64,000 nt of DNA from positions 124,001 to 188,000 of the forward strand of contig CACYXR010000001.1 in assembly GCA_902778455.1 (NCBI GenBank), written 5' to 3'. The position numbers and the translations under genes are program-made. Below the pieces are notes generated by a model. It was not told where the DNA came from. It saw only the letters and a program-made list of their open reading frames with translations, and did no database searches. Origin of the DNA: an uncultured Selenomonadaceae bacterium (lineage in GTDB: Bacteria > Bacillota > Negativicutes > Selenomonadales > Selenomonadaceae). Positions within the stretch are counted from its first letter, which is position 1. Every line of letters begins with the position of its first letter. Of this stretch, positions 1 through 64,000 are shown piece by piece.

Positions 1-501
1 ATGCATAGAATATAGAATATTGGGAACATGATAAAAAGGCATCGTATCTGTCGAATCATATAATTCAACCAACTTTCCTCCATATCCGAAGGATTCCATT
101 CTACGTCTTGCGAGCGCTCTGTCTTTAAATCCCGCTAATATGATATACTTGGCTTCACTCAAAATAGCGTCATCTTCTGAAAAAACATGATAACTCCTAT
201 TTTCATGAGTTTGATCAACTACTATAGAACAATATGTTTCTCCGACAAATCCAATAAGTTTTTTTCTACACAAACATGTTAACCGCAACAAATATATAGC
301 ATTATCGACACCTGAACCAATATGCACTGCAATCGCCACATCATCTGGTAAATTATAAATCACGTCGCGAACCTTATTGATTCTAAAAGCTAAATCAAGT
401 TGTCTTTGCGAGGCTGGGAAAAAGGGTTTTATACGCGATGTCTTTCCTTCCAACCATAGGCGAATACCCTGCCGCTTGCTGTTATAGTGTTTTCCCCTCA
501 T
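1..501 (-). CDS. Partial protein with Rossmann-like module (N-terminal 167 aa)
   Basis: The reading frame is open from ATG at 501 to the window edge, so the 3' part is missing. The protein starts MRGKHYNSK and is not recognised as an enzyme family. From about residue 50 it reads like the sensor-type Rossmann module repeated in this island: a hydrophobic strand, a glycine turn (HIGSG), a second strand (KKLIGFVGE) and a later strand ending AKYIILAG. It lies 6 bp after the glycosyltransferase stop, so it is probably the next gene of the same operon. Its ribosome site is the GGGATGAT that overlaps the end of the upstream gene. What the missing C-terminal part does cannot be said. Confidence 0.6.
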   Translation of the reverse strand, partial: MRGKHYNSKRQGIRLWLEGKTSRIKPFFPASQRQLDLAFRINKVRDVIYNLPDDVAIAVHIGSGVDNAIYLLRLTCLCRKKLIGFVGETYCSIVVDQTHENRSYHVFSEDDAILSEAKYIILAGFKDRALARRRMESFGYGGKLVELYDSTDTMPFYHVPNILYSMH

Positions 502-507
502 TAAATA

Positions 508-1800
508 TCATCCCTTTTTATTATCAATCAAATCAACCTTGCATTCAACTACAACATCATCCATAGATACAATAGGACATTTAAAAAACGGTTGAATTTT
601 CTCTTCAATCTTAGAAAATGCCTGAATTGCACTTACAACCACCATATCAATCTCAAGCAGATTTTCAAAGTCATGATACACTACCAACCGTTTTTCATTA
701 GGAAACTCATTGCGATCCATAGCATATAAAACTGCAATTCCATCTTTTTTTACAAGCTCGTATAAATATTTTCCAGATTCCCCCCATCCATAGATAGCAA
801 TCTTTTTAACCTCATGCTTGTGAAAAAAATATCCGATGGAATATCCTTTAAAATACAAAAATGAAAGCGCATAGTACATATTATGATAGAGAACATTGCG
901 ATCAAAATTTCGCGAGAAATATATCTTCATCGCAAACTCTTTATCTCTAAAACAAAAGAAATAATCAGGATTATTTTTAATAGACAATTTCTTCTTAGAA
1001 AACACAAAATCTAATTTGGTATTATCCAGAAAAAAATTGTTATTTCTATATGTATCATCCGACAAAGAAGTTACACTATTCTCGGTCATTCCGATGTTAT
1101 CACACAGCGACTCCTTGGAATAAATCACAGTCTTACCATCTGCCATTTGCTTGCAAGCCAGCTTGAAATCCAAATACCGCGAAGGAGCACTTTGCCGCCA
1201 GATGATATCATTTCGGATGCAGCTGATATACATCAGCCCCTCGGAATGAACTTTCGGCAGATTGATACGCGAAAGCGTGTCCTCTCGAATATCGAAGGAT
1301 TGCCACCGATTTTTCCACGTTGCCCATCCCCAACTTCGAAAAGCGTCATAAGCAAATGTGTCTCCCGGCATATCAAGCGGCAAATCCACTGGATTATATC
1401 CGCAAATACTGAATACCTCGTCATCGTTCTCATACTTATCAAGCGCTTGATTCATGAACGCCAAGAAATTATGAGCTGTCAGGATGTCGTCTTCCAAAAT
1501 GATTACTCTATCATATCGGGACAGTACTTCTTGAATCCCGTACATCATGTTTTCATTCGGGCCTTTGTTTTCCCTTCGCTCAATGATATGATACGAATGA
1601 AATTCATTAGAAAACTTGCGAAGATCTTTTCTTATTCTTTTAACTTTTTCGGCGTCTCCGTCCTTCTCCGGCACAGGAGCGTTGGAATATATGAACACAT
1701 CTGTATCCTTGGCACCAATATTATTACTGAGTGCCTCCATAATCCTCATGATTTCAGCATAGCGATTATAAGAAAAAACAACAACCGGAGCGTATTCCAT
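508..1800 (-). CDS. GT-A type glycosyltransferase with C-terminal Rossmann-like module
   Basis: The N-terminal ~230 residues look like a GT-A fold transferase of the GNT-I/GT2 type: VVVFSYNRYAEIM at the start and the metal/donor-binding acidic motif ILEDDI near residue 100. The C-terminal ~100 residues form the module repeated through this island (KKIAIYGWGESGKYLYELV, then AMDRNE). ATG at 1800 is chosen because GGAGG lies 5 nt upstream; the upstream in-frame TTG at 1812 overlaps that ribosome site. It follows the radical SAM gene by 16 bp in the rfbFG operon, so it likely transfers or modifies a sugar of the same glycan. Donor and acceptor are unknown. Confidence 0.75.
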   Translation of the reverse strand: MEYAPVVVFSYNRYAEIMRIMEALSNNIGAKDTDVFIYSNAPVPEKDGDAEKVKRIRKDLRKFSNEFHSYHIIERRENKGPNENMMYGIQEVLSRYDRVIILEDDILTAHNFLAFMNQALDKYENDDEVFSICGYNPVDLPLDMPGDTFAYDAFRSWGWATWKNRWQSFDIREDTLSRINLPKVHSEGLMYISCIRNDIIWRQSAPSRYLDFKLACKQMADGKTVIYSKESLCDNIGMTENSVTSLSDDTYRNNNFFLDNTKLDFVFSKKKLSIKNNPDYFFCFRDKEFAMKIYFSRNFDRNVLYHNMYYALSFLYFKGYSIGYFFHKHEVKKIAIYGWGESGKYLYELVKKDGIAVLYAMDRNEFPNEKRLVVYHDFENLLEIDMVVVSAIQAFSKIEEKIQPFFKCPIVSMDDVVVECKVDLIDNKKG

Positions 1801-1816
1801 GGCTTCCTCCAAACTC

Positions 1817-3610
1817 TTAAAGTACTATCAAGCTCGTTACAATCCTGTCAGTTGGAAAACCAAGTTCCATTAAATCCGTCTTGATTTCAAAAAAGAAACG
1901 ACTGGAAACAAAAATTTTGTCAAAAGTATCCTTTTTCCCATATAACTCTTTTGGGCTTATAATTGTATGCCCTAAAAAAGATTTACCTTGTTTCTCTGGA
2001 TTGGAATCAGCTACGCATACAACTTGACCAGCCGCAAAGTCACTATACAGATTTTTCGCTCTGGCTCCCGCCCCATACATGGCGTACCGCACTCCCGGCT
2101 CGATTTTGTACTCATAATCGGTGAATGCCGCCTTTGAAATCTCGACCTGTTTGTTTTCATCCCAAAGCTTCCTCAAATCATTCGCATTATCCAATTGCGC
2201 AACGATAGGGAACGTCGCTTTCCTCAACGCAAATGCTTCCGGAGAGAATATGCCGCAGATATTGCTGCCGATTTCATCCCGTAAATCGTCCTTCTCTGCA
2301 CTGAACAAAAAAGTTCCAGGATTGAGCACAAAAGATTTTAAGAACGTTACACAGTCGGGCGCCAAGGAAGTCTCCCGTCCGAACAAAACAGCAAATTCTC
2401 CAGGATGCACCTTTCCCAATGCGTGGTTTAGGCATTGCCCCCACTTTTCGCCTTGGCTCAGCAAAATTTCCACATTGGAAAGTTCCCCCAGTCGCAAAGT
2501 CATTGCCTCATAACTATCCTTGCAGGCAACAACAACTACAAACCTGTCCAAAGCGGAGGAATTTCGCTCAATCGTCGTTATATCTTCTTCAACCTTTTTG
2601 CAATCATTTACAATAAACACTCCGACAAAACCTTTGGGATTCAGCCAGTCATTTTTTTCATTAAACCGCGAAAAATAGCTGTCTGAGTATGAAAACTCTC
2701 TGACTTGTTTGACTCCCTGTTTGCTTTCCTCCGCAATTTCCCCCTTCTCGTTAATCTGAAGCACATTAGCAAGCCCCGCTTTCACCTTTGGGCTATCCAA
2801 GCGTTTCAGTTGTTCCAAATACCAAGGGGACATGTCATCCATTTCTTCGTTCGCATCGCGCGTAAAGGTATGGATTGCGATGCCGCACAGCTCGCACCAT
2901 CTCAATTGATCGCCAAATTGGTCTGGAGTACGTTTCCACCATCCCGGTTCAATCGGCCATCCGCCCGGACCATCGAACAGCATATCCAATGCGCCCGCGA
3001 TTTCACAGAAAAACGCCCCTTTGGGTGTTATCGTCGCGCTCCACTCCCCTTGCGCCCAACAATTGTCACGCAACGGATACCATTCCTCATCCGAAATATG
3101 CAAATCTTTTCTCCGTATCAAGATAGGAGAATGATACATAATGTTTGTATGATCGTTTAACGCTTGGAAATTAAATGTATCTTGAATCAGCTCATAATAT
3201 TCTCTATATTTGGCGCTCAACGCGGACCACAAACCATACCCCAAGACGCACCGCCGATGAATGCCGTGCTCACGGTTGATGAATGTATCGCGTTGTTCCA
3301 TCTTGGCAATCATATCCATGAACCGCTTCACGGGGCGCACCAGAAGATTCTCCTGCTTGGGATAATACGGATGCTCTTTGATATACCGGACAAATCGCTC
3401 AAATTCAGGGTGTAACGTTGGCTCGCCGCCCATGATACCTACAGTTCCCCGGTACCCCTCAAAGGAATCTGCGGCTTTTTTAAAGGTTTCCCAATTCATA
3501 AAAAAAGGCTTTTTATGATGTCCGCAAAACCTCGTACAATTCGAACAACGATGAATACAGGCATTCGTTATGTCTATCTGAATAATCCGCATATCCTGTG
3601 GCGATTTCAT
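1817..3610 (-). CDS. Radical SAM enzyme with GT-like middle and C-terminal Rossmann-like module
   Basis: A three-part protein of 597 aa. Residues 1-290 are a radical SAM domain with cluster motif CIHRCSNC (CX3CX2C) and MGGEPTLHP. The stretch around WSATITPKGAFFCEIAGAL, with later WCELC, probably holds extra cysteine ligands. Residues ~325-450 resemble a GT-A fold (FVGVFIVNDCKKVEEDI, later FAVLFGRETSLAPD). The end carries the island module (YAMYGAGARAKNLYSDF). The N-terminal half is paralogous to the product at 11434-12966. The start overlaps the rfbC-like stop as ATGA, with AGGGGG upstream. It probably modifies a sugar or nucleotide-sugar, but no substrate can be named from the sequence. Confidence 0.7.
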   Translation of the reverse strand: MKSPQDMRIIQIDITNACIHRCSNCTRFCGHHKKPFFMNWETFKKAADSFEGYRGTVGIMGGEPTLHPEFERFVRYIKEHPYYPKQENLLVRPVKRFMDMIAKMEQRDTFINREHGIHRRCVLGYGLWSALSAKYREYYELIQDTFNFQALNDHTNIMYHSPILIRRKDLHISDEEWYPLRDNCWAQGEWSATITPKGAFFCEIAGALDMLFDGPGGWPIEPGWWKRTPDQFGDQLRWCELCGIAIHTFTRDANEEMDDMSPWYLEQLKRLDSPKVKAGLANVLQINEKGEIAEESKQGVKQVREFSYSDSYFSRFNEKNDWLNPKGFVGVFIVNDCKKVEEDITTIERNSSALDRFVVVVACKDSYEAMTLRLGELSNVEILLSQGEKWGQCLNHALGKVHPGEFAVLFGRETSLAPDCVTFLKSFVLNPGTFLFSAEKDDLRDEIGSNICGIFSPEAFALRKATFPIVAQLDNANDLRKLWDENKQVEISKAAFTDYEYKIEPGVRYAMYGAGARAKNLYSDFAAGQVVCVADSNPEKQGKSFLGHTIISPKELYGKKDTFDKIFVSSRFFFEIKTDLMELGFPTDRIVTSLIVL

Positions 3611-4182
3611 ACAACGAATCCCCCTTCATTCCGTTCTTTGAATTCCCGAAAGCTCTGCAATGTTTTATCCTTATCAGAAAGAATCACTTTCTCCACTTGC
3701 TCCAATGGCCATTCAATGCCTATCTCCTTGTCATTCCAAATAATACCATCGTCATATTCTCCGTAGAAACGTTCCGCACACTTGTAAGAGACAATGGATT
3801 GCTCCAGCACCAGATATCCATGCCCGAATCCGGCGGGAACTAAAAGTTCCTTTTTGTTTTCCTCCGACAGTAGAAAACCTTTCCATCTTCCAAAAGTCTC
3901 GGAGTTTTTCCGTAAATCCACAATAACGTCATAAACACGCCCCCATACGCAACGTACCAACTTCGGCTGCTGCTTTACCCTCTGGAAATGAATGGCTCGT
4001 ATAACGCCCTTGTGGGAGCAGGTATAAAACACCTCTTTCAGGTCATACGAAATACCTTGCGCTTCAAATTCCTGTTTCGAATAATCCTTAACAAAATAAC
4101 CACGCTCATCATCGGCCACAAAAGGGTCTATGAGATACGCACCATCCAAATCCAGCGGCTCAAAGTGAAATTTTTGTACCAT
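3607..4182 (-). CDS. rfbC: dTDP-4-dehydrorhamnose 3,5-epimerase-like protein
   Basis: A cupin-fold sugar epimerase of 191 aa, the normal length for RfbC. Seen are the family features DERGYFVKDYSKQEFEAQG, GVIRAIHFQ (catalytic His region), VDLRKNSETFGRW and VPAGFGHGYLVL. It overlaps the 3' end of rfbG by 23 nt. ATG at 4182 has GGTGGAAAAGG just upstream and is preferred over the ATG at 4203, which lies deeper in rfbG. Next to CDP-glucose genes it should act on CDP-4-keto-6-deoxyglucose rather than on a dTDP sugar; this is an inference from context, so the symbol refers to family only. Confidence 0.8.
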   Translation of the reverse strand: MVQKFHFEPLDLDGAYLIDPFVADDERGYFVKDYSKQEFEAQGISYDLKEVFYTCSHKGVIRAIHFQRVKQQPKLVRCVWGRVYDVIVDLRKNSETFGRWKGFLLSEENKKELLVPAGFGHGYLVLEQSIVSYKCAERFYGEYDDGIIWNDKEIGIEWPLEQVEKVILSDKDKTLQSFREFKERNEGGFVV

Positions 4183-5260
4183 CCTTTTCCACCATTCTTT
4201 CAAAAAGTTCTATGTACTCCGTAATCTGGTCGTCCATTTCTTGCCGTACCTCTTGATTATTTGCAATACACCGATACAGCTTCACCGTGCGCTTTATAGT
4301 ATCTTCCGTCCCCCATACCGGACGCCAGCCAAAGGTACTCCGAAGTTTAGAACTGTCTAATCTCAGAAATCCGGCTTCATGTCCACGTGATGCGTCCGGA
4401 TGAATTTCATAGGAAGCGTCCCCCCAGTTTTCGCAGAACATTTTCGCAATCTGTTCCGTTGTGACACAATTCCCCTCATCCGGCCCGACATTATATGAAC
4501 CTGCAACATTGCAATTTTCCACCTGCTTTGCAGCCAAAAACAAATATACCATTACAGGTTCCAATACATGCTGATACGGCCGGACCGAATATGGCGAGCG
4601 TATCACAAGAGGGATTCTTTTCTTCGCTGCACGATAAGCGTCGGGGACAATGCGGCAGTCGGCAAAATCGCCTCCACCGATTACGTTCCCGGCTCTTGCA
4701 GTAGATACCGGCAGCTTTTTTTCTTGAAAAAAGGAACGCCTATAGCAATCCGTCACAAGTTCTGAACAGGACTTCGAATTTGAATATGGATCATATCCGT
4801 TCAGTTCATCTGTCTCCCGATAGCCCCAAGGCCATTCATTATTTTTATATACTTTATCCGACGTCACATTTAGAATCGATTGGAGACATTCGCACTGTCT
4901 GGCAGCGTCCAAGACATGCACTGTTCCCATTACATTAGTTTCATAAGTGTATACAGGATTTTGATAAGAATTTAGAACGATAGGTTGCGCGGCAAGGTGC
5001 AGCAAGATTTCGGGACGGAAAGTCTTCATTGTTTTGGTCAAGTTTTCCAAGTCCCGGACATCCCCGATATTCGAATTCATCCTATCTTTCAGTTCCACGA
5101 TTTCAAACAATGCCGGATTTGTCGGAGACAATGCATAGCCGCATACCTGCGCGCCGAGCAATAACAGCGTTTCGCAAAGCCACGCCCCTTTAAAGCCGGT
5201 ATGCCCGGTAACAAAAACACGCTTTCCTTTATAAAATTTTCTCAGTCCCAGATTTTCCAC
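4160..5260 (-). CDS. rfbG: CDP-glucose 4,6-dehydratase
   Basis: Converts CDP-glucose to CDP-4-keto-6-deoxyglucose. An extended SDR of 366 aa: NAD-binding VFVTGHTGFKGAWL near the N-terminus, LLHLAAQP, NVTSDKVYKN typical of RfbG, and catalytic YDPYSNSKSCSE (YxxxK). GTG at 5260 is chosen because AGGGGGA lies 7 nt upstream; it overlaps the rfbF stop by 19 nt, so the two are translationally coupled. The usual next enzyme for 3,6-dideoxyhexoses, the PLP dehydrase RfbH, is not in this window. Confidence 0.93.
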   Translation of the reverse strand: MENLGLRKFYKGKRVFVTGHTGFKGAWLCETLLLLGAQVCGYALSPTNPALFEIVELKDRMNSNIGDVRDLENLTKTMKTFRPEILLHLAAQPIVLNSYQNPVYTYETNVMGTVHVLDAARQCECLQSILNVTSDKVYKNNEWPWGYRETDELNGYDPYSNSKSCSELVTDCYRRSFFQEKKLPVSTARAGNVIGGGDFADCRIVPDAYRAAKKRIPLVIRSPYSVRPYQHVLEPVMVYLFLAAKQVENCNVAGSYNVGPDEGNCVTTEQIAKMFCENWGDASYEIHPDASRGHEAGFLRLDSSKLRSTFGWRPVWGTEDTIKRTVKLYRCIANNQEVRQEMDDQITEYIELFERMVEKDGTKISL

Positions 5261-6015
5261 GGGGCGTCCCCCTTTTCCCACAGCTTTTCCAATATCTTCT
5301 TATCTCTCTGCGTATCCATGCAGCGCCAAAATCCTTTATGCTTATACGCCATCATCTGCCCGTCCTGCGCTATTCGTTCCATGGGCTCAGCTTCAAAAAC
5401 CGTGTCGTCTCCCTCGATATAGTCAATTACCTCACGTTCCAACACCATATAGCCGCCATTGATCCACCCCATATCTTGGCTGGATTTCTCACGAAACTCC
5501 TGTATTTGTCCATCTGCATTGATGTCCAAGACTCCAAAACGCCCCTCGGGCTTAACCGTAGTAATCGTCGCCAAGCGTTTATGCTCCTTATGGAACGCAA
5601 TTGTCGCCGTAATATCCACGTCGCAGACGCCGTCTCCATACGTCATTAGGAATGGGCCGTCATCCAAATATTTTCTTATGCGCTTGATGCGTCCTCCTGT
5701 CATCGTGTCCAACCCGGAATCAATCAAAGTAACATTCCAATCTTCCCGAGGTTCACGATGCACGGTAAGGTGATTATCCACAAGTCGAATAGAAAAATCC
5801 GAATTGTATACGCGATAGTTCAGGAAATATTCTTTTATAATCTCCTGCCGATAACCGCAGCATATAATGAATTCTTTCAAGCCAAACATGGAATAATATT
5901 TCATGATATGCCAAAGAATCGGCTTGCCGCCGATTTCTATCATCGGCTTAGGACGAAATTTACTCTCCTCAGAAATTCGCGTTCCATATCCGCCGGCTAA
6001 AATAACGACCTGCAT
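5242..6015 (-). CDS. rfbF: Glucose-1-phosphate cytidylyltransferase
   Basis: Makes CDP-glucose from glucose-1-phosphate and CTP, the first step of the CDP-deoxysugar branch. At 257 aa it has the exact family length when started at ATG 6015. The signature loop MQVVILAGGYGTRISEES and KPMIEIGGKPILWHIMKYY open the protein, and MTYGDGVCDVDI provides the metal/nucleotide-binding Asp. It heads the rfbF-rfbG-rfbC-like operon and follows a 239-bp non-coding stretch with a palindromic repeat, so transcription of this operon may start there. Confidence 0.93.
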   Translation of the reverse strand: MQVVILAGGYGTRISEESKFRPKPMIEIGGKPILWHIMKYYSMFGLKEFIICCGYRQEIIKEYFLNYRVYNSDFSIRLVDNHLTVHREPREDWNVTLIDSGLDTMTGGRIKRIRKYLDDGPFLMTYGDGVCDVDITATIAFHKEHKRLATITTVKPEGRFGVLDINADGQIQEFREKSSQDMGWINGGYMVLEREVIDYIEGDDTVFEAEPMERIAQDGQMMAYKHKGFWRCMDTQRDKKILEKLWEKGDAPWKIWD

Positions 6016-6090
6016 TTCATAAGCATCCCCAGTACATTTTTTATTATCACCATGACAAGGAGCAGTCATTCTATTAGATTACGTTTAAGA

Positions 6091-6223
6091 TTTGCTAATC
6101 TTCTATGCCCTCCCCAGGGGAGGGAGGTCTCTCGACGTAGCACTTGTGTTAATCACTACGTTACCAAACCTCATCCACCGCTAACGCGGTCCCCTTTCCC
6201 TATAGGGGAAGACTAATTTAGCA
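6091..6223. repeat. MITE-like palindromic intergenic repeat
   Basis: The 239-bp gap at 6016-6254 holds no gene. Its core is a structured element bounded by imperfect inverted ends (TGCTAA on the left; TTAGCA on the right, with CTTC/GAAG just inside). Inside are several nested palindromes: CCCTCCCC against GGGGAGGG (6107-6124), CGTAG against CTACG (6136-6160), ACCGC against GCGGT (6177-6190) and CCCTATAGGGG (6199-6209). It has no coding capacity. It resembles a non-autonomous mobile or structured intergenic repeat; copy number elsewhere cannot be seen here. Confidence 0.5.
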
Positions 6224-6254
6224 TTTTTTAATCACGATCTATAATAAAAAATAA

Positions 6255-7385
6255 TTATTTATCACAATTGGGAACAATAATTTTTGACTCATCAACGCCA
6301 AAACTACGCAAACATTCCCTCATTTCATCTAATACTCCCATAGGACGAGCAGCAAGAATTATATAGTCGCAATTATCAAAAGCATCTTTGTCAATATTTG
6401 AAATTGGAAAATCAATATCTTTCTTTCTCTCTTCGCTATTTTTATCCACCCACTTGATAATATTATGGGATTTCTTCAGTTGATACCAATATGCTTGCCC
6501 AACTACCCCTCCTCCATAAATCGTAATGCGTTTATCTTTTGGTATAAGGTCTTGCGGCAGCGGAAACATATTAGCAGCATTCGCCAGTCTCGCTTCATCA
6601 AAAATCCTGCATAAGTCGCGCTCATAATGCTGATGAATTGCCATGGTATATTTCTCAATATCAGAAATATGCGGCATATAATACCATCGCATTGTTAGCG
6701 TCAAAAAAAGATTAAAAATATTATCTTTCGTGAACTCAGTGACTTTGAACGCGCCAATATTGGGAACTACAACAGCCCCCCCATTAAAGAAATTCAAATA
6801 CTTATCACCCGTGACAGCAGAAAATAATGTTGTAGTTGCGTAACTAAAAGGTCCGCTACTATCTTCATTTTCATACAAACTTCTAGCGATATCATGCATA
6901 CAGATTACGGCGTCTTTGCTAAGATAGGGCAACAACACCAAAAAATCCAATATTTCTCCAGGTAAAACATGCATCGTATCTAACATGACAAAATCAATAC
7001 CGTCACCAATTTTAGGCATGAACGCGGGAAGCACATCACCCAAGAATTTAACTGCCTTTTTCGGATTTAGAATTTTCTTGGCCTCATCGCCAATGAATCC
7101 CGATTCTTTTCCGCCATGGATATCACGATAATAATTTACAGATCTATCAACAGAATACAATTCATATGGTACTTTCAAATCTTCCATGCACTGTAGAATA
7201 ATCGCAGTTGTACCGCCGGCAGCTAAACCAATTTCCACTATCTTTCTTGGTTTCTTCTTGTTAAGTAATCCACATAAAAACGCACATTCATCTTTGGTTA
7301 TTTCCGATTTTTCAGCCGCAGGAAGTGCGGATATAATCTTTTCTCTTGGTTCATAATTCATTTCAATTCCATTGATTAAGTACAT
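6255..7385 (-). CDS. SAM-dependent methyltransferase (type 24) with C-terminal Rossmann-like module
   Basis: The N-terminal ~270 residues look like a class I methyltransferase: RKIVEIGLAAGGTTAIIL is the SAM-binding motif I, LYSVDRS motif II, and FVMLDTMHV with AVICMHDIA resemble the methyltransf_24 group acting on sugars. The C-terminal ~100 residues carry the module (KRITIYGGGVVGQAYWY, then WVDKN). ATG 7385 is chosen because AAAGG lies 8 nt upstream; the GTG at 7394 overlaps that site. It follows the nucleotidyltransferase gene at 7415 and ends the sub-operon that begins near 11390. It probably methylates the glycan or its precursor. Confidence 0.7.
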   Translation of the reverse strand: MYLINGIEMNYEPREKIISALPAAEKSEITKDECAFLCGLLNKKKPRKIVEIGLAAGGTTAIILQCMEDLKVPYELYSVDRSVNYYRDIHGGKESGFIGDEAKKILNPKKAVKFLGDVLPAFMPKIGDGIDFVMLDTMHVLPGEILDFLVLLPYLSKDAVICMHDIARSLYENEDSSGPFSYATTTLFSAVTGDKYLNFFNGGAVVVPNIGAFKVTEFTKDNIFNLFLTLTMRWYYMPHISDIEKYTMAIHQHYERDLCRIFDEARLANAANMFPLPQDLIPKDKRITIYGGGVVGQAYWYQLKKSHNIIKWVDKNSEERKKDIDFPISNIDKDAFDNCDYIILAARPMGVLDEMRECLRSFGVDESKIIVPNCDK

Positions 7386-7414
7386 ACAAATCACCCTTTC
7401 GCAATTAGATTATA

Positions 7415-8152
7415 TTAAAACGATATAGATAGATTGTTCTTCCTAAACACCTCCAAATCCTCCGGCGTTCCTAACCCATACATTCCATTCTCCACCGCGC
7501 CAATGCTGTAGTATGTAATAGCCATTCCTGCTTCAATCATCTCGTTATAGACGGGCGCCACATAGAACTCATTGTTGACGCGAATGTTTTTTTCTATCAT
7601 TTGCTTGGCATATTTGACAAAATCGGCCCCTCGGCGATAATTGTAAATCCCGACGGTTGCCATGTCGGAAATGACTTCCTTCTCGCGTACCAGAGTCACT
7701 TTGTCATTCTCGTCATACTTGATATAAGACCACTTGGGGTGATCCGCCTTCATTGTCATAATTAGCCCGTCATTCTCTTGGATTGCCGCAATATACTCAT
7801 CAATATCAACTTCAACATATTGATCCGAGTTTGCAATCATCATCATGTCATCGTTGTCGATATACTTCTCCGCCAGCAATACCGTACAAGCGGCCCCTTC
7901 CGTAACACTGTCCACTTCCACGATGAGACACCCCGGCGCCATTTGTTCCAAACGATTTCTCAAATCATAATCTTGGACATGTTCCTTCAAGCAAATGTAA
8001 ATAAACCGATGTTCGCACTTGGGACGTATGTTTTCTGTCACACACTCAATCAAGGATTTTTTATGTATGGGAATCAACGGCTTTGGGAGCTTATACCCCG
8101 CATTCGCAAACCTGCTTCCACGGCCAGCCATGGGAATCACGATGTTCAACAT
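7415..8152 (-). CDS. Sugar-phosphate nucleotidyltransferase (NTP_transferase family)
   Basis: A 245-aa protein with the intact glycine-rich loop MAGRGSRFANAGYKLPKPLIP and IANSDQYVEVDIDEY, which contains the metal-binding Asp. It should activate a sugar-1-phosphate with an NTP. The start codon overlaps the cupin gene (cupin stop at 8146), with GAGGAGGGTGG upstream. It is a paralogue of the degenerate protein at 8478-9218. The HAD phosphatase, cupin and epimerase in the same operon suggest one nucleotide-sugar pathway; which sugar and base are used cannot be told. Confidence 0.8.
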   Translation of the reverse strand: MLNIVIPMAGRGSRFANAGYKLPKPLIPIHKKSLIECVTENIRPKCEHRFIYICLKEHVQDYDLRNRLEQMAPGCLIVEVDSVTEGAACTVLLAEKYIDNDDMMMIANSDQYVEVDIDEYIAAIQENDGLIMTMKADHPKWSYIKYDENDKVTLVREKEVISDMATVGIYNYRRGADFVKYAKQMIEKNIRVNNEFYVAPVYNEMIEAGMAITYYSIGAVENGMYGLGTPEDLEVFRKNNLSISF

Positions 8153-8481
8153 GGTACTCCACCCTCCTCATACTTATCTCCCTTGACGCTCGGCACTTTG
8201 ATGACCACATTTCGTACATCCGTAAGCGCTTCAAAATCAGTTGCTTCCCCCGGCTCCATGACGATAACAGTTCCTTCATCATATATCTTTCCGTTCATGC
8301 GCACTGTGCCCGATACAACTACAGTGATTTCCGTTGCAACTTTATGATAGTGCTTCTTATCCACGTCACCGGCACGATAATACTTCACCGCCGCCTCAAA
8401 CATTTGGGTATGCAGCAGGTTTGGTTCAAAATCACCGATAAACCATCCGCCTTTGAATTCCTCTATGGAATGTATCTTCAT
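8146..8481 (-). CDS. Small cupin-domain protein
   Basis: A single cupin domain of 111 aa. DKKHYHKVATEITVVVSG supplies the HxH...E metal-binding motif, followed by GTVIVMEPGEATDF. It could be a sugar isomerase/epimerase or a binding protein. It is squeezed between two nucleotidyltransferase paralogues with ATGA overlaps on both sides (start overlaps the upstream stop at 8478; its stop lies within the next start). This tight coupling suggests it acts on the same sugar intermediate. Confidence 0.7.
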   Translation of the reverse strand: MKIHSIEEFKGGWFIGDFEPNLLHTQMFEAAVKYYRAGDVDKKHYHKVATEITVVVSGTVRMNGKIYDEGTVIVMEPGEATDFEALTDVRNVVIKVPSVKGDKYEEGGVPC

Positions 8482-9218
8482 CGCGCATCGCCCTGCTTTC
8501 TCTCCAAAAAGTCAACAAATGCCTCCGTCCCCTTTTCTGACGTAAAAGAGTAATACTGCTCCCTATCAATCTTATAAACGCCAATCTTCTTGTTTTGCAA
8601 AATCATTTCATTAAAGGCAGGCGCAACATAATATTGGTCGTTGGTCATGGCTCCCTTTTTTATCATATCCATAACAGCTTGCACAAAAATACTTCCGGTC
8701 CGGTAAAAAAAGATTCCCGCACAGGCGTTACGGCTAATAGGATTCTTTTCCTGTGCTTCTATAACCAAATTGTCCTTATCCAACGCTACATAAGAATACT
8801 GCGGATGGATGTCGTCAAAAACAACCGCTCCTCCGTCATATTTTTTGTCTAAGAAGAATTGAACCGCCTTGTTAAGATTCATATCCAAATACTTGTCCGC
8901 TCCGGCAACTAATAACGGTTCATTCTCGTCAATCTGATCAATAGCCAGAAGGCAGGAGCATGCCGAACCATGCGTTTTCCCTTTAGCCACAACAATATCG
9001 GCTCGGGGGCACAACATCGACAACACATTGTCCAAATGATAAGTCGCCACATCTTTTTGGTGAATGACAAAAATAAACTCCGCCTTATCAATCTCGGACA
9101 GCTTGCCGACTACATGCTCCAGTATCGTCCTTCGCTGGATTTCATAAAGCGGCTTGATATACCTGCCGTCGCTTTCAATTTCTGTATTGCTATAGACCAT
9201 TGGAACAATGATTTTCAT
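8478..9218 (-). CDS. Degenerate nucleotidyltransferase-like protein
   Basis: The 246-aa product aligns by eye with the nucleotidyltransferase at 7415-8152 along most of its length (VAGADKYLDMNLNKA against the Asp-containing strand, then NDQYYVAPAFNEMI). The nucleotide-binding loop is altered: MKIIVPMVYSNTEIESDGRY replaces the GxGxRF signature. It may have lost catalysis or changed chemistry, for instance as a partner of the intact paralogue. It is coupled to the HAD gene by ATGA and to the cupin gene by ATGA. Confidence 0.65.
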   Translation of the reverse strand: MKIIVPMVYSNTEIESDGRYIKPLYEIQRRTILEHVVGKLSEIDKAEFIFVIHQKDVATYHLDNVLSMLCPRADIVVAKGKTHGSACSCLLAIDQIDENEPLLVAGADKYLDMNLNKAVQFFLDKKYDGGAVVFDDIHPQYSYVALDKDNLVIEAQEKNPISRNACAGIFFYRTGSIFVQAVMDMIKKGAMTNDQYYVAPAFNEMILQNKKIGVYKIDREQYYSFTSEKGTEAFVDFLERKQGDAR

Positions 9219-9838
9219 GACTCAATCATCTCGATTCTTTCCATGATGTTCTCATAATTCACATCCTGCACACTGCCAATTTCCATGACATGCGCCCCTG
9301 AGCCCCTCGCAGCCCGTATGCCGTTCGGATTATCTTCCAGTATCAGGCATTCCTCGGGTTGCAGTTTCAGTCTGTCTATGGCAGTAAGATATATCTCCGG
9401 ATCAGGCTTTGCCTTGCTCACATCTTGATTGCTTAGGAAAAAGTCCAAATAGCCAATTAGGGCACTCCTTTCCATCATGACCTTGACAGTATTGCGGATA
9501 GAATTCGATGCCACTACCAGCCGGTAACCATTTGCTTTCAGCCGGGACAATGCAAACTCATGACAAAAAGTCGGCTTTAATTTTGCGTAAACTAAATCCA
9601 TGGTATATTGCTGTTTTAATTCATTGATAAAGCTATGCAATTTCTCTGAAAGCCCCCGCTCCAAGGTCAGCATTTTTAACTTATCCCGCGTCGGCAGCCC
9701 ATCGTATGTGATGAGGTGGTCATAGCGGCTGATTTCATATCCAAAGAGCCCCAAAGCCTTATTCAAGGCCTCATAATGCCATTCCTTTGCCTCGATTAGG
9801 ACTCCGTCCATATCGAAAATAATAGCCTTGATTTTCAT
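9215..9838 (-). CDS. HAD-family phosphatase (beta-phosphoglucomutase-like)
   Basis: A 207-aa HAD hydrolase with all four motifs: FDMDGVL (nucleophile Asp), VVASNS, KAKPDPEIY (Lys) and ILEDNPNGIRAA (acidic pair). The small alpha-helical cap after motif I fits the beta-phosphoglucomutase/sugar phosphatase subgroup. GGAGGTGG lies upstream of ATG 9838, which overlaps the preceding stop. In a nucleotide-sugar operon it probably interconverts or dephosphorylates a sugar phosphate before activation. Confidence 0.8.
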   Translation of the reverse strand: MKIKAIIFDMDGVLIEAKEWHYEALNKALGLFGYEISRYDHLITYDGLPTRDKLKMLTLERGLSEKLHSFINELKQQYTMDLVYAKLKPTFCHEFALSRLKANGYRLVVASNSIRNTVKVMMERSALIGYLDFFLSNQDVSKAKPDPEIYLTAIDRLKLQPEECLILEDNPNGIRAARGSGAHVMEIGSVQDVNYENIMERIEMIES

Positions 9839-10467
9839 TTTCCACCTCCGAAAAACTCCTCAGCTTCAGTCAAAAGGTCGGTACAAAGCATTATTCCTTC
9901 ATTCCCCAATCCAAATGAGGCTATCCTTTCCCAAAAGCTTTCATTGGCACGTCCATGCAATTCCGGAGACACGATGCAAATATCCTTCCCGTCTGCCAGA
10001 TAGCCTGTCAGCAACTCTTTCTTTATCCATTGTTCATCTTCGAAAGCATCTATCCATACCCCGGCCGCATCCTCATAAAGGACAGGAGTCTGCTCATATT
10101 CACTTCGTCTTGTAAAGAAACGTATGTTTTTATCTCTATATGTCAACATCTGAGGCACAGACATATCAAAAGCGAAGTAGTTTGTAATTCCGTACCGTTC
10201 CAATTGCTCGTCAAGCAGTTCCGCAATACCGTCTGCCTTGACATTGAGCGCTAACGTGCAGGATGAAAAGGTCTGTGCATGAGAAAAAAACGCTTCGGCA
10301 GACGGCGCGTCGACATTTGGTATATCATGAGAAATGACTAGGCGTTCATCAAAATCACGGAAATCTGTTTCCAAGCCATAGCCGCGTGTTAAGCATAATT
10401 TCAATGCTTCTATGCTGTTCGGCAAGATCTTGCCGCTATGCGCTCCGCGATGCCCAATAAGTTTCAT
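9835..10467 (-). CDS. Glycerophosphodiester phosphodiesterase/PI-PLC-like protein
   Basis: A 210-aa TIM-barrel phosphodiesterase homologue. MKLIGHRGAHSGKILPNS gives the catalytic His-Arg, GLETDFRDFD the metal-binding Glu/Asp pair and LVISHDIP the second His. It is shorter than normal GDPDs (about 250 aa) and the C-terminal half is divergent, so the substrate may not be a glycerophosphodiester. It is coupled by ATGA overlaps to the epimerase upstream and the HAD gene downstream. A second, full-length GDPD lies at 37732-38481. Confidence 0.65.
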   Translation of the reverse strand: MKLIGHRGAHSGKILPNSIEALKLCLTRGYGLETDFRDFDERLVISHDIPNVDAPSAEAFFSHAQTFSSCTLALNVKADGIAELLDEQLERYGITNYFAFDMSVPQMLTYRDKNIRFFTRRSEYEQTPVLYEDAAGVWIDAFEDEQWIKKELLTGYLADGKDICIVSPELHGRANESFWERIASFGLGNEGIMLCTDLLTEAEEFFGGGK

Positions 10468-11390
10468 ATTTTCTCCCCCCGTTCCAGCACCGTAAAAATT
10501 TCATCAATCACTTCATCAAGTGTTATCTGAGGATTCCATCCCAAGCGCCTAATTTTATGAGAAGAAACATGCAGCGGTTTTACGGCATCCGCTTCTGCCT
10601 GCGTAACTGACGGGATTTCAATCTCTGCTTTTTTTCCATATCTTCTTTCATAGAACTTAGCTGCTGCAAAAGCCAGGTCGCGAATGCTGTACGTGACTTC
10701 GCTGCTGACGTTATAGACCTCATAAGGATTATTTTGCATTGTTTTTAAGAGAACTACCGTCGCCTTTGCGACGTCGCGAAGCGGCACAAAATCCCGTTGC
10801 GGTAGTCCGTTGGATTTGAGAGTAATCTTTCCCGTCGCAAGTACAGTTCGGCAAAAGTCATTTAATACCAAATACCACTTGTCAGCACCTATCGGAGCCC
10901 CAATGCCATTCGTCAAACGAACCACTGCAACCGGAAGACCTTCTTGCTTAGAAAGTTGCTCCAAATACTGCTCCGCAAAATAATGAGTCAGCCCATAGTC
11001 CGTTTGCGGCTTAGGGACTGTATCTTCGTCAATATTCCCAGAATTGCAGCCATACACATGAAACGTGGAAAAATAGATGAATTTCTTTACACCTTCACGA
11101 ACAGCATCCAGATAAAGCTCGCGCGTCGCATAACTATTGGCCAACAAAGCTTCTCGTGATTGCTGTTTCACTAACCGCTCATCAAGATTCGCCAGATGAA
11201 CTACTTCGCCCACGCCATGACAAATGCCAGCGATGGTCGCCGTATCCAATAATTCCATATGGCGGCAATCATTGCCTTTTGCGTTGCGGGAAGTAATAAA
11301 TACCTCTGTTCCACATTCTTTTAACGCATTGACCAAATAATGGCCTATATACCCATTACCGCCTGTAATCAAAACACGCTCTTGATTCAT
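10464..11390 (-). CDS. NAD-dependent sugar epimerase/dehydratase
   Basis: An extended SDR of 308 aa with VLITGGNGYIGHYL for NAD binding, FIYFSTFHVYG carrying the catalytic Ser/Thr and RDFVPLRDVAKA in the substrate domain. The active-site block reads DYGLTHYFAEQYL, so the usual Lys of YxxxK appears as His. This could reflect an altered mechanism or a binding role. The start has AAGGTGG about 10 nt upstream. It heads a run of overlapping genes down to 6255. Confidence 0.75.
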   Translation of the reverse strand: MNQERVLITGGNGYIGHYLVNALKECGTEVFITSRNAKGNDCRHMELLDTATIAGICHGVGEVVHLANLDERLVKQQSREALLANSYATRELYLDAVREGVKKFIYFSTFHVYGCNSGNIDEDTVPKPQTDYGLTHYFAEQYLEQLSKQEGLPVAVVRLTNGIGAPIGADKWYLVLNDFCRTVLATGKITLKSNGLPQRDFVPLRDVAKATVVLLKTMQNNPYEVYNVSSEVTYSIRDLAFAAAKFYERRYGKKAEIEIPSVTQAEADAVKPLHVSSHKIRRLGWNPQITLDEVIDEIFTVLERGEKI

Positions 11391-11433
11391 AATCGGCTGC
11401 CACCTTCACCGTCTTCAAATTCCATGAAAACAT

Positions 11434-12966
11434 CTACTTACGAAAAACTTGCATTATCCGATCTGCAGCTATTCCACGCTGTATCATTTTGTCCTTCAAA
11501 ATACCAAAAGTCTCCCTATCTTGAATTGCAATCAATACGTAATCAAAATCTCTGCGCTCCAAACGATCCACACCTTGAATTGGATATCCCAGTTTTTGGT
11601 TATTTTGGTCGACCCAACCACAAACCTCCCAATTATCATAGGCTAACAATCTTGCGTACATCTCTTTTCCGTTTTTTCCTGCCCCATAAATTAACAAGCG
11701 GCTCCCGTCAGGTATACCATCTATGCATTCGTAAAAATTCAGTCCATGCCGAACCTGATAAGCGTCTACATAAACGATCTTTTCAGGAGGGAAATATTGC
11801 CAAGCCTCCCAATTATCCTGAATGATACCTTTTGCCAACATCTCCAATGACGATGCGCGCACATTGACGAGGATTACATTCCCATACGCATAGCAACATC
11901 CGGGATTGATTATGACATTTTTGAAATAACCTTCCGCCTCGTTTGCTTCTTCATCGTTATTTGAAATGATAACCCAATCCTTCGCCACACCTTGTAAAAA
12001 AACTTTTTTCCATTCCTGAAAATTTGTGTGAAAAAATTCCTTCGGATAAATATTCCTATTATCCTTGCTGGTTCGCTTATGATTTGCCGCTTCAATGTAC
12101 TGGCTTCCACGTGTAAACCCCTGATAATCCTCTTCCCGGTAATTTGCGGGCTCATGAATAACGTACATGCCTTTAGCAATTTTAGGGCTATGAATTTTCT
12201 TTAGCCGTTCATACATCTGCGGAGTAATATCGTCTCGTTCGTCGGAGGATATGCGTTGGGGTACATCCAAACAAGCAGAACACAACTCGCACCATTGCAA
12301 TTGCTCCCCGAACTCATCAGGCGTTCTTTTCCACCAGCCAGGTTCTATCTCCCAGCCTCCCGGTCCATGAAAAAGCATATCCAGAGCACCGGCAATCTCA
12401 CAAAAGAACGCTCCCTTAGGCGTAATTGTTGCCGACCACGAACTCTGCGCAAAACAGGCGTCGCGTTTCTTGACCCAAATGTCATCGGGAATTCCTAAAT
12501 CTTTGCGGGGCATGAGCAGTGCTTGATGAAGGCAGGTATTGTCATGGTCGTTCAAGAATTGCCTATGAAACGTCTCATTTATCACTTCAAAGTGTTTATA
12601 ATACCCTGCATTCAAGCAACTCCATAATCCTGTTTTAGCATCATGTGACTGATCCAATCTCGTCTTAATGTAATGGAGCATATCTTCTACAGGATATCGA
12701 AAAGTCGCTATCTTTTCCGCCAATCGGCTCTTCCGTAAATATTCCAAATATCTTTCAAAATCCGGATGCAATGTCGGTTCTCCGCCGATAATTCCAACCA
12801 TACGCGGAAAATCTTTCAACGAATCCACAGCCTTTTGAAAGGTCTGGTAGTCCATAAAAAAGGGCTGCTGATGATGACCGCAAAAACGCGTACAATTTGA
12901 ACAACTATGCACACATACATTGGTAATATCTATTTGTATAACTGTCATATCTGCCGGAGAACGCAC
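11434..12966 (-). CDS. Radical SAM enzyme with C-terminal Rossmann-like module
   Basis: A 510-aa paralogue of the product at 1817-3610, lacking its GT-like middle. The cluster motif is CVHSCSNC (CX3CX2C), followed by IIGGEPTLHPDF. The block CFAQSSWSATITPKGAFFC and WCELCSACLDVP probably bind an auxiliary cluster or form the substrate site. The final ~100 residues are the island module (RLLIYGAGKNGKEMYARLL, then GWVDQN). GTG at 12966 aligns with the ATG of the paralogue and has AGGGGG upstream. It is likely a glycan-modifying radical enzyme of unknown reaction. Confidence 0.7.
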   Translation of the reverse strand: MRSPADMTVIQIDITNVCVHSCSNCTRFCGHHQQPFFMDYQTFQKAVDSLKDFPRMVGIIGGEPTLHPDFERYLEYLRKSRLAEKIATFRYPVEDMLHYIKTRLDQSHDAKTGLWSCLNAGYYKHFEVINETFHRQFLNDHDNTCLHQALLMPRKDLGIPDDIWVKKRDACFAQSSWSATITPKGAFFCEIAGALDMLFHGPGGWEIEPGWWKRTPDEFGEQLQWCELCSACLDVPQRISSDERDDITPQMYERLKKIHSPKIAKGMYVIHEPANYREEDYQGFTRGSQYIEAANHKRTSKDNRNIYPKEFFHTNFQEWKKVFLQGVAKDWVIISNNDEEANEAEGYFKNVIINPGCCYAYGNVILVNVRASSLEMLAKGIIQDNWEAWQYFPPEKIVYVDAYQVRHGLNFYECIDGIPDGSRLLIYGAGKNGKEMYARLLAYDNWEVCGWVDQNNQKLGYPIQGVDRLERRDFDYVLIAIQDRETFGILKDKMIQRGIAADRIMQVFRK

Positions 12967-12997
12967 ACTAATCCCCCTCTCTCTATATAGGTCAGTA

Positions 12998-14242
12998 TTA
13001 AATCACAGATAAGTAATGTTTAAATCCTAATTCATTCAAAATTTTTATAATTGACGTCTGATGAATTTCTGATGTTGCTATAAGAACCAATCCATTTTCT
13101 CTATATTTTTTCAATTCATCAATTTGATAAATAGGTTTCTCAAATTTCACTACAGTTTTATCTGTTACCGCTATAGCATAATCTGTTATGTTTAATTTAT
13201 CTAAGTTTTGGATCAGCTTCTTACCAAATGTTCCGCATCCATAAACAATTAATTTCTTGTATAATCCTCTTCTTTCAATTAATTCTTGTAGTATATAATT
13301 CCCAATTATATCATTTCTCTGCTTGATAAACAGTCTAAACATAATCTCATAAAAGCTTGTTTTCAAATCAATTACATCTAATGATTCCCCTTGCCTGAGC
13401 AAAACATTTACCATGTTATTAATATATCTTTGATATTGGCTGAGACATATATATATGGAATCAACTATTTCTGTGTCCAATTGCATCTTCCGAATACGCA
13501 ACAATATTTCAACAAAACATATAAACATTCCCGCCAATCTTTCATGGTTAATAGAAGAGGTAACCGACTCCGAATGTCTTCTGTAACGATAACAAATCTC
13601 TTGTATGCATTTCACTCTTCTTGCCGCCATCAGTACCTCAAAAGAAAACAAGGAATCCTCATGCGGCGCCCCTATCTCGAAAAAACAAATATTATGTAAA
13701 AGCAAAAAATCTTTTCTCCAAAATTGACGCCACACCGCTTGTGTATATTCACTATCATTTATAAGCATGGAAAACATTTCTTCACCATTTGTAACATTTG
13801 AATATAAATGCGATCGGCATGCTTTATAGGTTCCTTCCACTATATTTCCTTTTTCATCGATAACCTCTGCGTCAAATAACACACCATCTAAATTGTTTTC
13901 TTCTATCTGCTTATATAGTGTTAACAGAGCATCTTCGCAAAGCATATCATCCGAATCAGCAAAAAACACATATGTCCCTTTCGCTTTTCTCAATCCAACA
14001 TTTCTTGAGTAAGCCAGCCCCATATTCTTTTCATTTTTGATATATGTGAGTCGCGAATCAGTCAAGCAGTATTTATGTATAATATCTGCCGACCTATCCG
14101 AGGAAGCATTGTCGACGCAAAGGATTTCAATTTCATGTAACGATTGGCTTGCTATACTCCTCAGGCATTCATCTAAATACTTTTCCGAATTGTATACTGG
14201 AACGATTATGCTTACCCTTATATCTTCGCACTCTTTAAGCAT
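12998..14242 (-). CDS. Family 2 glycosyltransferase with C-terminal Rossmann-like module
   Basis: A 414-aa protein. The N-terminal ~230 residues are a classical GT2: VSIIVPVYNSEKYLDECLRS, ILCVDNASSDRS and YVFFADSDDML with the DxD-type metal site. The C-terminal 90 residues repeat the module (KKLIVYGCGTFGKKLIQNL). GGAGG lies 8 nt before ATG 14242. Base composition is noticeably AT-rich. It is probably a glycosyltransferase adding a sugar to the surface glycan. Confidence 0.8.
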   Translation of the reverse strand: MLKECEDIRVSIIVPVYNSEKYLDECLRSIASQSLHEIEILCVDNASSDRSADIIHKYCLTDSRLTYIKNEKNMGLAYSRNVGLRKAKGTYVFFADSDDMLCEDALLTLYKQIEENNLDGVLFDAEVIDEKGNIVEGTYKACRSHLYSNVTNGEEMFSMLINDSEYTQAVWRQFWRKDFLLLHNICFFEIGAPHEDSLFSFEVLMAARRVKCIQEICYRYRRHSESVTSSINHERLAGMFICFVEILLRIRKMQLDTEIVDSIYICLSQYQRYINNMVNVLLRQGESLDVIDLKTSFYEIMFRLFIKQRNDIIGNYILQELIERRGLYKKLIVYGCGTFGKKLIQNLDKLNITDYAIAVTDKTVVKFEKPIYQIDELKKYRENGLVLIATSEIHQTSIIKILNELGFKHYLSVI

Positions 14243-14260
14243 TTTCGTTCACCTCCATTA

Positions 14261-15187
14261 TCAATCCTCATTTACAAAAATTGCGTTCGTATAGTCCACT
14301 GTCGTGTACCACAAATACCCTTTCCCCATCATAAACCGCACCAACGCCTCCTCGTCGCAATGGTCAATCTCCACCATAATGATTTTTGGTCGATACTTGT
14401 CGTAATCAATTCCACGGACAATCGTATCATCCTCGCCTTCGGCGTCGATCAAAAGAATATCCGGGCAATCGCCTGCTTCCTTAATCAATTCATTGATGCC
14501 AATCAATCGAACTTCATAACTTTTTGTAATATGGCGTTTTTCCGACGGGGCAAAATCTTTTTGAAAATTTTCGTGAAGGCTGCTGGAGCTAAGCGTATTG
14601 GACTCGTAAAAAGTCGCTGTAGGCTTTTTTTCTATGTCTGTCACAGCCGCATGAAGGAACCGATCTTCGGGACGAAAGATTTTTGCCGTCTCCGCTACGA
14701 CAGGCATAGGATCGACCAAAAGCCCACGCGCTCCAGCAGCATATAGAAAATAGCTGTTATTGCCTCTCACTGGATCATTAGTTCCAATTTCAATGTACTT
14801 CAACTCTGACGGCGTAAGTCCCAATTCTCTCACCAACAATTGTAAAACCATAGCTTCTTTTGTGCCGCCATATAGCTGTAAACACGGGGAAACTCCTTGT
14901 CCCCCTCCATACGCCATCGGCTCCGTTTCCATTGCTACAATTTTTTCAGCCGGAATATGAAGCTCATTCCGTAAGAAAGGGACTACCTGCAATAAAGACG
15001 CAGTAACATATATTTCGTCATAATTAGCTATATTGTTCGCCAATGCCTCGACAGTAATTCCATCGGTAAACTCCTTAATCTTCTCCGAGTTACGGTCGCA
15101 ATGAGCGACAATTTGACAACGTTTTTCAATCGCCCTTCGATAGCGTTTATAGTTTTTTCCCAATCCATATACGACAATCCGTTTCAT
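14261..15187 (-). CDS. FkbM-type methyltransferase with N-terminal Rossmann-like module
   Basis: Residues 1-95 are the island module (MKRIVVYGLGKNYKRYRRAI, then HCDRNSEKI). Residues ~120-308 are an FkbM-family class I methyltransferase: YIEIGTNDPVRGNNSYFLY as the SAM site, LLVDPMP, LIGINELIKE and DILLIDAEGEDDTIVRGID. FkbM enzymes O-methylate sugars or related hydroxyls. ATG 15187 has GGAGG 10 nt upstream. It shares direction and short spacing (30 bp) with the radical SAM gene upstream. Confidence 0.8.
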   Translation of the reverse strand: MKRIVVYGLGKNYKRYRRAIEKRCQIVAHCDRNSEKIKEFTDGITVEALANNIANYDEIYVTASLLQVVPFLRNELHIPAEKIVAMETEPMAYGGGQGVSPCLQLYGGTKEAMVLQLLVRELGLTPSELKYIEIGTNDPVRGNNSYFLYAAGARGLLVDPMPVVAETAKIFRPEDRFLHAAVTDIEKKPTATFYESNTLSSSSLHENFQKDFAPSEKRHITKSYEVRLIGINELIKEAGDCPDILLIDAEGEDDTIVRGIDYDKYRPKIIMVEIDHCDEEALVRFMMGKGYLWYTTVDYTNAIFVNED

Positions 15188-15217
15188 CCGTTTTACGCCT
15201 CCGATTCTTACAACCCG

Positions 15218-16435
15218 TTATTCTATCTCTGCTAACGGTTTTGCTCTTACGCAGTGCCGGCAAAGAATGTCCGATGTTTCCGAGGCCATTTGCTTCCGAA
15301 GTGTCTGCAAGGCTTTTCCGTTCATAATATCTTCATAAGACTCTTCCAACAAATTCCCCATCACATGTTTCATCCCAAAATCCATGCAGCAAAGTACCAA
15401 ACTTCCGTCGGCGAGCATAATATTATGGTCAAGGCGTGCTGCTGTCGGGCAAAAAAGAGCTCCGCGGAAAACCCCTCCATGTTGTAGTTCATCCGACTGC
15501 AAACTTCCCGCACGGTCAATCAATTGCGTATCAGATATTTGAATATTTTTATCCTGCACAATTTCCATCGCTTCTGGCAAGATCAAGCTTTGGCTATTCA
15601 CCAAGTCAATGAACGGCTTTCCGTTCACTTTCTTTGCGTTTGCCATCATCCGCAAAAACTTCCAATATTCCTCCGTCAAGGGGATATGTGCGTATAGCTT
15701 CGTATCCGGCAAATGGACAACTACCATCGTAAAAGGTATATCTTTTATCTTCTCCCAGATTTCCTCCGTCATTCCGACCAATGTGGTAAAGAGATTGACC
15801 TCACGTCCGGTGGAAGCTGTATAACGCATCATTTCCGCCGCTTCCGGATTCAAAAAAGGTTCCCCGAAGCCGGCAAATTCAATAATCGTATTCTCTGGCG
15901 TCTTGTCTAGGCACGTCTTATAGTCCGAAAAAGACATCATTGCCGTTCGTGCCTTGGAAAAATAACGGTTCACAAACAATTCTTGCGGACAATGACGACA
16001 GTTAACGCTGCATCCGGTTTTTGGCGTTACTTGAATGAGCGGGCGCAAGAAGCGTTCGTCCAAGTAGCAGGGCAGCCATCCCGGCATTTCAATCCAATCC
16101 TCACAGCCATGATCCCTCAAAGTCTTGACTACAACAGGATTAGAAGCTTTTTTTACACCAACAAGGATTACAATTCCCGTAGCATCTACCGCATGAATGC
16201 CTTTTACGGGCAAGCCACTCTTCTCCGGCGGATTCGCCGTCGGGTCAGTCACGCAAAAAAACTCCACGGGAATATTTTCCCTTTGCAAGAATCGATATAG
16301 TTTTTTTCCTATTACTCCGGCACCATAAATGGCAAGTCTTTTCCCTCTCGCAATTTCCCGCTTCACCTGAACAATATATTCTTCTTTTTTTTCTGCAAAA
16401 TATTTTTCAGGTTCTGTCAATATTTGCGTACTCAT
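15218..16435 (-). CDS. Radical SAM/SPASM protein with N-terminal Rossmann-like module
   Basis: Residues ~25-120 carry the module (KRLAIYGAGVIGKKLYRFL). The rest is a radical SAM enzyme: GCSVNCRHCPQELF (CX3CX2C), FAGFGEPFLNPEA in place of GGEP, and a C-terminal SPASM-like cysteine set (LCCMDFGMKHVMGNLLE, ILCRHCVRAK). ATG 16435 with GGGGAAAGAAG upstream is preferred to the first ATG of the open frame. The upstream region contains the 3' remnant of another gene (16407-16499). Substrate unknown; context suggests sugar or glycopeptide chemistry. Confidence 0.75.
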   Translation of the reverse strand: MSTQILTEPEKYFAEKKEEYIVQVKREIARGKRLAIYGAGVIGKKLYRFLQRENIPVEFFCVTDPTANPPEKSGLPVKGIHAVDATGIVILVGVKKASNPVVVKTLRDHGCEDWIEMPGWLPCYLDERFLRPLIQVTPKTGCSVNCRHCPQELFVNRYFSKARTAMMSFSDYKTCLDKTPENTIIEFAGFGEPFLNPEAAEMMRYTASTGREVNLFTTLVGMTEEIWEKIKDIPFTMVVVHLPDTKLYAHIPLTEEYWKFLRMMANAKKVNGKPFIDLVNSQSLILPEAMEIVQDKNIQISDTQLIDRAGSLQSDELQHGGVFRGALFCPTAARLDHNIMLADGSLVLCCMDFGMKHVMGNLLEESYEDIMNGKALQTLRKQMASETSDILCRHCVRAKPLAEIE

Positions 16436-16499
16436 ATCTTCTTTCCCCATCCCTGTACACTGCATCGATTAGCCGCATCACACGCACCGCGTTGTCCAC
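16407..16499 (-). pseudogene. 3' remnant of a Gfo/Idh/MocA oxidoreductase gene
   Basis: Read on the minus strand, this stretch encodes DNAVRVMRLIDAVYRDGERR in a frame that runs past the radical SAM start. It matches the C-terminus of the oxidoreductase encoded at 18489-19514 (AVRVMRLIDAVYRDGERRYE). The DNA of 16430-16497 and 18497-18564 is similar but clearly diverged, roughly one base in seven by eye. The two copies flank the PtuA/PtuB cassette exactly, which suggests that the cassette replaced most of a second oxidoreductase gene or entered by recombination between two copies. Confidence 0.7.
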
Positions 16500-16510
16500 T
16501 ATCTATCTCC

Positions 16511-17140
16511 TTACATTCTCGTTACGGCAAGTCGTTTTTGCAAATACCAAATCAGAATCCCACAAAAAGGGCGTTTTGGCATTTGCATCTCAATTTGCTG
16601 CAACAATTTTTCCATGCTTCTTTGCGTAGCCGTGCGTTCTTTGAACATTTCATACAATTTCTGCTTCAAGGCATTCAAAGCGGAAACTCGCTTCCCAATC
16701 AGCCCTGTATCATTAAGGTTCAGTATCTTGATGTCCTGCCGGAAATCATCGTTTGTCGAATCTATTCTGCCGTCATCATAATAGCGAATCGTCTTCATAT
16801 GTGAAGGCTCTTGGGGATTGATACGCAATTCCTTGTCACCTTTCTTTGTATCGCAAGTATAATGCGCAGGGTCTCCTCCTTCCCCTCCATGACATACTGC
16901 CAGCATATTCCCATAATCCATCTGCAAAGCCGGATAGCAACTTCGCGGCTTGTAATGCTCAATCTTGGTGCTTTGATACGTATCCTCGATTCGGCACATG
17001 CAATACGCGCACAAATAGCCTTGTTCCTCTAATAAAGCGTGGCGGATAGGCTCTTTGCGAAGACCGTCAAAATCGCTGCCCGGCGTAACCCTGTCCTCAA
17101 TCAATTCTTGCGGAACTTGGCCCTTACGGATATACAGCAT
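16511..17140 (-). CDS. ptuB: Septu-type HNH endonuclease (PtuB-like)
   Basis: A 209-aa HNH protein of the family paired with SMC-like ATPases in Septu systems. The Cys pair GYLCAYCMCR (C44, C47), KIEHYKPRS (E61, H62) and DYGNMLAVC (N78), then CDTKKGDKEL, form the nuclease core. It follows the ATPase gene by 4 bp with CAGGAGGG upstream, so the two are co-translated. Family knowledge: PtuA and PtuB form an anti-phage complex in which PtuB cuts DNA. Function here is inferred from the pair, not shown. Confidence 0.8.
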   Translation of the reverse strand: MLYIRKGQVPQELIEDRVTPGSDFDGLRKEPIRHALLEEQGYLCAYCMCRIEDTYQSTKIEHYKPRSCYPALQMDYGNMLAVCHGGEGGDPAHYTCDTKKGDKELRINPQEPSHMKTIRYYDDGRIDSTNDDFRQDIKILNLNDTGLIGKRVSALNALKQKLYEMFKERTATQRSMEKLLQQIEMQMPKRPFCGILIWYLQKRLAVTRM

Positions 17141-17144
17141 CTTG

Positions 17145-18470
17145 TCAGCCCTCCTGTATCTCCATATTCTCCAAGTCCAGCGTAACTTGTGCTCGGATTA
17201 CATCTTCGTCGTTTTCACCCAAAGTTTTTTTGAGCGTTTCCAAAATATTTTTCGCCTTATTCAAATCGTTATCATCAATGGCCTTGTGAAATGCTGACAA
17301 AGTGTTCATCACTACAGAAGGTCGAACTTGTGCCCCCATAATATCTCGCAAAATCACATCGACATCTTTACCATAGGTATCTTTGCTTAGCGGATAAACA
17401 TTGCCATCACTCATTGTCAAAATGTGTTCCGCTTGTATATTCGTCAATACCGCAGGGGCGTGCGTTGTGTAAATGAATTGTACCTTTGGAAACACTTCCG
17501 AAAAACTGCGAATGATATTCTTCTGCCATGCAGGATGCAAATGCAAATCAACTTCATCTATAATGACAATGCCCGGCGTCCCTTCCAATACGCGTTCTCC
17601 CAATTGCGGATTTATGACAGCCATGCGATAGGCTATATCAGCAGCCATGGACAACACGCTTTTTACACCATCGCTCATTCGGAAAAGCGGCATAACCTCC
17701 ACCTTTTCGCCATGAGAAATCTGCAAATCAATATCACTCACTTCAGCGTCGTAATCCACGACAATCTTCAAAGCATCATTTACTTCTCCGAAAAGGATTT
17801 CCAAGAATCTTGCCATAGCTTGCTTAACAGCGTCAAAAATTGGTTCCGGTCGTCTTCGTTCCATTAAGATCATTTTTTGAAACCATGTTCTTATCCCATC
17901 TATATCGACTTTGGCATTTAAGGCAGCACGGTATCCCGCTGGCCTTGGGAATCTTCCTTGATTCATCAACAATAAAGTCTCATTTCGCTCAGATGAAGAA
18001 TGCCACTGTCTCTCCACTCCGTAAAACGCAACTACGGGCAACACCAATTTTTCATCCCATTGTTCCGCTTGATTCCTCCATTGCAATGCAAGTTGTCGTA
18101 ATCCAAGATTGCCTGCATCTCCCAAAAGGCCTTTTGCTATACCTGTAGAGCAAAAGCTGCTATGATCTTCCCCAAAAATCGAAAAGGAAAGTTTCACCGT
18201 TACAGGATATTGCGGTATTGTTACAAATCCAAAAGATTTACGAGCAACATGTCGCCAAGCCTCCTCGGATAATTTTGACAAATCCGGCACCTCATACCCT
18301 GTTCCAGAAAGTATTTCAACAAATTCCACCAAGCCATAACAAATTCCCTGCAAGAAGGACGTCTTCCCCGTTCCGTTCTTACCAATTAACACAACATCTT
18401 TTTGAGGCAAGTCTACTTCCAAATCTCGAAAGCATCGAAAATTTTTGAAAGAAATTTTCTTCAAATACAT
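17145..18470 (-). CDS. ptuA: Septu-type ATPase (PtuA-like)
   Basis: A 441-aa ATPase of the AAA_21/SMC-like group. It shows the N-terminal FKNFRCFRDLEVDL, Walker A GKNGTGKTS (30-38), and Walker B with downstream signature GIVIIDEVDLHLHPAWQKN and FIYTTHAPAVL. Together with the HNH gene right behind it this forms a Septu-like two-gene cassette. The start codon ATG 18470 follows GAAAGGG at 11 nt. The cassette is flanked by two copies of an oxidoreductase 3' end, which points to acquisition as a unit into the glycan island. Confidence 0.8.
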   Translation of the reverse strand: MYLKKISFKNFRCFRDLEVDLPQKDVVLIGKNGTGKTSFLQGICYGLVEFVEILSGTGYEVPDLSKLSEEAWRHVARKSFGFVTIPQYPVTVKLSFSIFGEDHSSFCSTGIAKGLLGDAGNLGLRQLALQWRNQAEQWDEKLVLPVVAFYGVERQWHSSSERNETLLLMNQGRFPRPAGYRAALNAKVDIDGIRTWFQKMILMERRRPEPIFDAVKQAMARFLEILFGEVNDALKIVVDYDAEVSDIDLQISHGEKVEVMPLFRMSDGVKSVLSMAADIAYRMAVINPQLGERVLEGTPGIVIIDEVDLHLHPAWQKNIIRSFSEVFPKVQFIYTTHAPAVLTNIQAEHILTMSDGNVYPLSKDTYGKDVDVILRDIMGAQVRPSVVMNTLSAFHKAIDDNDLNKAKNILETLKKTLGENDEDVIRAQVTLDLENMEIQEG

Positions 18471-18488
18471 CTACTTGACAACCCTTTC

Positions 18489-19514
18489 TCAATTGCACTC
18501 ATATCTTCTTTCCCCATCCCTGTATACTGCATCAATCAGCCGCATTACCCGCACAGCTTCTTCCGGGAGACCATTTTTAATCTCTTTTCCTTTAACCACT
18601 GCATCATAAAACTCCGCCATTTCTAAAGCCCACGAACAATCCTCGTCAAAGCACATCGTATACTCTCGCGGTTTTCCCAGTCTTCCTGTTCGTGTCTCCA
18701 AATCCTTCTTGTAATAGGTAATGCTTTCTACGCCGTAGCTTCGTGTAGAAGTCAGGAGACCGTTCAACGCGACATAGCCACTCGTGCAAATAATGTCCAT
18801 GTCGAACTTGTGCCGCCATTGGATTGCATTTGAATGCAAGGAAAGCAGCTGCCCCTTGTCCGTTTCCAGCATGGCAAAGGCGGAATCCTCCGTTTGCAAA
18901 TCCTTCCAGACGAGATTATCCACCTTGCTCCCTAAAACATGGGCGTCGCTGTCGGTGAGGTAGCACATGAGATCCAGCATATGAATCCCTTGGTCGAGCA
19001 AAATGCCGCCCCCGGATAGTTCGGGATTATTGCGCCACTCCTTTATAAAATTCGGATTTCCCGCTTTCCCATAAACGCCGCGGATACAGACTACATCGCC
19101 CAAAAGTCCGGAATCAATCAACGCTTTCGCCTCAATCACCGAATTGTGCATTCTATGGTTGAAGCCAAACTTCAACACAGTGCCCGTTTGCTTTTGAACA
19201 TCCCGCATCCGTTCCGCATCTTGAAGCGTTCGCCCCGGCGGCTTCTCGGAAAATACTACTATTTTTTTCTCCAGTGCGTAGCAGACTATATCAGGAATCA
19301 CGCGATTAAACGTACATACAATAACAACTTCCGGCTTTACCTCCTCAATGCATGACTTCCACTCCAAATATTTTTTTGCGTCGTAGCCTGCCAATAGCTT
19401 TTCGTTTGTATCGCACACGGCGACAATTTCAAAGCCGCCGTGTCGCATCATAGCCTCATATCGGGTGACGCCCATGCGCCCCATACCAATGATTACCGTC
19501 CTGATTTTTTTCAT
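18489..19514 (-). CDS. Gfo/Idh/MocA-family oxidoreductase
   Basis: A 341-aa NAD(P)-dependent sugar oxidoreductase: VIIGMGRMGVTRYEAM for cofactor binding, VVFSEKPPGRTLQDAE with the conserved EKP, and GGGILLDQGIHMLDLMCYL with the catalytic His region. It overlaps the methyltransferase stop as ATGA. It is the last gene of the cyclase/cytidylyltransferase operon (24926 downward) before the Septu cassette, so it probably oxidises or epimerises the sugar or cyclitol made there. Confidence 0.82.
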   Translation of the reverse strand: MKKIRTVIIGMGRMGVTRYEAMMRHGGFEIVAVCDTNEKLLAGYDAKKYLEWKSCIEEVKPEVVIVCTFNRVIPDIVCYALEKKIVVFSEKPPGRTLQDAERMRDVQKQTGTVLKFGFNHRMHNSVIEAKALIDSGLLGDVVCIRGVYGKAGNPNFIKEWRNNPELSGGGILLDQGIHMLDLMCYLTDSDAHVLGSKVDNLVWKDLQTEDSAFAMLETDKGQLLSLHSNAIQWRHKFDMDIICTSGYVALNGLLTSTRSYGVESITYYKKDLETRTGRLGKPREYTMCFDEDCSWALEMAEFYDAVVKGKEIKNGLPEEAVRVMRLIDAVYRDGERRYECN

Positions 19515-20488
19515 GCCATCTTCTTCCTTGCAATAATCTGCGCGTAAGAGCTGAGCCCCGCCCGCTGAATAAACCGCTGGAACTCCGCTTCTGCATTCGG
19601 CGTCGCGGTATCCATGAAGTAGCGCATGAAATAATCCTCCTTTGCGATTCCATCCTTGTTCGCCCGAACATAATTGATGTCAAACGTTCCAGGCGTCGTA
19701 AATTCCAACAGCTCCATTCCAGCGCCTTCAAGCAATATCTTCAACCCTTCTTTCGACGGCATCAAGATATGCTCATACGGAAACACATTTTTATTGTTTT
19801 CACGAAGAAGCAATACATCCAGCCCACTGCCAACCTTCGTGCCCAAAATCAGTAGCCCTTGCGGCGCTAAGCTTTCATATACTTCTTGGAAGAAATCTTT
19901 AGGATTTTGCACTTGCTGAAGATAGTCAAACGCAAGAATCAACTCCGCCTGCCCTTGGTTCTCGTCTTGCTCTCTGGATAAAATCGAATTTTTCAGGTAA
20001 TACACTCCACAAAGCTCGGAATGCTCCAGCATCTCGCAGAACGTCGTCCAACGATTCCCGTAATCTATAACGGAAAGCCCTTGATTCTTTCCGCAATAAC
20101 GATACGAGCGAAACCGCAGCCAATCGACAATCTCCTCCCAACGCCCCCTGCGAACAGCTGCCCCTTCTTCTTGATATTCTTTCGAGCTGCGAATCGTTTT
20201 TAGGCTTTCCAATGACGCATACAATTTGACGTCCGCCTCGTCGACATCTGCCATGATGCTGTAGCAATGCTCGCAGCGCAGATATTGGACGCCCCATTTC
20301 CAAAAAAAGGTATGCATCTCGCCGCTGCCGCATATCAAACACTGTGATAACGTATCCCCATGCTTCGGATGCACAAGGGAAAACGCTTCCGCCAAGGCTA
20401 GTTCCTTACGAAAAAAAGGATTTTCCTTGATTCCCCTACGAACGCGCTCCTCTTCTTCCGGATCGTAATAATTAAACGCGGTCAGCAT
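19511..20488 (-). CDS. Methyltransferase-like protein with zinc-ribbon
   Basis: A 325-aa protein. The N-terminal part has two CxxC pairs (CLICGSG and CEHCYS), a zinc-ribbon as in some sugar C-methyltransferases. A class I fold follows: GLSVIDYGNRWTTFCEML as a degenerate SAM loop, AELILAFDYLQQVQNPKDFF and GLLILGTKVGSGLDVLLL. Start ATG 20488 has GGGAGA 8 nt upstream and lies 17 nt inside the cyclase gene. The SAM motif is weak, so catalysis is uncertain; the alternative is a structural homologue. Confidence 0.6.
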   Translation of the reverse strand: MLTAFNYYDPEEEERVRRGIKENPFFRKELALAEAFSLVHPKHGDTLSQCLICGSGEMHTFFWKWGVQYLRCEHCYSIMADVDEADVKLYASLESLKTIRSSKEYQEEGAAVRRGRWEEIVDWLRFRSYRYCGKNQGLSVIDYGNRWTTFCEMLEHSELCGVYYLKNSILSREQDENQGQAELILAFDYLQQVQNPKDFFQEVYESLAPQGLLILGTKVGSGLDVLLLRENNKNVFPYEHILMPSKEGLKILLEGAGMELLEFTTPGTFDINYVRANKDGIAKEDYFMRYFMDTATPNAEAEFQRFIQRAGLSSYAQIIARKKMA

Positions 20489-21554
20489 TTTCAAATTCTC
20501 CCAAAACAATCTTTGTTGCGTCCATAATTTCCGCATCGGTCACATCTGAATGTTTTTCTACGCCATCCCCATGGAAAAGGATACATGTGTGCATTCCGCC
20601 CGTATACTTCTTGTCATGCTTCATTGCTTGCAAGTATACATCTCCTGAAAAAAATTCCGTTTTCAATAAATCAGGCGTCACTATTTGAAAAAGGACGCGT
20701 TGTATATTTTGTTTCATTTCGGTTGTTATGTATTGCCGCTTGCAAGAAATCTCGTTCGCTACCATCATCCCGTAAGAGACTGCTTGCCCATGCGGGATCG
20801 CATAATCAGACGTCGACTCCAACGCATGACCAAAGGTATGCCCGAAATTCATAACATTTCGCGGTCCTCGGTCGAATTCGTCTAATTCAATCATCTTTTT
20901 CTTGAAACGAAGGGCTTTTTCAATCTCTCGAAGAAGGATCTGTTCATCTTTGGCAAGCAGCGCGGAAAGATTTTTCGCCGTCGACAAAAAACTTTCATAG
21001 CCAGCCATCAGAGCACACTTCACAATTTCACCCAATCCGCTGAGATAATCTTTTTCCGTCAATGTTCGGATAAAATTCGTATTCACATAAATTTTCCTAG
21101 GCGGATAAAAATACCCCAAAATGTTTTTATAGTGTTCAAAATTCAAGGACGATTTGCTTCCTATGCAACTGTCGGTCTGTGCTAAAAGCGTCGTAGGAAC
21201 AAGCACCCAAGAAATCCCCCGGTATAATATATTGGCAACAAAGGCCGATACATCCTGTACAATGCCCCCGCCAATAGCGACAAGCACAGCATTACGCTTG
21301 GAAGGCAACGCCAGCATTTCTTTGACAATGCATAACGCCTCTTGGATATTCTTGTTTTCCTCGATTGCCTCCATAAGGAAATGCGGCTTGCCTTGAAAAA
21401 GCGGTCTCAGTTCTTGCTCGTATAGTTGATATACTTGCTTATCCACGACAAAAAATGCATTTTCAATTCCGGCAATTTTCTCTATAAAAGAAAAATCGGA
21501 ACAAAAATCAGCCTCGTATGGTCCTGTATAAGAGTTTACTTCCAGTACTTTCAT
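20472..21554 (-). CDS. Sugar-phosphate cyclase (dehydroquinate-synthase-like)
   Basis: A 360-aa member of the AroB/sugar-phosphate-cyclase superfamily: AIGGGIVQDVSAFVANILYRG for NAD, VPTTLLAQTDSCIGSKSSLN, LSGLGEIVKCAL (metal Glu), NFGHTFGHALE and AIPHGQAVSYGM (metal His residues). The pocket segment KNILGYFYPP differs from the GKNxIGAFxxP expected of true dehydroquinate synthases and leans toward cyclases acting on other sugar phosphates. It sits between an SDR gene and a methyltransferase gene in a glycan operon, not with shikimate genes. A cyclitol product is an inference. Confidence 0.75.
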   Translation of the reverse strand: MKVLEVNSYTGPYEADFCSDFSFIEKIAGIENAFFVVDKQVYQLYEQELRPLFQGKPHFLMEAIEENKNIQEALCIVKEMLALPSKRNAVLVAIGGGIVQDVSAFVANILYRGISWVLVPTTLLAQTDSCIGSKSSLNFEHYKNILGYFYPPRKIYVNTNFIRTLTEKDYLSGLGEIVKCALMAGYESFLSTAKNLSALLAKDEQILLREIEKALRFKKKMIELDEFDRGPRNVMNFGHTFGHALESTSDYAIPHGQAVSYGMMVANEISCKRQYITTEMKQNIQRVLFQIVTPDLLKTEFFSGDVYLQAMKHDKKYTGGMHTCILFHGDGVEKHSDVTDAEIMDATKIVLGEFENADRV

Positions 21555-22213
21555 TGAATTGTCAGTCCTCCATCCACGAGAATCTGCTGTCCGGTAATGT
21601 AAGTATTGCCTTCATTGCCTAAGAAAAAAACCACCTTTGCGATTTCCTCCGGCGTCGCCAACCGCCCTAACGGAATATCCTGTTCCATACGCTTGATTGC
21701 GTCCTCCGAATTGTTTTTTCGCGTTAAATCCGTCATCGTTTGTCCCGGCGCAACTGTATTCACCAAAATCCCAAACGGCGCCAACTCCAATGCCAATGTC
21801 ATCGTAATGCCATGAATACCATGCTTGGTGGCACTATATATGCTGCGTCCCGCCTTGGTGATGGCTCCCCAAATCGAACCGATATTTACGATCCTGCCAA
21901 AATGATGTTCCTTCATATATGGGACAAAGCCCCGAAGCAAGCAAGTCGGCGACAAAAGATTGACATGCATCATTTCCCGCAAATCATCATCGGTCACACA
22001 GTCAATGTCGTTGATATGGTTGCAACCGGCATTATTGATGATAATATCATATCCCGATCCTTGCCGCGCGGATATAAATCGTTGCACGGACATGCTGTCG
22101 GAAAGATCCATTTCCTGCCGGGAAGGGGCCTCCACGATATAACCATTCTGCCGATAAAGCACCACAATCGCTGCACCTATCCCTCGGCTACCGCCTGTAA
22201 CCAAAACCTTCAC
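21551..22213 (-). CDS. Short-chain dehydrogenase/reductase
   Basis: A classical SDR of 220 aa: VKVLVTGGSRGIGAAIVVLY, NNAGCNHIND, IVNIGSIWG (Ser) and YSATKHGIHG (YxxxK), ending in GQQILVDGGL. GTG 22213 is chosen because GGAGG lies upstream and it overlaps the cytidylyltransferase stop as GTGA. It likely reduces or oxidises the intermediate handled by the neighbouring cyclase and dehydrogenases. Confidence 0.85.
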   Translation of the reverse strand: MKVLVTGGSRGIGAAIVVLYRQNGYIVEAPSRQEMDLSDSMSVQRFISARQGSGYDIIINNAGCNHINDIDCVTDDDLREMMHVNLLSPTCLLRGFVPYMKEHHFGRIVNIGSIWGAITKAGRSIYSATKHGIHGITMTLALELAPFGILVNTVAPGQTMTDLTRKNNSEDAIKRMEQDIPLGRLATPEEIAKVVFFLGNEGNTYITGQQILVDGGLTIQ

Positions 22214-22926
22214 GCCAAATCCTCCAAAACGAGATACCTCGGAGCAGTCTTTCCTGCCTCCTGTCGAGCCTGGATCGCTCCTTCGGCGATACGCCAGTCT
22301 TCTTCCGTGTCCAAATCGCAAGATTCATCCTTGGGAATAGGGAACGTACCTAACTTTCCGCCAAAGACCGGGCATTGCCCCTGTTGCTCCAATTCCATGA
22401 ACGTACTGCGTTTCCATGCTGTCAACGCCCAAACCGTTTTTTCCACCGGCTCCAACATCTGACTGTTGACTTTGTTATGAATATCAAAATTAAGCGCTTT
22501 CCCATGATAGAAGGATTCAGCTTTCTCGGAAACCGTCGACAATATGGTATCATAATCATTTTCGTTCACATACTGCAAAAAATTATGAATGGTTTCCACG
22601 CGTAGCAATGGCGATGTGGAATTTACCATAATCACGTAGTCGCATTCGTGATGGCACATAAAATGATAGGTAAATTCCCGATTCGTGCAGCTGTCGGCCG
22701 AAAATTCCTCCGGGCGCTGATGAAATCTTGCTCCCATCTTCTCTATTGCTTTTCCGAGCGCTACGCTCTCCGTATTGACCCAAACACTTTCAAAATCAGG
22801 GATCTGCAACGCCAAATCGATAGGATATTGAATCAAAGGTTTCTCCGCTAGATAGCGGAGATTTTTTTTCGGGATGCGCTTCGAACCGAGCCGAGCCGGT
22901 ATCATGGCAATCATTTTATATTTCAT
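22210..22926 (-). CDS. Acylneuraminate cytidylyltransferase-family protein
   Basis: A 238-aa CMP-sugar synthetase type protein: IAMIPARLGSKRIPKKNLR is the signature nucleotide loop, VMVNSTSPLLRVETI follows, and CDLDTEEDW lies at the end. Family members activate nonulosonic acids or related acids with CTP. Here the neighbours are a SIS isomerase and a sugar-phosphate cyclase rather than sialate synthase, so the substrate may be a cyclitol or another phosphosugar. The ribosome site AGGAG precedes ATG 22926. Confidence 0.8.
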   Translation of the reverse strand: MKYKMIAMIPARLGSKRIPKKNLRYLAEKPLIQYPIDLALQIPDFESVWVNTESVALGKAIEKMGARFHQRPEEFSADSCTNREFTYHFMCHHECDYVIMVNSTSPLLRVETIHNFLQYVNENDYDTILSTVSEKAESFYHGKALNFDIHNKVNSQMLEPVEKTVWALTAWKRSTFMELEQQGQCPVFGGKLGTFPIPKDESCDLDTEEDWRIAEGAIQARQEAGKTAPRYLVLEDLA

Positions 22927-22938
22927 AGCGTTCTCCTT

Positions 22939-23832
22939 TTATTCGACGCCTAAGTCCCTAAGCAGATTCCTCACAGCGTCTGTTTCCATGCTCTCGCGGC
23001 AATCGGCAGTATAGGTGCAAATATGAGGCGTCAACAGTGCGTTTTTACACTCCCGGATTTTCCCGGTATAAGGTTCCTGCCAAAGGGCATCGCCCCAGAA
23101 TCCACCAATCCGCCCGTCTTGCAACCGCTCATATAAAGCGTCTTCATTGACCACTTTGCCTCGGGCGCTATTCAAAAGCACCGCGCCCTGCTTCATCCAA
23201 TCCAGCTCTTTAGCGCCTAAAACCTCATCATTACCGCTCACATGCAGCGTAACCGCATCCGCCGTTTTCAAGCCCGTTTCCAATGTGCAATTGGAGACCT
23301 CTTCGTTGAATTTGTCATACGCCAAAATCTCCGCGCCCAAGCTGCCGAGCAAATAGGCGACTTTCTTTCCAATACGTCCCATTCCAATGACAAAAACCTT
23401 TTGCCCTCGAATAGAAACGCCCATCCGCTTCTTCCAAACACCGTCATGAACATCTTTACTGGAAGCAACAATGTGATGATTAAGCGCCAACAGCGCGGTC
23501 AGCGTCATTTCTGCAACTGCGTCTGTCGGTCCGTCCGGCGTATTGGAGACTTTAATGCCATGCCGCTTTGCCGCTCCCTGATCCACATTGTCCATGCCGA
23601 TACCGATACGAGCAATTGCCTTAAGCTTTGGAGCCTGCTGAAATACCCGCTCCGTCAATGGCTCCAATCCCGCCAATAATCCATCCGCATCCTGTAAATG
23701 CGCGATAATTTCATCCTCTGTCAACCGGCGCCCGTAAGGATTGGGAATTACCGTCAGCCCTTTATCTTCCAACAAAGCCAGCGGCTTCGGGCTGCTATCC
23801 GAGAACGATGACGCCCCGATTGCTATTTTCAT
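22939..23832 (-). CDS. D-isomer specific 2-hydroxyacid dehydrogenase
   Basis: A 297-aa phosphoglycerate-dehydrogenase-like enzyme: VIGMGRIGKKVAYLLGSLG (NAD site), LNSARGKVVNEDAL (Arg), and LLTPHICTYT carrying the catalytic His. ATG 23832 has GGAAGCGGGAGA upstream; the longer open frame lacks a better site. It is the fourth gene counted from the SIS isomerase end and probably oxidises a hydroxy acid made from the sugar phosphate. Confidence 0.8.
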   Translation of the reverse strand: MKIAIGASSFSDSSPKPLALLEDKGLTVIPNPYGRRLTEDEIIAHLQDADGLLAGLEPLTERVFQQAPKLKAIARIGIGMDNVDQGAAKRHGIKVSNTPDGPTDAVAEMTLTALLALNHHIVASSKDVHDGVWKKRMGVSIRGQKVFVIGMGRIGKKVAYLLGSLGAEILAYDKFNEEVSNCTLETGLKTADAVTLHVSGNDEVLGAKELDWMKQGAVLLNSARGKVVNEDALYERLQDGRIGGFWGDALWQEPYTGKIRECKNALLTPHICTYTADCRESMETDAVRNLLRDLGVE

Positions 23833-23849
23833 TCTCCCGCTTCCTTTCC

Positions 23850-24314
23850 TTATCGGAAACAATCCATCTTAATTTTTATGACGCCTTTTTTTACATTAGC
23901 ACATTTCCCGTCCAGACTTTCCTGTGGGCGATGAGCTTCATGAGGAAAAATCATCGTAAACCAGCCGGGAAGATTGGCAACGGATAGGCACGGCGCCGTA
24001 TCCGCCGCGAATGTCAAAAAATCTTTTTCTGCATCCGCTGTAAGCTCATGCAACTCTTCCCGCGGGAAAATGTCTATCCCTTCGCCGCCGACAAGCGTAA
24101 ATTGAATATCTACGTAATCATCATGCGCTTCAATCATACAATCCTTCGGCAACTTCGTCGGGTAGGACATGATTCGAGCATAGACCTTATCCTTATTAAT
24201 ATTCGACCTTTCCTCCGGCATATCCTTCCGAACATTGGCAAGAAAGTTCGCAATGCCCTCCCGCTGCTCTCCGGGTAAATATAATGCCAATCGGTTTAGT
24301 TGATCATGAACCAT
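23850..24314 (-). CDS. YhcH/YjgK/YiaL-family protein (DUF386)
   Basis: A 154-aa cupin-like protein of the YhcH/YiaL family: IEAHDDYVDIQFTLVGGEGIDI and later WFTMIFPHEAHRPQES carry the conserved metal-binding acidic and His residues. Family members occur in sialic-acid and rare-sugar loci and are suspected mutarotases or isomerases. Here it lies between the SIS isomerase and the 2-hydroxyacid dehydrogenase with short gaps, so the role is probably sugar isomerisation. Confidence 0.75.
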   Translation of the reverse strand: MVHDQLNRLALYLPGEQREGIANFLANVRKDMPEERSNINKDKVYARIMSYPTKLPKDCMIEAHDDYVDIQFTLVGGEGIDIFPREELHELTADAEKDFLTFAADTAPCLSVANLPGWFTMIFPHEAHRPQESLDGKCANVKKGVIKIKMDCFR

Positions 24315-24335
24315 GAAATAAACCCTCTCGCTTTT

Positions 24336-24926
24336 TCAATGTATCCCGCCCATATAAGTCTCCAAAAAACAATCCAACGCCGCATGGAGTATAACAGCAT
24401 GGGTGCTTTCCACCAAGCCGTAAAAATCGAGTGGAACGTAAAAATTCAAATCTCCCAAAGAACGAGAGCGATTATCTGCCTTCATGCCGGAAAAGGTAAT
24501 ACAATATGCACCTTTCTCTCGCCCTGCCTGAAGCGCCTTCACGATATTCGGCGAATTGCCGGAAGAGGAAATCGTCACCAAAATGTCCTTCTCCGAAAGG
24601 ATGCGTTCAATCCGATAACTAAATACATCCTCATAAGAAAGGTCGTTGCTGATAGCGGTGATATGCGACACCTCAGAACAAGTATATGTATTCATCTTCG
24701 CATTCTGGAACCAGTCATGCGACATATGTTCCGCCATACTGGCGCTGGCTCCATTGCCGCAGAAAAACGTCAATCCATGTTTCTCGTCGCGAACTTGTTT
24801 AGCACGTTCACACCAAAGACGAATAGCATCTTTTACGTTAAGTGGCTCACCGTTATGAACAGTGGCTTGCATGTCACGCAATCCATTAAATACAGTTGTC
24901 ATGTAATTATCATAAAACGGTTTCAT
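24336..24926 (-). CDS. SIS-domain phosphosugar isomerase (GmhA-like)
   Basis: A 196-aa SIS protein similar to phosphoheptose isomerase: TFFCGNGASASMAEHMSHDW, VTISSSGNSPNIVKALQAG and STHAVILHAALDC. GmhA converts sedoheptulose-7-phosphate to a heptose phosphate. Its presence next to a sugar-phosphate cyclase is notable because several cyclases of that family use sedoheptulose-7-phosphate. It overlaps the upstream glycosyltransferase-like gene as ATGA and opens the biosynthetic set down to 18489. Confidence 0.82.
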   Translation of the reverse strand: MKPFYDNYMTTVFNGLRDMQATVHNGEPLNVKDAIRLWCERAKQVRDEKHGLTFFCGNGASASMAEHMSHDWFQNAKMNTYTCSEVSHITAISNDLSYEDVFSYRIERILSEKDILVTISSSGNSPNIVKALQAGREKGAYCITFSGMKADNRSRSLGDLNFYVPLDFYGLVESTHAVILHAALDCFLETYMGGIH

Positions 24927-26596
24927 GTCGTTTCCCTTCTTACACCTTCTGCTTGCAGCAACCGCTCCAGCTCATAAAACTCATCAATGCTTTTCGGCAC
25001 AGGACGACCATAGCGGATAGGACGCTCCTGCAAATCGTCGTAAAGATAATATTTCAGGCATTGCGCCATGTGCAACAAAAACGCTTCCTGCTGCTCCTGA
25101 GCGAAACCATTTTCAAGTGCCTCTTTGATTGTATCTTCTATCTTGTCTTTCTCAAACGCCTCATATGTACAACCTTTCCCGCGGAGTTGCGTATATCCAA
25201 GCATCACAACAGGTTTGTAACGAGTCAGCGCATTATAGCTTGTGGCAGAGAGAATTGTAACCGTTACATCCGCAAAATCAATTAGTTCATTTATATCGCC
25301 CATTTCTAGAAATATCGTATTCGAAGGCAACGATGACACCTGCTCTCGTTTAACATACATGGGATGTGGCTTATAAATGAAATTCCAGTCATTATCAACA
25401 CATATTTGAGCAATATAAGCAGCGGCCTCCGTAGAAGATTCGAACATAGGAGAGTGATATTTACGAGTATTTTCGGTATATGGAACCATATTTGAAGATG
25501 TGTCATTTTGCCCAGCAAAAAACACAACAGGCCTTCCAATCTTTATTTTCGCCATAAGTATCTTTTTATTGTCATTTTGGGGTTGACGTTTTCTATTCAA
25601 TTTACTTTCATACAAATAGCGCCAAACATCCCTTGCTTCTTTTAAATCCACTTCACTAACTGTGAGTTTCTTGAATTCGTTTACGTAAATGGCTGGTAAG
25701 CTTGCCCCCATTTCCCCTCCATGCAAATCGAACGCAAGCGTTCCCGGAATGATACCTTCATGCGTAGAAACCACAGGGATATTTCTTTCCCTACACATAT
25801 GCGCTAAAAGTGCATGAGGTGGAGTGACCGTCGTGCTGCACAAAACCGCATTTGGCTGTATATAGTCAAAAAAAACGTCAAGATATTCAGCAAAGCATTT
25901 AACTTGATAATAGCAGTCCGTAACATTTCTATCCCCAGTATAATAATATATATGATTCGCTATACTCACTAAAAAAGGATTTTCACTTATCTCTTCTTTA
26001 ATCTTTTTTTCTAATTGTATATTATTTAAAATTTTAGTTCGGGAATGAAATATTTTAGGATGAACAATAGAATCTGCATCAAAAATTCGTTTAATATCTT
26101 CTTTTCCTCCCCAATAATCATGTGTAATGATATTAAAAAAAATGCCATTTTTTCTCAACTGTACAAAGAAATCTGTATATAACTTAAATGTCACCAATCT
26201 GTCAAAGAAGACCACCGTACTATTTCTCCATATCGATACAGCCTTTTTTAAATCAGTTACAGCACGATTTAAATCATTTTGGATCTCTTCGATTGTCATT
26301 TGAGTATCAAAACGACCACACGATACATAGTCAACATTCTCTATCAAGCCTTGGTTTTGTAAAAACGGAACAATTTCCGAATAGATTGTATATGGAACAT
26401 ATACAAAAAGTTCATGCCAATTATTAATATCTTGTGGGTGCAACACTTTTTTCCCCAAGAATTCCTTTCGTTTTAAATTTCGATCTATAAAGAAAGAAAT
26501 CTCGTCCTTTTGCATATTGGTTGAAAGGACTCGATTCGCAACTGCGCCAGCACCCCAAAACACTTTCTTTTTATGCAAATTCCTTATATCAGACAT
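24923..26596 (-). CDS. Capsule-type glycan transferase with N-terminal Rossmann-like module
   Basis: The N-terminal ~110 residues are the island module in a variant form (KKVFWGAGAVANRVLS, then FFIDRN). The remaining ~440 residues look like a GT-B capsule-polysaccharide transferase (KpsC/KpsS-like): VVSTHEGIIPGTLAFD, RPVVFFAGQNDTS, WNFIYKPHPMYVK and VTILSATSYNALTRYKPVV. The start is uncertain: TTG 26614, GTG 26602 and ATG 26596 all lie near GGAGG/AAGG; ATG is given. Acceptor and donor are unknown. Confidence 0.65.
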   Translation of the reverse strand: MSDIRNLHKKKVFWGAGAVANRVLSTNMQKDEISFFIDRNLKRKEFLGKKVLHPQDINNWHELFVYVPYTIYSEIVPFLQNQGLIENVDYVSCGRFDTQMTIEEIQNDLNRAVTDLKKAVSIWRNSTVVFFDRLVTFKLYTDFFVQLRKNGIFFNIITHDYWGGKEDIKRIFDADSIVHPKIFHSRTKILNNIQLEKKIKEEISENPFLVSIANHIYYYTGDRNVTDCYYQVKCFAEYLDVFFDYIQPNAVLCSTTVTPPHALLAHMCRERNIPVVSTHEGIIPGTLAFDLHGGEMGASLPAIYVNEFKKLTVSEVDLKEARDVWRYLYESKLNRKRQPQNDNKKILMAKIKIGRPVVFFAGQNDTSSNMVPYTENTRKYHSPMFESSTEAAAYIAQICVDNDWNFIYKPHPMYVKREQVSSLPSNTIFLEMGDINELIDFADVTVTILSATSYNALTRYKPVVMLGYTQLRGKGCTYEAFEKDKIEDTIKEALENGFAQEQQEAFLLHMAQCLKYYLYDDLQERPIRYGRPVPKSIDEFYELERLLQAEGVRRETT

Positions 26597-26620
26597 ATGC
26601 ACCTTATCCTCCAAGGAAAT

Positions 26621-28804
26621 TCAATCATTATCCAAACCATTATCGATTTCTCGTATCGCCCATAATGTTATTTCAGCCAATTCTGTAACCTTATTAGTGA
26701 TTTGGTTATATGCCTCTGAAAGATTTGTCTCCACTTTTGCATGCCCAATAGAATTTCTGAGTAGAGTATATATCGTTTTTTCTTCCACGTCTTTACCAAG
26801 ATATTCGGTCTTTTTATTTTCACTACACTTTTTTCGGATAAAACTATCTACACATTTCTGGGTTATTCGTTTTTTTCCTTGGATTGTTTCTAAAGCACTC
26901 GATAGGATTGCATACAAAAGCATATATTTTGTCACATCATCCTGTGGAAGCATTGCCATACGATATAACATCTCCCACTCACTCATTCCTTGATTCTTGC
27001 TCAAACAATCCTTGATTTCCTTGATTATTGCCTCACTACTTGGAACAGTCATCTTGCATACAATATCGGTGCAACAGCTCTTTCTTCCTAAAATATCACT
27101 CTCTATGTACTCAAGACTCCCAACATGTGCTTTCGTACAAAGCGAAATATTACCAAGCAAATTTTCACAGGCAAAACTTAAACGCGGATCATCCGCAGAC
27201 TGAATCCTAGCTATCGGATTGAGATAGACCTTGAACTCAAATACGCCAAAATTTTCTTTGTCTTGCACAATCTCAATGTCTGTAATAATATCCGTATTAT
27301 CTTTCAATTCACAAATCAACGGTTCGCGCAAACCCAGCTTATCTATATGAACTCGATATCTTACATAATCCTTCTTGACCGCTTTCTCCATATACTCCTC
27401 TATACTTTCTATTACAATCTCCGGTGTGATACTGTACATACATTCTGGCTCATGTAAATTACGCGCACAACGACCTAAATCACTATACAATCCGTAACAA
27501 TTGTGACACTTCCCCGCCTTGATATTGATGTTTTGTGGATAGCCAACATATAATACATTTGTCGGTCCAAACAAAACAATACATTTTGTCCCTAATTGGG
27601 TTGCCAGGTGAACCAAGCCGCCTTCAATATCCAAATGGAATATGGAATGCTTTAAAACATATTTTACAAGCTCAAAGCTCTCCCCTAATATATACTGATC
27701 TGCTCCTTGGATTTTTTCCGCCGATTTTGTCCCCAACTGAACGACTTGGATGTTAGGATATTTCTCCTTGAATATTGCCACTGTCTTTTCAAAATAGCTA
27801 ATGGGCCAAGCCTTTGCTACAAGGTGCATATCTTCCGAGTCGCCGTTTCCAAAATTGACCGTGATATAACGGTATAATCCTAAAGAACGGAAGGACTCTG
27901 CAAAGTCCTTCCGCAACGGAATGTGAACTTTTGAATCCTTAATGTCGAATATTTCCTCATAAGAAAAACTTGTATAGCAATTATTCCCCTTATAAACATT
28001 CCGCATAAATACAATGTATTTAGGAAACTTGGACACATTCGTCATTGGGTCAAGCGTCATTGCTTCCAGTTTTTTTATTTTTTGTATAAAGGACTCCGGA
28101 AGTTCTTGCACTTGGCTTGGCAAAAAACTATCCACTTCTATAAAATATGCTTTTAACGTCAAAGCCAAAACATATTTATGGTATTGTGCATGGTACAAAA
28201 CGCCATTATCTTGCACCAATTCATTCAGCTGTTGAAAATCCGAGTAAAGCCATGACAAGTCGTTGCAACAATAAATATCAAGTAAGCAATTCGGCAACAA
28301 GCGAGCCAGTTCCTCTACCAACCGTTTTTTTATAATTGCGTCTCCAACCCCTCCGACCATATATAGTGCTATCGGCACATTGGATGACTCCTTATCCATG
28401 TAAGCGAAGTGTCCACTCAAATCTTTGTTTTTCTCTTTCTCCTCACACGGAAGCGCCTCCATTTCAGATATATTCCTTTCGCAAACACATATAATCGCCT
28501 CGTCTGCAATCCCTTGATAATGCAAAATTCGTTTAATTTCCCTCAAGAAATGGTCATTCCGCAACGCTACAACGACATGGTCAAATGTCAATGCAGCAAT
28601 TTGTTCTGGCTTATATAATGGAGCCCCAAAAGGCGCAATCTTTTCCGCATTTTTGTCTATAAAAGCTACAATTTGACAATACTTCGTAATTTGTATTTGC
28701 TTTAAATACTCTCGTCCCAATATGCCCGCGCCATAAATCACAATCTTCGAACCTGGTCGAACCTTTTCGTATGGAAAAAGATATTTATACACTTCCGATT
28801 GCAC
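26621..28804 (-). CDS. GT9-type glycosyltransferase with N-terminal Rossmann-like module and C-terminal HEPN-like domain
   Basis: A 727-aa three-part protein. Residues ~15-115 are the module (SKIVIYGAGILGREYLKQI). Residues ~140-480 resemble GT9 heptosyltransferases: ALYMVGGVGDAIIKKRLVEE, HLDIEGGLVHLATQLGTKC and LFGPTNVLY, with a Cys cluster CHNCYGLYSDLGRC. The last ~230 residues are absent from the paralogue at 32079. They end in helices containing RNSIGH (R683, H688), the RX4H pattern of HEPN domains. GTG 28804 aligns with the paralogue start and follows GGAGG. The HEPN call is by eye only. Confidence 0.65.
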   Translation of the reverse strand: MQSEVYKYLFPYEKVRPGSKIVIYGAGILGREYLKQIQITKYCQIVAFIDKNAEKIAPFGAPLYKPEQIAALTFDHVVVALRNDHFLREIKRILHYQGIADEAIICVCERNISEMEALPCEEKEKNKDLSGHFAYMDKESSNVPIALYMVGGVGDAIIKKRLVEELARLLPNCLLDIYCCNDLSWLYSDFQQLNELVQDNGVLYHAQYHKYVLALTLKAYFIEVDSFLPSQVQELPESFIQKIKKLEAMTLDPMTNVSKFPKYIVFMRNVYKGNNCYTSFSYEEIFDIKDSKVHIPLRKDFAESFRSLGLYRYITVNFGNGDSEDMHLVAKAWPISYFEKTVAIFKEKYPNIQVVQLGTKSAEKIQGADQYILGESFELVKYVLKHSIFHLDIEGGLVHLATQLGTKCIVLFGPTNVLYVGYPQNINIKAGKCHNCYGLYSDLGRCARNLHEPECMYSITPEIVIESIEEYMEKAVKKDYVRYRVHIDKLGLREPLICELKDNTDIITDIEIVQDKENFGVFEFKVYLNPIARIQSADDPRLSFACENLLGNISLCTKAHVGSLEYIESDILGRKSCCTDIVCKMTVPSSEAIIKEIKDCLSKNQGMSEWEMLYRMAMLPQDDVTKYMLLYAILSSALETIQGKKRITQKCVDSFIRKKCSENKKTEYLGKDVEEKTIYTLLRNSIGHAKVETNLSEAYNQITNKVTELAEITLWAIREIDNGLDND

Positions 28805-28861
28805 GCCTATCCCGCCTCCAATCATTGGAAACATAAAAGTCGACAAACCTGCCTTTAATTT

Positions 28862-29886
28862 TCACTTCGTAATCCTTACAGCTACTTGAACCCCTCGTTC
28901 ATTATACCCAATGTACTCGTATTGTTTTCCGGTATCTTCAATAAACTCCTGAAACGCCTTGTATTCATGTTGTTTCCAACCTGGGTAGTTGAAATATTCG
29001 TCAAATAAGATAACAGTCCCCGGAACAATCCTGTCTTTTAACGCATATAGAACTGTATGCGTCGATGAATATAAATCGCAATCAATATGAATAAACGAGC
29101 ACACCCCTTCGTGTTTATCCAAAAACTGCGGCAGTGAATTCTCGAACCACCCCTTCACTAAAACTACATTGGAATTAACATCCGGCAACCTTCCTTGCCG
29201 ATCACAAGCCCCTTTAAATGCACTGCAAATTCCTGCGCCCGGTCCCCAATCTTCAGGAATTCCCTCAAAACTGTCGAATCCGTAAATGGTATGCCCCGGC
29301 TTCAATGTCGAAAAATAATTGATAGACCTCCCGTTAAAAACACCAAACTCCATAAACATTCCAGCAAGTACAGTCTCATGCAAAAGAACATACTCCCACA
29401 ACTTAGGAAGATCAGGAAAAGGGCGTGCTGTAAGCATGTAATTCAAAACATATTCCACTGCTTGACGAAAAGCTTCTTCAAAAAGAGCCGCTTTAATTTC
29501 TGATGTATGTTGTTTTGGAAGGATACCCAAGCCTGACCCCGGATGCGGGAAAAGCTCCACACATTGGCTCTTTGGCACATGTTTATACAATGCTTCCCGT
29601 ATTTCATCCCAAATATCCGGCCTATCACTTGCAATCAATACTTTCGCGCCCTCGATATCTGTACCGGTAAGATCGTCAAGGCTTTTAATACCGGGATATT
29701 TCTTGGAAAGGAAATTATCTACAATCGCATACTCTTGTATGCCAAAATACAGGTTGAGGATACCTTTGACGATTTTCCCTTCCTCTCCGAAAGGATAAAT
29801 GATAACTTTTCCCAGTACCCCCCTAATTTCAGATCACGTATTCCATTTTCAGCAAACAGTGTATGATTTACGAAACGATATTCCAT
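28862..29886 (-). pseudogene. TylF-like methyltransferase with Rossmann-like module, frameshifted
   Basis: The gene starts at ATG 29886 behind AAAGGAGC (MEYRFVNHTLFAENG). Its frame breaks at a run of six C on the plus strand (29818-29823). A seventh base would join it to the downstream frame, which reads LGKVIIYPFGEEGKIV, the island module, then a TylF-type methyltransferase (FMEFGVFNGRSINYF, FIHIDCDLYSSTHTVL, VILFDEYFNYPGW). Without correction only a 258-aa product from ATG 29638 would be made, with a truncated module. It may be a phase-variable tract, a decayed gene or a sequencing error. Confidence 0.75.
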
Positions 29887-29918
29887 GACAATGCTCCTTT
29901 TTCAGGCCCTATCCCACA

Positions 29919-30887
29919 TCACTTTCCAATAATCAACGTACCGTTGCAATCAGGAATCGGGAATTTGACGAAACGACCATTCTTTTCCTCATATTCATTT
30001 ACCGCTTGTTTCACACCGCGACCAAAATCTTTGCCATTATAATCATGAAGCATGATATACCCCCCCGAAAGCACTCTCGGATAAAAATATTCTAGGCCGG
30101 CAAGCGTCGGTGTGTACAAGTCACAATCTATAGAAACAAAGGCGTAGGCAATATCTTCCTCCGGCACGGTTAACGGAAACCACCCTTTGCGAACAACACA
30201 CATTTCAGAACATGGCATTTTCGCAATGACGAAATCAACACTTGTATTTTTAAAATCGTCGTTTCCGATGACACCATCTTCGAAATACCCTTTGCCCATT
30301 TCTGCCGCTAATTCGTCCTTGTCAAAGCCCTCAAAAGTGTCGAACAGGAAAAATCGCCTGTCGGGGAAAGCGCGATTGATCCGTGCGGCAAAATTGCCTC
30401 GGTTGACGCCCAGCTCAGCTACATCCCCGCCAACGCCGTTCGTTTTTATCTCCCGCGCAAGAAGCTCCAACGTTTCATGGCGGCAGTAGTCCGCACTATA
30501 TACCGCTTCTGTACCGTAAAGTTCCACTTTCTTATCGCCTGTCGCTTCCAATACGCGAGTCATAACGACAGGAGACGCGCACCGTATGTCTGGGATGCCG
30601 TGATTTTTCTCAATATATTCGGGATATATTTCCGCGCATAATGTAAGCTTGCTCTTGGAGAATCCCATATCCAGCAATGTGGAAATTGTCTCCAAATGCG
30701 TATTCGCAATGTAAATTTCATCAAAGTCGACTTTAGAAATTTCCTCCACTCCATACAGAGGAAAGCCGTTAAAACTGTCCGACGTTTTTCTTGTTTCAAC
30801 GAATCCCATAATATCCACGTCATTTTTCAAATAATGATAAAGGAGATTCGCTATGCGCTTGGTTCCATAAATCAACACTTTTTTCAA
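29919..30887 (-). CDS. TylF-family methyltransferase with N-terminal Rossmann-like module
   Basis: A 322-aa protein. Residues 1-95 are the module (KKVLIYGTKRIANLLYHYL). Residues ~125-322 are a macrocin-O-methyltransferase (TylF) homologue: DVAELGVNRGNFAARINRAF, FFLFDTFEGFD, FVSIDCDLYTPTLAGLEYF with metal-binding Asp residues, and YIMLHDYNG. TTG 30887 is preferred because GGGAGGA lies 6 nt upstream and it falls after the preceding stop; the ATG at 30944 would overlap that gene. It is a tandem paralogue of the frameshifted gene at 28862-29886. Confidence 0.8.
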   Translation of the reverse strand: MKKVLIYGTKRIANLLYHYLKNDVDIMGFVETRKTSDSFNGFPLYGVEEISKVDFDEIYIANTHLETISTLLDMGFSKSKLTLCAEIYPEYIEKNHGIPDIRCASPVVMTRVLEATGDKKVELYGTEAVYSADYCRHETLELLAREIKTNGVGGDVAELGVNRGNFAARINRAFPDRRFFLFDTFEGFDKDELAAEMGKGYFEDGVIGNDDFKNTSVDFVIAKMPCSEMCVVRKGWFPLTVPEEDIAYAFVSIDCDLYTPTLAGLEYFYPRVLSGGYIMLHDYNGKDFGRGVKQAVNEYEEKNGRFVKFPIPDCNGTLIIGK

Positions 30888-30904
30888 GGCAAGTCCTCCC
30901 ACCG

Positions 30905-32071
30905 TCAAGTCCACTCGGTAATTTCTCGCTTGCTGACCTCCCATGGATGGTCAAAGCTCCTTTTTCTCGTATCACAATAGCGACAAACGGGCATGGGCCT
31001 CGCAAGATACGCGAAAATCTCGTCCGCCGACTGAGCTTTGTATATATCTATGCCATCCTGCTCACTGAACACGATATATTCCTTTTGAAAGAACCGATTG
31101 AACAAGTACATATTGGAGGCAATAGAACAAGTATAAAGCCGCCCTTGCTCCAGCGTAATGCACCGGTTCGCATTTGTGCAATGCAGGAAACTCTCCTGCG
31201 GGGATTGGCCGCCTGTCAAATCCAACGGGCATTTCCAAAGCGTATGGTGTCCGCCTGGCTTGTTCGTTTGCAAGTATTGGTACTCCACGCCATAGCGTCG
31301 CGCCGTCCGCTCCAATTCCTCATAATCGGTTGGAACGGGATATATCGTCGGCTCAATGACAATCCGAAGTTCCCGGCAAGGCGCCCAAAACGCCTCGCCC
31401 ATCTTGGGAAGCAATGTCCCGTTTGTGTCCAAACAAATCTTAGCCTGCGGGAAAAATTCACGCGCTGTTCGCAGGAAGGATGTTACTTCCGGGTGCAAAA
31501 GAGGCTCGCCACCCAAAATGTGGATTTCATTTGCTTTATCACCGAAAAGTGCTGCGATCCTCTCCATATCCTGCCGATAGACGGAAAAATCCATACAGTC
31601 CGATGCGTTACCAAGCGGCGCGAAGTGATCGCACCCCTTGCAGTTTAGGTTGCAATGTTTGGTGATATTCACTTCAAAACGCAACGTATCATGTGCCGCC
31701 ATGCGCTTTTTTTGCCGTTCCGCTTCCCAATCCTGCAAAAGCTCCGGCGGCACATGGCGGACAATGCACTCGTCCACGACGCCTGCCTCCCGAAGCTGTT
31801 CGTACAGTTCCGTGATGGACTTCGCCGCCGTCAGAAGAAAGATTTCCCCCGCATATCGCCGGACAGCCTCCTCCACAGAAAGCACTACGGTATCAAGATA
31901 CGCCCCTTGTCGCTCCGGCAGACTGTCGCAAAAGCAGATGGAATACTTAGGAAAATCCACGCGTAATTTCTTGTAGATTGCCGTGCCACGATCGCCACGA
32001 CCGAAAATCACGAGCATATTTTTTTGTTTGAGGATTTGTAAAAATTGTTCCATTTGCATCTCGATAATCAT
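30905..32071 (-). CDS. Radical SAM protein with N-terminal Rossmann-like module
   Basis: A 388-aa protein. The N-terminal ~105 residues are the module in a diverged form (MLVIFGRGDRGTAIYKKL). Residues ~140-388 are a radical SAM enzyme: NITKHCNLNCKGCDHFAP (CX3CX2C), HILGGEPLLHPEV and ICLDTNGTLL, with C-terminal cysteines HCTNANRCITLEQGRLYTC and CRYCDTRKRSF that may hold an auxiliary cluster. Three ATGs lie close together at the start (32071, 32059, 32053), so the exact N-terminus is uncertain. Substrate unknown. Confidence 0.72.
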   Translation of the reverse strand: MIIEMQMEQFLQILKQKNMLVIFGRGDRGTAIYKKLRVDFPKYSICFCDSLPERQGAYLDTVVLSVEEAVRRYAGEIFLLTAAKSITELYEQLREAGVVDECIVRHVPPELLQDWEAERQKKRMAAHDTLRFEVNITKHCNLNCKGCDHFAPLGNASDCMDFSVYRQDMERIAALFGDKANEIHILGGEPLLHPEVTSFLRTAREFFPQAKICLDTNGTLLPKMGEAFWAPCRELRIVIEPTIYPVPTDYEELERTARRYGVEYQYLQTNKPGGHHTLWKCPLDLTGGQSPQESFLHCTNANRCITLEQGRLYTCSIASNMYLFNRFFQKEYIVFSEQDGIDIYKAQSADEIFAYLARPMPVCRYCDTRKRSFDHPWEVSKREITEWT

Positions 32072-32078
32072 CCCTTAA

Positions 32079-33485
32079 TTAAAGGCGAAAATGCTTTTCC
32101 ACCCTTTCCATCACTAACTCTGGCGTGATGCCGTACATACACTCCGGTTCTTTCATCCCCCGTGCACATTGATTGGCATCCGGATACACGCCGCAGCATT
32201 CATGGCATGTACCCGCCTTGATGTTTATATTTTCTTCATAGCCATAGTACTTTTCCCACGTCGGTCCAAACAAAACGAAGCATTTTGTCCCGAGCTGTGA
32301 GGCCAAATGCACAAGACCACCCTCGACATCGATATGAAAGATAGCATTTGCCAGAATATGTTCTGCCAAGGCAAAAGTCTTTCCCAGCATATAGTGATCA
32401 ACGCCCTCAATGCGCTCCGCTTCAGCTGCGCCAAGTTGTACAATGGACAGCGCCGGATAATTTTCCTTCAATAGCTGAACCAATCGAACAAAATTTTTAT
32501 GCGGCCAGGATTTTGCGACTACACTATTATCCTTACTCGCTCCGGCGTCGCAGCTCATCGTGATATACTGCTCGCCAAGCCGCAAATCCTCAAACTTTTG
32601 CTTCCATGCACTATCAAGAGGGATGGAGACTTTCTTGTCAAAAATCGAGAAAACTCCGTAATTATATGTGGAATAACAATTCTGCCCGTTGAAAATGCGC
32701 CGAAGAAAAATTGCGCTGCGCGGCGTCGCGGTACTGAAATTTTCTTCCTCCGTCCGTTGCTTCAATGTTCGAATCATATCTACAAAGCGAGTGTCGCAGG
32801 AGCGGAATTTTTCCGGCGCAAATCCATCTACCTGCAAAAAACCAGAACCGGAAATCGAAAGCGCAAGCGCATACGCTGTTTTAAAGGCGTTGTATCGCGT
32901 TCCCAAATTGTCGCGAATCAAATTGATATTTTCAATATCGCTATATAAGGTTCGCAAAATCTCCGACTGCTTAGAGCAATAAATATCCATCAGGCAATCC
33001 GGCGCAAAGCGAATCAGTTCTATGATAAACCGCTTGATGAAAATGTAATCGCCAATGCCGCCCGTCATATAAATAAGAATCGCAGGCTGTTTTTTTGAAA
33101 ACGCCAGCTCCGACGAGGGAATATCAGAAGCCGTAGAACCGAAATCGTCGGGCAACTCCCGTTCAAAAATAAAGACAATCTTCTCTTCCGGCACGCCTTC
33201 TTTCTCCAAGGTGTTCCGCACGTCCAGAATCCCGGTCGCGCCACGAAGCGCAATAACGACAAAATCGAAAGATAATGTGTGAATCACTGACGGCGCGTAG
33301 ACCGGAAACGGAGAAGATTCATATTTTTTATAATTGCGATCCACCATACCGATGAGATTGCAATATTGAGTCAGACGAATTTGCTTCCAATATTCGTGCC
33401 CCAGTATACCCGCACCATAAATCAAGACATTCGACCCAGCGGGGACTTTTTCAAAGGGAAACAGGTATTTGTAACAATTGTTCAT
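32079..33485 (-). CDS. GT9-type glycosyltransferase with N-terminal Rossmann-like module
   Basis: A 468-aa paralogue of the product at 26621-28804 without its C-terminal extension. The module (SNVLIYGAGILGHEYWKQI) is followed by a heptosyltransferase-like part: LIYMTGGIGDYIFIKRFI, HIDVEGGLVHLASQLGTKC, LFGPTWEKYYG and the same Cys cluster (CHECCGVYPDANQC). ATG 33485 is chosen because GGAGGAA lies 8 nt upstream. The shared N-terminus YKYLFPFEKVPAGS shows that the two genes arose by duplication. Confidence 0.75.
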   Translation of the reverse strand: MNNCYKYLFPFEKVPAGSNVLIYGAGILGHEYWKQIRLTQYCNLIGMVDRNYKKYESSPFPVYAPSVIHTLSFDFVVIALRGATGILDVRNTLEKEGVPEEKIVFIFERELPDDFGSTASDIPSSELAFSKKQPAILIYMTGGIGDYIFIKRFIIELIRFAPDCLMDIYCSKQSEILRTLYSDIENINLIRDNLGTRYNAFKTAYALALSISGSGFLQVDGFAPEKFRSCDTRFVDMIRTLKQRTEEENFSTATPRSAIFLRRIFNGQNCYSTYNYGVFSIFDKKVSIPLDSAWKQKFEDLRLGEQYITMSCDAGASKDNSVVAKSWPHKNFVRLVQLLKENYPALSIVQLGAAEAERIEGVDHYMLGKTFALAEHILANAIFHIDVEGGLVHLASQLGTKCFVLFGPTWEKYYGYEENINIKAGTCHECCGVYPDANQCARGMKEPECMYGITPELVMERVEKHFRL

Positions 33486-33526
33486 CCTGCTCTTCCTCCG
33501 CTCTCCCTTCCACGTTATGTGAGACA

Positions 33527-34432
33527 TCATCGTTCTTGTCTAGAATTATCTCTAAGAAAAGCAATCTTTCCTTCATGACTAGATACCCCGTATGCTTGAA
33601 TCTTTTCGTACACGGGAGAAAAATATTTTGAGCACTTGCTTGCAACTTGTTGCGGGACAATTTGAGAAAGCATTTTCGCTCCATCAAATTTTTTGGAATA
33701 TTGAAGCTTGACGCTATCATCTATACCTCTCCCGTTTTGTCCATTCTTGGATAATTCATAATTCAATTCTATAGCAATATGTTGAGCGGCACGTTCTATT
33801 TCTTTACTTAATTTGGCTAATTCCTTTTCGCAATAATCAGGATGGCTGTAATCCTCAATATGAGTTAAGGATGGGAAAAAGTGATCAAATATATATTTAT
33901 GTAGACGATTGGAATAAAGCATGCCTAGGCTACGGTTCATCTTGGCACAGTACATGTCACGAAATGAATGCTCCCAATCTGCCAAAAACCATATTTCCAA
34001 TTCCGGAGAGGCGTAAAGAAAATAAATTGGAATATTCGCATTCGTTCCAGTTGTGTCCTTTAAGACGTCACGAATTGTACGTTCATATTCTTTTATCTTT
34101 GTCTCAAAGCTTCCATCCAAAAAACGAAAGTCGGCATCATCTTCAATCAATATCATATCGAAATTAAAAGGCCTATGCGTATTGACAAAATGCTCACGAA
34201 TATCTTTTGCAACGAAAGAAATCAAGTCACTTCCCGTCAAGCCACGAAGTGAATCCTTGACATGTGAAATTCCTTCAGGCAAAGGGCAACTTTCTGTTCC
34301 TTTCTTTCTGTATTTGGGCTTATTAGGGCATCTTTGAAAATATTCAATCTTATCATTTATACGACGAAAAAATGAGACCATGTCGCCGCATTCGCTATCT
34401 CCCCCCGTAATATAGCATGCAGCGCTTACCAT
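33527..34432 (-). CDS. TOPRIM-like effector of an ATPase-linked defence cassette
   Basis: A 301-aa protein with features of a TOPRIM-type fold: CYITGGDSECG near the N-terminus supplies the Glu (E14) and MILIEDDADF the DxD pair (D99, D101). YASPELEIWFLADWEHSF resembles the motif in DUF4276/RloB-type partners of ATPases. ATG 34432 has AGGAGG upstream and overlaps the ATPase stop (ATGGTAA), so the two are translationally coupled. Family analogy (OLD, PARIS-like pairs) suggests an anti-phage nuclease, but the exact family is not certain. Confidence 0.6.
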   Translation of the reverse strand: MVSAACYITGGDSECGDMVSFFRRINDKIEYFQRCPNKPKYRKKGTESCPLPEGISHVKDSLRGLTGSDLISFVAKDIREHFVNTHRPFNFDMILIEDDADFRFLDGSFETKIKEYERTIRDVLKDTTGTNANIPIYFLYASPELEIWFLADWEHSFRDMYCAKMNRSLGMLYSNRLHKYIFDHFFPSLTHIEDYSHPDYCEKELAKLSKEIERAAQHIAIELNYELSKNGQNGRGIDDSVKLQYSKKFDGAKMLSQIVPQQVASKCSKYFSPVYEKIQAYGVSSHEGKIAFLRDNSRQER

Positions 34433-35706
34433 GGCCACCCTCCTATTACAGGCTCGTTCGTCCGATACAAATCGCCCAACTCCCATTCTCCTAAATCCGA
34501 CTTAATTTCTTCGTACTCGAGATTATGAATCAACATGCTCTGTCGGGGATCAAAAACCAAAATCGCAACTTCTCCTCTACGAAACCCTTCCGTAAATCCA
34601 TCCAACAATTCTGGGGAATGTGTACTGACAAAACACTGCTCAAAATTGGCAGATTCCATAATCCAACGCGAAACCCATTTTTGCCAAGCTGGATGAAGAT
34701 TCGTCTCTGGTTCGTCCAACGTTAGCAATGAAAACTCCGGTGAATTTTTCTGTATTGTATCTGGATTCGGAACAAACAATAAGGCAATCAGCAACAAGAC
34801 TTTAATTGTTCCATCCGACACTTCATCCATGTCATAAAAATTTCCTTGGAGGGCCAATTGAAGCTTACATTGCTCAGAAATAACAGAAATATTCATCTCA
34901 TCAAACTTTGGCATAATGCAACGAATTTTTTCCTCCATCTCTTTCCTGAGGTAGCCATTTAAGCTAAAACGTTGGTTCAAAACATTTACAAAATTGCTTC
35001 CATTTTCAAACAAAACATCCCCACGAATACGACTGTCCGATGGCTTTCGTATTGCTGCTAAATCAAAATAGGCACTTGAATAACTGAAAAATTTTCGAAA
35101 ATAGGCCGTCAAATCCTCCACAATTGTCATACCATCTTTTCTAAATCCAGGCGTATTATATAATTCCCCATTTTCCAAAAGTATTTTCTGGAATTGCATC
35201 ATGACTGTATCCTGATTGGAAACCTGAAACCGCACACGCGTATTCTGCTCTCCTTTATTTTTTGCTGTTGAAATGATTCCACTTCCCAATGTCTTCGTAT
35301 GGCAATCAAAAAAATTGAACGGACGATTATATTTTATACTCACCCCACGGGATTCCAATTTCTCACTGGTAATATAAAAATCAGGCTGCTGCCGACCTGC
35401 ATGAAACTGAAATACATAATCCAATTCCCTGTTATTCACAGACAATCCCCATTGGAATCTTATGCTTCCATCATCTCCCGCTACACGGTTTAATACCTTT
35501 TGCCACCCATTATACGCCACTTCGTTCAAAAAAGAGCTGGATGCGTTCCCATTCCCACGCTTCAACATATCAGAGCAAAATGCTAAAGCATGAAGGAAAT
35601 TTGTTTTCCCCGAATTATTAGGTCCTATAAGGATGTTGATGCGCTTAAATGTCAAATTGTCCACATCAATATTTCGGAAATTTTTGCATGTAAGACTTGA
35701 AATCAC
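34426..35706 (-). CDS. AAA_21/OLD-type ATPase of a defence cassette
   Basis: A 426-aa ATPase: N-terminal SSLTCKNFRNIDVDNLTF, Walker A GPNNSGKTN (28-36), and Walker B LLTLDEPETNLHPAWQKW followed by CFVSTHSPELLDGF. GTG 35706 is preferred because GAGGG lies 7 nt upstream; the ATG at 35721 has no ribosome site. It precedes the TOPRIM-like gene with overlap. The pair is unrelated in position and sequence to the Septu pair at 16.5-18.5 kb, so the island carries two separate ATPase-effector cassettes. Confidence 0.7.
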   Translation of the reverse strand: MISSLTCKNFRNIDVDNLTFKRINILIGPNNSGKTNFLHALAFCSDMLKRGNGNASSSFLNEVAYNGWQKVLNRVAGDDGSIRFQWGLSVNNRELDYVFQFHAGRQQPDFYITSEKLESRGVSIKYNRPFNFFDCHTKTLGSGIISTAKNKGEQNTRVRFQVSNQDTVMMQFQKILLENGELYNTPGFRKDGMTIVEDLTAYFRKFFSYSSAYFDLAAIRKPSDSRIRGDVLFENGSNFVNVLNQRFSLNGYLRKEMEEKIRCIMPKFDEMNISVISEQCKLQLALQGNFYDMDEVSDGTIKVLLLIALLFVPNPDTIQKNSPEFSLLTLDEPETNLHPAWQKWVSRWIMESANFEQCFVSTHSPELLDGFTEGFRRGEVAILVFDPRQSMLIHNLEYEEIKSDLGEWELGDLYRTNEPVIGGWPW

Positions 35707-35935
35707 TAAATATCCCTCCATAAATACAATCGTAAAACATTTTAAATTAGATACAACGATGGAGACTATGCATGAATTTGCTCCACCTAACCGAAAGGAT
35801 TCATATTATACGAATTCATACACTCAAAAAACGGCTCGATTATTGTTGAACAATTCTGTACCGTATATCGAATATTCAATCCTAGGTGGACGTATGCAAA
35901 AGGATACAAGAATTTGTATTCTCCCTCCGCCACGG
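35707..35935. other. Intergenic stretch upstream of the ATPase cassette
   Basis: This 229-bp stretch holds no convincing gene. On the minus strand a TATAAT at 35812-35817 could serve as a -10 box for the ATPase gene, but no good -35 is spaced properly. A plus-strand open frame crosses it with weak codon bias and an antisense start inside the ATPase gene; it is treated as chance. Confidence 0.4.
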
Positions 35936-36736
35936 CTACAGCCCCCTGATTTTTCGATCGACCGCTTTGATTTCATCTATCTCGGCTTCTGTGTAATATT
36001 TGGGCAAATCCTCCGCAAGTAGAACGCCCTTCCGATAAATACCGTTATCTTCATAAAAACTTCTCTTAGCTGGATATATGTCCGCCATTATCTTTTCCAC
36101 TCCAAAGTATAGCGCCATTGCCATCGTGTGCATCCCATCAAACAATTCCTGCCGTTCGTTGACTTTGACAATCGCATCTTTGTTACAGCCGTTTTGTACG
36201 GCGTCCCTGATCCGCCCCTTGAAGCTCTCCAGTCGTTTTTCCGCAACGGCGGGCGTGCTCCAAACGCTCTGCATTTTTAGATAGATTGTATTGCTTCCGC
36301 CGTCGAGGAAATGCTGTATCGTGAGAAAGTCGATAGCAAGATTGAAAAAAGGCTGCGCGGCGGCAAGCCGCTTTGTCCGAATATGGCGCTTTCTTTCTAT
36401 AGGCTCTCCCAGCTCCAGATCCCAAAGCTGCGGATATATCCAAAAAACATTCCGAAAGTCCAACGCCACCGCCATTTTTCTCATATCCTCCGCAACAGCG
36501 TCATGCGCCGCCACAAAAAGCGTGATATCTTTGTTTTTTATCTCCGAAACGGCGAGGACAGGTTTCCCTTCTACCCCCATATCGCCGTTTTTTGCATGGG
36601 TGACGGCAAAGCCGATAAGACGAGAATCGAAGCCAAGACTTTTAATACATTCGTAAAACCGATGCGCTACATACCCATTCCCGTAAATAATAAACGACCG
36701 CGTCCGCATCAGCGCAATCAATTCGTCACGTGTCAT
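35936..36736 (-). CDS. Rossmann-like module protein of unknown function
   Basis: A 266-aa protein. Residues 1-110 are the island module (RSFIIYGNGYVAHRFYECI, later LFVAAHDAVAEDM). The C-terminal ~150 residues are helical with no recognised catalytic motif (FFNLAIDFLTIQHFLDGG, ELFDGMHTMAMALYFGVEKI). It overlaps the LicD stop as ATGA, so it should work with that phosphotransferase. It is the only module protein here whose partner domain I cannot place. Confidence 0.6.
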   Translation of the reverse strand: MTRDELIALMRTRSFIIYGNGYVAHRFYECIKSLGFDSRLIGFAVTHAKNGDMGVEGKPVLAVSEIKNKDITLFVAAHDAVAEDMRKMAVALDFRNVFWIYPQLWDLELGEPIERKRHIRTKRLAAAQPFFNLAIDFLTIQHFLDGGSNTIYLKMQSVWSTPAVAEKRLESFKGRIRDAVQNGCNKDAIVKVNERQELFDGMHTMAMALYFGVEKIMADIYPAKRSFYEDNGIYRKGVLLAEDLPKYYTEAEIDEIKAVDRKIRGL

Positions 36737-37557
36737 GCCCCGCCTCCTGGCAACAGCTTCAAACGAGAAACAGGATGCACTTTTCGATCAGCAAGCGGGG
36801 GAAGTGTCATATATTCGTCAAATTTGAAGGACAGATATGCGTCATAATCCTTGATTCCCTGAAATATCTTGCCCTCAAAACGCATATCCTCGCTGCTCTC
36901 GTACCATTCTTTTTTATACCCATAGGCGTCGTTGGGAGTCGGAAAGGTCAATATCCGAACCATTTTCGTGGATGTGGTATTACCTTTCTTAGCAAAGGTT
37001 TCATAATGGGAAAAGATGGCAGAAAGCGAAATTTTGCTCATCCAATTATAAAACATGCGCTTCAACGCACTGCTATCCGCTATTTTCCCAACTTCCGACC
37101 ACAACGCTTTCCGTATGCAGAAGCAATGAAAATTATGCACGCAACGCAGGATATAATTGTCCGGCACATTGTCCAGAGGGAAAATGTCAATAAATATGCC
37201 TTGATCATAAGGCATGTGTTCTTGATGTTCACGCAGGAAGAGGGTTCCTTTCCGTCGGAGTTTCCCATACCCCCAGCGGTAGCCTGGTGTAATACGATGG
37301 TCTTGGAAATAAAAGCGTGATGTATCCAGTTCCGTCTCGCAGGCGACACGAAATTTTTCATACTCTGGTCGCAAGAGCGCAACGTCGGCATCATCGTCCC
37401 AGGGAATGAAGCCGCCATGCCGCACTGCGCCGAGAAGTGTTCCTGCAATGATATTGTAATGGATATTACATTTTCGGCAGATACGATCAACCTCGACAAG
37501 CATTTCCAGTTCGGTTAATTGGATTTGCCGAAGCTGCTCATCAGTAATTTCTATCAT
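36733..37557 (-). CDS. LicD-family phosphotransferase
   Basis: A 274-aa LicD protein: YNIIAGTLLGAVRHGGFIPW followed by the acidic DDDAD (54-58) is the nucleotidyltransferase-fold core, and QGIFIDIFPLDNVPDN follows. LicD enzymes attach phosphocholine or similar phospho-alcohols to surface glycans from a CDP-linked donor. ATG 37557 follows GGGAGA at 7 nt. With the TagD-like, TagF-like and GDPD genes upstream, a glycerophosphate or related decoration is likely. Confidence 0.85.
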   Translation of the reverse strand: MIEITDEQLRQIQLTELEMLVEVDRICRKCNIHYNIIAGTLLGAVRHGGFIPWDDDADVALLRPEYEKFRVACETELDTSRFYFQDHRITPGYRWGYGKLRRKGTLFLREHQEHMPYDQGIFIDIFPLDNVPDNYILRCVHNFHCFCIRKALWSEVGKIADSSALKRMFYNWMSKISLSAIFSHYETFAKKGNTTSTKMVRILTFPTPNDAYGYKKEWYESSEDMRFEGKIFQGIKDYDAYLSFKFDEYMTLPPLADRKVHPVSRLKLLPGGGA

Positions 37558-37731
37558 AAAACATTCTCCCAAGAGCGAGGAAAAAACAATAGGCAAAAAT
37601 GAAGAAATATCAGGATGTCGCTATGATGCAACCCAAAACATATTATGGAAGCAATTAAGGGATGTATACGTGGATGATTATCTTGATTACTGACAAGAGG
37701 TTGATAAGCGGCCCGCCCCTATACAAAATCA

Positions 37732-38481
37732 TCAACAATTTGTTATTGCATCCACAATCTTTCGCCCATTGTCCGGGCAGTCAGTGATAAATGCGTCGAC
37801 GCCCATTGCAACTACGCCGTGCATCATGATGAGATTGTCCACTGTCCATGTATGTACCTTTAAGCCGTATTCGTGGCATCGCTCGATATATTCTTTCGTC
37901 AGTGCGTTTATCGATGGATGGACTGCCATGGCGTCGAGGCGTTTGGGATAATCCGGTATGTCTATGAAGTTCTCGCCCATCAGAAGACCGATTTGTACTT
38001 CGGGAAATTGCTTCTTTAGCTTTTGCAGCGAGTAGTGATTGAACGAGGAGTAGATCACCCGCTCCTCCATGTCGTATTGCTTGACCAGCTGCGCAGTCTT
38101 TCCCTCTATGCCGTCATAGTAAATGACGCCGGTTTTTAGCTCAATATTCAGAGTTAGGTTGGTAGGCTTTACTAAATCAAGAAGTTCTTTCAACGTTGGT
38201 ATCTCGACAAAGCCGTATTCGGGGTGGGGTTTGCTGAAATTGAATTGCTTCAATTCTTTCAGCGTGTAGTCCTTCAGCCATCCCTTGCCGTCGCTTGTCC
38301 TGTCAATCTTTTCGTCATGGCAGATGACGATTTCGCCGTCTTTCGTAAGCTGCACGTCGAACTCAATACCGTCAGCGCCCATATCGATGGCTTTTTGAAA
38401 GGACGGCAGGGTGTTTTCCGGCGCGTACTGTTTATCCCAGCCGTCAGCTCCCCTGTGCCCCCATACTTTCGGTTTTGTCAT
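37732..38481 (-). CDS. Glycerophosphodiester phosphodiesterase
   Basis: A 249-aa cytoplasmic GDPD with all core residues: VWGHRGADGW (H9, R10), GIEFDVQLTKDGE (E40, D42), IVICHDEKIDRTSDG (H55) and NIELKTG (Glu/Lys). It releases glycerol-3-phosphate from glycerophosphodiesters. The start overlaps the TagD-oxidoreductase gene by 38 nt, with GAGGAG upstream. Glycerol-3-phosphate is the usual substrate of TagD-type enzymes, so the two may form a supply chain. The 174-bp gap at 37558-37731 holds no gene. Confidence 0.88.
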   Translation of the reverse strand: MTKPKVWGHRGADGWDKQYAPENTLPSFQKAIDMGADGIEFDVQLTKDGEIVICHDEKIDRTSDGKGWLKDYTLKELKQFNFSKPHPEYGFVEIPTLKELLDLVKPTNLTLNIELKTGVIYYDGIEGKTAQLVKQYDMEERVIYSSFNHYSLQKLKKQFPEVQIGLLMGENFIDIPDYPKRLDAMAVHPSINALTKEYIERCHEYGLKVHTWTVDNLIMMHGVVAMGVDAFITDCPDNGRKIVDAITNC

Positions 38482-39817
38482 CGCGTTTTCGCTCCTCGTC
38501 CATGAAATTTTCCATGATTCCTGCCATGGCAATCGATTCTTCCCTTGTCAGCTTGAAGTCTTCCCCGCTCTCGCTGTTTAAGCGGGATAGGAAGTCGCTG
38601 ATTTCGTAGCGGAGACCGAAGTCCAGGAACGGCTCCGTGTATTTTTCCACTTTGTTCGGGTCTTCGTAGTGGACTTCGAAATAGCTGGTTTTCCACCACG
38701 GCGCGCCGACGACGATATAGCCCTTTGTACCGGAGATCAGCAGCCTGCCTTCCGCCTTGACTCCAAGCCCGACCGTTATAGTGGCGATTCCGTTCGGATA
38801 GCGAAGACTTACCTTTGTGAAAATATCTAAGCCGTTTTCACCGTTGATGGTTTCAAAGCGCACGCTTTCGTACTCGGTGCCGAATATTTTCATGACCGGG
38901 AGCATGACATAGCTGCCAAGCTCCAGGAAGCTGCCGCCGTAGTTTAGGTCCGTCAGTTCTCTTGTCTGCGGTTTTTCCAGTTTCGTAAAGCATGCCTCGA
39001 TATTCCGTATTGCGCCGATACGCCCGCTGAACGCCACGCCCAGGAGCTTATGGAAGCCGGGACAATAGGCGGTTTTGATTCCTTCAAACAAAAGGAGGTC
39101 ATGGTCTTTGGCGTAGGTATATACCTCTTCCGCTTCGCTTTTTTTGAGCGTCATCGGCTTTTCGCAGATTACGTTTTTCCCATGTTCCAGCGCAGCTTTG
39201 ATGTACCCGTAGTGCGTTTCATGGGGCGACGCGATATAGACGGCGTCCACATTATGATAGAAGTCCTCTATATCCCGATAGGCGTCGAGATCCCATTGCT
39301 CGGCAAATTTCAGCGCACTGACAGGGTGTGGGTTATAGACGCTCTGCACCTCGACGCCGCTGACGCTGCGCGCCTCGCTCATGAAGCGGCCCGCGATGCG
39401 GCCGGTGCCGATGACGCCGATGCGCTGGATTTTCCGTTTCTTCGCCCGGAGCATGGTGCTGGAGATGTTTTTCGTCCGTTCCAGATAGACGACCTTGCAG
39501 TGATCCTTCAGGTAGTCGAACTGTCCTTCCCAGTCGGAACCGACGGTAAAGATGTCGATATGGTATTTCTTGATATCGCTGAATTTCTGCCCGACAGATT
39601 CCTCGATGATAATCTCGTCGGCGAAGCCGGTCTTCTTGACATTTTCGATGCGCGTCATCAGTGAGTCGATGACATTAAGCTTGCCCCGCGCTTTGTCAAA
39701 GCTTTCGGTAGTCACGCCGACGATCAGGTAGTCGCCGAGGGCTTTTGCCCGTTTCAGCAGGCGGTAATGTCCCTCGTGAAAGAGATCGAATGTGCCGTAT
39801 GTAATGACTTTGACCAA
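38444..39817 (-). CDS. TagD-like cytidylyltransferase fused to Gfo/Idh/MocA oxidoreductase
   Basis: A 457-aa bifunctional protein. Residues 1-130 are a glycerol-3-phosphate cytidylyltransferase-type domain: TYGTFDLFHEGHYRLLKRA (H14, H17) and ERTKNISSTMLR. Residues ~133-457 are a Gfo/Idh/MocA oxidoreductase: IGVIGTGRIAGRFM, NVICEKPMTLKKSEAEE and LNYGGSFLELGSYVM. The fusion suggests that a polyol phosphate is both reduced or oxidised and loaded on CDP. TTG 39817 follows GAAGGGTGA. It may instead use a tetritol or pentitol phosphate. Confidence 0.8.
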   Translation of the reverse strand: MVKVITYGTFDLFHEGHYRLLKRAKALGDYLIVGVTTESFDKARGKLNVIDSLMTRIENVKKTGFADEIIIEESVGQKFSDIKKYHIDIFTVGSDWEGQFDYLKDHCKVVYLERTKNISSTMLRAKKRKIQRIGVIGTGRIAGRFMSEARSVSGVEVQSVYNPHPVSALKFAEQWDLDAYRDIEDFYHNVDAVYIASPHETHYGYIKAALEHGKNVICEKPMTLKKSEAEEVYTYAKDHDLLLFEGIKTAYCPGFHKLLGVAFSGRIGAIRNIEACFTKLEKPQTRELTDLNYGGSFLELGSYVMLPVMKIFGTEYESVRFETINGENGLDIFTKVSLRYPNGIATITVGLGVKAEGRLLISGTKGYIVVGAPWWKTSYFEVHYEDPNKVEKYTEPFLDFGLRYEISDFLSRLNSESGEDFKLTREESIAMAGIMENFMDEERKRDDKTESMGAQGS

Positions 39818-39820
39818 TGC

Positions 39821-42556
39821 TCACCCTTCTTTCTTCACGAGTTTTTGCTTCACGAAATGATAAATCTTCGCTCCGGCGGTTCCGTCCGGATTGGCAGCGA
39901 TTTTTTCGTAAGCGGCAAGCTGCCGTTCCCTGTCGAACGGTTTGCCCGAAATGTTGCCGTCGATAAAGTCCTTCAGGGAGTTGAAGGCGTCCTCCCAGCA
40001 GCCATACGCGTCGTATTCGGACATCTCGCAGAAGCCGGGAACGTGTTCCCGCATCTCCGCTTCGTCGATGACGGCGTCCTGTTCCAACGGGGTGAATTCC
40101 TCTGTTCGGACGTCGAAGCGATACCTTGTCCTTGTCGGCGTATAGTAGAATTGGTATTCCTTTGGAAGCCATGTTTTCGTATCCGGTATCCCTATGAAAA
40201 AGCCCGGCGCTCCTGCAAAATAATATTCGTTTTTCCCTTCCGGCGTGACGGAAAATGGCGTTTTCCATTCCTCCATCACGCCCGTATCGATATGGAGCTT
40301 GACGAACATATTGCCCCAAAGAGGCGCCAGCAAGATCGTGTTGTCGTCTTGGAATATCCCGTTGGCGAATGGACGGATGTTGCAGCTGTAGCCTCTTGTC
40401 GGGTGATGGCATTCAAAGTTTTCGGGGAAATCGTACTCTTTTATTTCCCCGGTTCTGATATTCCAGCGGGTGATCTTTTGCCCCGCATAGGGCAGGAAAA
40501 AGTATTCGTCGTCTCCCCATTTGCGGCACAACGCCCCCATGCTGCCGGTAAAGCTTAGATAGCAAAGCGTTATCTGACGGGTTTCCAAGGTATGGCGGTT
40601 TACGGCGAAGCCCTGTGCGTCCACGGGAGAGCCGAATATCAGCCAGTCTTCCCACGCAAAGATTGCTCCGCGCCATTTTTCGCCGTTGACCTCCCGCACG
40701 AAGACGTCATTAGGACAATCCACATAATCCAACCGGTCATGGCGGAAGTCGTAGCGGACAACAGCCGGATACCTCACCGGCAACAGGAAGAAATAATCTT
40801 CGTCGAGAGAATACATATAGGTGGCGCCGGCGAACGCCTCCGGCCGTTCCATTTTGCGCTCCAAGGGGATGCGGCGGGATATGCGCTGATTTTCCACCAC
40901 CACGATGTCCTGTGCATTTGCGGGGCAGACGTAGACTTTCCCCTCGATCTCATGGATTGTGTTGTAGTAACCGCCGCTGCCGTACTCCATCAAGTCGCAG
41001 CAATGATGGTAATGAAGATCGTGGTTTGGCGCATACCAAAGCTGGTTACCGTAAGCAAAGAGCCAGTCCTTGGACAGCGGCGCCCAAACCCGGTTGACAT
41101 GGCCAAGCCAATCTCCTTCCTGCGGCAAATGGTGAAACATGTTATTCAGATAGAATACGGGCTTTCCCGCCATGCCAAAGAGGGAGGTGACACTTGTCCC
41201 TCCGTCTCCGATATAGGCGTCCGAAAGGGCAATCGTTTTCTCTATATCCGGGGTCTTGTCGTAGACGCCAAAATCCTCGGCTATATAATCATCGCGGATT
41301 TTTTCGAACTCCGTGATGTATTCCGGGCGCATTCTTTTCAACGTAGCTTCCAGCAAGGGATGCGGCCGCCAAAGAAGGCACGCGTCCTTGCGCCCGCGAA
41401 ACGTATCCAGCACATACCTGATTTTTTGGAGAAACAACGGAACACAGTCCAAAAAACCGGTGAGGCTTGTATTGTAAAAATAGACTTTCCTGCCCTTCAT
41501 TTTCCGCTTCCAGTCGGCAGGCGGCTTCGGCGGATTCTTGCAGAGCCGGATCACTTTGTCGAATTTCGGCGAGCCGAGAGGAAGGAATTTTTCGTCCGGA
41601 ATGGACGGATCAAAAAATTTCCGATATTTTTCCGCCTGGATGACGATATAGTCCGCATGAAGATAAGCGGAGCACATGGCCTGCCCGTCCGCCATGCCCC
41701 CCGCGGTTGCGTAATAAGGGATGTACACCAGAATGTCTGTGCAAGGCTTCAGATTGAAAGAGTAATATCGGCTTTCGACGGAGGTGACCGTGTTATAATT
41801 ATCGTAAGGATTATGGATAAAAATTGCATCCGGGTGCATTTCCGCAAGGTCGACGGTTTGCCAGTCGACGGTAGGAATCTCCGGCGGAAAGAGGCTCCGC
41901 TCGCAATGCCACTCCGCCACGGTATGCTCCGGCGTGAGATCGGCGTAGGGAATCGGCATGACATAGGCGATGCAATGCTCCTTGTCCTCGTTCGCCGCTT
42001 TCCAGACGCTTTCGAGGCTGTCCCACATGCTGGCTTTATAAGGTAAAAAAAAGAGTTCCTTTTTGAAGGCAGTTTCTTTTTGCGTCTGCACGATTGTGTG
42101 CTGCAACAGTTCGCTGCACAAGGAAACTATCTCTCCTTGATCGGGAGCGTCTGCCGTTAATTGGTCGATGGCGAACAGAAGGCCGTCATAGGTGTCTTTG
42201 TATTCGGCGAAGTTTTTTTCGGAAAGTCCCTGAAAACACAAATCGCGTGCCTGCACGAGCGCTTTGCGCGTCGTGTTCAGGTCACGCGAATGAAAGGGCG
42301 GCATGGCGTGCAAGCCGTCCCGGACGATGTTCAGTTGTTTCAGCAATCTTTCCCTGATCGCCATTTCCCTCGCCTCCGAATCCTTTCTTCGGAGAAGGTC
42401 TGCAAAGACAGACTTCACCTCGTTAAGGAAACACTGAACAAGTCCGCACACGCCCTTGTCGGTTCTTTTCCCGTCATGCGGCGTCAGATGGCATTCGACG
42501 TAGCTCTGCTGCGCCTTCACGCCATCTTTCTTGCCTGACGAAAAAACTCTCGACAA
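39821..42556 (-). CDS. TagF/TagB-like poly(polyol-phosphate) transferase with large C-terminal extension
   Basis: A ~900-aa protein. Residues ~270-480 resemble CDP-glycerol glycerophosphotransferases: ILVYIPYYATAGGMADG, FLPLGSPKFDKV, CLLWRPHPLLEATLK and DAYIGDGGTSVTSLFG. The C-terminal ~400 residues hold repeated YxxF/DxW strands like a beta-propeller (NRVWAPLSKDWLFAYGNQLW and following). The start is unclear: the open frame begins at TTG 42556 and has a good ATG at 42364 (GGAGG 8 nt upstream). A strong promoter and ribosome site point to ATG 42578 in another frame, joined if a T6 run were T5. Confidence 0.7.
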   Translation of the reverse strand: MSRVFSSGKKDGVKAQQSYVECHLTPHDGKRTDKGVCGLVQCFLNEVKSVFADLLRRKDSEAREMAIRERLLKQLNIVRDGLHAMPPFHSRDLNTTRKALVQARDLCFQGLSEKNFAEYKDTYDGLLFAIDQLTADAPDQGEIVSLCSELLQHTIVQTQKETAFKKELFFLPYKASMWDSLESVWKAANEDKEHCIAYVMPIPYADLTPEHTVAEWHCERSLFPPEIPTVDWQTVDLAEMHPDAIFIHNPYDNYNTVTSVESRYYSFNLKPCTDILVYIPYYATAGGMADGQAMCSAYLHADYIVIQAEKYRKFFDPSIPDEKFLPLGSPKFDKVIRLCKNPPKPPADWKRKMKGRKVYFYNTSLTGFLDCVPLFLQKIRYVLDTFRGRKDACLLWRPHPLLEATLKRMRPEYITEFEKIRDDYIAEDFGVYDKTPDIEKTIALSDAYIGDGGTSVTSLFGMAGKPVFYLNNMFHHLPQEGDWLGHVNRVWAPLSKDWLFAYGNQLWYAPNHDLHYHHCCDLMEYGSGGYYNTIHEIEGKVYVCPANAQDIVVVENQRISRRIPLERKMERPEAFAGATYMYSLDEDYFFLLPVRYPAVVRYDFRHDRLDYVDCPNDVFVREVNGEKWRGAIFAWEDWLIFGSPVDAQGFAVNRHTLETRQITLCYLSFTGSMGALCRKWGDDEYFFLPYAGQKITRWNIRTGEIKEYDFPENFECHHPTRGYSCNIRPFANGIFQDDNTILLAPLWGNMFVKLHIDTGVMEEWKTPFSVTPEGKNEYYFAGAPGFFIGIPDTKTWLPKEYQFYYTPTRTRYRFDVRTEEFTPLEQDAVIDEAEMREHVPGFCEMSEYDAYGCWEDAFNSLKDFIDGNISGKPFDRERQLAAYEKIAANPDGTAGAKIYHFVKQKLVKKEG

Positions 42557-42599
42557 TGTCGCACACTGACTTATTCATCGCTTCCTCTAAATATATATA

Positions 42600-42628
42600 A
42601 TTTTATAACGAATCGGGGGTTCTGTCAA
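42600..42628 (-). promoter_or_regulatory. Sigma-A type promoter for the TagF-like gene
   Basis: Read on the minus strand: TTGACA (42628-42623), 17 bp, TAAAAT (42605-42600). The -35 is a perfect consensus and the -10 matches five of six. It points to the operon 42578 to 36733 or beyond and would give a very short leader before the AGAGGAAGCG ribosome site. Confidence 0.7.
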
Positions 42629-42658
42629 TCAATGCGCCTTTAGCCTGAACTATCCATT

Positions 42659-43600
42659 TTATCGTTCGGCACGCATCGGATTGTTCAAAAAATCCTCGTA
42701 GGCCAGCCGGATTCCTTCTTCCAGTTCCGTTTTGTATGTCCAGCCCAGCTTTTTCGCCTTTGTTATATCCAGGAGTTTTTGCGGCGTCCCGTTCGGTTTC
42801 GATGTGTCCCAAGAAATATTTCCCTTGTACCCGACAATTTTCGCCACAATTTCCGTAAGTTTCCTGATAGATACCTCTTTCCCCGTCCCCGCGTTGACGG
42901 TCTCATTTCCGTCGTAATGGTTCATCAGAAATACACACAGCTCGGCCAAATCATCGACATATAAAAATTCCCGCAATGGGGAACCGTCTCCCCAGCAAGT
43001 CACATTTGTCAGCCCGTTTTCCTTCGCTTCATGGAATCGCCGAATCAGCGCAGGGAGAACATGGCTGTGCGTGGGGTGGTAATTGTCATTCGGACCATAA
43101 AGATTCGTCGGCATGACGGAAATATAATGTGTCCCATATTGCCGATTCAAGTATTCGCAGTATTTCAGCCCGGATATTTTCGCCAGCGCATACGCTTCAT
43201 TCGTTTGTTCCAATGCCCCGGTCAAAAGACAGCTTTCTTTCATGGGCTGCGGCGCCAACCGCGGATAAATGCAGGAAGAGCCAAGAAATTCCAGTTTCTT
43301 GCAATTATTCTTCCATGCGCTATGGATGACGTTCATTTCCATAATCATGTTATCATACATAAAATCCGCAGGCGCGTCGTTATTTGCGACAATCCCTCCT
43401 ACTTTTGCCGCCGCCAAAAAGACATATTCCGGCTGCTGCTCGGCAAAGAACTGCTCGACCGCATCTTGACAACGAAGTTCCAACTCATTATGTGTGCGAG
43501 TGATAATGTTTTTATACCCTTGCCGATGAAGCTCCCGCACAATCGCTGAGCCGACCATGCCCCGATGCCCCGCGACGTATATTGTGGATGTACGTTCCAT
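42659..43600 (-). CDS. fcl: GDP-L-fucose synthase
   Basis: A 313-aa epimerase/reductase making GDP-L-fucose from GDP-4-keto-6-deoxymannose. It shows [42 protein letters not shown] (Ser), [18 protein letters not shown] (YxxxK) and [14 protein letters not shown], all typical of Fcl. The gene follows gmd by 62 bp and completes that pathway. No gene for GDP-mannose supply is in the window. Confidence 0.95.
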
Positions 43601-43662
43601 ACCTATCCTCTTCCAAAAATCTATGCTTTAAGGAATATCGGGTCCCTATCGCCAAAAGAGTT

Positions 43663-44694
43663 TTAACCCCCATACTTTTCAATATCTGCTTTTACCATCA
43701 TGCTGACCAGTTCCTTGAAAGCGACCCGAGGTTTCCAGCCAAGTTCTTTTTCTGCCTTCGCCGCGTTGCCCCAAAGCAAATCGACCTCCGCAGGACGGAA
43801 ATATCTCGGATTGATATCGACCAACAGCTTTCCTGTTTTTTTGCAATACCCTTTTTCTTCAACCCCTTTGCCCCGCCATTCGATCCCAATGCCTGCCTCA
43901 GCAAAAGCGGCTTCGGCAAATTCCCGAACGGTATGCGTTTCGTTTGTTGCCAATACATAATCGTCCGATTTTTCCTGCTGGAGCATCCTCCACATGCCGT
44001 CTACATAGTCCCCGGCATAGCCCCAATCCCGTTTTGCATCCAGATTTCCCAAAGAGAGCTTTTCCTGTTTGCCAGCCAATATTTTAGCCACGGCAATCGT
44101 TATTTTTCTGGTTACGAAAGTCTCTCCGCGACGCGGGGATTCATGGTTGAACAAGATCCCGTTGCAGGCAAACATATTGTATGCTTCCCGATAATTTTTA
44201 ACAATCCAGTACCCATAGAGCTTTGCGACTCCATAAGGGGATTTGGGGTGAAACGGCGTTTCCTCGTTTTGGGGAGCTGTTCCCGGCAACCCGCCAAAGA
44301 GCTCCGACGTCGATGCCTGGTAAAATTTACAAACCAGTCCGCTTTGCCGGATGACGTCCAACAAACGAATCGTTCCCAGTGCCGTGGTTTCCGCAGTATA
44401 CTCCGGAACCTCAAAAGAAACGGCTACATGGGATTGCGCGGCCAGATTATAGACTTCATCCGGCTGGACACTCGTAATCAATGCACTCAGATTGCAGGAA
44501 TCCGTCAAATCCCCGTAATGCAGGAAAAACCGGTCTTCTAACTTTTCGTCATAAAAGAGGTGATCTATACGCTCTGTGCAGATCGTACTGTGCCGCCGTA
44601 CAATGCCATGAACTTCATACCCTTTATCCAATAACAGCTCCGCCAAGTAAGAGCCGTCTTGTCCGGTAATGCCTGTAATCAAAGCCTTTTTCAT
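43663..44694 (-). CDS. gmd: GDP-mannose 4,6-dehydratase
   Basis: A 343-aa extended [40 protein letters not shown] (GDP-mannose binding), [31 protein letters not shown] (YxxxK) and [17 protein letters not shown] are diagnostic of Gmd. GAGAGG lies upstream of ATG 44694. It pairs with fcl to make GDP-L-fucose for the glycan. Confidence 0.95.
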
Positions 44695-44759
44695 TTTCTA
44701 TTACCTCTCTCATGCATCGTTACGTGGCCTGGGTTCCCAACGCCTTCACGAAGATGTCT

Positions 44760-46004
44760 TCAATCTTTCGGCACCATATCTTCCGCTTTCAGCGTGCCGT
44801 TTTTCGCGCGTTGGGCGAATTCCGCCGTGGCGGTGAAGAGGACGTCGCTGGAGCTGTTCAGCGCTGTTTCGCAGGAGTCCTGCAGGACGCCGATGATGAA
44901 GCCGACGCCGACGACCTGCATGGCGATGTCGTTGTTGATGCCGAAGGAGGCGCAGGCCACCGGGATCAGCAGCAGGGAGCCGCCGGCTACGCCGGACGCG
45001 CCGCAGGCGCCTACGGTCGAGATGATCGAGAGCAGGAGCGCCGTCGGCATATCGATCTGAATTCCCAGCGTATACGCCGCCGCCAGAGACAGCACCGTAA
45101 TCGTGATGGCAGCGCCCGCCATGTTGATGGTCGCGCCCAGCGGAATCGAGATCGAGTAGATGTCCGGGTTCAGCCCGAGACGCGAGCAGAGGCGCATATT
45201 GACCGGGATATTCGCAGCGGAGCTGCGGGTGAAGAACGCGTAGATGCCGCTTTCCCGGAGTGTCGTGAAGACCAGCGGGTACGGGTTCTTATGGGTTTTC
45301 AGGAACACGACCAGCGGATTCATGATCAGCGCGACGGCGAAGAACGAGCCGAGCAGCACCACGAGCAGTCTTGCGTAGCCGAGGAGCGCGTCAAGGCCGC
45401 TTTCGCCGATGGCTTCCGCCACAAGCCCCATGATGCCGAAGGGAGCGAAGCGGATGATCCATTGGACGATTTTCGTCACGCCTTCGGCGACTTCCGCGAT
45501 AAAAGCCTGCGTAGAGGGCGACGTATTGCGCATTGCGACGCCGAACAGCACCGCCCACGCGAGGATGCCGATATAGTTTGCTTTGATGATGGCGTTCACC
45601 GGATTATCCACGACGGAAATCAGCAGGTTTCTCAGCACCTCCACGATGCCGCTGGGAGGCGTGAGGTTCGCGTTGGCAACGGAGAGCCTCAGCTCCGTCG
45701 GAAACAGGAACGAGGCCGCGACGGCGACCAACGCGGCGCAGAAGGTACCAATCATGTAAAGCTCAATGACCGGGCGCATGGACGCGCCGCCGGAGGAAGT
45801 GTCCCGTGCCATCGCGTTGCTGACAAGGACAAAGACAAGGACCGGCGCTATGCCCTTCAGGGCGCCGACGAACAGCTTGCCGAAAATCGTGAGGATCGGG
45901 ATTGTCTGCGGCGAAAAGACCGCCAGCGCGATACCGATGACGAGTCCGCACGCAATCAGCCCGATCAGCGGCTTTTTAAAATACCAGGTTGCCAATGAGT
46001 TCAA
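44760..46004 (-). CDS. sstT: Na+/serine-threonine symporter
   Basis: A 414-aa dicarboxylate/amino-acid:cation symporter, exactly the length of the E. coli protein when started at TTG 46004, which has GGAGG 9 nt upstream. Diagnostic segments are [29 protein letters not shown] and [18 protein letters not shown]. Several hydrophobic membrane helices are evident. A longer open frame upstream has no supporting ribosome site. It has its own promoter in the divergent region. Confidence 0.9.
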
Positions 46005-46043
46005 AATTTGAAACCTCCCTATGTTTAATGTAAATCTTTTCAT

Positions 46044-46072
46044 AGTATAGTCGAAGTGGACATGAAAGGCAA
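46044..46072 (-). promoter_or_regulatory. Promoter for sstT
   Basis: Minus strand TTGCCT (46072-46067), 17-bp spacer, TATACT (46049-46044), followed by a ~40-nt leader to the TTG start at 46004. Confidence 0.6.
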
Positions 46073-46081
46073 GCAAAGGCT

Positions 46082-46109
46082 TTTTCACGCCACTAAAATA
46101 TGATACAAT
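46082..46109 (+). promoter_or_regulatory. Promoter for the gene at 46160
   Basis: Plus strand TTTTCA (46082-46087), 16-bp spacer, TACAAT (46104-46109). It is back to back with the sstT promoter in the 155-bp divergent region. Confidence 0.5.
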
Positions 46110-46159
46110 AGAGCGGAATTTGCAAAAGTGATTACAATATTTTATCAGAGGTATATTTA

Positions 46160-47260
46160 ATGATGGAAAGCCGTTCCCTTCAAAGCCGCATGCGCCGGCG
46201 CCGTGAGCAGGATAAGAAGAAAGCGTTGCTGATTGTACTCGCATTCGCTCTCGTACTCGGGCTTTGGCTTTGGTATTATTTTGTTTATACGCGTACGCCG
46301 GAGCATGCCGCCCGCACCGTTGCGGAGGCCTGTGCGCGACATGACGTCGCCGCTGTCCAGCGGTATGTGAATCTGGATCGCACCTTGTCGCGGGCTTACG
46401 ACGATCTCACTGACGATATGCTGCGCTACGACGCCGCGCTGACTGCGGAGAACAAAGTCCAGTATGAGCAGTTTTACGACATCATCAAGCCGCAAATGCT
46501 CGAAGGTACCCGCGAAGTCCTGACGCGATACATCGAAACCGGGGAATGGACGCTCCCGCAGGGCACGAGCATGACAAAAGGGCGCCAGCTCGGCATTGAC
46601 TTCGAGCGCTTCCTGGAGCGTTCCCAGATCCGGAATATCGAATTTGTCGGCGTGGAAAGCGCGCATGTCGTCGGCGACACTGCCGATGTGCAGGTTTCCA
46701 TTCGCGACCGCGTGACGGAGATCCCATTTTCGCTGCGCTTGCGCATGGAACGTGCGCAGGACGGCCATTGGCAGATCATCCGCATGGAAAACTACAAGCT
46801 GTATCTCGACGCGCTGGCGACAAGACAGAATCAGGATATTGCCGATTACATCGCGGCGACCTACGATCTCGTTACCGGCTATAACCAAAAATTGGATGCG
46901 CAGCGCGCCCGTTTCTCTTCCCTCGCCCACCAGGCGAACGGTATCTTTTACGGCGATACTGCCGCCGCTATTGTCGCGCTGATCGAGAATGAAACGATCC
47001 CGACGCTGAAGGAACGGCAGAATCAGCTTGACGCCGTTGCCATTCCGCGGGGCGCGGCCTATCTTGCGAATCTGCGCCATACCTCCACCGACCTTTCCAT
47101 CGCGGCATGGACTCATTATCTGAAGGGAATCACCACCGGAGAGAGCGAGGAATTCAACACCGCCGAAACGCTCCTGAAGCAGGAGATGGAAATCGAGCTC
47201 CGCATCACCGACATCATCCAGCACAACACGGTCAGCCAGGCACTGCCGGATATACCGTAA
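46160..47260 (+). CDS. Membrane-anchored protein (DUF2939-like)
   Basis: A 366-aa protein with a short basic N-terminus ([12 protein letters not shown]), one membrane helix at about 22-42 ([20 protein letters not shown]) and a long extracytoplasmic part. The region after the helix ([20 protein letters not shown], then YDDLTDDML) resembles DUF2939 proteins of unknown role. No enzyme motif is visible. RBS AGAGG precedes ATG 46160. It is transcribed from the divergent region, and recA follows about 115 bp later with its own candidate promoter. Confidence 0.7.
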
Positions 47261-47296
47261 AAAAACAATAAATCCTGCGTTTTTTAAGAAAAAAAC

Positions 47297-47325
47297 TTTT
47301 ATTCGATAATGAAACATGCTATAAT
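47297..47325 (+). promoter_or_regulatory. Candidate recA promoter
   Basis: TATAAT at 47320-47325 is a perfect -10; the -35 at 17 bp (TTTTAT) is weak. No CGAACnnnnGTTCG-type LexA box is visible in the 115 bp before recA. Confidence 0.45.
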
Positions 47326-47375
47326 CAGAAAAAATGTTCGGAGAAAATATTTTCGGACGCAGAAAGGGGATATTT

Positions 47376-48485
47376 ATGGAAAAGAAAAAGGACGGAAAAG
47401 CATTTGAAATACCGGAGGACAAGATTGTCGCCCTGGACAAGGTGCTGAAGGATCTGCACAAGACCTTCGGCGACGGCTCGATCATGCGGCTCGGCGAGGC
47501 GACCGCCAATATGAACGTGGAGGTCATTCCGACGGATATCCTGCCGCTGGATCTGGCGCTCGGCGTCGGCGGCATTCCCCGCGGACGCATCATCGAGGTT
47601 TACGGGCCGGAGTCTTCGGGCAAGACGACGGTTTCGCTGCACATGATCGCGGCGGCGCAAAAGCGCGGCGGCGTGGCGGCATTCATTGACGCGGAGCACG
47701 CTCTCGATCCGGTTTATGCGAAGAAGCTCGGTGTGGATATCGAGAATCTTTTGATTTCCCAGCCGGACAACGGCGAGCAGGCGTTGGAAATCACGGAAGC
47801 GTTGGTCCGGAGCGGCGCGATCGATATCGTCGTCGTGGACTCGGTGGCCGCGCTGGTGCCGAAGGAAGAGATCGACGGCGAAATGGGCGATCTCCAGGTC
47901 GGTCTGCAGGCACGGCTGATGAGCAAGGCCATGCGGAAGCTGACCGGCTTCATCTCGAAGTCGCGCACCGTGGCGGTCTTTATCAACCAGATCCGCGAGA
48001 AGATCGGCATCTCCTACGGCAATCCCGAGACGACCACGGGCGGCCGCGCGCTGAAATTCTATTCGACGATCCGCATGGAGGTCCGCAAGGGCGAGGTGCT
48101 GAAGCAGGGCACGGAATCTGTCGGCGCCCATACCAAGGTCAAGGTCGTCAAGAACAAGGTGGCCCCTCCGTTCAAGACGGCGGAGTTCGACATCATGTAC
48201 GGCGAAGGCGTATCCCGCGAGGGCTGCGTGCTCGATATGGCGGCGGAGCTGGACGTGGTGAAGAAGAGCGGCTCCTGGTATTCGTACAAGGACGGCCGTC
48301 TCGGGCAGGGACGCGACGCGGTCAAGGAGCTTTTCAAGACGGACCGGAAGCTGTACGACGAAGTGGCGGAAAAGGTGTTGGCGGCGCTCAAAGCCCAGGC
48401 TGAGGAAGCGGAAAAGAAAGCAGCCGCGAAAAAGGCCAAAGCGGTGGAGGCGATGAATGCGAACGCGGACAACGCAAAAGCCTAA
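47376..48485 (+). CDS. recA: DNA recombination and repair protein RecA
   Basis: A 369-aa RecA that drives strand exchange and LexA self-cleavage. It shows Walker [10 protein letters not shown] (77-85), [35 protein letters not shown] (Walker B and loop L1), [14 protein letters not shown] and [13 protein letters not shown]. The tail is rich in Ala, Lys and Glu. ATG 47376 has AAAGGGG upstream. The gene overlaps recX by 29 nt and leads the recA-recX-guaA run. Confidence 0.98.
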
Positions 48486-48966
48486 ACCCACGGCGTTGGA
48501 AAAAGCGGTGGCACTCCTGGCCAGGCAGGAGCAGTCATCGGCAAAGCTCAGGGAAAAGCTGCGGCAGCGCGACTACGCACCGGAGGAAATCGACGCGGCG
48601 ATCGCACGGCTGGAGGAGCGCCGTTACCTGAACGACGAGGAAGCCTGCGCCCGCCAATACCAAAAGCTGTACGAGGAAACCGGCATGAGCGTCCGGCAGA
48701 TCGAGCAAAAATTGCTGACGCGCGGATTCCCGTCGTCGCTGGTTCGAGCCTCGGCACCGAAAGAGGCAGGGCGGGACGAGCGGGATCTGGGCGCCGCGCT
48801 CCGATCGCTGCGTTCCCGGTTCCATGCCGCCGCGTCCCGGGCGAAAATGAAGCAGTTCCTGTATCGGCGGGGATTTTCCTACGGAATCTGCGACTCGGCA
48901 ACGTCGGCTTTTTTGGAGGAACATCCGGAGTATTTAATAGAGGAGAACGAATCCTATGACGAATGA
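48457..48966 (+). CDS. recX: RecX regulatory protein
   Basis: A 169-aa modulator of RecA filaments. Helical triplets typical of RecX are visible: [40 protein letters not shown] and [20 protein letters not shown] 48457 lies inside the recA end with GGAGG 6 nt upstream, so it is co-translated with recA. The middle ([20 protein letters not shown]) is somewhat longer than usual. Confidence 0.9.
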
Positions 48967-50500
48967 ACTGGTATTGGTGCTGGACTTCGGCGGCCAGTAC
49001 AACCAACTGATTGCCCGCCGGGTGCGGGAATGCGACGTCTACTGCGAAGTACATCCGCACACGCTGCCGCTGGATGAGATTCGCGCGAAAAATCCGAAGG
49101 GCATTATCCTGACCGGAGGCCCGCAAAGCGTCTACGGCGACGGCGCGCTTTCCTACGACGCGGGACTTTTCTCGTTGGGCGTGCCGGTGCTGGGCATCTG
49201 CTACGGTTCCCAGCTCATGGCGCACGCGCTGGGCGGCGAGGTCAAGGCCGCCGAGACGAGCGAATACGGACGGGCGGAATTGGAAGTCACGGCAGCCTCG
49301 TCCCGTCTATTTTCGGGCATCAGCGGTAAAACCGTCGTCTGGATGAGTCACACCGACCGCATCACGCGCGTCCCGGAGGGCTTTGCGGTTACGGCGAAAA
49401 CGGTGGACTGTCCGATTGCGGCCTTCGAGAACGCCGGACGCGGCCTTTACGCGACGCAGTTCCACCCCGAGGTCATGCACACCGTCGAGGGGCAGAAAAT
49501 GCTCCGGAATTTCGTGCGGGACGTCTGCGGCTGCAAAGGCGACTGGACCATGGGGCCGTTCATCGAGAACACCATTGCCGCGCTGCGGGAAAAAATCGGG
49601 AACGGACGCGCTCTCTGCGCACTGTCCGGCGGCGTCGATTCGTCGGTGGCGGCGGCGCTTCTGTCGAAAGCCATCGGCAAGCAGCTCACCTGCGTATTCG
49701 TCGATCACGGACTTCTCAGGAAAAACGAGGGAGACGAGGTCGAAGCGGCCTTCGGGCCGAGCAGCGGCTTCGACCTGAATTTCGTGCGCGTCAACGCGGG
49801 CGAACAGTTCTTCGCGAAGCTGAAGGGCGTCACCGAACCGGAGCAGAAACGCAAGATCATCGGCGAGGAATTTATCCGCGTATTCGAGGCGGAGGCAAAA
49901 AAAATCGGCGCCGTGGATTTCCTCGTGCAGGGCACGATCTATCCCGACGTCATCGAGAGCGGGCTCGGCAAGGCCGCTGTCATCAAATCCCACCACAACG
50001 TGGGCGGATTGCCCGACTATGTGGATTTCAAGGAAATCGTCGAGCCGCTTCGCTTGCTTTTCAAGGATGAAGTGCGGAAAGCGGGACGTGCGCTGGGGCT
50101 CCCCGAAGCCATCGTGAACCGCCAGCCCTTCCCCGGTCCCGGTCTCGGCATCCGCATCATTGGTGAGGTCACGCCGGAAAAGGTCAAGCTGGTACAGGAC
50201 GCCGACGCCATCTACCGCGAGGAGGTGGCGAACGCGGGCGCGGACAAGGAACTGGCGCAATACTTCGCCGCGCTGACCAATATGCGCTCGGTGGGCGTCA
50301 TGGGCGACGGCAGGACATACGACTACGCCGTAGCGCTCCGCGCCGTGCTGACCAGCGATTTCATGACGGCAGAACCGGCCCGCCTGCCGTGGGACGTGCT
50401 GGCAAAAGCGGCCGGTCGCATCGTGAACGAGGTCAAAGGCGTCAACCGCGTACTCTACGACTGCACAGGAAAACCGCCGGCAACGATCGAGTTCGAATAA
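48956..50500 (+). CDS. guaA: GMP synthase (glutamine-hydrolysing)
   Basis: Makes GMP from XMP, glutamine and ATP. A 514-aa protein of normal length: class I amidotransferase with GICYGSQ (C82) and QFHPEV (H170, E172), the ATP-pyrophosphatase loop SGGVDSS (224-230), [13 protein letters not shown], and the C-terminal dimer part with [16 protein letters not shown]. It overlaps recX by 11 nt with AGAGGAG upstream and is followed by a clear terminator. Confidence 0.98.
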
Positions 50501-50538
50501 AAAAAATCGCGTCCATCAACGGATGGACGCGATTTTTT
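50501..50538 (+). terminator. Rho-independent terminator after guaA
   Basis: A perfect 16-bp stem (50501-50516 with 50523-50538) around loop CAACGG, GC-rich at the centre (TCGCGTCCAT) with A6 at the start and T7 at the end, directly after the guaA stop. It ends the recA-recX-guaA unit and can work in both directions. Confidence 0.95.
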
Positions 50539-50654
50539 TGCTTTTTGTGCGCATTGAGGCGTCGACCATGCCCGTGCCGGTGAGCTTTCGGCGTACGGAG
50601 TCGTTCCTGACGATCTCAAAATTCTCCGCGTCGAAAAAAATCCCGCGCCGCAGA

Positions 50655-50682
50655 TTGCCCTCGGCGCAAAAAAGTGTATAAT
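50655..50682 (+). promoter_or_regulatory. Promoter of potABCD
   Basis: TTGCCC (50655-50660), 16-bp spacer, TATAAT (50677-50682), about 45 nt before potA. The stretch 50539-50654 between the terminator and this promoter holds no gene I can support. Confidence 0.65.
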
Positions 50683-50727
50683 TACTTTATATATGTTGGA
50701 ATAAATCAATCGGAAAGGGGCACGCGG

Positions 50728-51780
50728 ATGCAGGGAGAGGAGATCATCCGGCTGGAGGGGCTGACGAAGTGGTATGAGGACGGGCACACGGTGCTCGACC
50801 ATATCGATCTTTCCGTACGGCGGAACGAGTTCCTGACGCTTCTGGGACCGTCGGGTTGCGGGAAGACCACGACGCTTCGGCTCATCGCGGGCTTCGAGAC
50901 GCCGTCGGAGGGGCGCATTCTCTTCGACGGGCAGGATATCAGCTATACGCCGCCTTATCGGCGCCGCATCAATACGGTATTCCAGAAGCACGCGCTTTTC
51001 CCTCACATGAACGTATTCGAGAACGTGGCCTTCGGCCTGACGGTGAAAAAGCTGCCGAAGGACGAGATAGAAGAGCGCGTCGAGAAAATGCTGGCGCTGG
51101 TGAATCTCGGCGGCTACGGGAAACGCCCGGTGGATTCGCTTTCCGGCGGGCAGCAGCAGCGCGTCGCCATCGCCCGCGCGCTGGTCAACGAACCGGAGGT
51201 GCTGCTTCTTGACGAGCCGCTTTCGGCACTCGATTTGAAGCTGCGGCGCGATATGCAGGTGGAGCTCAAGCGCATCCAGCAGCGGGTCGGCTCGACCTTC
51301 ATTTATGTGACCCACGACCAGGAAGAAGCGCTCACGATGAGCAATACGATTGTCGTGATGAACGAGGGACGTATCCAACAGGCCGGGCGGCCCGAGGATA
51401 TCTACAACGAGCCGGCGAATCCTTTTGTGGCTGATTTCATCGGCGAAAGCAATATCCTGCCGGGACATATGATCCGCGACGGGCTCGTGCGTTTCGCGGA
51501 TTACGATTTTCCATGTGTCGACAAGGGACTCGGGGTGGATATACCCGTGGACGTGGTGGTGCGGCCGGAGGACGTAGCCATTGTCGGAGCGGAGCAGGGA
51601 ATGATCCGCGGGACGGTGGAATCCGTCATCTTCATGGGCGTGCATTACGAGATGCGGATCGTAGGCGAGGACGGCTTTCTGTGGCTTGTGCAGAGCACGG
51701 CCATGACGCCGGCTGGCACACTCGTGGGCATGGATATCGGCCCGAACGAGATCCACGTCATGAAGAAGGAGGGGAACTGA
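50728..51780 (+). CDS. potA: Spermidine/putrescine ABC transporter ATPase
   Basis: A 350-aa ABC ATPase with a C-terminal TOBE-like part: Walker [10 protein letters not shown] (40-48), LSGGQQQR (138-145), Walker B LLLDEP and the switch [14 protein letters not shown]. It energises the PotBC permease. ATG 50728 with GGAAAGGGG upstream is preferred to the earlier in-frame ATG at 50674, which overlaps the promoter. Its stop overlaps the potB start. Confidence 0.93.
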
Positions 51781-52598
51781 TGGGACGGCGTTTCCTGGCG
51801 TACCCTTATCATCTCTGGACGCTCTTGTTCACGGTCATCCCGCTGGCGCTCATTGTGTACTTCGCCTTCACGGATCGGTATACCGCCGCCTTTACCCTCG
51901 ACAACCTGCGGCAGGCGGCGCAGCCCGTGTACCTCGGCGTGCTGTGGCACTCTGTCTGGCTCGCGGGCGTCTCGACCTTTCTCTGTTTTCTCGTCGGCTA
52001 TCCGATGGCGATGATCCTCGCGAAAAGCAGGGTCCGCTACCGACGGATGCTCGCCATGCTCATCGTCATCCCGATGTGGATGAATTTCTTGCTGCGCACC
52101 TACGCGTGGATGACGCTTCTCGAAAAAAACGGGGCCGTCAACGCCCTGCTGTCGTTTCTCGGACTGCCGCCGGTCCATATTCTCTATACGGATTACGCGG
52201 TGCTGCTCGGCATGGTCTACAATTTCCTGCCCTTCATGATCCTGCCGATTTACTCGGTGCTGATGAAGATGGACAAGAGCCTGCTGGAAGCGGCGGAGGA
52301 TCTCGGCGCGGACGCCTGGACGTCCTTCCGGCGCGTGACGTTTCCGCTGTCGCTGCCGGGCGTCTACGCGGGCACGCTGATGGTCTTCATGCCCGCGGTC
52401 ACGACTTTCGTCATCTCGCGGCTCCTCGGCGGCGGCCAATATATGCTGGCGGGCAACGTCATCGAGCAGCAGTTCCTCGCCATCGGCAACTGGAATTTCG
52501 GCTCTGCCCTTTCGGTGCTGATGATGATCCTGATCCTGCTGAGCATGGTCGGGCTTTCCCGATATGACAAGGACGGCAACGGAGGGCTCTTCCTATGA
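51780..52598 (+). CDS. potB: Spermidine/putrescine ABC transporter permease
   Basis: A 272-aa inner-membrane permease with about six helices and the EAA loop (LLEAAEDLGADAWTSFRRVT), which contacts PotA. MWMNFLLRTYAWM is typical of PotB. Its ATG overlaps the potA stop as ATGA-type coupling (51778-51782). The potC start lies within its last codons. Confidence 0.92.
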   Translation: MGRRFLAYPYHLWTLLFTVIPLALIVYFAFTDRYTAAFTLDNLRQAAQPVYLGVLWHSVWLAGVSTFLCFLVGYPMAMILAKSRVRYRRMLAMLIVIPMWMNFLLRTYAWMTLLEKNGAVNALLSFLGLPPVHILYTDYAVLLGMVYNFLPFMILPIYSVLMKMDKSLLEAAEDLGADAWTSFRRVTFPLSLPGVYAGTLMVFMPAVTTFVISRLLGGGQYMLAGNVIEQQFLAIGNWNFGSALSVLMMILILLSMVGLSRYDKDGNGGLFL

Positions 52599-53377
52599 TG
52601 CGCTTTCTTCGCCGTTCCTATACGGCGCTCATTTTAGGCTTCCTCTATCTGCCGATTTTCATTCTGATCGTCTTTTCCTTCAACGCCTCGAAATCCAGGG
52701 CGACCTGGGAGGGCTTCACACTCCGCTGGTACGAGGAGCTCATGGAGAGCGAGGCCATTCTCGACGCGCTTTCCTGTACGCTCTCCGTGGCGGTGGTTTC
52801 CTCGCTGGCCGCCACCGTCATCGGGACTTTAGCGGCCTACGCGATTTACCGGGAAATGAGGCCCTGGGAAAAGACGCTTTCGATGAATCTCACCTATGTG
52901 CCGCTGCTCAATCCGGACATCGTGACGGGCATTTCGCTGATGCTGCTTTTCATCTTCGTGAAAATGAAGCTGGGCTTCGGCTCGCTGCTGCTGTCGCACG
53001 TGATTTTCAACGTGCCCTATGTCATCCTGACCGTTTTGCCGAAGCTCAAGCAGTTCGACCAAAATCTCTACGACGCGGCTCTCGATCTCGGCGCGACCCC
53101 GGCCTACGCCTTCCGGCGCATCGTGCTGCCGGAGATCCTGCCCGGCATCCTGACGGGCGCGCTCTTCGCGTTCACGCTCTCGGTGGATGATTTCGTCATC
53201 AGCTTTTTCACGACGGGCTCCGGCGTCAACAATCTGTCCATCCTGATTTACTCGATGGCGCGGCGCGGTATCCATCCGACGATCAACGCGCTTTCGACGC
53301 TGCTCTTCCTGACCGTCCTGGGGCTCCTTATCGCGGTGAACCTCCGCTCGGAAAAAACCACGGGAGAGGAAAAATGA
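52595..53377 (+). CDS. potC: Spermidine/putrescine ABC transporter permease
   Basis: A 260-aa permease, partner of PotB. It has six predicted helices, the EAA loop DAALDLGATPAYAFRRIVLP, and FTLSVDDFVISFFTTG, which is highly conserved in PotC. ATG 52595 overlaps the potB stop by 4 nt. The C-terminal tail is short and charged. Confidence 0.92.
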   Translation: MMRFLRRSYTALILGFLYLPIFILIVFSFNASKSRATWEGFTLRWYEELMESEAILDALSCTLSVAVVSSLAATVIGTLAAYAIYREMRPWEKTLSMNLTYVPLLNPDIVTGISLMLLFIFVKMKLGFGSLLLSHVIFNVPYVILTVLPKLKQFDQNLYDAALDLGATPAYAFRRIVLPEILPGILTGALFAFTLSVDDFVISFFTTGSGVNNLSILIYSMARRGIHPTINALSTLLFLTVLGLLIAVNLRSEKTTGEEK

Positions 53378-53441
53378 AGCGTTTATTTTGCCGCCGCATA
53401 CGCAGAGGCAATAATAAAATATATTTGGAGGGGGAAATGAA

Positions 53442-54500
53442 ATGAAAGGTATGAAAAAAGCGTTCTTCCTGACGATGCTTTGCGTCGTCGCCGCTGCGCT
53501 GCTGGTCGGCTGCGGGGGCGGACAGAAGGCCGCGAAAAAGGAACTCAAGGTCTACAACTGGGGCGACTACATCGACCCGGAGATTTTGAAGAGCTTCGAG
53601 AAGGAAACGGGCATCCACGTCGTTTACGACACCTTCGCGACAAACGAGGATATGTATGTGAAGCTCAAGGCGGGCGGCAGCGATTACGACGTCGCCATCC
53701 CGTCGGACTATATGATTTCGCGCATGATCCGCGACGGGCTCCTCGAGAAGATCGACTTCTCGAAGATTCCGAACTACGCGAAAATCGGAGATAAATACAA
53801 GAATCTCGAATTCGACCCGAAGAACGAATATTCCGTGCCGTATATGTGGGGAACCGTGGGCATCGCCTACAATACGAAGATGGTGACGGAGCCCGTGGAC
53901 AGCTGGGGCATCCTTTGGAACCAGAAATACGCAAAACAGATTTTCATGCTCGACAGCCCGCGCGATTCCATCGGCGTCACGCTGAAATATCTCGGCTACT
54001 CGCTGAATACGGGCGACGAAGCGGAGCTGGCGGCTGCGGGCAAGAAGCTCGTGGAGCAGAAGCCGCTCGTGCTGGCCTATCTCGTGGACGAGGCCAAGGA
54101 CAAGATGATCGCGGGCGAAGGCGCCCTTGCCGTCGTCTGGTCGGGGGACGCGATGTTCATGATGGAGAAGAACCCAGACCTCGCCTACGCCATCCCGAAG
54201 GAAGGCACGAACCTTTGGTTCGACTCGATGGTCATCCTCAAAGGCACGAAGCACAAGGCCGAAGCGGAGGAATTCATCAACTACATGACGCGCCCCGACA
54301 TCGCGCAGAAGAATGTCGAGTATATCGGCTACGCTTCGCCGCTGCCCGAAGTCGAAGCGAAGCTGCCCGAGGATGTGCGGAAAAACATCGCCGCCTATCC
54401 CGACAACGCGCTCCTGAAGAACGCGGAGGTCTTCAACGACTTGACGGAGAACATGCCGAAATACGACAAGGTGTGGACCGAGGTCAAGGTCGCGCAGTAA
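53442..54500 (+). CDS. potD: Spermidine/putrescine-binding lipoprotein
   Basis: A 352-aa substrate-binding protein. A lipoprotein signal (AAALLVGCGGG, lipobox Cys near residue 25) anchors it to the membrane; the mature part begins KELKVYNWGDYIDPEIL, typical of PotD/PotF. DYDVAIPSDYMISRMI and VPYMWGTVGIAYNTKMV line the ligand cleft. A 64-bp gap separates it from potC. Substrate range (spermidine against putrescine) cannot be settled from sequence alone. Confidence 0.93.
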   Translation: MKGMKKAFFLTMLCVVAAALLVGCGGGQKAAKKELKVYNWGDYIDPEILKSFEKETGIHVVYDTFATNEDMYVKLKAGGSDYDVAIPSDYMISRMIRDGLLEKIDFSKIPNYAKIGDKYKNLEFDPKNEYSVPYMWGTVGIAYNTKMVTEPVDSWGILWNQKYAKQIFMLDSPRDSIGVTLKYLGYSLNTGDEAELAAAGKKLVEQKPLVLAYLVDEAKDKMIAGEGALAVVWSGDAMFMMEKNPDLAYAIPKEGTNLWFDSMVILKGTKHKAEAEEFINYMTRPDIAQKNVEYIGYASPLPEVEAKLPEDVRKNIAAYPDNALLKNAEVFNDLTENMPKYDKVWTEVKVAQ

Positions 54501-54506
54501 CTTATA

Positions 54507-54546
54507 CAAAAAAACGGCGTGGCAATTTGCCACGCCGTTTTTTGTT
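54507..54546. terminator. Bidirectional terminator between potD and the VanX-like gene
   Basis: Stem CGGCGTGGCAA with its complement TTGCCACGCCG, flanked by A7 on the left and T6 on the right (54507-54546). It can end transcription from potD and from the convergent minus-strand gene. Confidence 0.9.
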
Positions 54547-54550
54547 AGTA

Positions 54551-55306
54551 TCATTTCCCCAGCCGCTGCACCGGGAACGTGAAATAGGTGTCGGGATACG
54601 GCTCGTCCTTCAGCGTGAAGTGCCACCATTCCTCTTCAAGCGGCTTGAAGCCGTGGCGCAGCATCGCCTCGCGAAGGATCATGCGGTTCCTGAACTGTTC
54701 TTCCGTGATGCCGCCTTCGGTTTTGCCCTCATATTCGTGCGTATCGGCATTGCCGCACCAGTCGGGATGACTTTCAAGGCCGAACCAGTCGAAGGTACCG
54801 CCCATGTCCAGTTCTTTGCCCGTCGCCATATCGAACAGCGTCAGATCGACGGTGCTGCCGCGGCTGTGCCCAGATTTGGCGACGATGTAGCCTTTGTCGA
54901 ACAGCACATCCTTGGTCTCATTCGGGTAAAAATACGGCTTCATGCGCGCGTCTTCCAAATCCTCCGCCCAGCGCACGAAATGGCTGACCGCCATCTGCGG
55001 GCGGTAGGCGTCGTAAACCTTCAGCCGATAGCCCTGCGCCATCACATCGTCCGAGACGGCCTTCAGCGCCGCCGCCGCTTCCTTCGTCATCAGGGCGCAG
55101 GGAGCAAGGTAGCCGTCGATACGGTCGCCGACGAAATTGTAGGTGGAGTAATAGCGGATTTCCAAGATGACGTCGGGCACGGCCTCGGCCAACTCCACGA
55201 AACCGGTCGGATCGTCGGGAGAGCTGCTTTGCCCTTCAGCCGTCTGGCCAATCGAAGCAAACGAAAGAACCAGAATTGCCCAGAATATCGTAAATAATTT
55301 TTTCAT
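54551..55306 (-). CDS. Secreted D-Ala-D-Ala dipeptidase (VanX/DdpX-like)
   Basis: A 251-aa zinc peptidase with an N-terminal signal peptide (KKLFTIFWAILVLSFASIG). Zinc ligands and catalytic residues follow the VanX pattern: SGHSRGSTVD (H147, D154) and EEEWWHF (E226, H229). YRLKVYDAYRPQ holds the conserved Arg. Family members cleave D-Ala-D-Ala; exported ones recycle wall peptides rather than give vancomycin resistance. AGGAGG lies upstream of the ATG. It is the last gene of the minus-strand block containing the RiPP locus, but a functional link is only positional. Confidence 0.88.
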   Translation of the reverse strand: MKKLFTIFWAILVLSFASIGQTAEGQSSSPDDPTGFVELAEAVPDVILEIRYYSTYNFVGDRIDGYLAPCALMTKEAAAALKAVSDDVMAQGYRLKVYDAYRPQMAVSHFVRWAEDLEDARMKPYFYPNETKDVLFDKGYIVAKSGHSRGSTVDLTLFDMATGKELDMGGTFDWFGLESHPDWCGNADTHEYEGKTEGGITEEQFRNRMILREAMLRHGFKPLEEEWWHFTLKDEPYPDTYFTFPVQRLGK

Positions 55307-55325
55307 CTTGATTCCTCCTCAACTT

Positions 55326-57248
55326 CTAGCGTCCCGTCACTCTGTCCACAGGCAGCGCCAGATATTCGCCGCCGATATGAAGCATCAGATTCTCTTGCAC
55401 AAGATAGGCCAGCGCGTCTTCGATCTCTGCCGTCGTGAAATTATCCACAAGCTTTTCCACAAGGGCGTCTTCGCGTATCGCGTTCCGGGCGACGCGGATC
55501 AGTTCCGCTGCCGCGCCCGTCAGATGGCACAGCGGTTGACGGGCAATCAGCCGCGTGTCAAGGATCTTGATTTCCGTGCCTTTATCCTTCATCAGCAGCA
55601 GCTGCGGCTCGTCGTGCCACCTTTCGGTCAGTTCGTAGAGCCGTTCATAGGCGGGCCCCATCTGCCGGTAATCGTAGTAGCGGGCCAGTTCCGCTTCGTC
55701 CGTCGGCGCGAAAAGGTGCGCCGTCCGCCAAATGAAGTCCCCGTTCGGGAACACGAAATCATAGCCCTTGTCCGGCGCGAGTTCGGGCACGCCCTCACTC
55801 TTACTGTCCATATAGGCGTTGTAGCGCAGATACATGACGTGGGCGACGGTGTTCGGCGGCTCCAGGTGCATGATTTTCGGCAGAACGTCGTTCATTTCCG
55901 CCGTTTGTTCCTCTGTCTCCTCCGGCGTACCCACGAGGATATACCAGAGCAGCCGTATATCGTGGGCGCTGCAGTGCTTCATCATCTGCACCTGCCGGAT
56001 CGCCGATACGCCTTTTCCCATCAGCTTCAGGATTCCGTCGGAAAAGCTCTCGATGCCCGCCTGCACCCAGAAGAAGCCCGCCTCCGCCAGCCGCGCCAGA
56101 TCCGCCTCGGAGGCCGAGGATTTGATCTCGGTGAAGAGCCGAAGCCGGTTTTTTGCATACGCCGTCCGCTTCATCAGTTCATCGGGCAGTTCCTTTTGAT
56201 GGGCGAGGCTCAAGATGTTATCGGTGAAATAGCATTGGGCGCCCGGATAGGCCGCCGCCAAATCCGCCAGCTCGTCGGCGAAACGCGCGGCGGATTTTTC
56301 CCGGTAGACGTGGGCCGCGCTGCCGTTCAGCCCGCAGAAGCGGCAGGGACGTTTCGCCGCCCACCAGCAGCCCCGGGAACCTTCCGCCGTAACGATGAAT
56401 TGCCCCGCATGCATCGGCAGCAGCGCGTCCCGTTCTCGGAAGTAGTCGCTGAAATCCGGGAAAGGCAGGGCGTCGAGATTGACGGTAATTTTTGCCGGCG
56501 GCGCTTTTTTCTTCGTGCGGGAGACGACGCCGGGGGGAAGCTCTTCGTCGGGAATAATCCCTTCCCGTAAAAGCCGTTCGCAGATCGGCGCGAGGATTTC
56601 GTCCGCCTCGCCGGTGAAAACGTAGTCGAAGGCCTCGATATGTCCGCAAAGGGCGGCTCCGGCGTCGCCCTCGCAGTTCGCGCCGCCCGCGAGAATCAGC
56701 GGCGCGTCTTTTGTCCTTTTCAGCCGCCGCGCCAGCGCGATCATCGCGTTGTGCTGCTGGAACATCGAGAGGAACGCGACGATTTTCGCGCCGCTGGCTT
56801 TGACGCGGGCGACGGCCTCGTCGAGATACGCCTCCGCCATATCGTGGGCTTCCCGGAACAGCGCGAGGGTTTCCAGGGTGTCACGCCGCTGCTCCCCCGC
56901 GAAGACCTTGCCCGGCAGGTGCGTTTCCGTCATCCATCGGATATACTCGTCAAAGGAGCGAAGCGTCTTTCCGTGCGCCGCTTCGGCGAAAATCGTTTCG
57001 CAGGCGAAATAGTCGTGGCCGTAGCCGATCGTGCAGACCTGCAGGATGCGCCGGTACTTCTCCAGACCGATGCGGTTCGCGAAATAAAGGTACTCGTGCT
57101 GCACGCGGCCCGTGATTCCCTCTTCGCGGAGGATCGACTTGAAAAGGGAGAACGTCAGGCACGGCATATATTCGTCGCAGAAAGGCATGGAGACGAGCAG
57201 CATATCCACGGGCGACAGTTTTTCGCCGCTTTTCCCGTTTTCCGTCAT
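55326..57248 (-). CDS. RiPP-maturation radical SAM enzyme (B12-type, CX7CX2C)
   Basis: A 640-aa protein of the family called RiPP maturation radical SAM protein 1. An N-terminal cobalamin-binding-like domain (DMLLVSMPFCDEYMPCLTF, LILAGGANCEGDAG, YVFTGEADEILAPI) is followed by the radical SAM motif GCWWAAKRPCRFCGLNG (C294, C302, C305), the atypical spacing of this family. FWVQAGIESFSDGILKLMGK follows. Relatives act on Nif11-leader precursors, some as C-methyltransferases. It sits 49 bp downstream of a precursor gene. AGGAG lies before ATG 57248. Confidence 0.88.
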   Translation of the reverse strand: MTENGKSGEKLSPVDMLLVSMPFCDEYMPCLTFSLFKSILREEGITGRVQHEYLYFANRIGLEKYRRILQVCTIGYGHDYFACETIFAEAAHGKTLRSFDEYIRWMTETHLPGKVFAGEQRRDTLETLALFREAHDMAEAYLDEAVARVKASGAKIVAFLSMFQQHNAMIALARRLKRTKDAPLILAGGANCEGDAGAALCGHIEAFDYVFTGEADEILAPICERLLREGIIPDEELPPGVVSRTKKKAPPAKITVNLDALPFPDFSDYFRERDALLPMHAGQFIVTAEGSRGCWWAAKRPCRFCGLNGSAAHVYREKSAARFADELADLAAAYPGAQCYFTDNILSLAHQKELPDELMKRTAYAKNRLRLFTEIKSSASEADLARLAEAGFFWVQAGIESFSDGILKLMGKGVSAIRQVQMMKHCSAHDIRLLWYILVGTPEETEEQTAEMNDVLPKIMHLEPPNTVAHVMYLRYNAYMDSKSEGVPELAPDKGYDFVFPNGDFIWRTAHLFAPTDEAELARYYDYRQMGPAYERLYELTERWHDEPQLLLMKDKGTEIKILDTRLIARQPLCHLTGAAAELIRVARNAIREDALVEKLVDNFTTAEIEDALAYLVQENLMLHIGGEYLALPVDRVTGR

Positions 57249-57297
57249 ACCGCTCGTCTCCTTTTGTCATTCCGTCGATAATTTGTGGCGTAAGTTT

Positions 57298-57558
57298 TTA
57301 GCAGTCCTTCAGCGTGCCGCATTTGAAAGCGCAGCCATCCACCATGTAGCAGGTGTTGAAGCCGCCCGCCACTGCCTTCATCGCCTCGTCGTCCAGCTGG
57401 AAGTCGTCGATCTCGGCCATGTACGCCTCAGCCTCTTCCCGCGTCATCTCGTAGTCCCGGCTCTTCGCCAGCGCGAGAAGCTCGTCGGCGTCCTTGCACT
57501 TCAGCGCCTGCTGCACCATTTCCTTCGTCAGTTCTTCCCGTTTCAGCTGCTTTGCCAT
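57298..57558 (-). CDS. Nif11-type RiPP precursor with four-Cys core
   Basis: An 86-aa precursor. Residues 1-66 are a Nif11-like leader (LTKEMVQQALKCKDADELLA, later QLDDEAMKAVAGG) ending in the double-Gly cleavage site at 65-66. The core is FNTCYMVDGCAFKCGTLKDC with four cysteines. The ribosome site AAGGAGGTGAT is near perfect, which fits high expression. It lies between the two radical SAM genes. The core shares the CY-x-x-x-x-C pattern with the other precursors. Confidence 0.9.
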   Translation of the reverse strand: MAKQLKREELTKEMVQQALKCKDADELLALAKSRDYEMTREEAEAYMAEIDDFQLDDEAMKAVAGGFNTCYMVDGCAFKCGTLKDC

Positions 57559-57572
57559 CGGATATCACCTCC

Positions 57573-59240
57573 TTATCCTTGCTTTTCCTCTTCCTTCTCT
57601 TCCGAGAAGAAAATTCCCGCTTCTTTGATGATATCGAACATTTCCTTCTGGCTCGTGGACGTCATCAGCGTCTCGCGCTCCTTTTCCGTGAGCCGGGAGA
57701 CCGGCCCCGCCAGCGAGACGGAAAACTCCGACGCGCAGGATGCGCTAGTGCGGGCGCAGGAGCGTGATGCGACGTTTGCGTCCGCCTTTGTCTCTTCCCA
57801 CTTCTTCCCGACGACGCGGGGGGCGACGAAGGCGAAAATCTCCTTCGACTCGCCGCAGTTCTCGCGGAAGTAGCTGCCGTGGTTTCGATGCGCCTCCGGT
57901 GCGCAGCCGCCTCGGCAGATGAAGATGTACGGACAGGTCTGGCAGGGCTTCATCAGGTCCGCGGTGCGGGTGCGCCATTTCGCTTTCGAGAAGTTGAAGA
58001 AGAAGCGGCCCGCTTCCTCATCGGTGAAGCCCACGGCTTCCTCTTCCATCGCAACGAGGTCCCAGCAGGAATAGAGGAGCCCGTCGGGGGCGATGCAGAG
58101 CATTCCCTGCTCCGCGCCGCAGAAGGACGGCGCGAAGCTCGGATAGTCCTCCTGCTTCATGGCGGCGGTAAGGCCCTGCATGGGCATCGAATACTGGCTC
58201 TGCTTCCTGATGGCCTCCAGCGGCGGAATGCCCGCCGCAAGGATCGCGTCCATCACCTGCCGCTCCGTCACCTTCGTCGGCGAGTCGGCGGGCTCCGAAA
58301 CCGCCTTGAAGTAATAGGAGAACAAGCCTTTGCGCTTCGGTTTCGGCTTTCCGGCCTTCTTCGCCTCCTGCGCTTCCTTATACGCTTTTTCCCGTTCTTC
58401 CGGCGTGGCTTCCCGAAGTCCCCGGGCCGCTATATCGTCGATCAGCGCCTTGACGCCGCCGATATTATCCCCGTTCGTGTTCACCCGCAGGCTGATGTCG
58501 ACGCCGTGGTCGAGGGCAAGCTTCACGTTCTGCAGGATCTTGTCGTAGGTCGGCACGCCGTCGCGGTGCAGACGGCGGCAATCGTTGAGCGCGCCCACGC
58601 CGTCCACCGTGACCTGCAGCTGGGAGACCTCAAACTCTTCCAACAGGTCGATATAGGCGTCGAGGTCGTAGCCGTTGGTGATGCCGGAAAGGTCGAGGCC
58701 CATCGCTTTCGCGTGCTCGCAGATATTCCTGACCGTGTCTTTGTTTTCCTTCAAAAGCGGCTCGCCGCCGTAGAGCGAGACGTTGCCGATCTTATGGCCT
58801 TTGTCCCTCTGCTTTTGGAGCGCGGCGAAAACCGCCTCCACCATTTCCGGCTTCATCTCATGGCCGAGCCACTCCTGGCCGCGGGTCAGCCGATGCCGCT
58901 CGAAGCAGTACGGGCAGCGGAAGTTGCAGTTGTAAGTAGGCAGGATGACCGGTCCGGTGCCCGCGTGGCCCACCAGCTTGTTCCAGACGCGGCCGAGAAG
59001 TTTTGCGTCGGCCAGCTCGCCCTCCTCGTCCTTCCGCGTGATATGGCCGCGCACCATCAGCCGCTCCCGCAGCGCGAAGGGCAGCTTCACCAATTCGCCT
59101 TCGCGAAAGATTGCCGCCACCGATTCGTCCACTACGTCTATCGCGCCATAGAGGCCGTTGACGAGCAGCGCCTTTCCGGGGATTTCCTTGTCGTCTGTGC
59201 CGATCAGCGGCAGGATGATTTCGTAAGTACTGACTCTCAC
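57573..59240 (-). CDS. SPASM-domain radical SAM peptide maturase
   Basis: A 555-aa peptide-modifying radical SAM enzyme. The cluster motif is NCNFRCPYCFE (C105, C109, C112), then VSLYGGEPLLKEN. SPASM cysteines appear in SFCGAEQGMLC, LYSCWDLV, CQTCPYIFICRGGC and ENC. A charged insert (EATPEEREKAYKEAQEAKKA) and a Ser/Cys-rich tail are unusual. GTG 59240 is chosen because GGAGG lies 7 nt upstream. SPASM maturases often make thioether crosslinks on Cys-containing cores; that reaction is inferred here. Confidence 0.85.
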   Translation of the reverse strand: MRVSTYEIILPLIGTDDKEIPGKALLVNGLYGAIDVVDESVAAIFREGELVKLPFALRERLMVRGHITRKDEEGELADAKLLGRVWNKLVGHAGTGPVILPTYNCNFRCPYCFERHRLTRGQEWLGHEMKPEMVEAVFAALQKQRDKGHKIGNVSLYGGEPLLKENKDTVRNICEHAKAMGLDLSGITNGYDLDAYIDLLEEFEVSQLQVTVDGVGALNDCRRLHRDGVPTYDKILQNVKLALDHGVDISLRVNTNGDNIGGVKALIDDIAARGLREATPEEREKAYKEAQEAKKAGKPKPKRKGLFSYYFKAVSEPADSPTKVTERQVMDAILAAGIPPLEAIRKQSQYSMPMQGLTAAMKQEDYPSFAPSFCGAEQGMLCIAPDGLLYSCWDLVAMEEEAVGFTDEEAGRFFFNFSKAKWRTRTADLMKPCQTCPYIFICRGGCAPEAHRNHGSYFRENCGESKEIFAFVAPRVVGKKWEETKADANVASRSCARTSASCASEFSVSLAGPVSRLTEKERETLMTSTSQKEMFDIIKEAGIFFSEEKEEEKQG

Positions 59241-59267
59241 CGTCGTTCCTCCGTAACTCAAAATTGG

Positions 59268-59333
59268 CTATTTCAGCGTCTCGTCGTCGAGCTCCACATC
59301 GGCGAACTCCGCGATATACGCTCCGCCTCGTCC
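59268..59333 (-). pseudogene. Remnant of a Nif11-type leader
   Basis: Read on the minus strand with one base restored, this gives KDEAEAYIAEFADVELDDET, then LK and TAG. This matches the second half of the precursor leaders without the GG site or a core. It follows directly on the broken precursor at 59334-59560, its first codon overlapping that stop, which suggests unequal recombination between tandem precursor genes. Confidence 0.65.
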
Positions 59334-59560
59334 TTATTTCCAGTCGTCGCCGATGTAACCGCAGTTATGCCGCATATAGCATTCGAAAATGCCGCCCGCC
59401 GCATTCTCCAGCATCGCGTTGTCCAGCTCGAAGTCCGCCAGCTCGGCGAGGTACGCCTCGGCTTCTGCCTTCGTCATCTAGTAGCCCTCGGCCTCCGCCA
59501 GATTCAAGAGGTCATCGGCGGTCTTGCACTTCAGCGCCTTTTGCACCATTTCCTTGCCAT
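59334..59560 (-). pseudogene. Nif11-type precursor broken by a frameshift and an amber codon
   Basis: A good ribosome site (GGAGG) and ATG 59560 lead into a leader that has lost its first ~10 residues by a small deletion and frameshift. The leader then continues GKEMVQKALKCKTADDLLNL, is stopped by TAG at 59480-59478 (between Tyr and Met of GY-MTKAEAEAY), and resumes to AAGG. The core is IFECYMRHNCGYIGDDWK. Core and leader second half are otherwise well kept, so decay is recent. The Met right after the TAG has no ribosome site of its own. Confidence 0.75.
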
Positions 59561-59610
59561 TTTGGTGTCCTCCATTTATGCTTTATTGCACAATCTTTAT
59601 CCTCCCGTTG

Positions 59611-59844
59611 TCACATGGGGCCGTCCAGGGGGCATTCCGTGTAGCAACTGCCGCCAGCCACATTGGAAAGCGCCGCGTCGTCCAGCTCAAAGTCGTGTAT
59701 CTCCGCCATGTACGCTTCCGCCTCGTCCTTCGTCATGTCGTAGCCCTCGGTCTTCGCCGTCGCCATCAGCTCCTCGGCGGTCTTGCACTGCATTGCTCTG
59801 GCAATCATTTCTTTCGTGAGTCCGTTCCTGTTGATCTTTTTCAT
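59611..59844 (-). CDS. Nif11-type RiPP precursor with short two-Cys core
   Basis: A 77-aa precursor. The leader (residues 1-65) is nearly the same as that of the Hint-fused precursor: MKKINRNGLTKEMIARAMQC, then FELDDAALSNVAGG. The core after GG is SCYTECPLDGPM. AAGGAGG precedes the ATG. A 54-bp upstream element is shared with the small peptide gene at 62980. It is probably a substrate of the two downstream radical SAM enzymes. Confidence 0.88.
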   Translation of the reverse strand: MKKINRNGLTKEMIARAMQCKTAEELMATAKTEGYDMTKDEAEAYMAEIHDFELDDAALSNVAGGSCYTECPLDGPM

Positions 59845-59885
59845 TTTGATAGCCTCCTTGGGTATATGTTTTGAATTGCCTCTAT

Positions 59886-59939
59886 CTATTAATATAACAA
59901 ATCAGTCGCGCCAAAATTGACACGCTCGAAAAATTTTTC
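59886..59939 (-). promoter_or_regulatory. Shared upstream element of the precursor gene
   Basis: On the plus strand this stretch reads ACAAATCAG, 11 nt, TTGAC, ACGC, then GAAAAATTTTTC. The same blocks in the same order and with the same first spacing occur at 63052-63103 upstream of the small peptide gene. In the direction of transcription the end near the gene contains a TATATT-like -10. It may be a promoter with an operator; no regulator gene is in view. Confidence 0.6.
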
Positions 59940-59969
59940 TTTCAGCGACCAGGAGCAAGGACGCCTTGC

Positions 59970-60674
59970 TCACGCCACAGTTTTCCCTTGCAGTCCCTCG
60001 CTCCGTTCCCCTTTCGTGAAATAGCCCTCGGCGGCGACGCCCGCCACAAAGATGACGTCCTCGTCCTCTTCCTCCCCGATCAGCACATCATAGACGGGCT
60101 CGAAGGTGCCGGTAGGCTTTACGCTCGTCACGGTCGCCGTCGCGCCGCCCCGTTTCAACACCGTTTTTCCGAGGGCCTCTTTCACGGCGCAGTTCTTCTC
60201 GTGCCCAAAGTAGAGCGTCTGGCTTTCCGTCGTGCGCCAAACGGTTCCGTCGGAGAAGGCGACCTCGAAAATCTCCTCCGCCTGCGGCGTCATCACCTCC
60301 GTGACTGTGCCGACGATCTCATTTCCTTCCGCGTCCAGCGTAATCACTTTGTCGCCGACCTGCAAATCCTTGATGAGCTTTATGCCGCCCGGCACAGCCA
60401 CCTCGGAATCGCCCGTGAAGCAATGGGGGTGGGCAGGATTACATTCGTTGCCGTCGCACGTCATATTGGTATAGCAGGATCCCCCTGCCGCGCGCTCAAG
60501 CACTTCCTCCTCCAGCTCGAAGTCCGCCAGTTCCGCGATATACGCCTCCGCCTCGTCCCTCGTCATCTCGTAGCCCTCGGTTTCCGCCAGCTCCAAGAGT
60601 TTGTCGGCGGTCTTGCACTGCATTGCCTTCTCGATCATTTCCTTCGTGAGTCCGTTCTTGTTGATTTTTGTCAT
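59970..60674 (-). CDS. RiPP precursor with leader, core and C-terminal Hint domain
   Basis: A 234-aa fusion. Residues 1-65 are a Nif11-type leader ending RAAGG. Residues 66-84 are a core-like segment (SCYTNMTCDGNECNPAHPH) close to the neighbouring precursor core SCYTECPLDG. From Cys85 a Hint domain begins: CFTGDSEVAVPG, IKDLQVGDKVITLD, DGTVWRTTESQTLYF and VYDVLIGEEE. The block B position expected to be His is Gln (TESQ), and no terminal His-Asn is seen. Cys85 could form a thioester at the core C-terminus. The gene starts 21 bp after the phytase stop with AAAGGCGG upstream. Confidence 0.85.
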   Translation of the reverse strand: MTKINKNGLTKEMIEKAMQCKTADKLLELAETEGYEMTRDEAEAYIAELADFELEEEVLERAAGGSCYTNMTCDGNECNPAHPHCFTGDSEVAVPGGIKLIKDLQVGDKVITLDAEGNEIVGTVTEVMTPQAEEIFEVAFSDGTVWRTTESQTLYFGHEKNCAVKEALGKTVLKRGGATATVTSVKPTGTFEPVYDVLIGEEEDEDVIFVAGVAAEGYFTKGERSEGLQGKTVA

Positions 60675-60695
60675 TTTGAAAACCGCCTTTCTGAT

Positions 60696-61625
60696 TTATG
60701 CCGCTTCGGCTTCTTCTATCCATTCGCCCCATCGGAGCGTCGTTTCTCCCGCGTGCCTTGCCCGGACATATTCCGAAAATAGTTTCAACGTCTCCAGCCG
60801 CTGGACAATCCGCTCATTTTTCCACTCCTCGTCTTTCATGGCCGTTAGATCGGCGCCGCCGATCAGGTGCTGGCGCTCGATGATAGTCTCCGCGGGAATT
60901 CCCGGGTTGCGGATCATATCGTACATCGCCATGAACGTCGTCGTACGTCCGTGTCCGGCACGGCAGTGGAAATGGAGCCAGGCATCCCTGGGAAGCGAAT
61001 CGACAAAATCGAGAAACGCTTCGATCGTCTCCGTATCCGGCTGGGTCCTGTCCGTCACATAAAACCGCACATACCGGAACCCGATAGCTTCGACGACTTC
61101 TTTTTCCGTCTGCACATTCTGCGGGGCGAAGGTGACGGCTTCGACGCGGCCTTTGTCGGTCTTGCCCTTCGGCACAAAGGTCGTCGTAACCCCTGCGAGC
61201 TCGGCAAGACGTTCTTCCTCGTCCAGCGCGACTTCCTCCGGGGTCTTCCCTTCGTTGGCCAGATTGTTCTTCTTGTGCCAGCTCACGGGCAGCCCGTCCG
61301 CAAAACCGTGGGACTCCTGCCGCAGGTCCACATCGTAGATGGGCGCGCCGGGGGCGGCCGCCGCGGAAAGCTTTGTATACAGCGAGGCGAAGCCGGCGGC
61401 TGTGCACTGGGCGCTGCCCGATATGCGGAGATTGTCCAGTCCTTCGCGGGTGGGCGGCTCATCCTCCGGCGCCACGTGCCAGTCGTCGGAAGCCATGCGG
61501 AAATTGCGCGGCTCCGCAAGCTCCGGGTCTTCATCGAGCCGCCATTTCGCTTCCGAAACCGAAGCGGCAGTCAGCAGCAAAAGAGAAATCAAGAGGATCG
61601 TGGTCTTTTTCAGCAGGTTGCGCAT
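60696..61625 (-). CDS. Secreted cysteine phytase (PTP-like inositol polyphosphatase)
   Basis: A 309-aa exported enzyme: signal peptide LLKKTTILLISLLLLTAASV, then a protein-tyrosine-phosphatase-like fold. The P-loop is HFHCRAGHGRTT with nucleophile Cys221 and Arg227, and the general-acid loop is YVTDRTQPD (D192). This matches the Selenomonas/Mitsuokella PhyA group, which dephosphorylates inositol hexakisphosphate. The ATG is preceded by AGGAAAGGATC. It lies between a phosphoesterase gene and the leader-Hint precursor and may be co-transcribed with the latter. Confidence 0.88.
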   Translation of the reverse strand: MRNLLKKTTILLISLLLLTAASVSEAKWRLDEDPELAEPRNFRMASDDWHVAPEDEPPTREGLDNLRISGSAQCTAAGFASLYTKLSAAAAPGAPIYDVDLRQESHGFADGLPVSWHKKNNLANEGKTPEEVALDEEERLAELAGVTTTFVPKGKTDKGRVEAVTFAPQNVQTEKEVVEAIGFRYVRFYVTDRTQPDTETIEAFLDFVDSLPRDAWLHFHCRAGHGRTTTFMAMYDMIRNPGIPAETIIERQHLIGGADLTAMKDEEWKNERIVQRLETLKLFSEYVRARHAGETTLRWGEWIEEAEAA

Positions 61626-61649
61626 ATTTTTGATCCTTTCCTATAAGAA

Positions 61650-62648
61650 TTATGCACCGACAAACGGAAACGTGCGGTCAAGTCCGGAGAGCCAACAATC
61701 TTCGTTATGGTCGTAAGTGCGGACGACTGCGCGGTCTTTGTAAAGGAAGAGCGAGTTGGTGTAAATATGGCAAACGTCTATGGTGGGGTTGTGGATGTTC
61801 ACCAAATTCCTGTGCACGCGGTTCACGCTGTCATCGGCGAAGCTGTCGTTCGTAGGCGGCGTGTGCGTATGGCCGGAAATCCAGAGGCTGCCCGGCGGGA
61901 CGTCGGCAAGGATTTCCGCCAAGGGCTCGGAGGGCTGGGCCGTGAAATCCGGGGTATTGATCTTTTTCCCGTAGGTGCGCAGCGTTCCCATCAGCGGCGC
62001 GTGACAAAAGAAAAACATAGGACCTGTTTTGTGGGCGGCAATCTCGCTCTTCAGCCAGTCGAGCTGTTCCGGCGAAAGCTCCACATAAGTGCCGAAGCCA
62101 TCCGGCGCGAGATAGAGCAAACGGCAATCCCCCACAGAGCGGGCATAGTAGAGGCCGGGCTGCTTATACCGCTTTTGGAAAGCGGCCAATTTGGCTTTTT
62201 TCTCCTCCGGGGCGGCCGGCACTGTCTTCTCTTTTCCCTTGCTGCTTATCCTTGGCTCATCCTTGTATGCGTAGTCATGGTTGCCGGCCACGGCATAGTA
62301 TGGGAACTTCAGGCTTCCCAGATATTCGTCCGCCGCTTGATATTCCGACTCGATGCCGTATCGGGCGGCGAGGTCGCCCAGGAGCGCGGCCTCGTCCACA
62401 TCGCCCCAGGCGTTCACAGTTTTCAGCAGCCGCTGCTTCTTTTGCCAAACATCCGCTTGCTCCGCCTGCCCGGGGAACTTCTTTGACCGCACGGGCAAAT
62501 GCAGATCGCTGACCAGCAGGATATGATAATAGCCGCGACGGTCGGCTTCTTTCGGAGCCTCTTGCGCGGATTCTTTCGCGGGCATGCAGCCGACGGCAAA
62601 CCAGCCGACCATCGCGGCCATGGATTTCAGGAAATCTCTGCGCTTCAT
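61650..62648 (-). CDS. Tat-exported calcineurin-like phosphoesterase (probable lipoprotein)
   Basis: A 332-aa metallophosphoesterase. The N-terminus KRRDFLKSMAAMVGWFAVGC is a twin-arginine signal with a lipobox at Cys21. Catalytic motifs are in order: DLH (48-50), GDL (91-93), GNHD (122-125), FFCHAPL and WISGHTHTPP. It hydrolyses a phosphate ester outside the membrane. With the adjacent phytase it may form a phosphate- or inositol-scavenging pair, which is inferred. Confidence 0.85.
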   Translation of the reverse strand: MKRRDFLKSMAAMVGWFAVGCMPAKESAQEAPKEADRRGYYHILLVSDLHLPVRSKKFPGQAEQADVWQKKQRLLKTVNAWGDVDEAALLGDLAARYGIESEYQAADEYLGSLKFPYYAVAGNHDYAYKDEPRISSKGKEKTVPAAPEEKKAKLAAFQKRYKQPGLYYARSVGDCRLLYLAPDGFGTYVELSPEQLDWLKSEIAAHKTGPMFFFCHAPLMGTLRTYGKKINTPDFTAQPSEPLAEILADVPPGSLWISGHTHTPPTNDSFADDSVNRVHRNLVNIHNPTIDVCHIYTNSLFLYKDRAVVRTYDHNEDCWLSGLDRTFPFVGA

Positions 62649-62664
62649 AATGAATTCAAATCCT

Positions 62665-62763
62665 TTACGGCGCCCGGGCCAGCAACACGTCGTCCCCGGC
62701 TTTTTTCAGCAGGAAGCCGGGGACGCGCCCGCAATGCCCGCGCCGACGATCAGCGTTTTGCAC
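62665..62763 (-). pseudogene. Fragment of an FAD/NAD-binding oxidoreductase
   Basis: On the minus strand KTLIVGAGIAGAS is followed, after a one-base shift, by GFLLKKAGDDVLLAR and a stop. This is the dinucleotide-binding start of an oxidoreductase (GxGxxG with the following helix and strand) and nothing more of the gene remains. It fills most of the 155-bp gap between the phosphoesterase and the small peptide gene. Confidence 0.55.
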
Positions 62764-62803
62764 CGATATTACCCTGTTTTCGACGCGGCAAACAAAAACT
62801 CCT

Positions 62804-62980
62804 TCACGGCCTTGAAAACTTTCCGAAATAATCCGTTCCCCCGCGGGCCGCGGCCACTTCTTCCAATTCGTCCTCCGACAATTCGCGCTCCGCCAGCTTT
62901 ACCTGAATCTTTTGCCAAAGCCGCACTTCCAAGCTCGGATCGTCTGCGGCGAAATCCGCGCGCCGGAACAATTCATCCAT
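62804..62980 (-). CDS. Small GG-containing peptide, possible RiPP-type precursor
   Basis: A 58-aa product from ATG 62980, chosen for the near-perfect AGGAGGTG 6 nt upstream; an upstream ATG at 63025 also has AGGGAG. The sequence is acidic and helical (DPSLEVRLWQKIQVKLAERE), then LSEDELEEVAAARGG, like the end of a double-Gly leader, then TDYFGKFSRP. It shares a conserved upstream element with the precursor gene at 59844. No Cys is present. It could instead be a small regulatory protein. Confidence 0.6.
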   Translation of the reverse strand: MDELFRRADFAADDPSLEVRLWQKIQVKLAERELSEDELEEVAAARGGTDYFGKFSRP

Positions 62981-63051
62981 CCCGCGCACCTCCTCCGATT
63001 CCCGTTCTCTGTTTTTCCAAATCATTTCGCATTCTCCCTTCTCTTTCTACT

Positions 63052-63103
63052 CTATAATACAAATCAGCGGGAAAAAAATTGACGCGCTTTGAAAAATTTT
63101 TTC
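63052..63103 (-). promoter_or_regulatory. Second copy of the shared upstream element
   Basis: Plus strand ACAAATCAG, 11 nt, TTGAC, GCGC, then GAAAAATTTTTTC, matching 59886-59939 block by block. On the minus strand TATTAT lies near the gene-proximal end and may be the -10 for the small peptide gene. Confidence 0.6.
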
Positions 63104-63111
63104 CAAAAAAA

Positions 63112-63127
63112 TGTTTCACGTGAAACA
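63112..63127. promoter_or_regulatory. parS: parS site 1 (ParB/Spo0J-binding)
   Basis: TGTTTCACGTGAAACA, an exact match to the conserved 16-bp bacterial parS. ParB loads here and spreads or slides to organise the chromosome near the origin. It lies in the intergenic region between the divergent small peptide gene and the permease gene. Confidence 0.9.
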
Positions 63128-63149
63128 ATCGAACAAAACATGAAAGGGT

Positions 63150-63203
63150 TTTTCAGACTATGTTCTATTGTTTCACGTGAAACAATAGAACATAGTCTGA
63201 AAA
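63150..63203. promoter_or_regulatory. parS: parS site 2 inside a 54-bp perfect palindrome
   Basis: The centre 63169-63184 is again TGTTTCACGTGAAACA. Both arms continue the symmetry without a mismatch for 27 bp each (63150-63176 against 63177-63203), with flanks CAGACTATGTTCTAT and ATAGAACATAGTCTG. The 24 bp from 63112 and from 63169 also form a direct repeat with one difference. There is no T-run after it, so a terminator is unlikely. The extra arms go well beyond what ParB needs. Confidence 0.9.
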
Positions 63204-63404
63204 TATTCTCACATTTTCGCTGCGCTGCGGATTTCTTTTTCGTTGCAGGTCAAATATGTGGCGGACGCGGGTATTTTATGATAAAATCTAAGGACGGATG
63301 GGCGTTTTGTCTTTTCTCCGAAAGATGCTCCGCCAAACCGTTCCGAACGCTTTCGTGATCGGAGCGGCGGTTATATCACTTATCCTTGAAACGAGGGGTT
63401 TCAA
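63204..63404. other. Leader region of the permease gene
   Basis: About 200 bp with no gene. A TAAAAT at 63282-63287 could be a -10 box for the permease gene, but no clear -35 or riboswitch fold is recognised. Confidence 0.3.
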
Positions 63405-64000
63405 ATGGACAATCCGAATGATATAAAACCGAGCGGCCCCGGGCTTGCCCGTTATCTTTCCCCTGTCGCCGTCTGGGCGCTTTCCTTCGGCTGCGCCGTG
63501 GGATGGGGCGCGTTCGTCATGCCGGGAACGACTTTCCTGCCGATTGCCGGACCTGTCGGAACGACCATCGGACTTTTCATCGGCTCGCTTGCCATGCTCG
63601 TCATCGGCTGGAACTATATCGCGATGATGAAGAAATACCCGGACGCGGGCGGCACCTTTTCCTACACCAAGCATATTTTCGGCTACGACCACGGCTTTTT
63701 CAGCGCCTGGTTCGTCACATTGACCTATATCGCGATTCTTTGGGCGAACGCCACCGCGCTGGTGCTTTTGGCGCGAAATCTTCTCGGCGGCGCATTCCAA
63801 TTCGGGTTTCATTACAGTTTCGCGGGCTACGACGTCTGGCTCGGCGAGATCCTGCTTTCCGACGCAGCCATTATTCTTTTCGGCGCGCTGGTCATAGGCG
63901 GCAAGCGGCTGGCCGCGCATACGCAGACGATTTTCGCGTTCCTGCTGCTGGGCGGCATTCTCGTCGTCTTCGGCGCGACGCTGGCGACGCACCGGGATTT
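63405..64000 (+). CDS. APC-type amino-acid permease (partial)
   Basis: The frame opens at ATG 63405 (GAGGGG upstream) and runs off the window edge after 198 codons. The start MDNPNDIKPSG leads into helices of the amino acid-polyamine-organocation family: LSPVAVWALSFGCAVGWGAF with the unwound Gly-rich first helix, then LPIAGPVGTTIGLFIGSL and YPDAGGTFSYTKHIFGYDHG. At least five membrane spans are visible. The substrate cannot be stated. Confidence 0.85.
   Translation, partial: MDNPNDIKPSGPGLARYLSPVAVWALSFGCAVGWGAFVMPGTTFLPIAGPVGTTIGLFIGSLAMLVIGWNYIAMMKKYPDAGGTFSYTKHIFGYDHGFFSAWFVTLTYIAILWANATALVLLARNLLGGAFQFGFHYSFAGYDVWLGEILLSDAAIILFGALVIGGKRLAAHTQTIFAFLLLGGILVVFGATLATHRD

Follow-up and report, generated by a model that had tools for sequence, protein, structure and literature searches.

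The precursor gene and its neighbours

On the minus strand of the window (the whole 64,000-nucleotide stretch of rumen bacterial DNA analysed here), positions 60674 to 59970 form a single intact frame of 234 aa. In this frame, a Nif11-type leader is followed by a short Cys core and then by a Hint domain. The features of the frame and of the genes around it are the following.

60674 to 59970, minus strand: Nif11-Hint frame, 234 aa; ATG at 60674, stop at 59970-59972
60480..60674, minus strand: Nif11-type leader, residues 1-65, ending ERAAGG (TIGR03798 and Pfam Nif11, both below cut-off)
60423..60479, minus strand: core, residues 66-84, SCYTNMTCDGNECNPAHPH, 19 aa, low model confidence
59973..60422, minus strand: residues 85-234, made up of the Hint domain (fold 85-219) and a brief tail (Pfam Hint, Hint_2, AF2, Foldseek, VIA)
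60420..60422, minus strand: Cys85 codon; counterpart of residue 1 in inteins and of Cys258 in hedgehog
60219..60230, minus strand: block B, Thr149-x-x-Gln152, where inteins have His (alignments)
60087..60089, minus strand: Asp196 codon, in an F-block-like VYDV; Y and D invariant in alignment A1
60024..60029, minus strand: Glu216-Gly217, at the place of the intein His-Asn end (alignments)
59611..59844, minus strand: Nif11 precursor without Hint, core SCYTECPLDGPM (frame and leader model)
59361..59558 (G000:C1:183361-183558), minus strand: Nif11 precursor broken by an in-frame TAG
57573..59240, minus strand: radical SAM/SPASM peptide maturase (Radical_SAM 9.6e-20; SPASM 51.1 bits, cut-off 27)
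57298..57558, minus strand: Nif11 precursor without Hint, core FNTCYMVDGCAFKCGTLKDC (frame and leader model)
55326..57248, minus strand: RiPP maturation B12-radical SAM C-methyltransferase (TIGR03975 460.6 bits, cut-off 281.85)
60696-61625, minus strand: PTP-like phytase, directly upstream of the Hint precursor (Pfam 97.7 bits)

An earlier, sequence-only reading of this DNA had described one frame composed of a Nif11-type leader with GG at residues 64-65, a Cys core of 19 residues, and a Hint domain that begins with Cys85 right behind the core; this description is confirmed. The GG lies at the leader end, and the frame translation places Cys85 immediately C-terminal to core residue 84, with no spacer. 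The leader models match the window protein below their cut-offs (TIGR03798, E 1.7e-6, 28.2 bits against 32.3; Pfam Nif11, E 0.0018, 19 bits against 23.8). The profile search of the Hint part gave scores above the cut-offs of both Pfam models (PF01079 Hint, E 1.3e-7, 31.9 bits against 29.7; Hint_2, 28.8 bits against 28.4). After the Hint fold, about 15 residues remain before the frame ends. The core, at 19 aa, falls within the range of Nif11 cores that lack a Hint (10-30 aa, median 17). It had also been proposed that the start of the core is nearly identical to that of the neighbouring precursor. The two do share an initial SCYT, but the common run consists of these four residues only, and C-[YW] within the first six residues is widespread, occurring in 29 of 51 Hint-less cores of the window's and related genomes.

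Among peptide maturase models, the radical SAM/SPASM gene is matched best by CefB, of the ranthipeptide / Cys-every-fifth type, but below its cut-off (1.3e-36, 126 of 600 bits); PapB gives 85 of 340 bits. The order metallophosphoesterase, PTP-like phytase, Nif11-Hint, Nif11 precursor(s), radical SAM/SPASM, DdpX is kept in two related loci (L022, L025/L075), and the radical SAM/SPASM gene is retained near Nif11-Hint in L022, L023, and L025. Counterparts of the TAG-broken precursor are intact in L022 and L025. The phytase, which precedes Nif11-Hint in L024 and L076 too, adjoins the Hint precursor upstream in several genomes, yet has no obvious RiPP link. Elsewhere in the window's own genome (L125, G000:C11), tandem Nif11 precursors have similar leaders and differing cores.

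The window's own genome also encodes an NHLM pair over cut-off (TIGR03796, 956 bits; TIGR03797, 731 bits), and the NHLM exporter with its C39 protease lies 8 kb from the Nif11-Hint gene, past the window end. In four genomes (G000, G124, G129, G132), exporter and Nif11-Hint gene share a contig, some 5-11 kb apart. Within the family, TIGR03796 is over cut-off in all 16 genomes with Nif11-Hint, compared with 86 of the 173 remaining ones (Fisher p 3e-5, kinship ignored); it is missing over cut-off from G143, a genome with the adhesin form only, and from G244.

The Hint fold and its active site

Hint domains of this kind can break or re-join the bond that precedes them, and the Hint of hedgehog joins its signal to cholesterol. 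Structure prediction for the window protein returned the Hint fold rather than another one: AlphaFold2, given an input alignment of seven sequences, yielded a model in which most of residues 85-219 have pLDDT values of ~70-93 and most core residues values of ~28-33. Foldseek matches for this model include a Tetrahymena BIL domain (3e-9), the gp41-1 and DnaB inteins, and hedgehog. VIA-align gave Z scores of 21.3 for the DnaB mini-intein, 20.5 for BIL 6y75, 19.4 for the Clostridium BIL 2lwy, and 17.6 for hedgehog, pairing residues 85..217 with 1..440 of 2in0 and 85..219 with 258..402 of 1at0. In addition, a profile of the Hint family matches the BIL structure 2lwy at 1.9e-9.

Across the 12 Hints of alignment A1 (A1 numbering), Cys1, Gly23-Asp24, Thr65, and Tyr111-Asp112 are invariant. 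The equivalent of Cys85 is conserved in every homologue that reaches this position with one exception, L061, and the Nif11 members have a leader and then a core-like stretch upstream of it. In L061, which comes from a single-contig complete genome (G146), a one-base change has turned Cys1 into Tyr (TAC), and the rest of the Hint precursor is well kept.

The alignments also uphold the earlier statements that the block B His is replaced by Gln (Q152) and that the terminal His-Asn is absent, with E216-G217 in its place. In a profile alignment, the block B Gln stands opposite the His of the 2lwy BIL domain. Both the T and the Q of this block are invariant across the 12-row Hint alignment, and a distant phage member (L102/L103) carries Glu at the position of the Gln. 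As judged from these alignments, the Gln is a trait of the Hint clade, phage members included, and not a local decay; since it is clade-wide, the domain may react differently, slowly, or not at all. Given the block B Gln and the lack of a terminal His-Asn, splicing is not expected, as had been anticipated.

The block B His has been called the single most conserved intein residue (PMC6333167). Nevertheless, the Tko CDC21-1 intein naturally lacks it and still works, and when the M86 DnaB intein carries His73Ala, bulky -1 residues restore the N-S shift (PMC6333167, PMC7765530). Residue -1 of the window protein is His; among 15 Nif11-Hint rows, 11 have His, Lys, or Arg there.

Recurrence and origin of the fusion

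The search for further fusions of leader, GG, short core, and Hint found this layout in 16 more Negativicutes genomes, with about 12 copies intact; chance or assembly error is thereby excluded. The resulting count of 17 genomes, the window's included, takes in G103 (L064) on its Hint alone. A Hint of the window type is present in 22 of 189 family genomes and in 43 of 380 class genomes, the latter at a profile threshold of 1e-4 at which the weakest matches are other Hints or inteins. The layout was not seen in a thin sample of 398 genomes of the phylum from outside Negativicutes, and in its full form it is absent from annotated phage or plasmid records.

The layout falls into two sets whose cores are unrelated. 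Set one is found in the window's genus, in a second genus, and in G244, whose placement in another family is uncertain because of 6% contamination in that genome. Its cores are 19-27 aa long and follow the pattern C-[YW]...C-D-x-N-[EQ]-x-N-[PA]-A-H. In one member (L053), the open frame begins near the leader end, and the remaining leader lies beyond a stop (tblastn, longer stretch L076). Set two consists of L056-L062 plus the Hint part of a broken copy, L064; it has Nif11-like leaders and cores of about 15-65 aa, several of which look amphipathic. In this set, the in-frame leader of L057 is incomplete and that of L062 ends in AAG-K where GG is expected, while L058 and L070 (the L059 gene) pass the Pfam cut-offs for both Nif11 (27.7 and 28.9 against 23.8) and Hint_2 within one frame. 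No radical SAM maturase is evident adjacent to set two in the loci read. A GNAT acetyltransferase occurs shortly after set-two Hint precursors (L079:1027-1950, L073:10236-11147), and it is possible that it serves in modification or self-protection. A short frame in another genome (L068, G135:C31:19696-19836) joins the first Nif11 leader residues to the last third of a Hint and is apparently a deletion remnant.

In the other close members, the Hint sits at the C-terminal end, or close to it, of either a phage structural-like protein or a filamentous adhesin. Thus, Hints that mostly have T-x-x-Q at block B end phage structural-like proteins across Negativicutes (L063, L096, L098-L107, L114), and a Hint of 68% identity forms the end of a filamentous adhesin of 5152 aa encoded on a plasmid of Selenomonas ruminantium TAM6421 (L054, NC_017078.1:110740-111162). 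The adhesin gene of S. ruminantium ATCC 12561 (L026) is followed by no more than a Hint remnant with a broken frame.

In the Hint tree, every Nif11-Hint and the adhesin fall into one clade (99/97) nested within phage Hints, with the adhesin Hint inside set one (99/88); long branches leave the deeper order unsure. The simplest reading of this tree, with the caution that long branches impose, is that the Hint probably derives from a C-terminal domain of phage structural proteins. Repeated independent capture of Hints by Nif11 leaders is unsupported, since all the Nif11-Hint rows and the adhesin form one clade. The Hint is under purifying selection: no pair with the window sequence exceeds a dN/dS of 0.29, and where dS is about 1 the ratio is 0.09-0.19. 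These values, together with the clade-wide block B Gln, rule out recent decay of the domain.

Classification, proposed processing, and alternatives

The window precursor is best classed with the Nif11 RiPP precursors. It resembles those with a Nif11-like leader (TIGR03798) in its leader, although this scores below the model cut-off, and in its GG, its Cys core, and its neighbouring radical SAM/SPASM and B12-radical SAM genes, as well as in the TIGR03796/TIGR03797 exporters of its genome; it differs in that a 150-aa Hint follows the core where theirs have a stop codon. By the tests applied, it is not an intein, a Hog domain, or a pretoxin HINT. With inteins and BIL domains, it has the fold and blocks A and F in common, but it is without the His-Asn end, the C-terminal flank, and the block B His, and intein splicing is ruled out by the absence of the first two. 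Like hedgehog, it carries its Hint fold C-terminally, has Cys1 at its only junction, the N-terminal one, and lacks a terminal His-Asn. Unlike hedgehog, it has Gln for the block B His, its cargo is a RiPP core, and the roughly 15 residues behind its fold hold no sterol-recognition region, which rules out a Hog domain. The PT-HINT of polymorphic toxins is likewise a Hint in an exported protein (PMC3482391), and a close relative of the window Hint also ends a filamentous adhesin; however, PT-HINT stands just before a C-terminal toxin, whereas here the cargo is upstream and nothing follows. A pretoxin HINT is ruled out by this lack of a downstream toxin and by a PT-HINT model score of 18.1 of 27.7 bits. 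Each half of the precursor, Nif11 and Hint, is already known, but the literature library searched yielded neither their combination nor a RiPP precursor with an intrinsic thioester-forming domain, which is weak evidence given that subscription journals lie mostly outside that library. The word Nif11 is absent from a comprehensive survey of polymorphic toxins that covers HINT at length (PMC3482391).

The favoured reading, to which a probability of about one half is given, is that the frame encodes a RiPP precursor with built-in C-terminal processing and that its Hint is active, perhaps slowly or upon a trigger. Sequence and models show the layout, the fold, the conserved Cys/Thr/Asp site, the recurrence, the purifying selection, and the maturases and exporter nearby; we infer the following course. 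The leader would be recognised by the adjacent radical SAM maturase(s), leading to modification of the Cys core, and the C39 protease of the NHLM exporter would cut behind the GG. Through Cys85, the Hint would then convert the bond between residues 84 and 85 to a thioester, which could be attacked by water, a small thiol, an amine, a hydroxyl, or one of the core's own nucleophiles. The core would thus be freed, conjugated, or cyclised, and the Hint would stay behind. Since nothing lies C-terminal to the Hint in any Nif11 or adhesin member, only the bond between the core and Cys85 can be its substrate; splicing is consequently impossible, and a C-terminal reaction would have no purpose. An active Hint is favoured because the block B His is replaceable in the literature and because residue -1 is His here. 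Counted against it are, from the sequence comparisons, the apparent replacement of this His throughout the clade, the Tyr at Cys1 in the complete genome of L061, and the seeming lack of an adjacent radical SAM maturase in the set-two loci, and, in addition, the possibility that a 150-residue Hint may not pass the NHLM exporter.

The first two of these objections suit another explanation, in which the Hint is catalytically dead and acts as a folded cap or carrier that keeps the core inactive, shields its C-terminus, or aids the maturase or exporter, and is then removed by an ordinary protease or retained. Purifying selection would fit any such folded function. However, a cap would need neither the active-site Cys1, Thr, and Asp, which apart from Cys1 in L061 are invariant over the phage, adhesin, and precursor members, nor a Hint that starts exactly at the core end, and this explanation appears rather unlikely. 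Less probable still, and drawn by analogy with hedgehog and cholesterol, is that the Hint attaches the core to some partner molecule or to a surface, which it may likewise do in the adhesin and the phage structural-like proteins. The presence of the same Hint at or near the C-terminus of those proteins would agree with attachment, but the short tail provides no acceptor-recognition region and there is no known acceptor. Finally, the sub-cut-off leader scores, the restriction of N-[PA]-A-H to Hint-fused members, and the maturase-poor surroundings of set two could mean that a Nif11-like domain and a Hint make up an unrelated small protein with the "core" as linker, but this is improbable given the maturases, the exporter, a core start common to the neighbouring precursor, and the nearby Hint-less paralogues, whose leader and GG are the same.

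Tentatively, and at somewhat less than even odds, the precursors may represent a RiPP class that carries its own phage-borrowed C-terminal Hint, with Gln for the block B His, and that gives rise to cyclic, thiolactone, or conjugated peptides. Such a class would need no dedicated cyclase or C-terminal protease. An active Hint would also make this a natural, genetically encoded peptide-thioester system, useful for producing peptides that are cyclic or conjugated. A Hint clade able to work with a block B Gln would put to the test current ideas about the activation of the scissile bond by inteins.

Follow-up and report, generated by a model that had tools for sequence, protein, structure and literature searches.

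Why would an intergenic region of an uncultured Selenomonadaceae bacterium hold two exact copies of parS, one of them buried in a long perfect palindrome? The window analyzed here is a whole stretch of 64,000 nucleotides, C1:124001-188000 of genome G000 (2.60 Mb, 34 contigs).

The parS pair and its palindrome

Both sites in the window are exact copies of the 16-mer TGTTTCACGTGAAACA and match the 16-bp parS consensus TGTTNCACGTGAAACA, with a center-to-center distance of 57 bp (Table 1). A scan of the 64 kb allowing up to two mismatches returned no further parS match. The second site is enclosed by a perfect inverted repeat of 54 bp with 27-bp arms, which is the longest perfect palindrome of the window and its sole one of at least 18 bp; as a single strand it folds at -24.4 kcal/mol, compared with a mean of -3.9 for shuffled sequences (z -12.4). 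Part of the flank recurs after the first site (ATCGAACAAAACATGAAAGG vs ATAGAACATAGTCTGAAAA), and the whole arrangement sits in a 379-bp region between divergent genes. The sequence-only reading had described the spacing of the two sites, the mismatch-free arms and the repeated flank, and on each of these points it was correct.

Table 1. Features of the parS-bearing intergenic region, in window coordinates
Feature	Position	Strand	Basis
First exact parS (TGTTTCACGTGAAACA), at the core of a repeat unit	63112..63127	.	
Conserved arm, first unit (ATCGAACAAAACATGAAAGG; family consensus outward from parS, WWMGAACATAACMTGAAAA)	63128..63147	+	consensus over 132 units
Left arm, second unit (TTTTCAGACTATGTTCTAT), oriented toward the first unit's arm	63150..63168	-	
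Second exact parS	63169..63184	.	
Right arm, second unit (ATAGAACATAGTCTGAAAA); mirrors the left arm exactly, including the private AGTCT variant	63185..63203	+	
Perfect 54-bp palindrome (parS with an arm on each side)	63150..63203	.	
57-bp segment (parS + arm + arm), missing at the orthologous G005 locus	63112..63168	.	L007 vs L090
Intergenic region bearing the repeats, between divergent genes	63026..63404	.	ORF list, gene prediction
Small flanking ORF, 73 aa, without family match; start side conserved in G005	62804..63025	-	
Flanking amino-acid permease gene, continuing beyond the window	63405..64000	+	weak matches to amino-acid permease models

Elsewhere in the window, positions 57573-60674 hold a Radical SAM/SPASM-like protein beside two Nif11/NHLP-type leader peptides, by eye a probable RiPP cluster. 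Positions 60696-61625 encode a PTP-like phytase-type protein with an HCRAGHGRT motif, whose top NCBIfam match, XopH, scores far under the cut-off.

A dispersed unit around parS

Genome-wide, TGTTTCACGTGAAACA occurs in 52 exact copies, where composition predicts 0.0007 for 2.6 Mb, and a reversed-pattern control gave no match. Eight of these sites form canonical-looking parS clusters on C9, C27 and C31: one adjoins parA-parB on C9, a contig that also carries gyrA, and the other seven belong to C27 and C31, contigs on which doublets at 34-bp spacing flank a GAACNNNTGTTC-like box. The same doublet architecture is present in G004, G005 and G009. Just upstream of parA (C9:145486; locus L124 around 5487), the parS abuts GAACATATGTTC, identical to the Gram-positive SOS-box consensus; the box between the two parS of the native doublets, GAACNNNTGTTC, is looser. 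Both LexA control and a role as ParB half-sites are possible for these boxes.

The remaining 44 exact sites are scattered rather than gathered around oriC and parAB. They occupy about 31 intergenic loci on 20 contigs that make up 1.67 of the 2.60 Mb, a count of loci and contigs that includes two units with a one-mismatch parS (C20 and C3). Because sites of the same type cover contigs of this extent, a parS in the window is uninformative about distance from the origin, and the earlier suggestion that the window is origin-proximal is not supported; parA-parB and gyrA lie on C9. Seven large contigs (~0.81 Mb) without sites looked like a terminus-like site-free zone, a candidate that we rejected: when 31 loci were dropped at random over the contigs, an equal empty length arose in 14% of simulations, and the spread of loci over contigs is compatible with chance (P 0.14). 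A search for the B. subtilis-type dif pattern, intended to locate the terminus, gave no match, and a comparison with gene positions in two complete genomes of the family showed gene order too scrambled between genera for either the contigs or the window to be placed.

Upon alignment, the scattered sites share a 54-bp unit with the consensus TTTTCATTTTATTTTCAKGTTATGTTCKWW-TGTTTCACGTGAAACA-TTTTTTCG, in which an exact parS has an AT-rich, asymmetric arm (~30 bp) on one flank and a short run of T on the opposite flank. Across 132 units from G000 and its congeners, conservation extends from -30 to about +23 around parS and little further out; these units were chosen for an exact parS and partly for the arm, which confines the information to the outer limits and to positions that were not selected on. 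Counting in both directions is less affected by this choice. An exact parS lies at a fixed distance from 34 of the genome's 37 exact arms, and the other three adjoin a one-mismatch, a three-mismatch and an interrupted site, respectively; conversely, the exact arm is present at 34 of the 44 exact dispersed parS. These counts identify the arm as part of the unit and parS as its most constrained part. Thus the repeated flank, which the sequence-only reading had proposed to look for around other parS sites, is a real conserved feature common to dozens of them.

By gene prediction, the units are intergenic, except for three inside weak, low-scoring predicted ORFs, and the genes that flank them are unrelated in function (DeoC, prephenate dehydratase, LpxB, peptidyl-tRNA hydrolase, a GGDEF protein and others). 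Taken singly, the units lack symmetry and have none of the terminal inverted repeats of DDE-type MITEs. No target-site duplication could be defined in the empty-site alignments, and the scanned genes flanking units include no transposase, only a PD-(D/E)XK (Rpn-type) gene on C12. A parS unit stands on either side of this gene, and the near-identical 3' flanks of the two units mark a local duplication (C12:4763-6177; L020), which gives no explanation for the family as a whole.

Besides single units, there are direct pairs, most with a spacing of 119-142 bp, and facing pairs with a spacing of 56-57 bp; the facing pairs at this spacing number five, and the direct ones are far more numerous. The direct pair forms a recognizable composite of ~185 bp that recurs at non-orthologous loci and encloses a hairpin. 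In the ~131-bp doublets, 75.8% of the cells of this hairpin are paired, compared with at most 51% in slid controls, and its covariation score of 0.225 was reached in 17 of 500 shuffles; pairing and covariation together are suggestive of a conserved hairpin but do not prove one. In G001, one locus has a composite with the spacer that belongs to the composite of another locus, whereas G000 and G002 agree with each other there, which suggests sequence exchange among copies. Other repeats meet the units as well. A second MITE-like family of ~150 bp, ending in ...CTTATTCAGTGGTTCCTTAA, directly adjoins several parS units (C22:5763, C9:88862 and C27:4397; L031, L014 and L035), and a further repeat (AGGGGATGTCGCAACCCC...GGCGGAATGGA) stops exactly at parS at unrelated loci (C21:162 and C27:4363; L075). 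Since this repeat ends exactly at parS at unrelated loci, parS seems to serve as a recombination junction between repeats.

Turnover of copies and origin of the palindrome

Among 84,980 species scanned, the arm-plus-parS pattern occurs only in rumen Selenomonadaceae of one Schwartzia-like genus, several members of which are named Schwartzia in public records. Genomes searched from other genera of the family and class contain at most two exact parS each. Congeners mostly have 19-31, with none in G006 and G008, four in G009 and 20-21 in G003 and G010. On a ParB tree, several forks of which have weak support, G006 and G008 branch first, then G009, then G003 and G010, and then the rest (19-52 copies); copy number climbs along this tree from 0 to 4 to 19-52. 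A phage or plasmid origin of the repeat was rejected, as the pattern was absent from IMG/VR viral contigs and a similarity search of plasmid records gave no match.

The turnover of individual copies was assessed by searching the coding flanks of 27 loci in three congeners and comparing the orthologous regions, which were not chosen for parS. Units of G000 were recovered from 5 of the 20 G007 loci, 1 of the 17 G003 regions and 0 of the 19 flank-searched G009 loci, and one further locus shared with G009 brings that last count to 1 of 20; presence and absence were scored on fragmented draft genomes, and many of the absences are supported by just a single conserved flank. At empty orthologous loci with both flanks conserved, the intergenic region is ~70-340 bp shorter (187 bp occupied vs 9 bp empty at C15:13 kb, 355 vs 37 at C18:53 kb, 190 vs 15 at C6:2.7 kb). 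From these shorter empty loci, the copies behave as mobile repeats, and the small number of units recovered at orthologous positions points to fast gain and loss. The guess that the arms mark a former mobile insertion thus came close to what the comparison returned. Where parS was reached through its flanks in G007 and G003, 9 of 10 sites are exact, while the coding flanks are ~72-94% identical. The only dispersed unit common to G009 is that at C11:7146 and its orthologues (L019, L099, L155); its neighbors in the G000/G001 lineage are small toxin-antitoxin-like genes and a 118-bp stretch that is duplicated.

The palindrome itself has a more local history. At the orthologous locus of the sister species G005, identical intergenic flanks surround one parS and one right arm. 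The window is longer by 57 bp, consisting of a parS and two arms, and the difference is bounded exactly at parS (L007 vs L090); the same picture would result had G005 lost the segment through recombination of two parS copies. The AGTCT variant of the window's right arm is missing from G005 and is mirrored exactly in the left arm. Because this private variant occurs in both arms, we infer that one arm was copied in mirror image across the palindromic parS, probably by template switching at a hairpin. The palindrome is therefore best explained, judging from these alignments, as a recent local derivative and not as an ancestral cruciform device. Among ~160 sites scored, arms flank parS on either side only at the window site and at those of two further loci, one in G010 and one in G002. 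The cruciform that the sequence-only reading had proposed is possible for the copy in the window, but it is no general property of the family.

Taken together, the family has spread within the genus by gaining new copies at new intergenic positions in the manner of REP or MITE elements, with exchange between copies; some of this spread may come from recombination between copies rather than from transposition. We consider it probable that the pair in the window belongs to this dispersed REP/MITE-like intergenic repeat built around parS, and that ParB would load on it chromosome-wide.

ParB and the meaning of scattered sites

The genome has a single ParB-family (ParB_N) gene, accompanied by parA and with a parS beside it, and a full-length SMC. 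In alignment, the protein retains the N-terminus that stimulates ParA, the GERRLRAAK and ENVQREN motifs, the CTPase motifs in intact form and a helix-turn-helix of the parS type, the features of a cognate chromosomal ParB specific for parS. In more remote members of the class, ParB is accompanied by a Noc-like paralogue, which is missing here; the only ParB_N protein is of the ParB type, and the site is parS and not NBS. Because the 16-mers equal native parS, ParB should nucleate at each of them and slide away as a clamp. The parS sites of the units are probably functional. This single canonical ParB would most likely recognize all copies and load as a CTP clamp, and ParB, possibly with SMC, would be seeded over much of the chromosome, not just near the origin. 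A protein other than ParB could also read the 16-mer.

The family resembles several known systems and departs from each. It has in common with chromosomal ParABS a 16-mer that matches the consensus exactly, a single canonical ParB, a parS next to ParA and the presence of SMC, but it has 52 sites, 44 of them scattered with a conserved arm; high chromosomal examples in a review are 20-23 sites near oriC (PMC7333895). Like the Noc/NBS system, it places tens of exact ParB-family palindromes over the chromosome (PMC4726725), ParB binding here being predicted; by contrast, the sites are parS rather than NBS, there is no Noc gene, and ParB has a ParA-type N-terminus. Short, palindromic, extragenic and dispersed sequences that occur as singlets and as doublets at preferred spacing, with a hairpin between doublet members and some compensatory change, are typical of REPs and REPINs (PMC3116915). 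Our units likewise are extragenic dispersed palindromic repeats in doublets, and their organization overall is REPIN-like in part: the core is a full parS, and the commonest doublets are direct, whereas those of RAYT-associated REPINs are inverted. Scattered off-origin ParB binding at many sites is also known from P. aeruginosa (PMC10419367), to which the binding predicted here is comparable, although those sites are 7-bp half-sites, neither a full parS nor a repeat element. In the open-access papers searched, we found no report of parS within a dispersed repeat family.

Some readings of the pair leave out mobility altogether. An ordinary origin-proximal parS pair with a cruciform would account for the canonical sequence and for a palindrome that could extrude; it is extremely improbable, given 52 exact sites over more than 20 contigs, parAB and gyrA on a different contig and a sister species without the palindrome at the same locus. 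Were the 16-mer a transcription-factor operator and its copies a regulon, the many copies upstream of genes would be expected, yet gene contexts are mixed (convergent, divergent and tandem), neighboring genes are functionally unrelated and the 16-mer equals parS, leaving this reading very improbable. Transcription terminators or RNA hairpins are suggested by the T6 that follows parS and by the above-control pairing within the ~131-bp doublets, but the parS stem is short and A+T-rich, a terminator scan makes no call on it, and a terminator has no need of exact 16-bp identity; an Rfam search of the units returned no family at gathering score, its miRNA matches being the palindrome itself. We regard this explanation as quite improbable.

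More weight falls on what maintains the dispersed repeat. The host may have selected the sites for a chromosome-wide task of ParB, such as Noc-like division control or distributed SMC loading, with mobility merely supplying them. This tentative reading draws on parS being the most constrained part of the unit, with decayed copies rare beside the 34 of 37 exact arms that keep an exact site, on the exactness of flank-recovered sites in G007 and G003 despite their diverged coding flanks, on the single ParB-family gene where distant class members have a Noc-like paralogue, and on a site number near that of B. subtilis Noc (~70 14-bp palindromes) and E. coli SlmA (24-52) (PMC4726725). It is weakened by unit positions that are poorly conserved among species, by the random-looking contig distribution, and by a ParB that keeps its ParA-type N-terminus and is without the amphipathic N-terminal helix of Noc (PMC7333895). 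Equally tentative is a repeat that is selfish alone, a REPIN/MITE-like element that took parS as its recognition palindrome, with any ParB binding as a side effect. The doublets, extragenic sites, fast turnover and fixed-spacing direct and facing pairs do resemble REP doublets and REPINs (PMC3116915). Recent copying or gene conversion, instead of selection, could account for the high identity of parS from copy to copy. Against a purely selfish repeat stand the identity of its core with the host's own parS and the cost of such sites elsewhere. Caulobacter tolerates an additional parS cluster in the ~500 kb around the native cluster, whereas mid-arm positions are disfavored (PMC5815017), and P. 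aeruginosa needs parS within a ~650-kb zone around oriC (PMC5098823); in these species, segregation or fitness suffers when a full parS is placed far away from the native cluster (PMC5815017, PMC5098823). Because off-origin parS is costly there, dozens of intact sites would be expected to be purged or mutated unless they are neutral or useful.

These position limits imply that the host genus has either relaxed the constraint or uses the scattered sites. It is possible, although we hold it to be rather unlikely, that in this Noc-less lineage a mobile full-parS repeat made the centromere chromosome-wide, with ParB acting in nucleoid occlusion, SMC seeding or both. Noc and SlmA set a precedent, as each shows nucleoid occlusion being served by palindromes scattered in tens of copies (PMC4726725). 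Because the spread over contigs looks random (P 0.14) and positions are poorly conserved, a selfish REPIN-like repeat stays equally possible as a functional role of the nucleoid-occlusion type. Other bacteria have a small number of parS sites close to the replication origin. Why parS stays clustered is an open question in a review of the field (PMC7333895). With its tens of intact, scattered parS and its close relatives at 0, 4, 20 and 52 copies, the genus is a natural experiment on this confinement, and dispersal of the site by a repeat offers a plausible route to a scattered binding network such as that of Noc.
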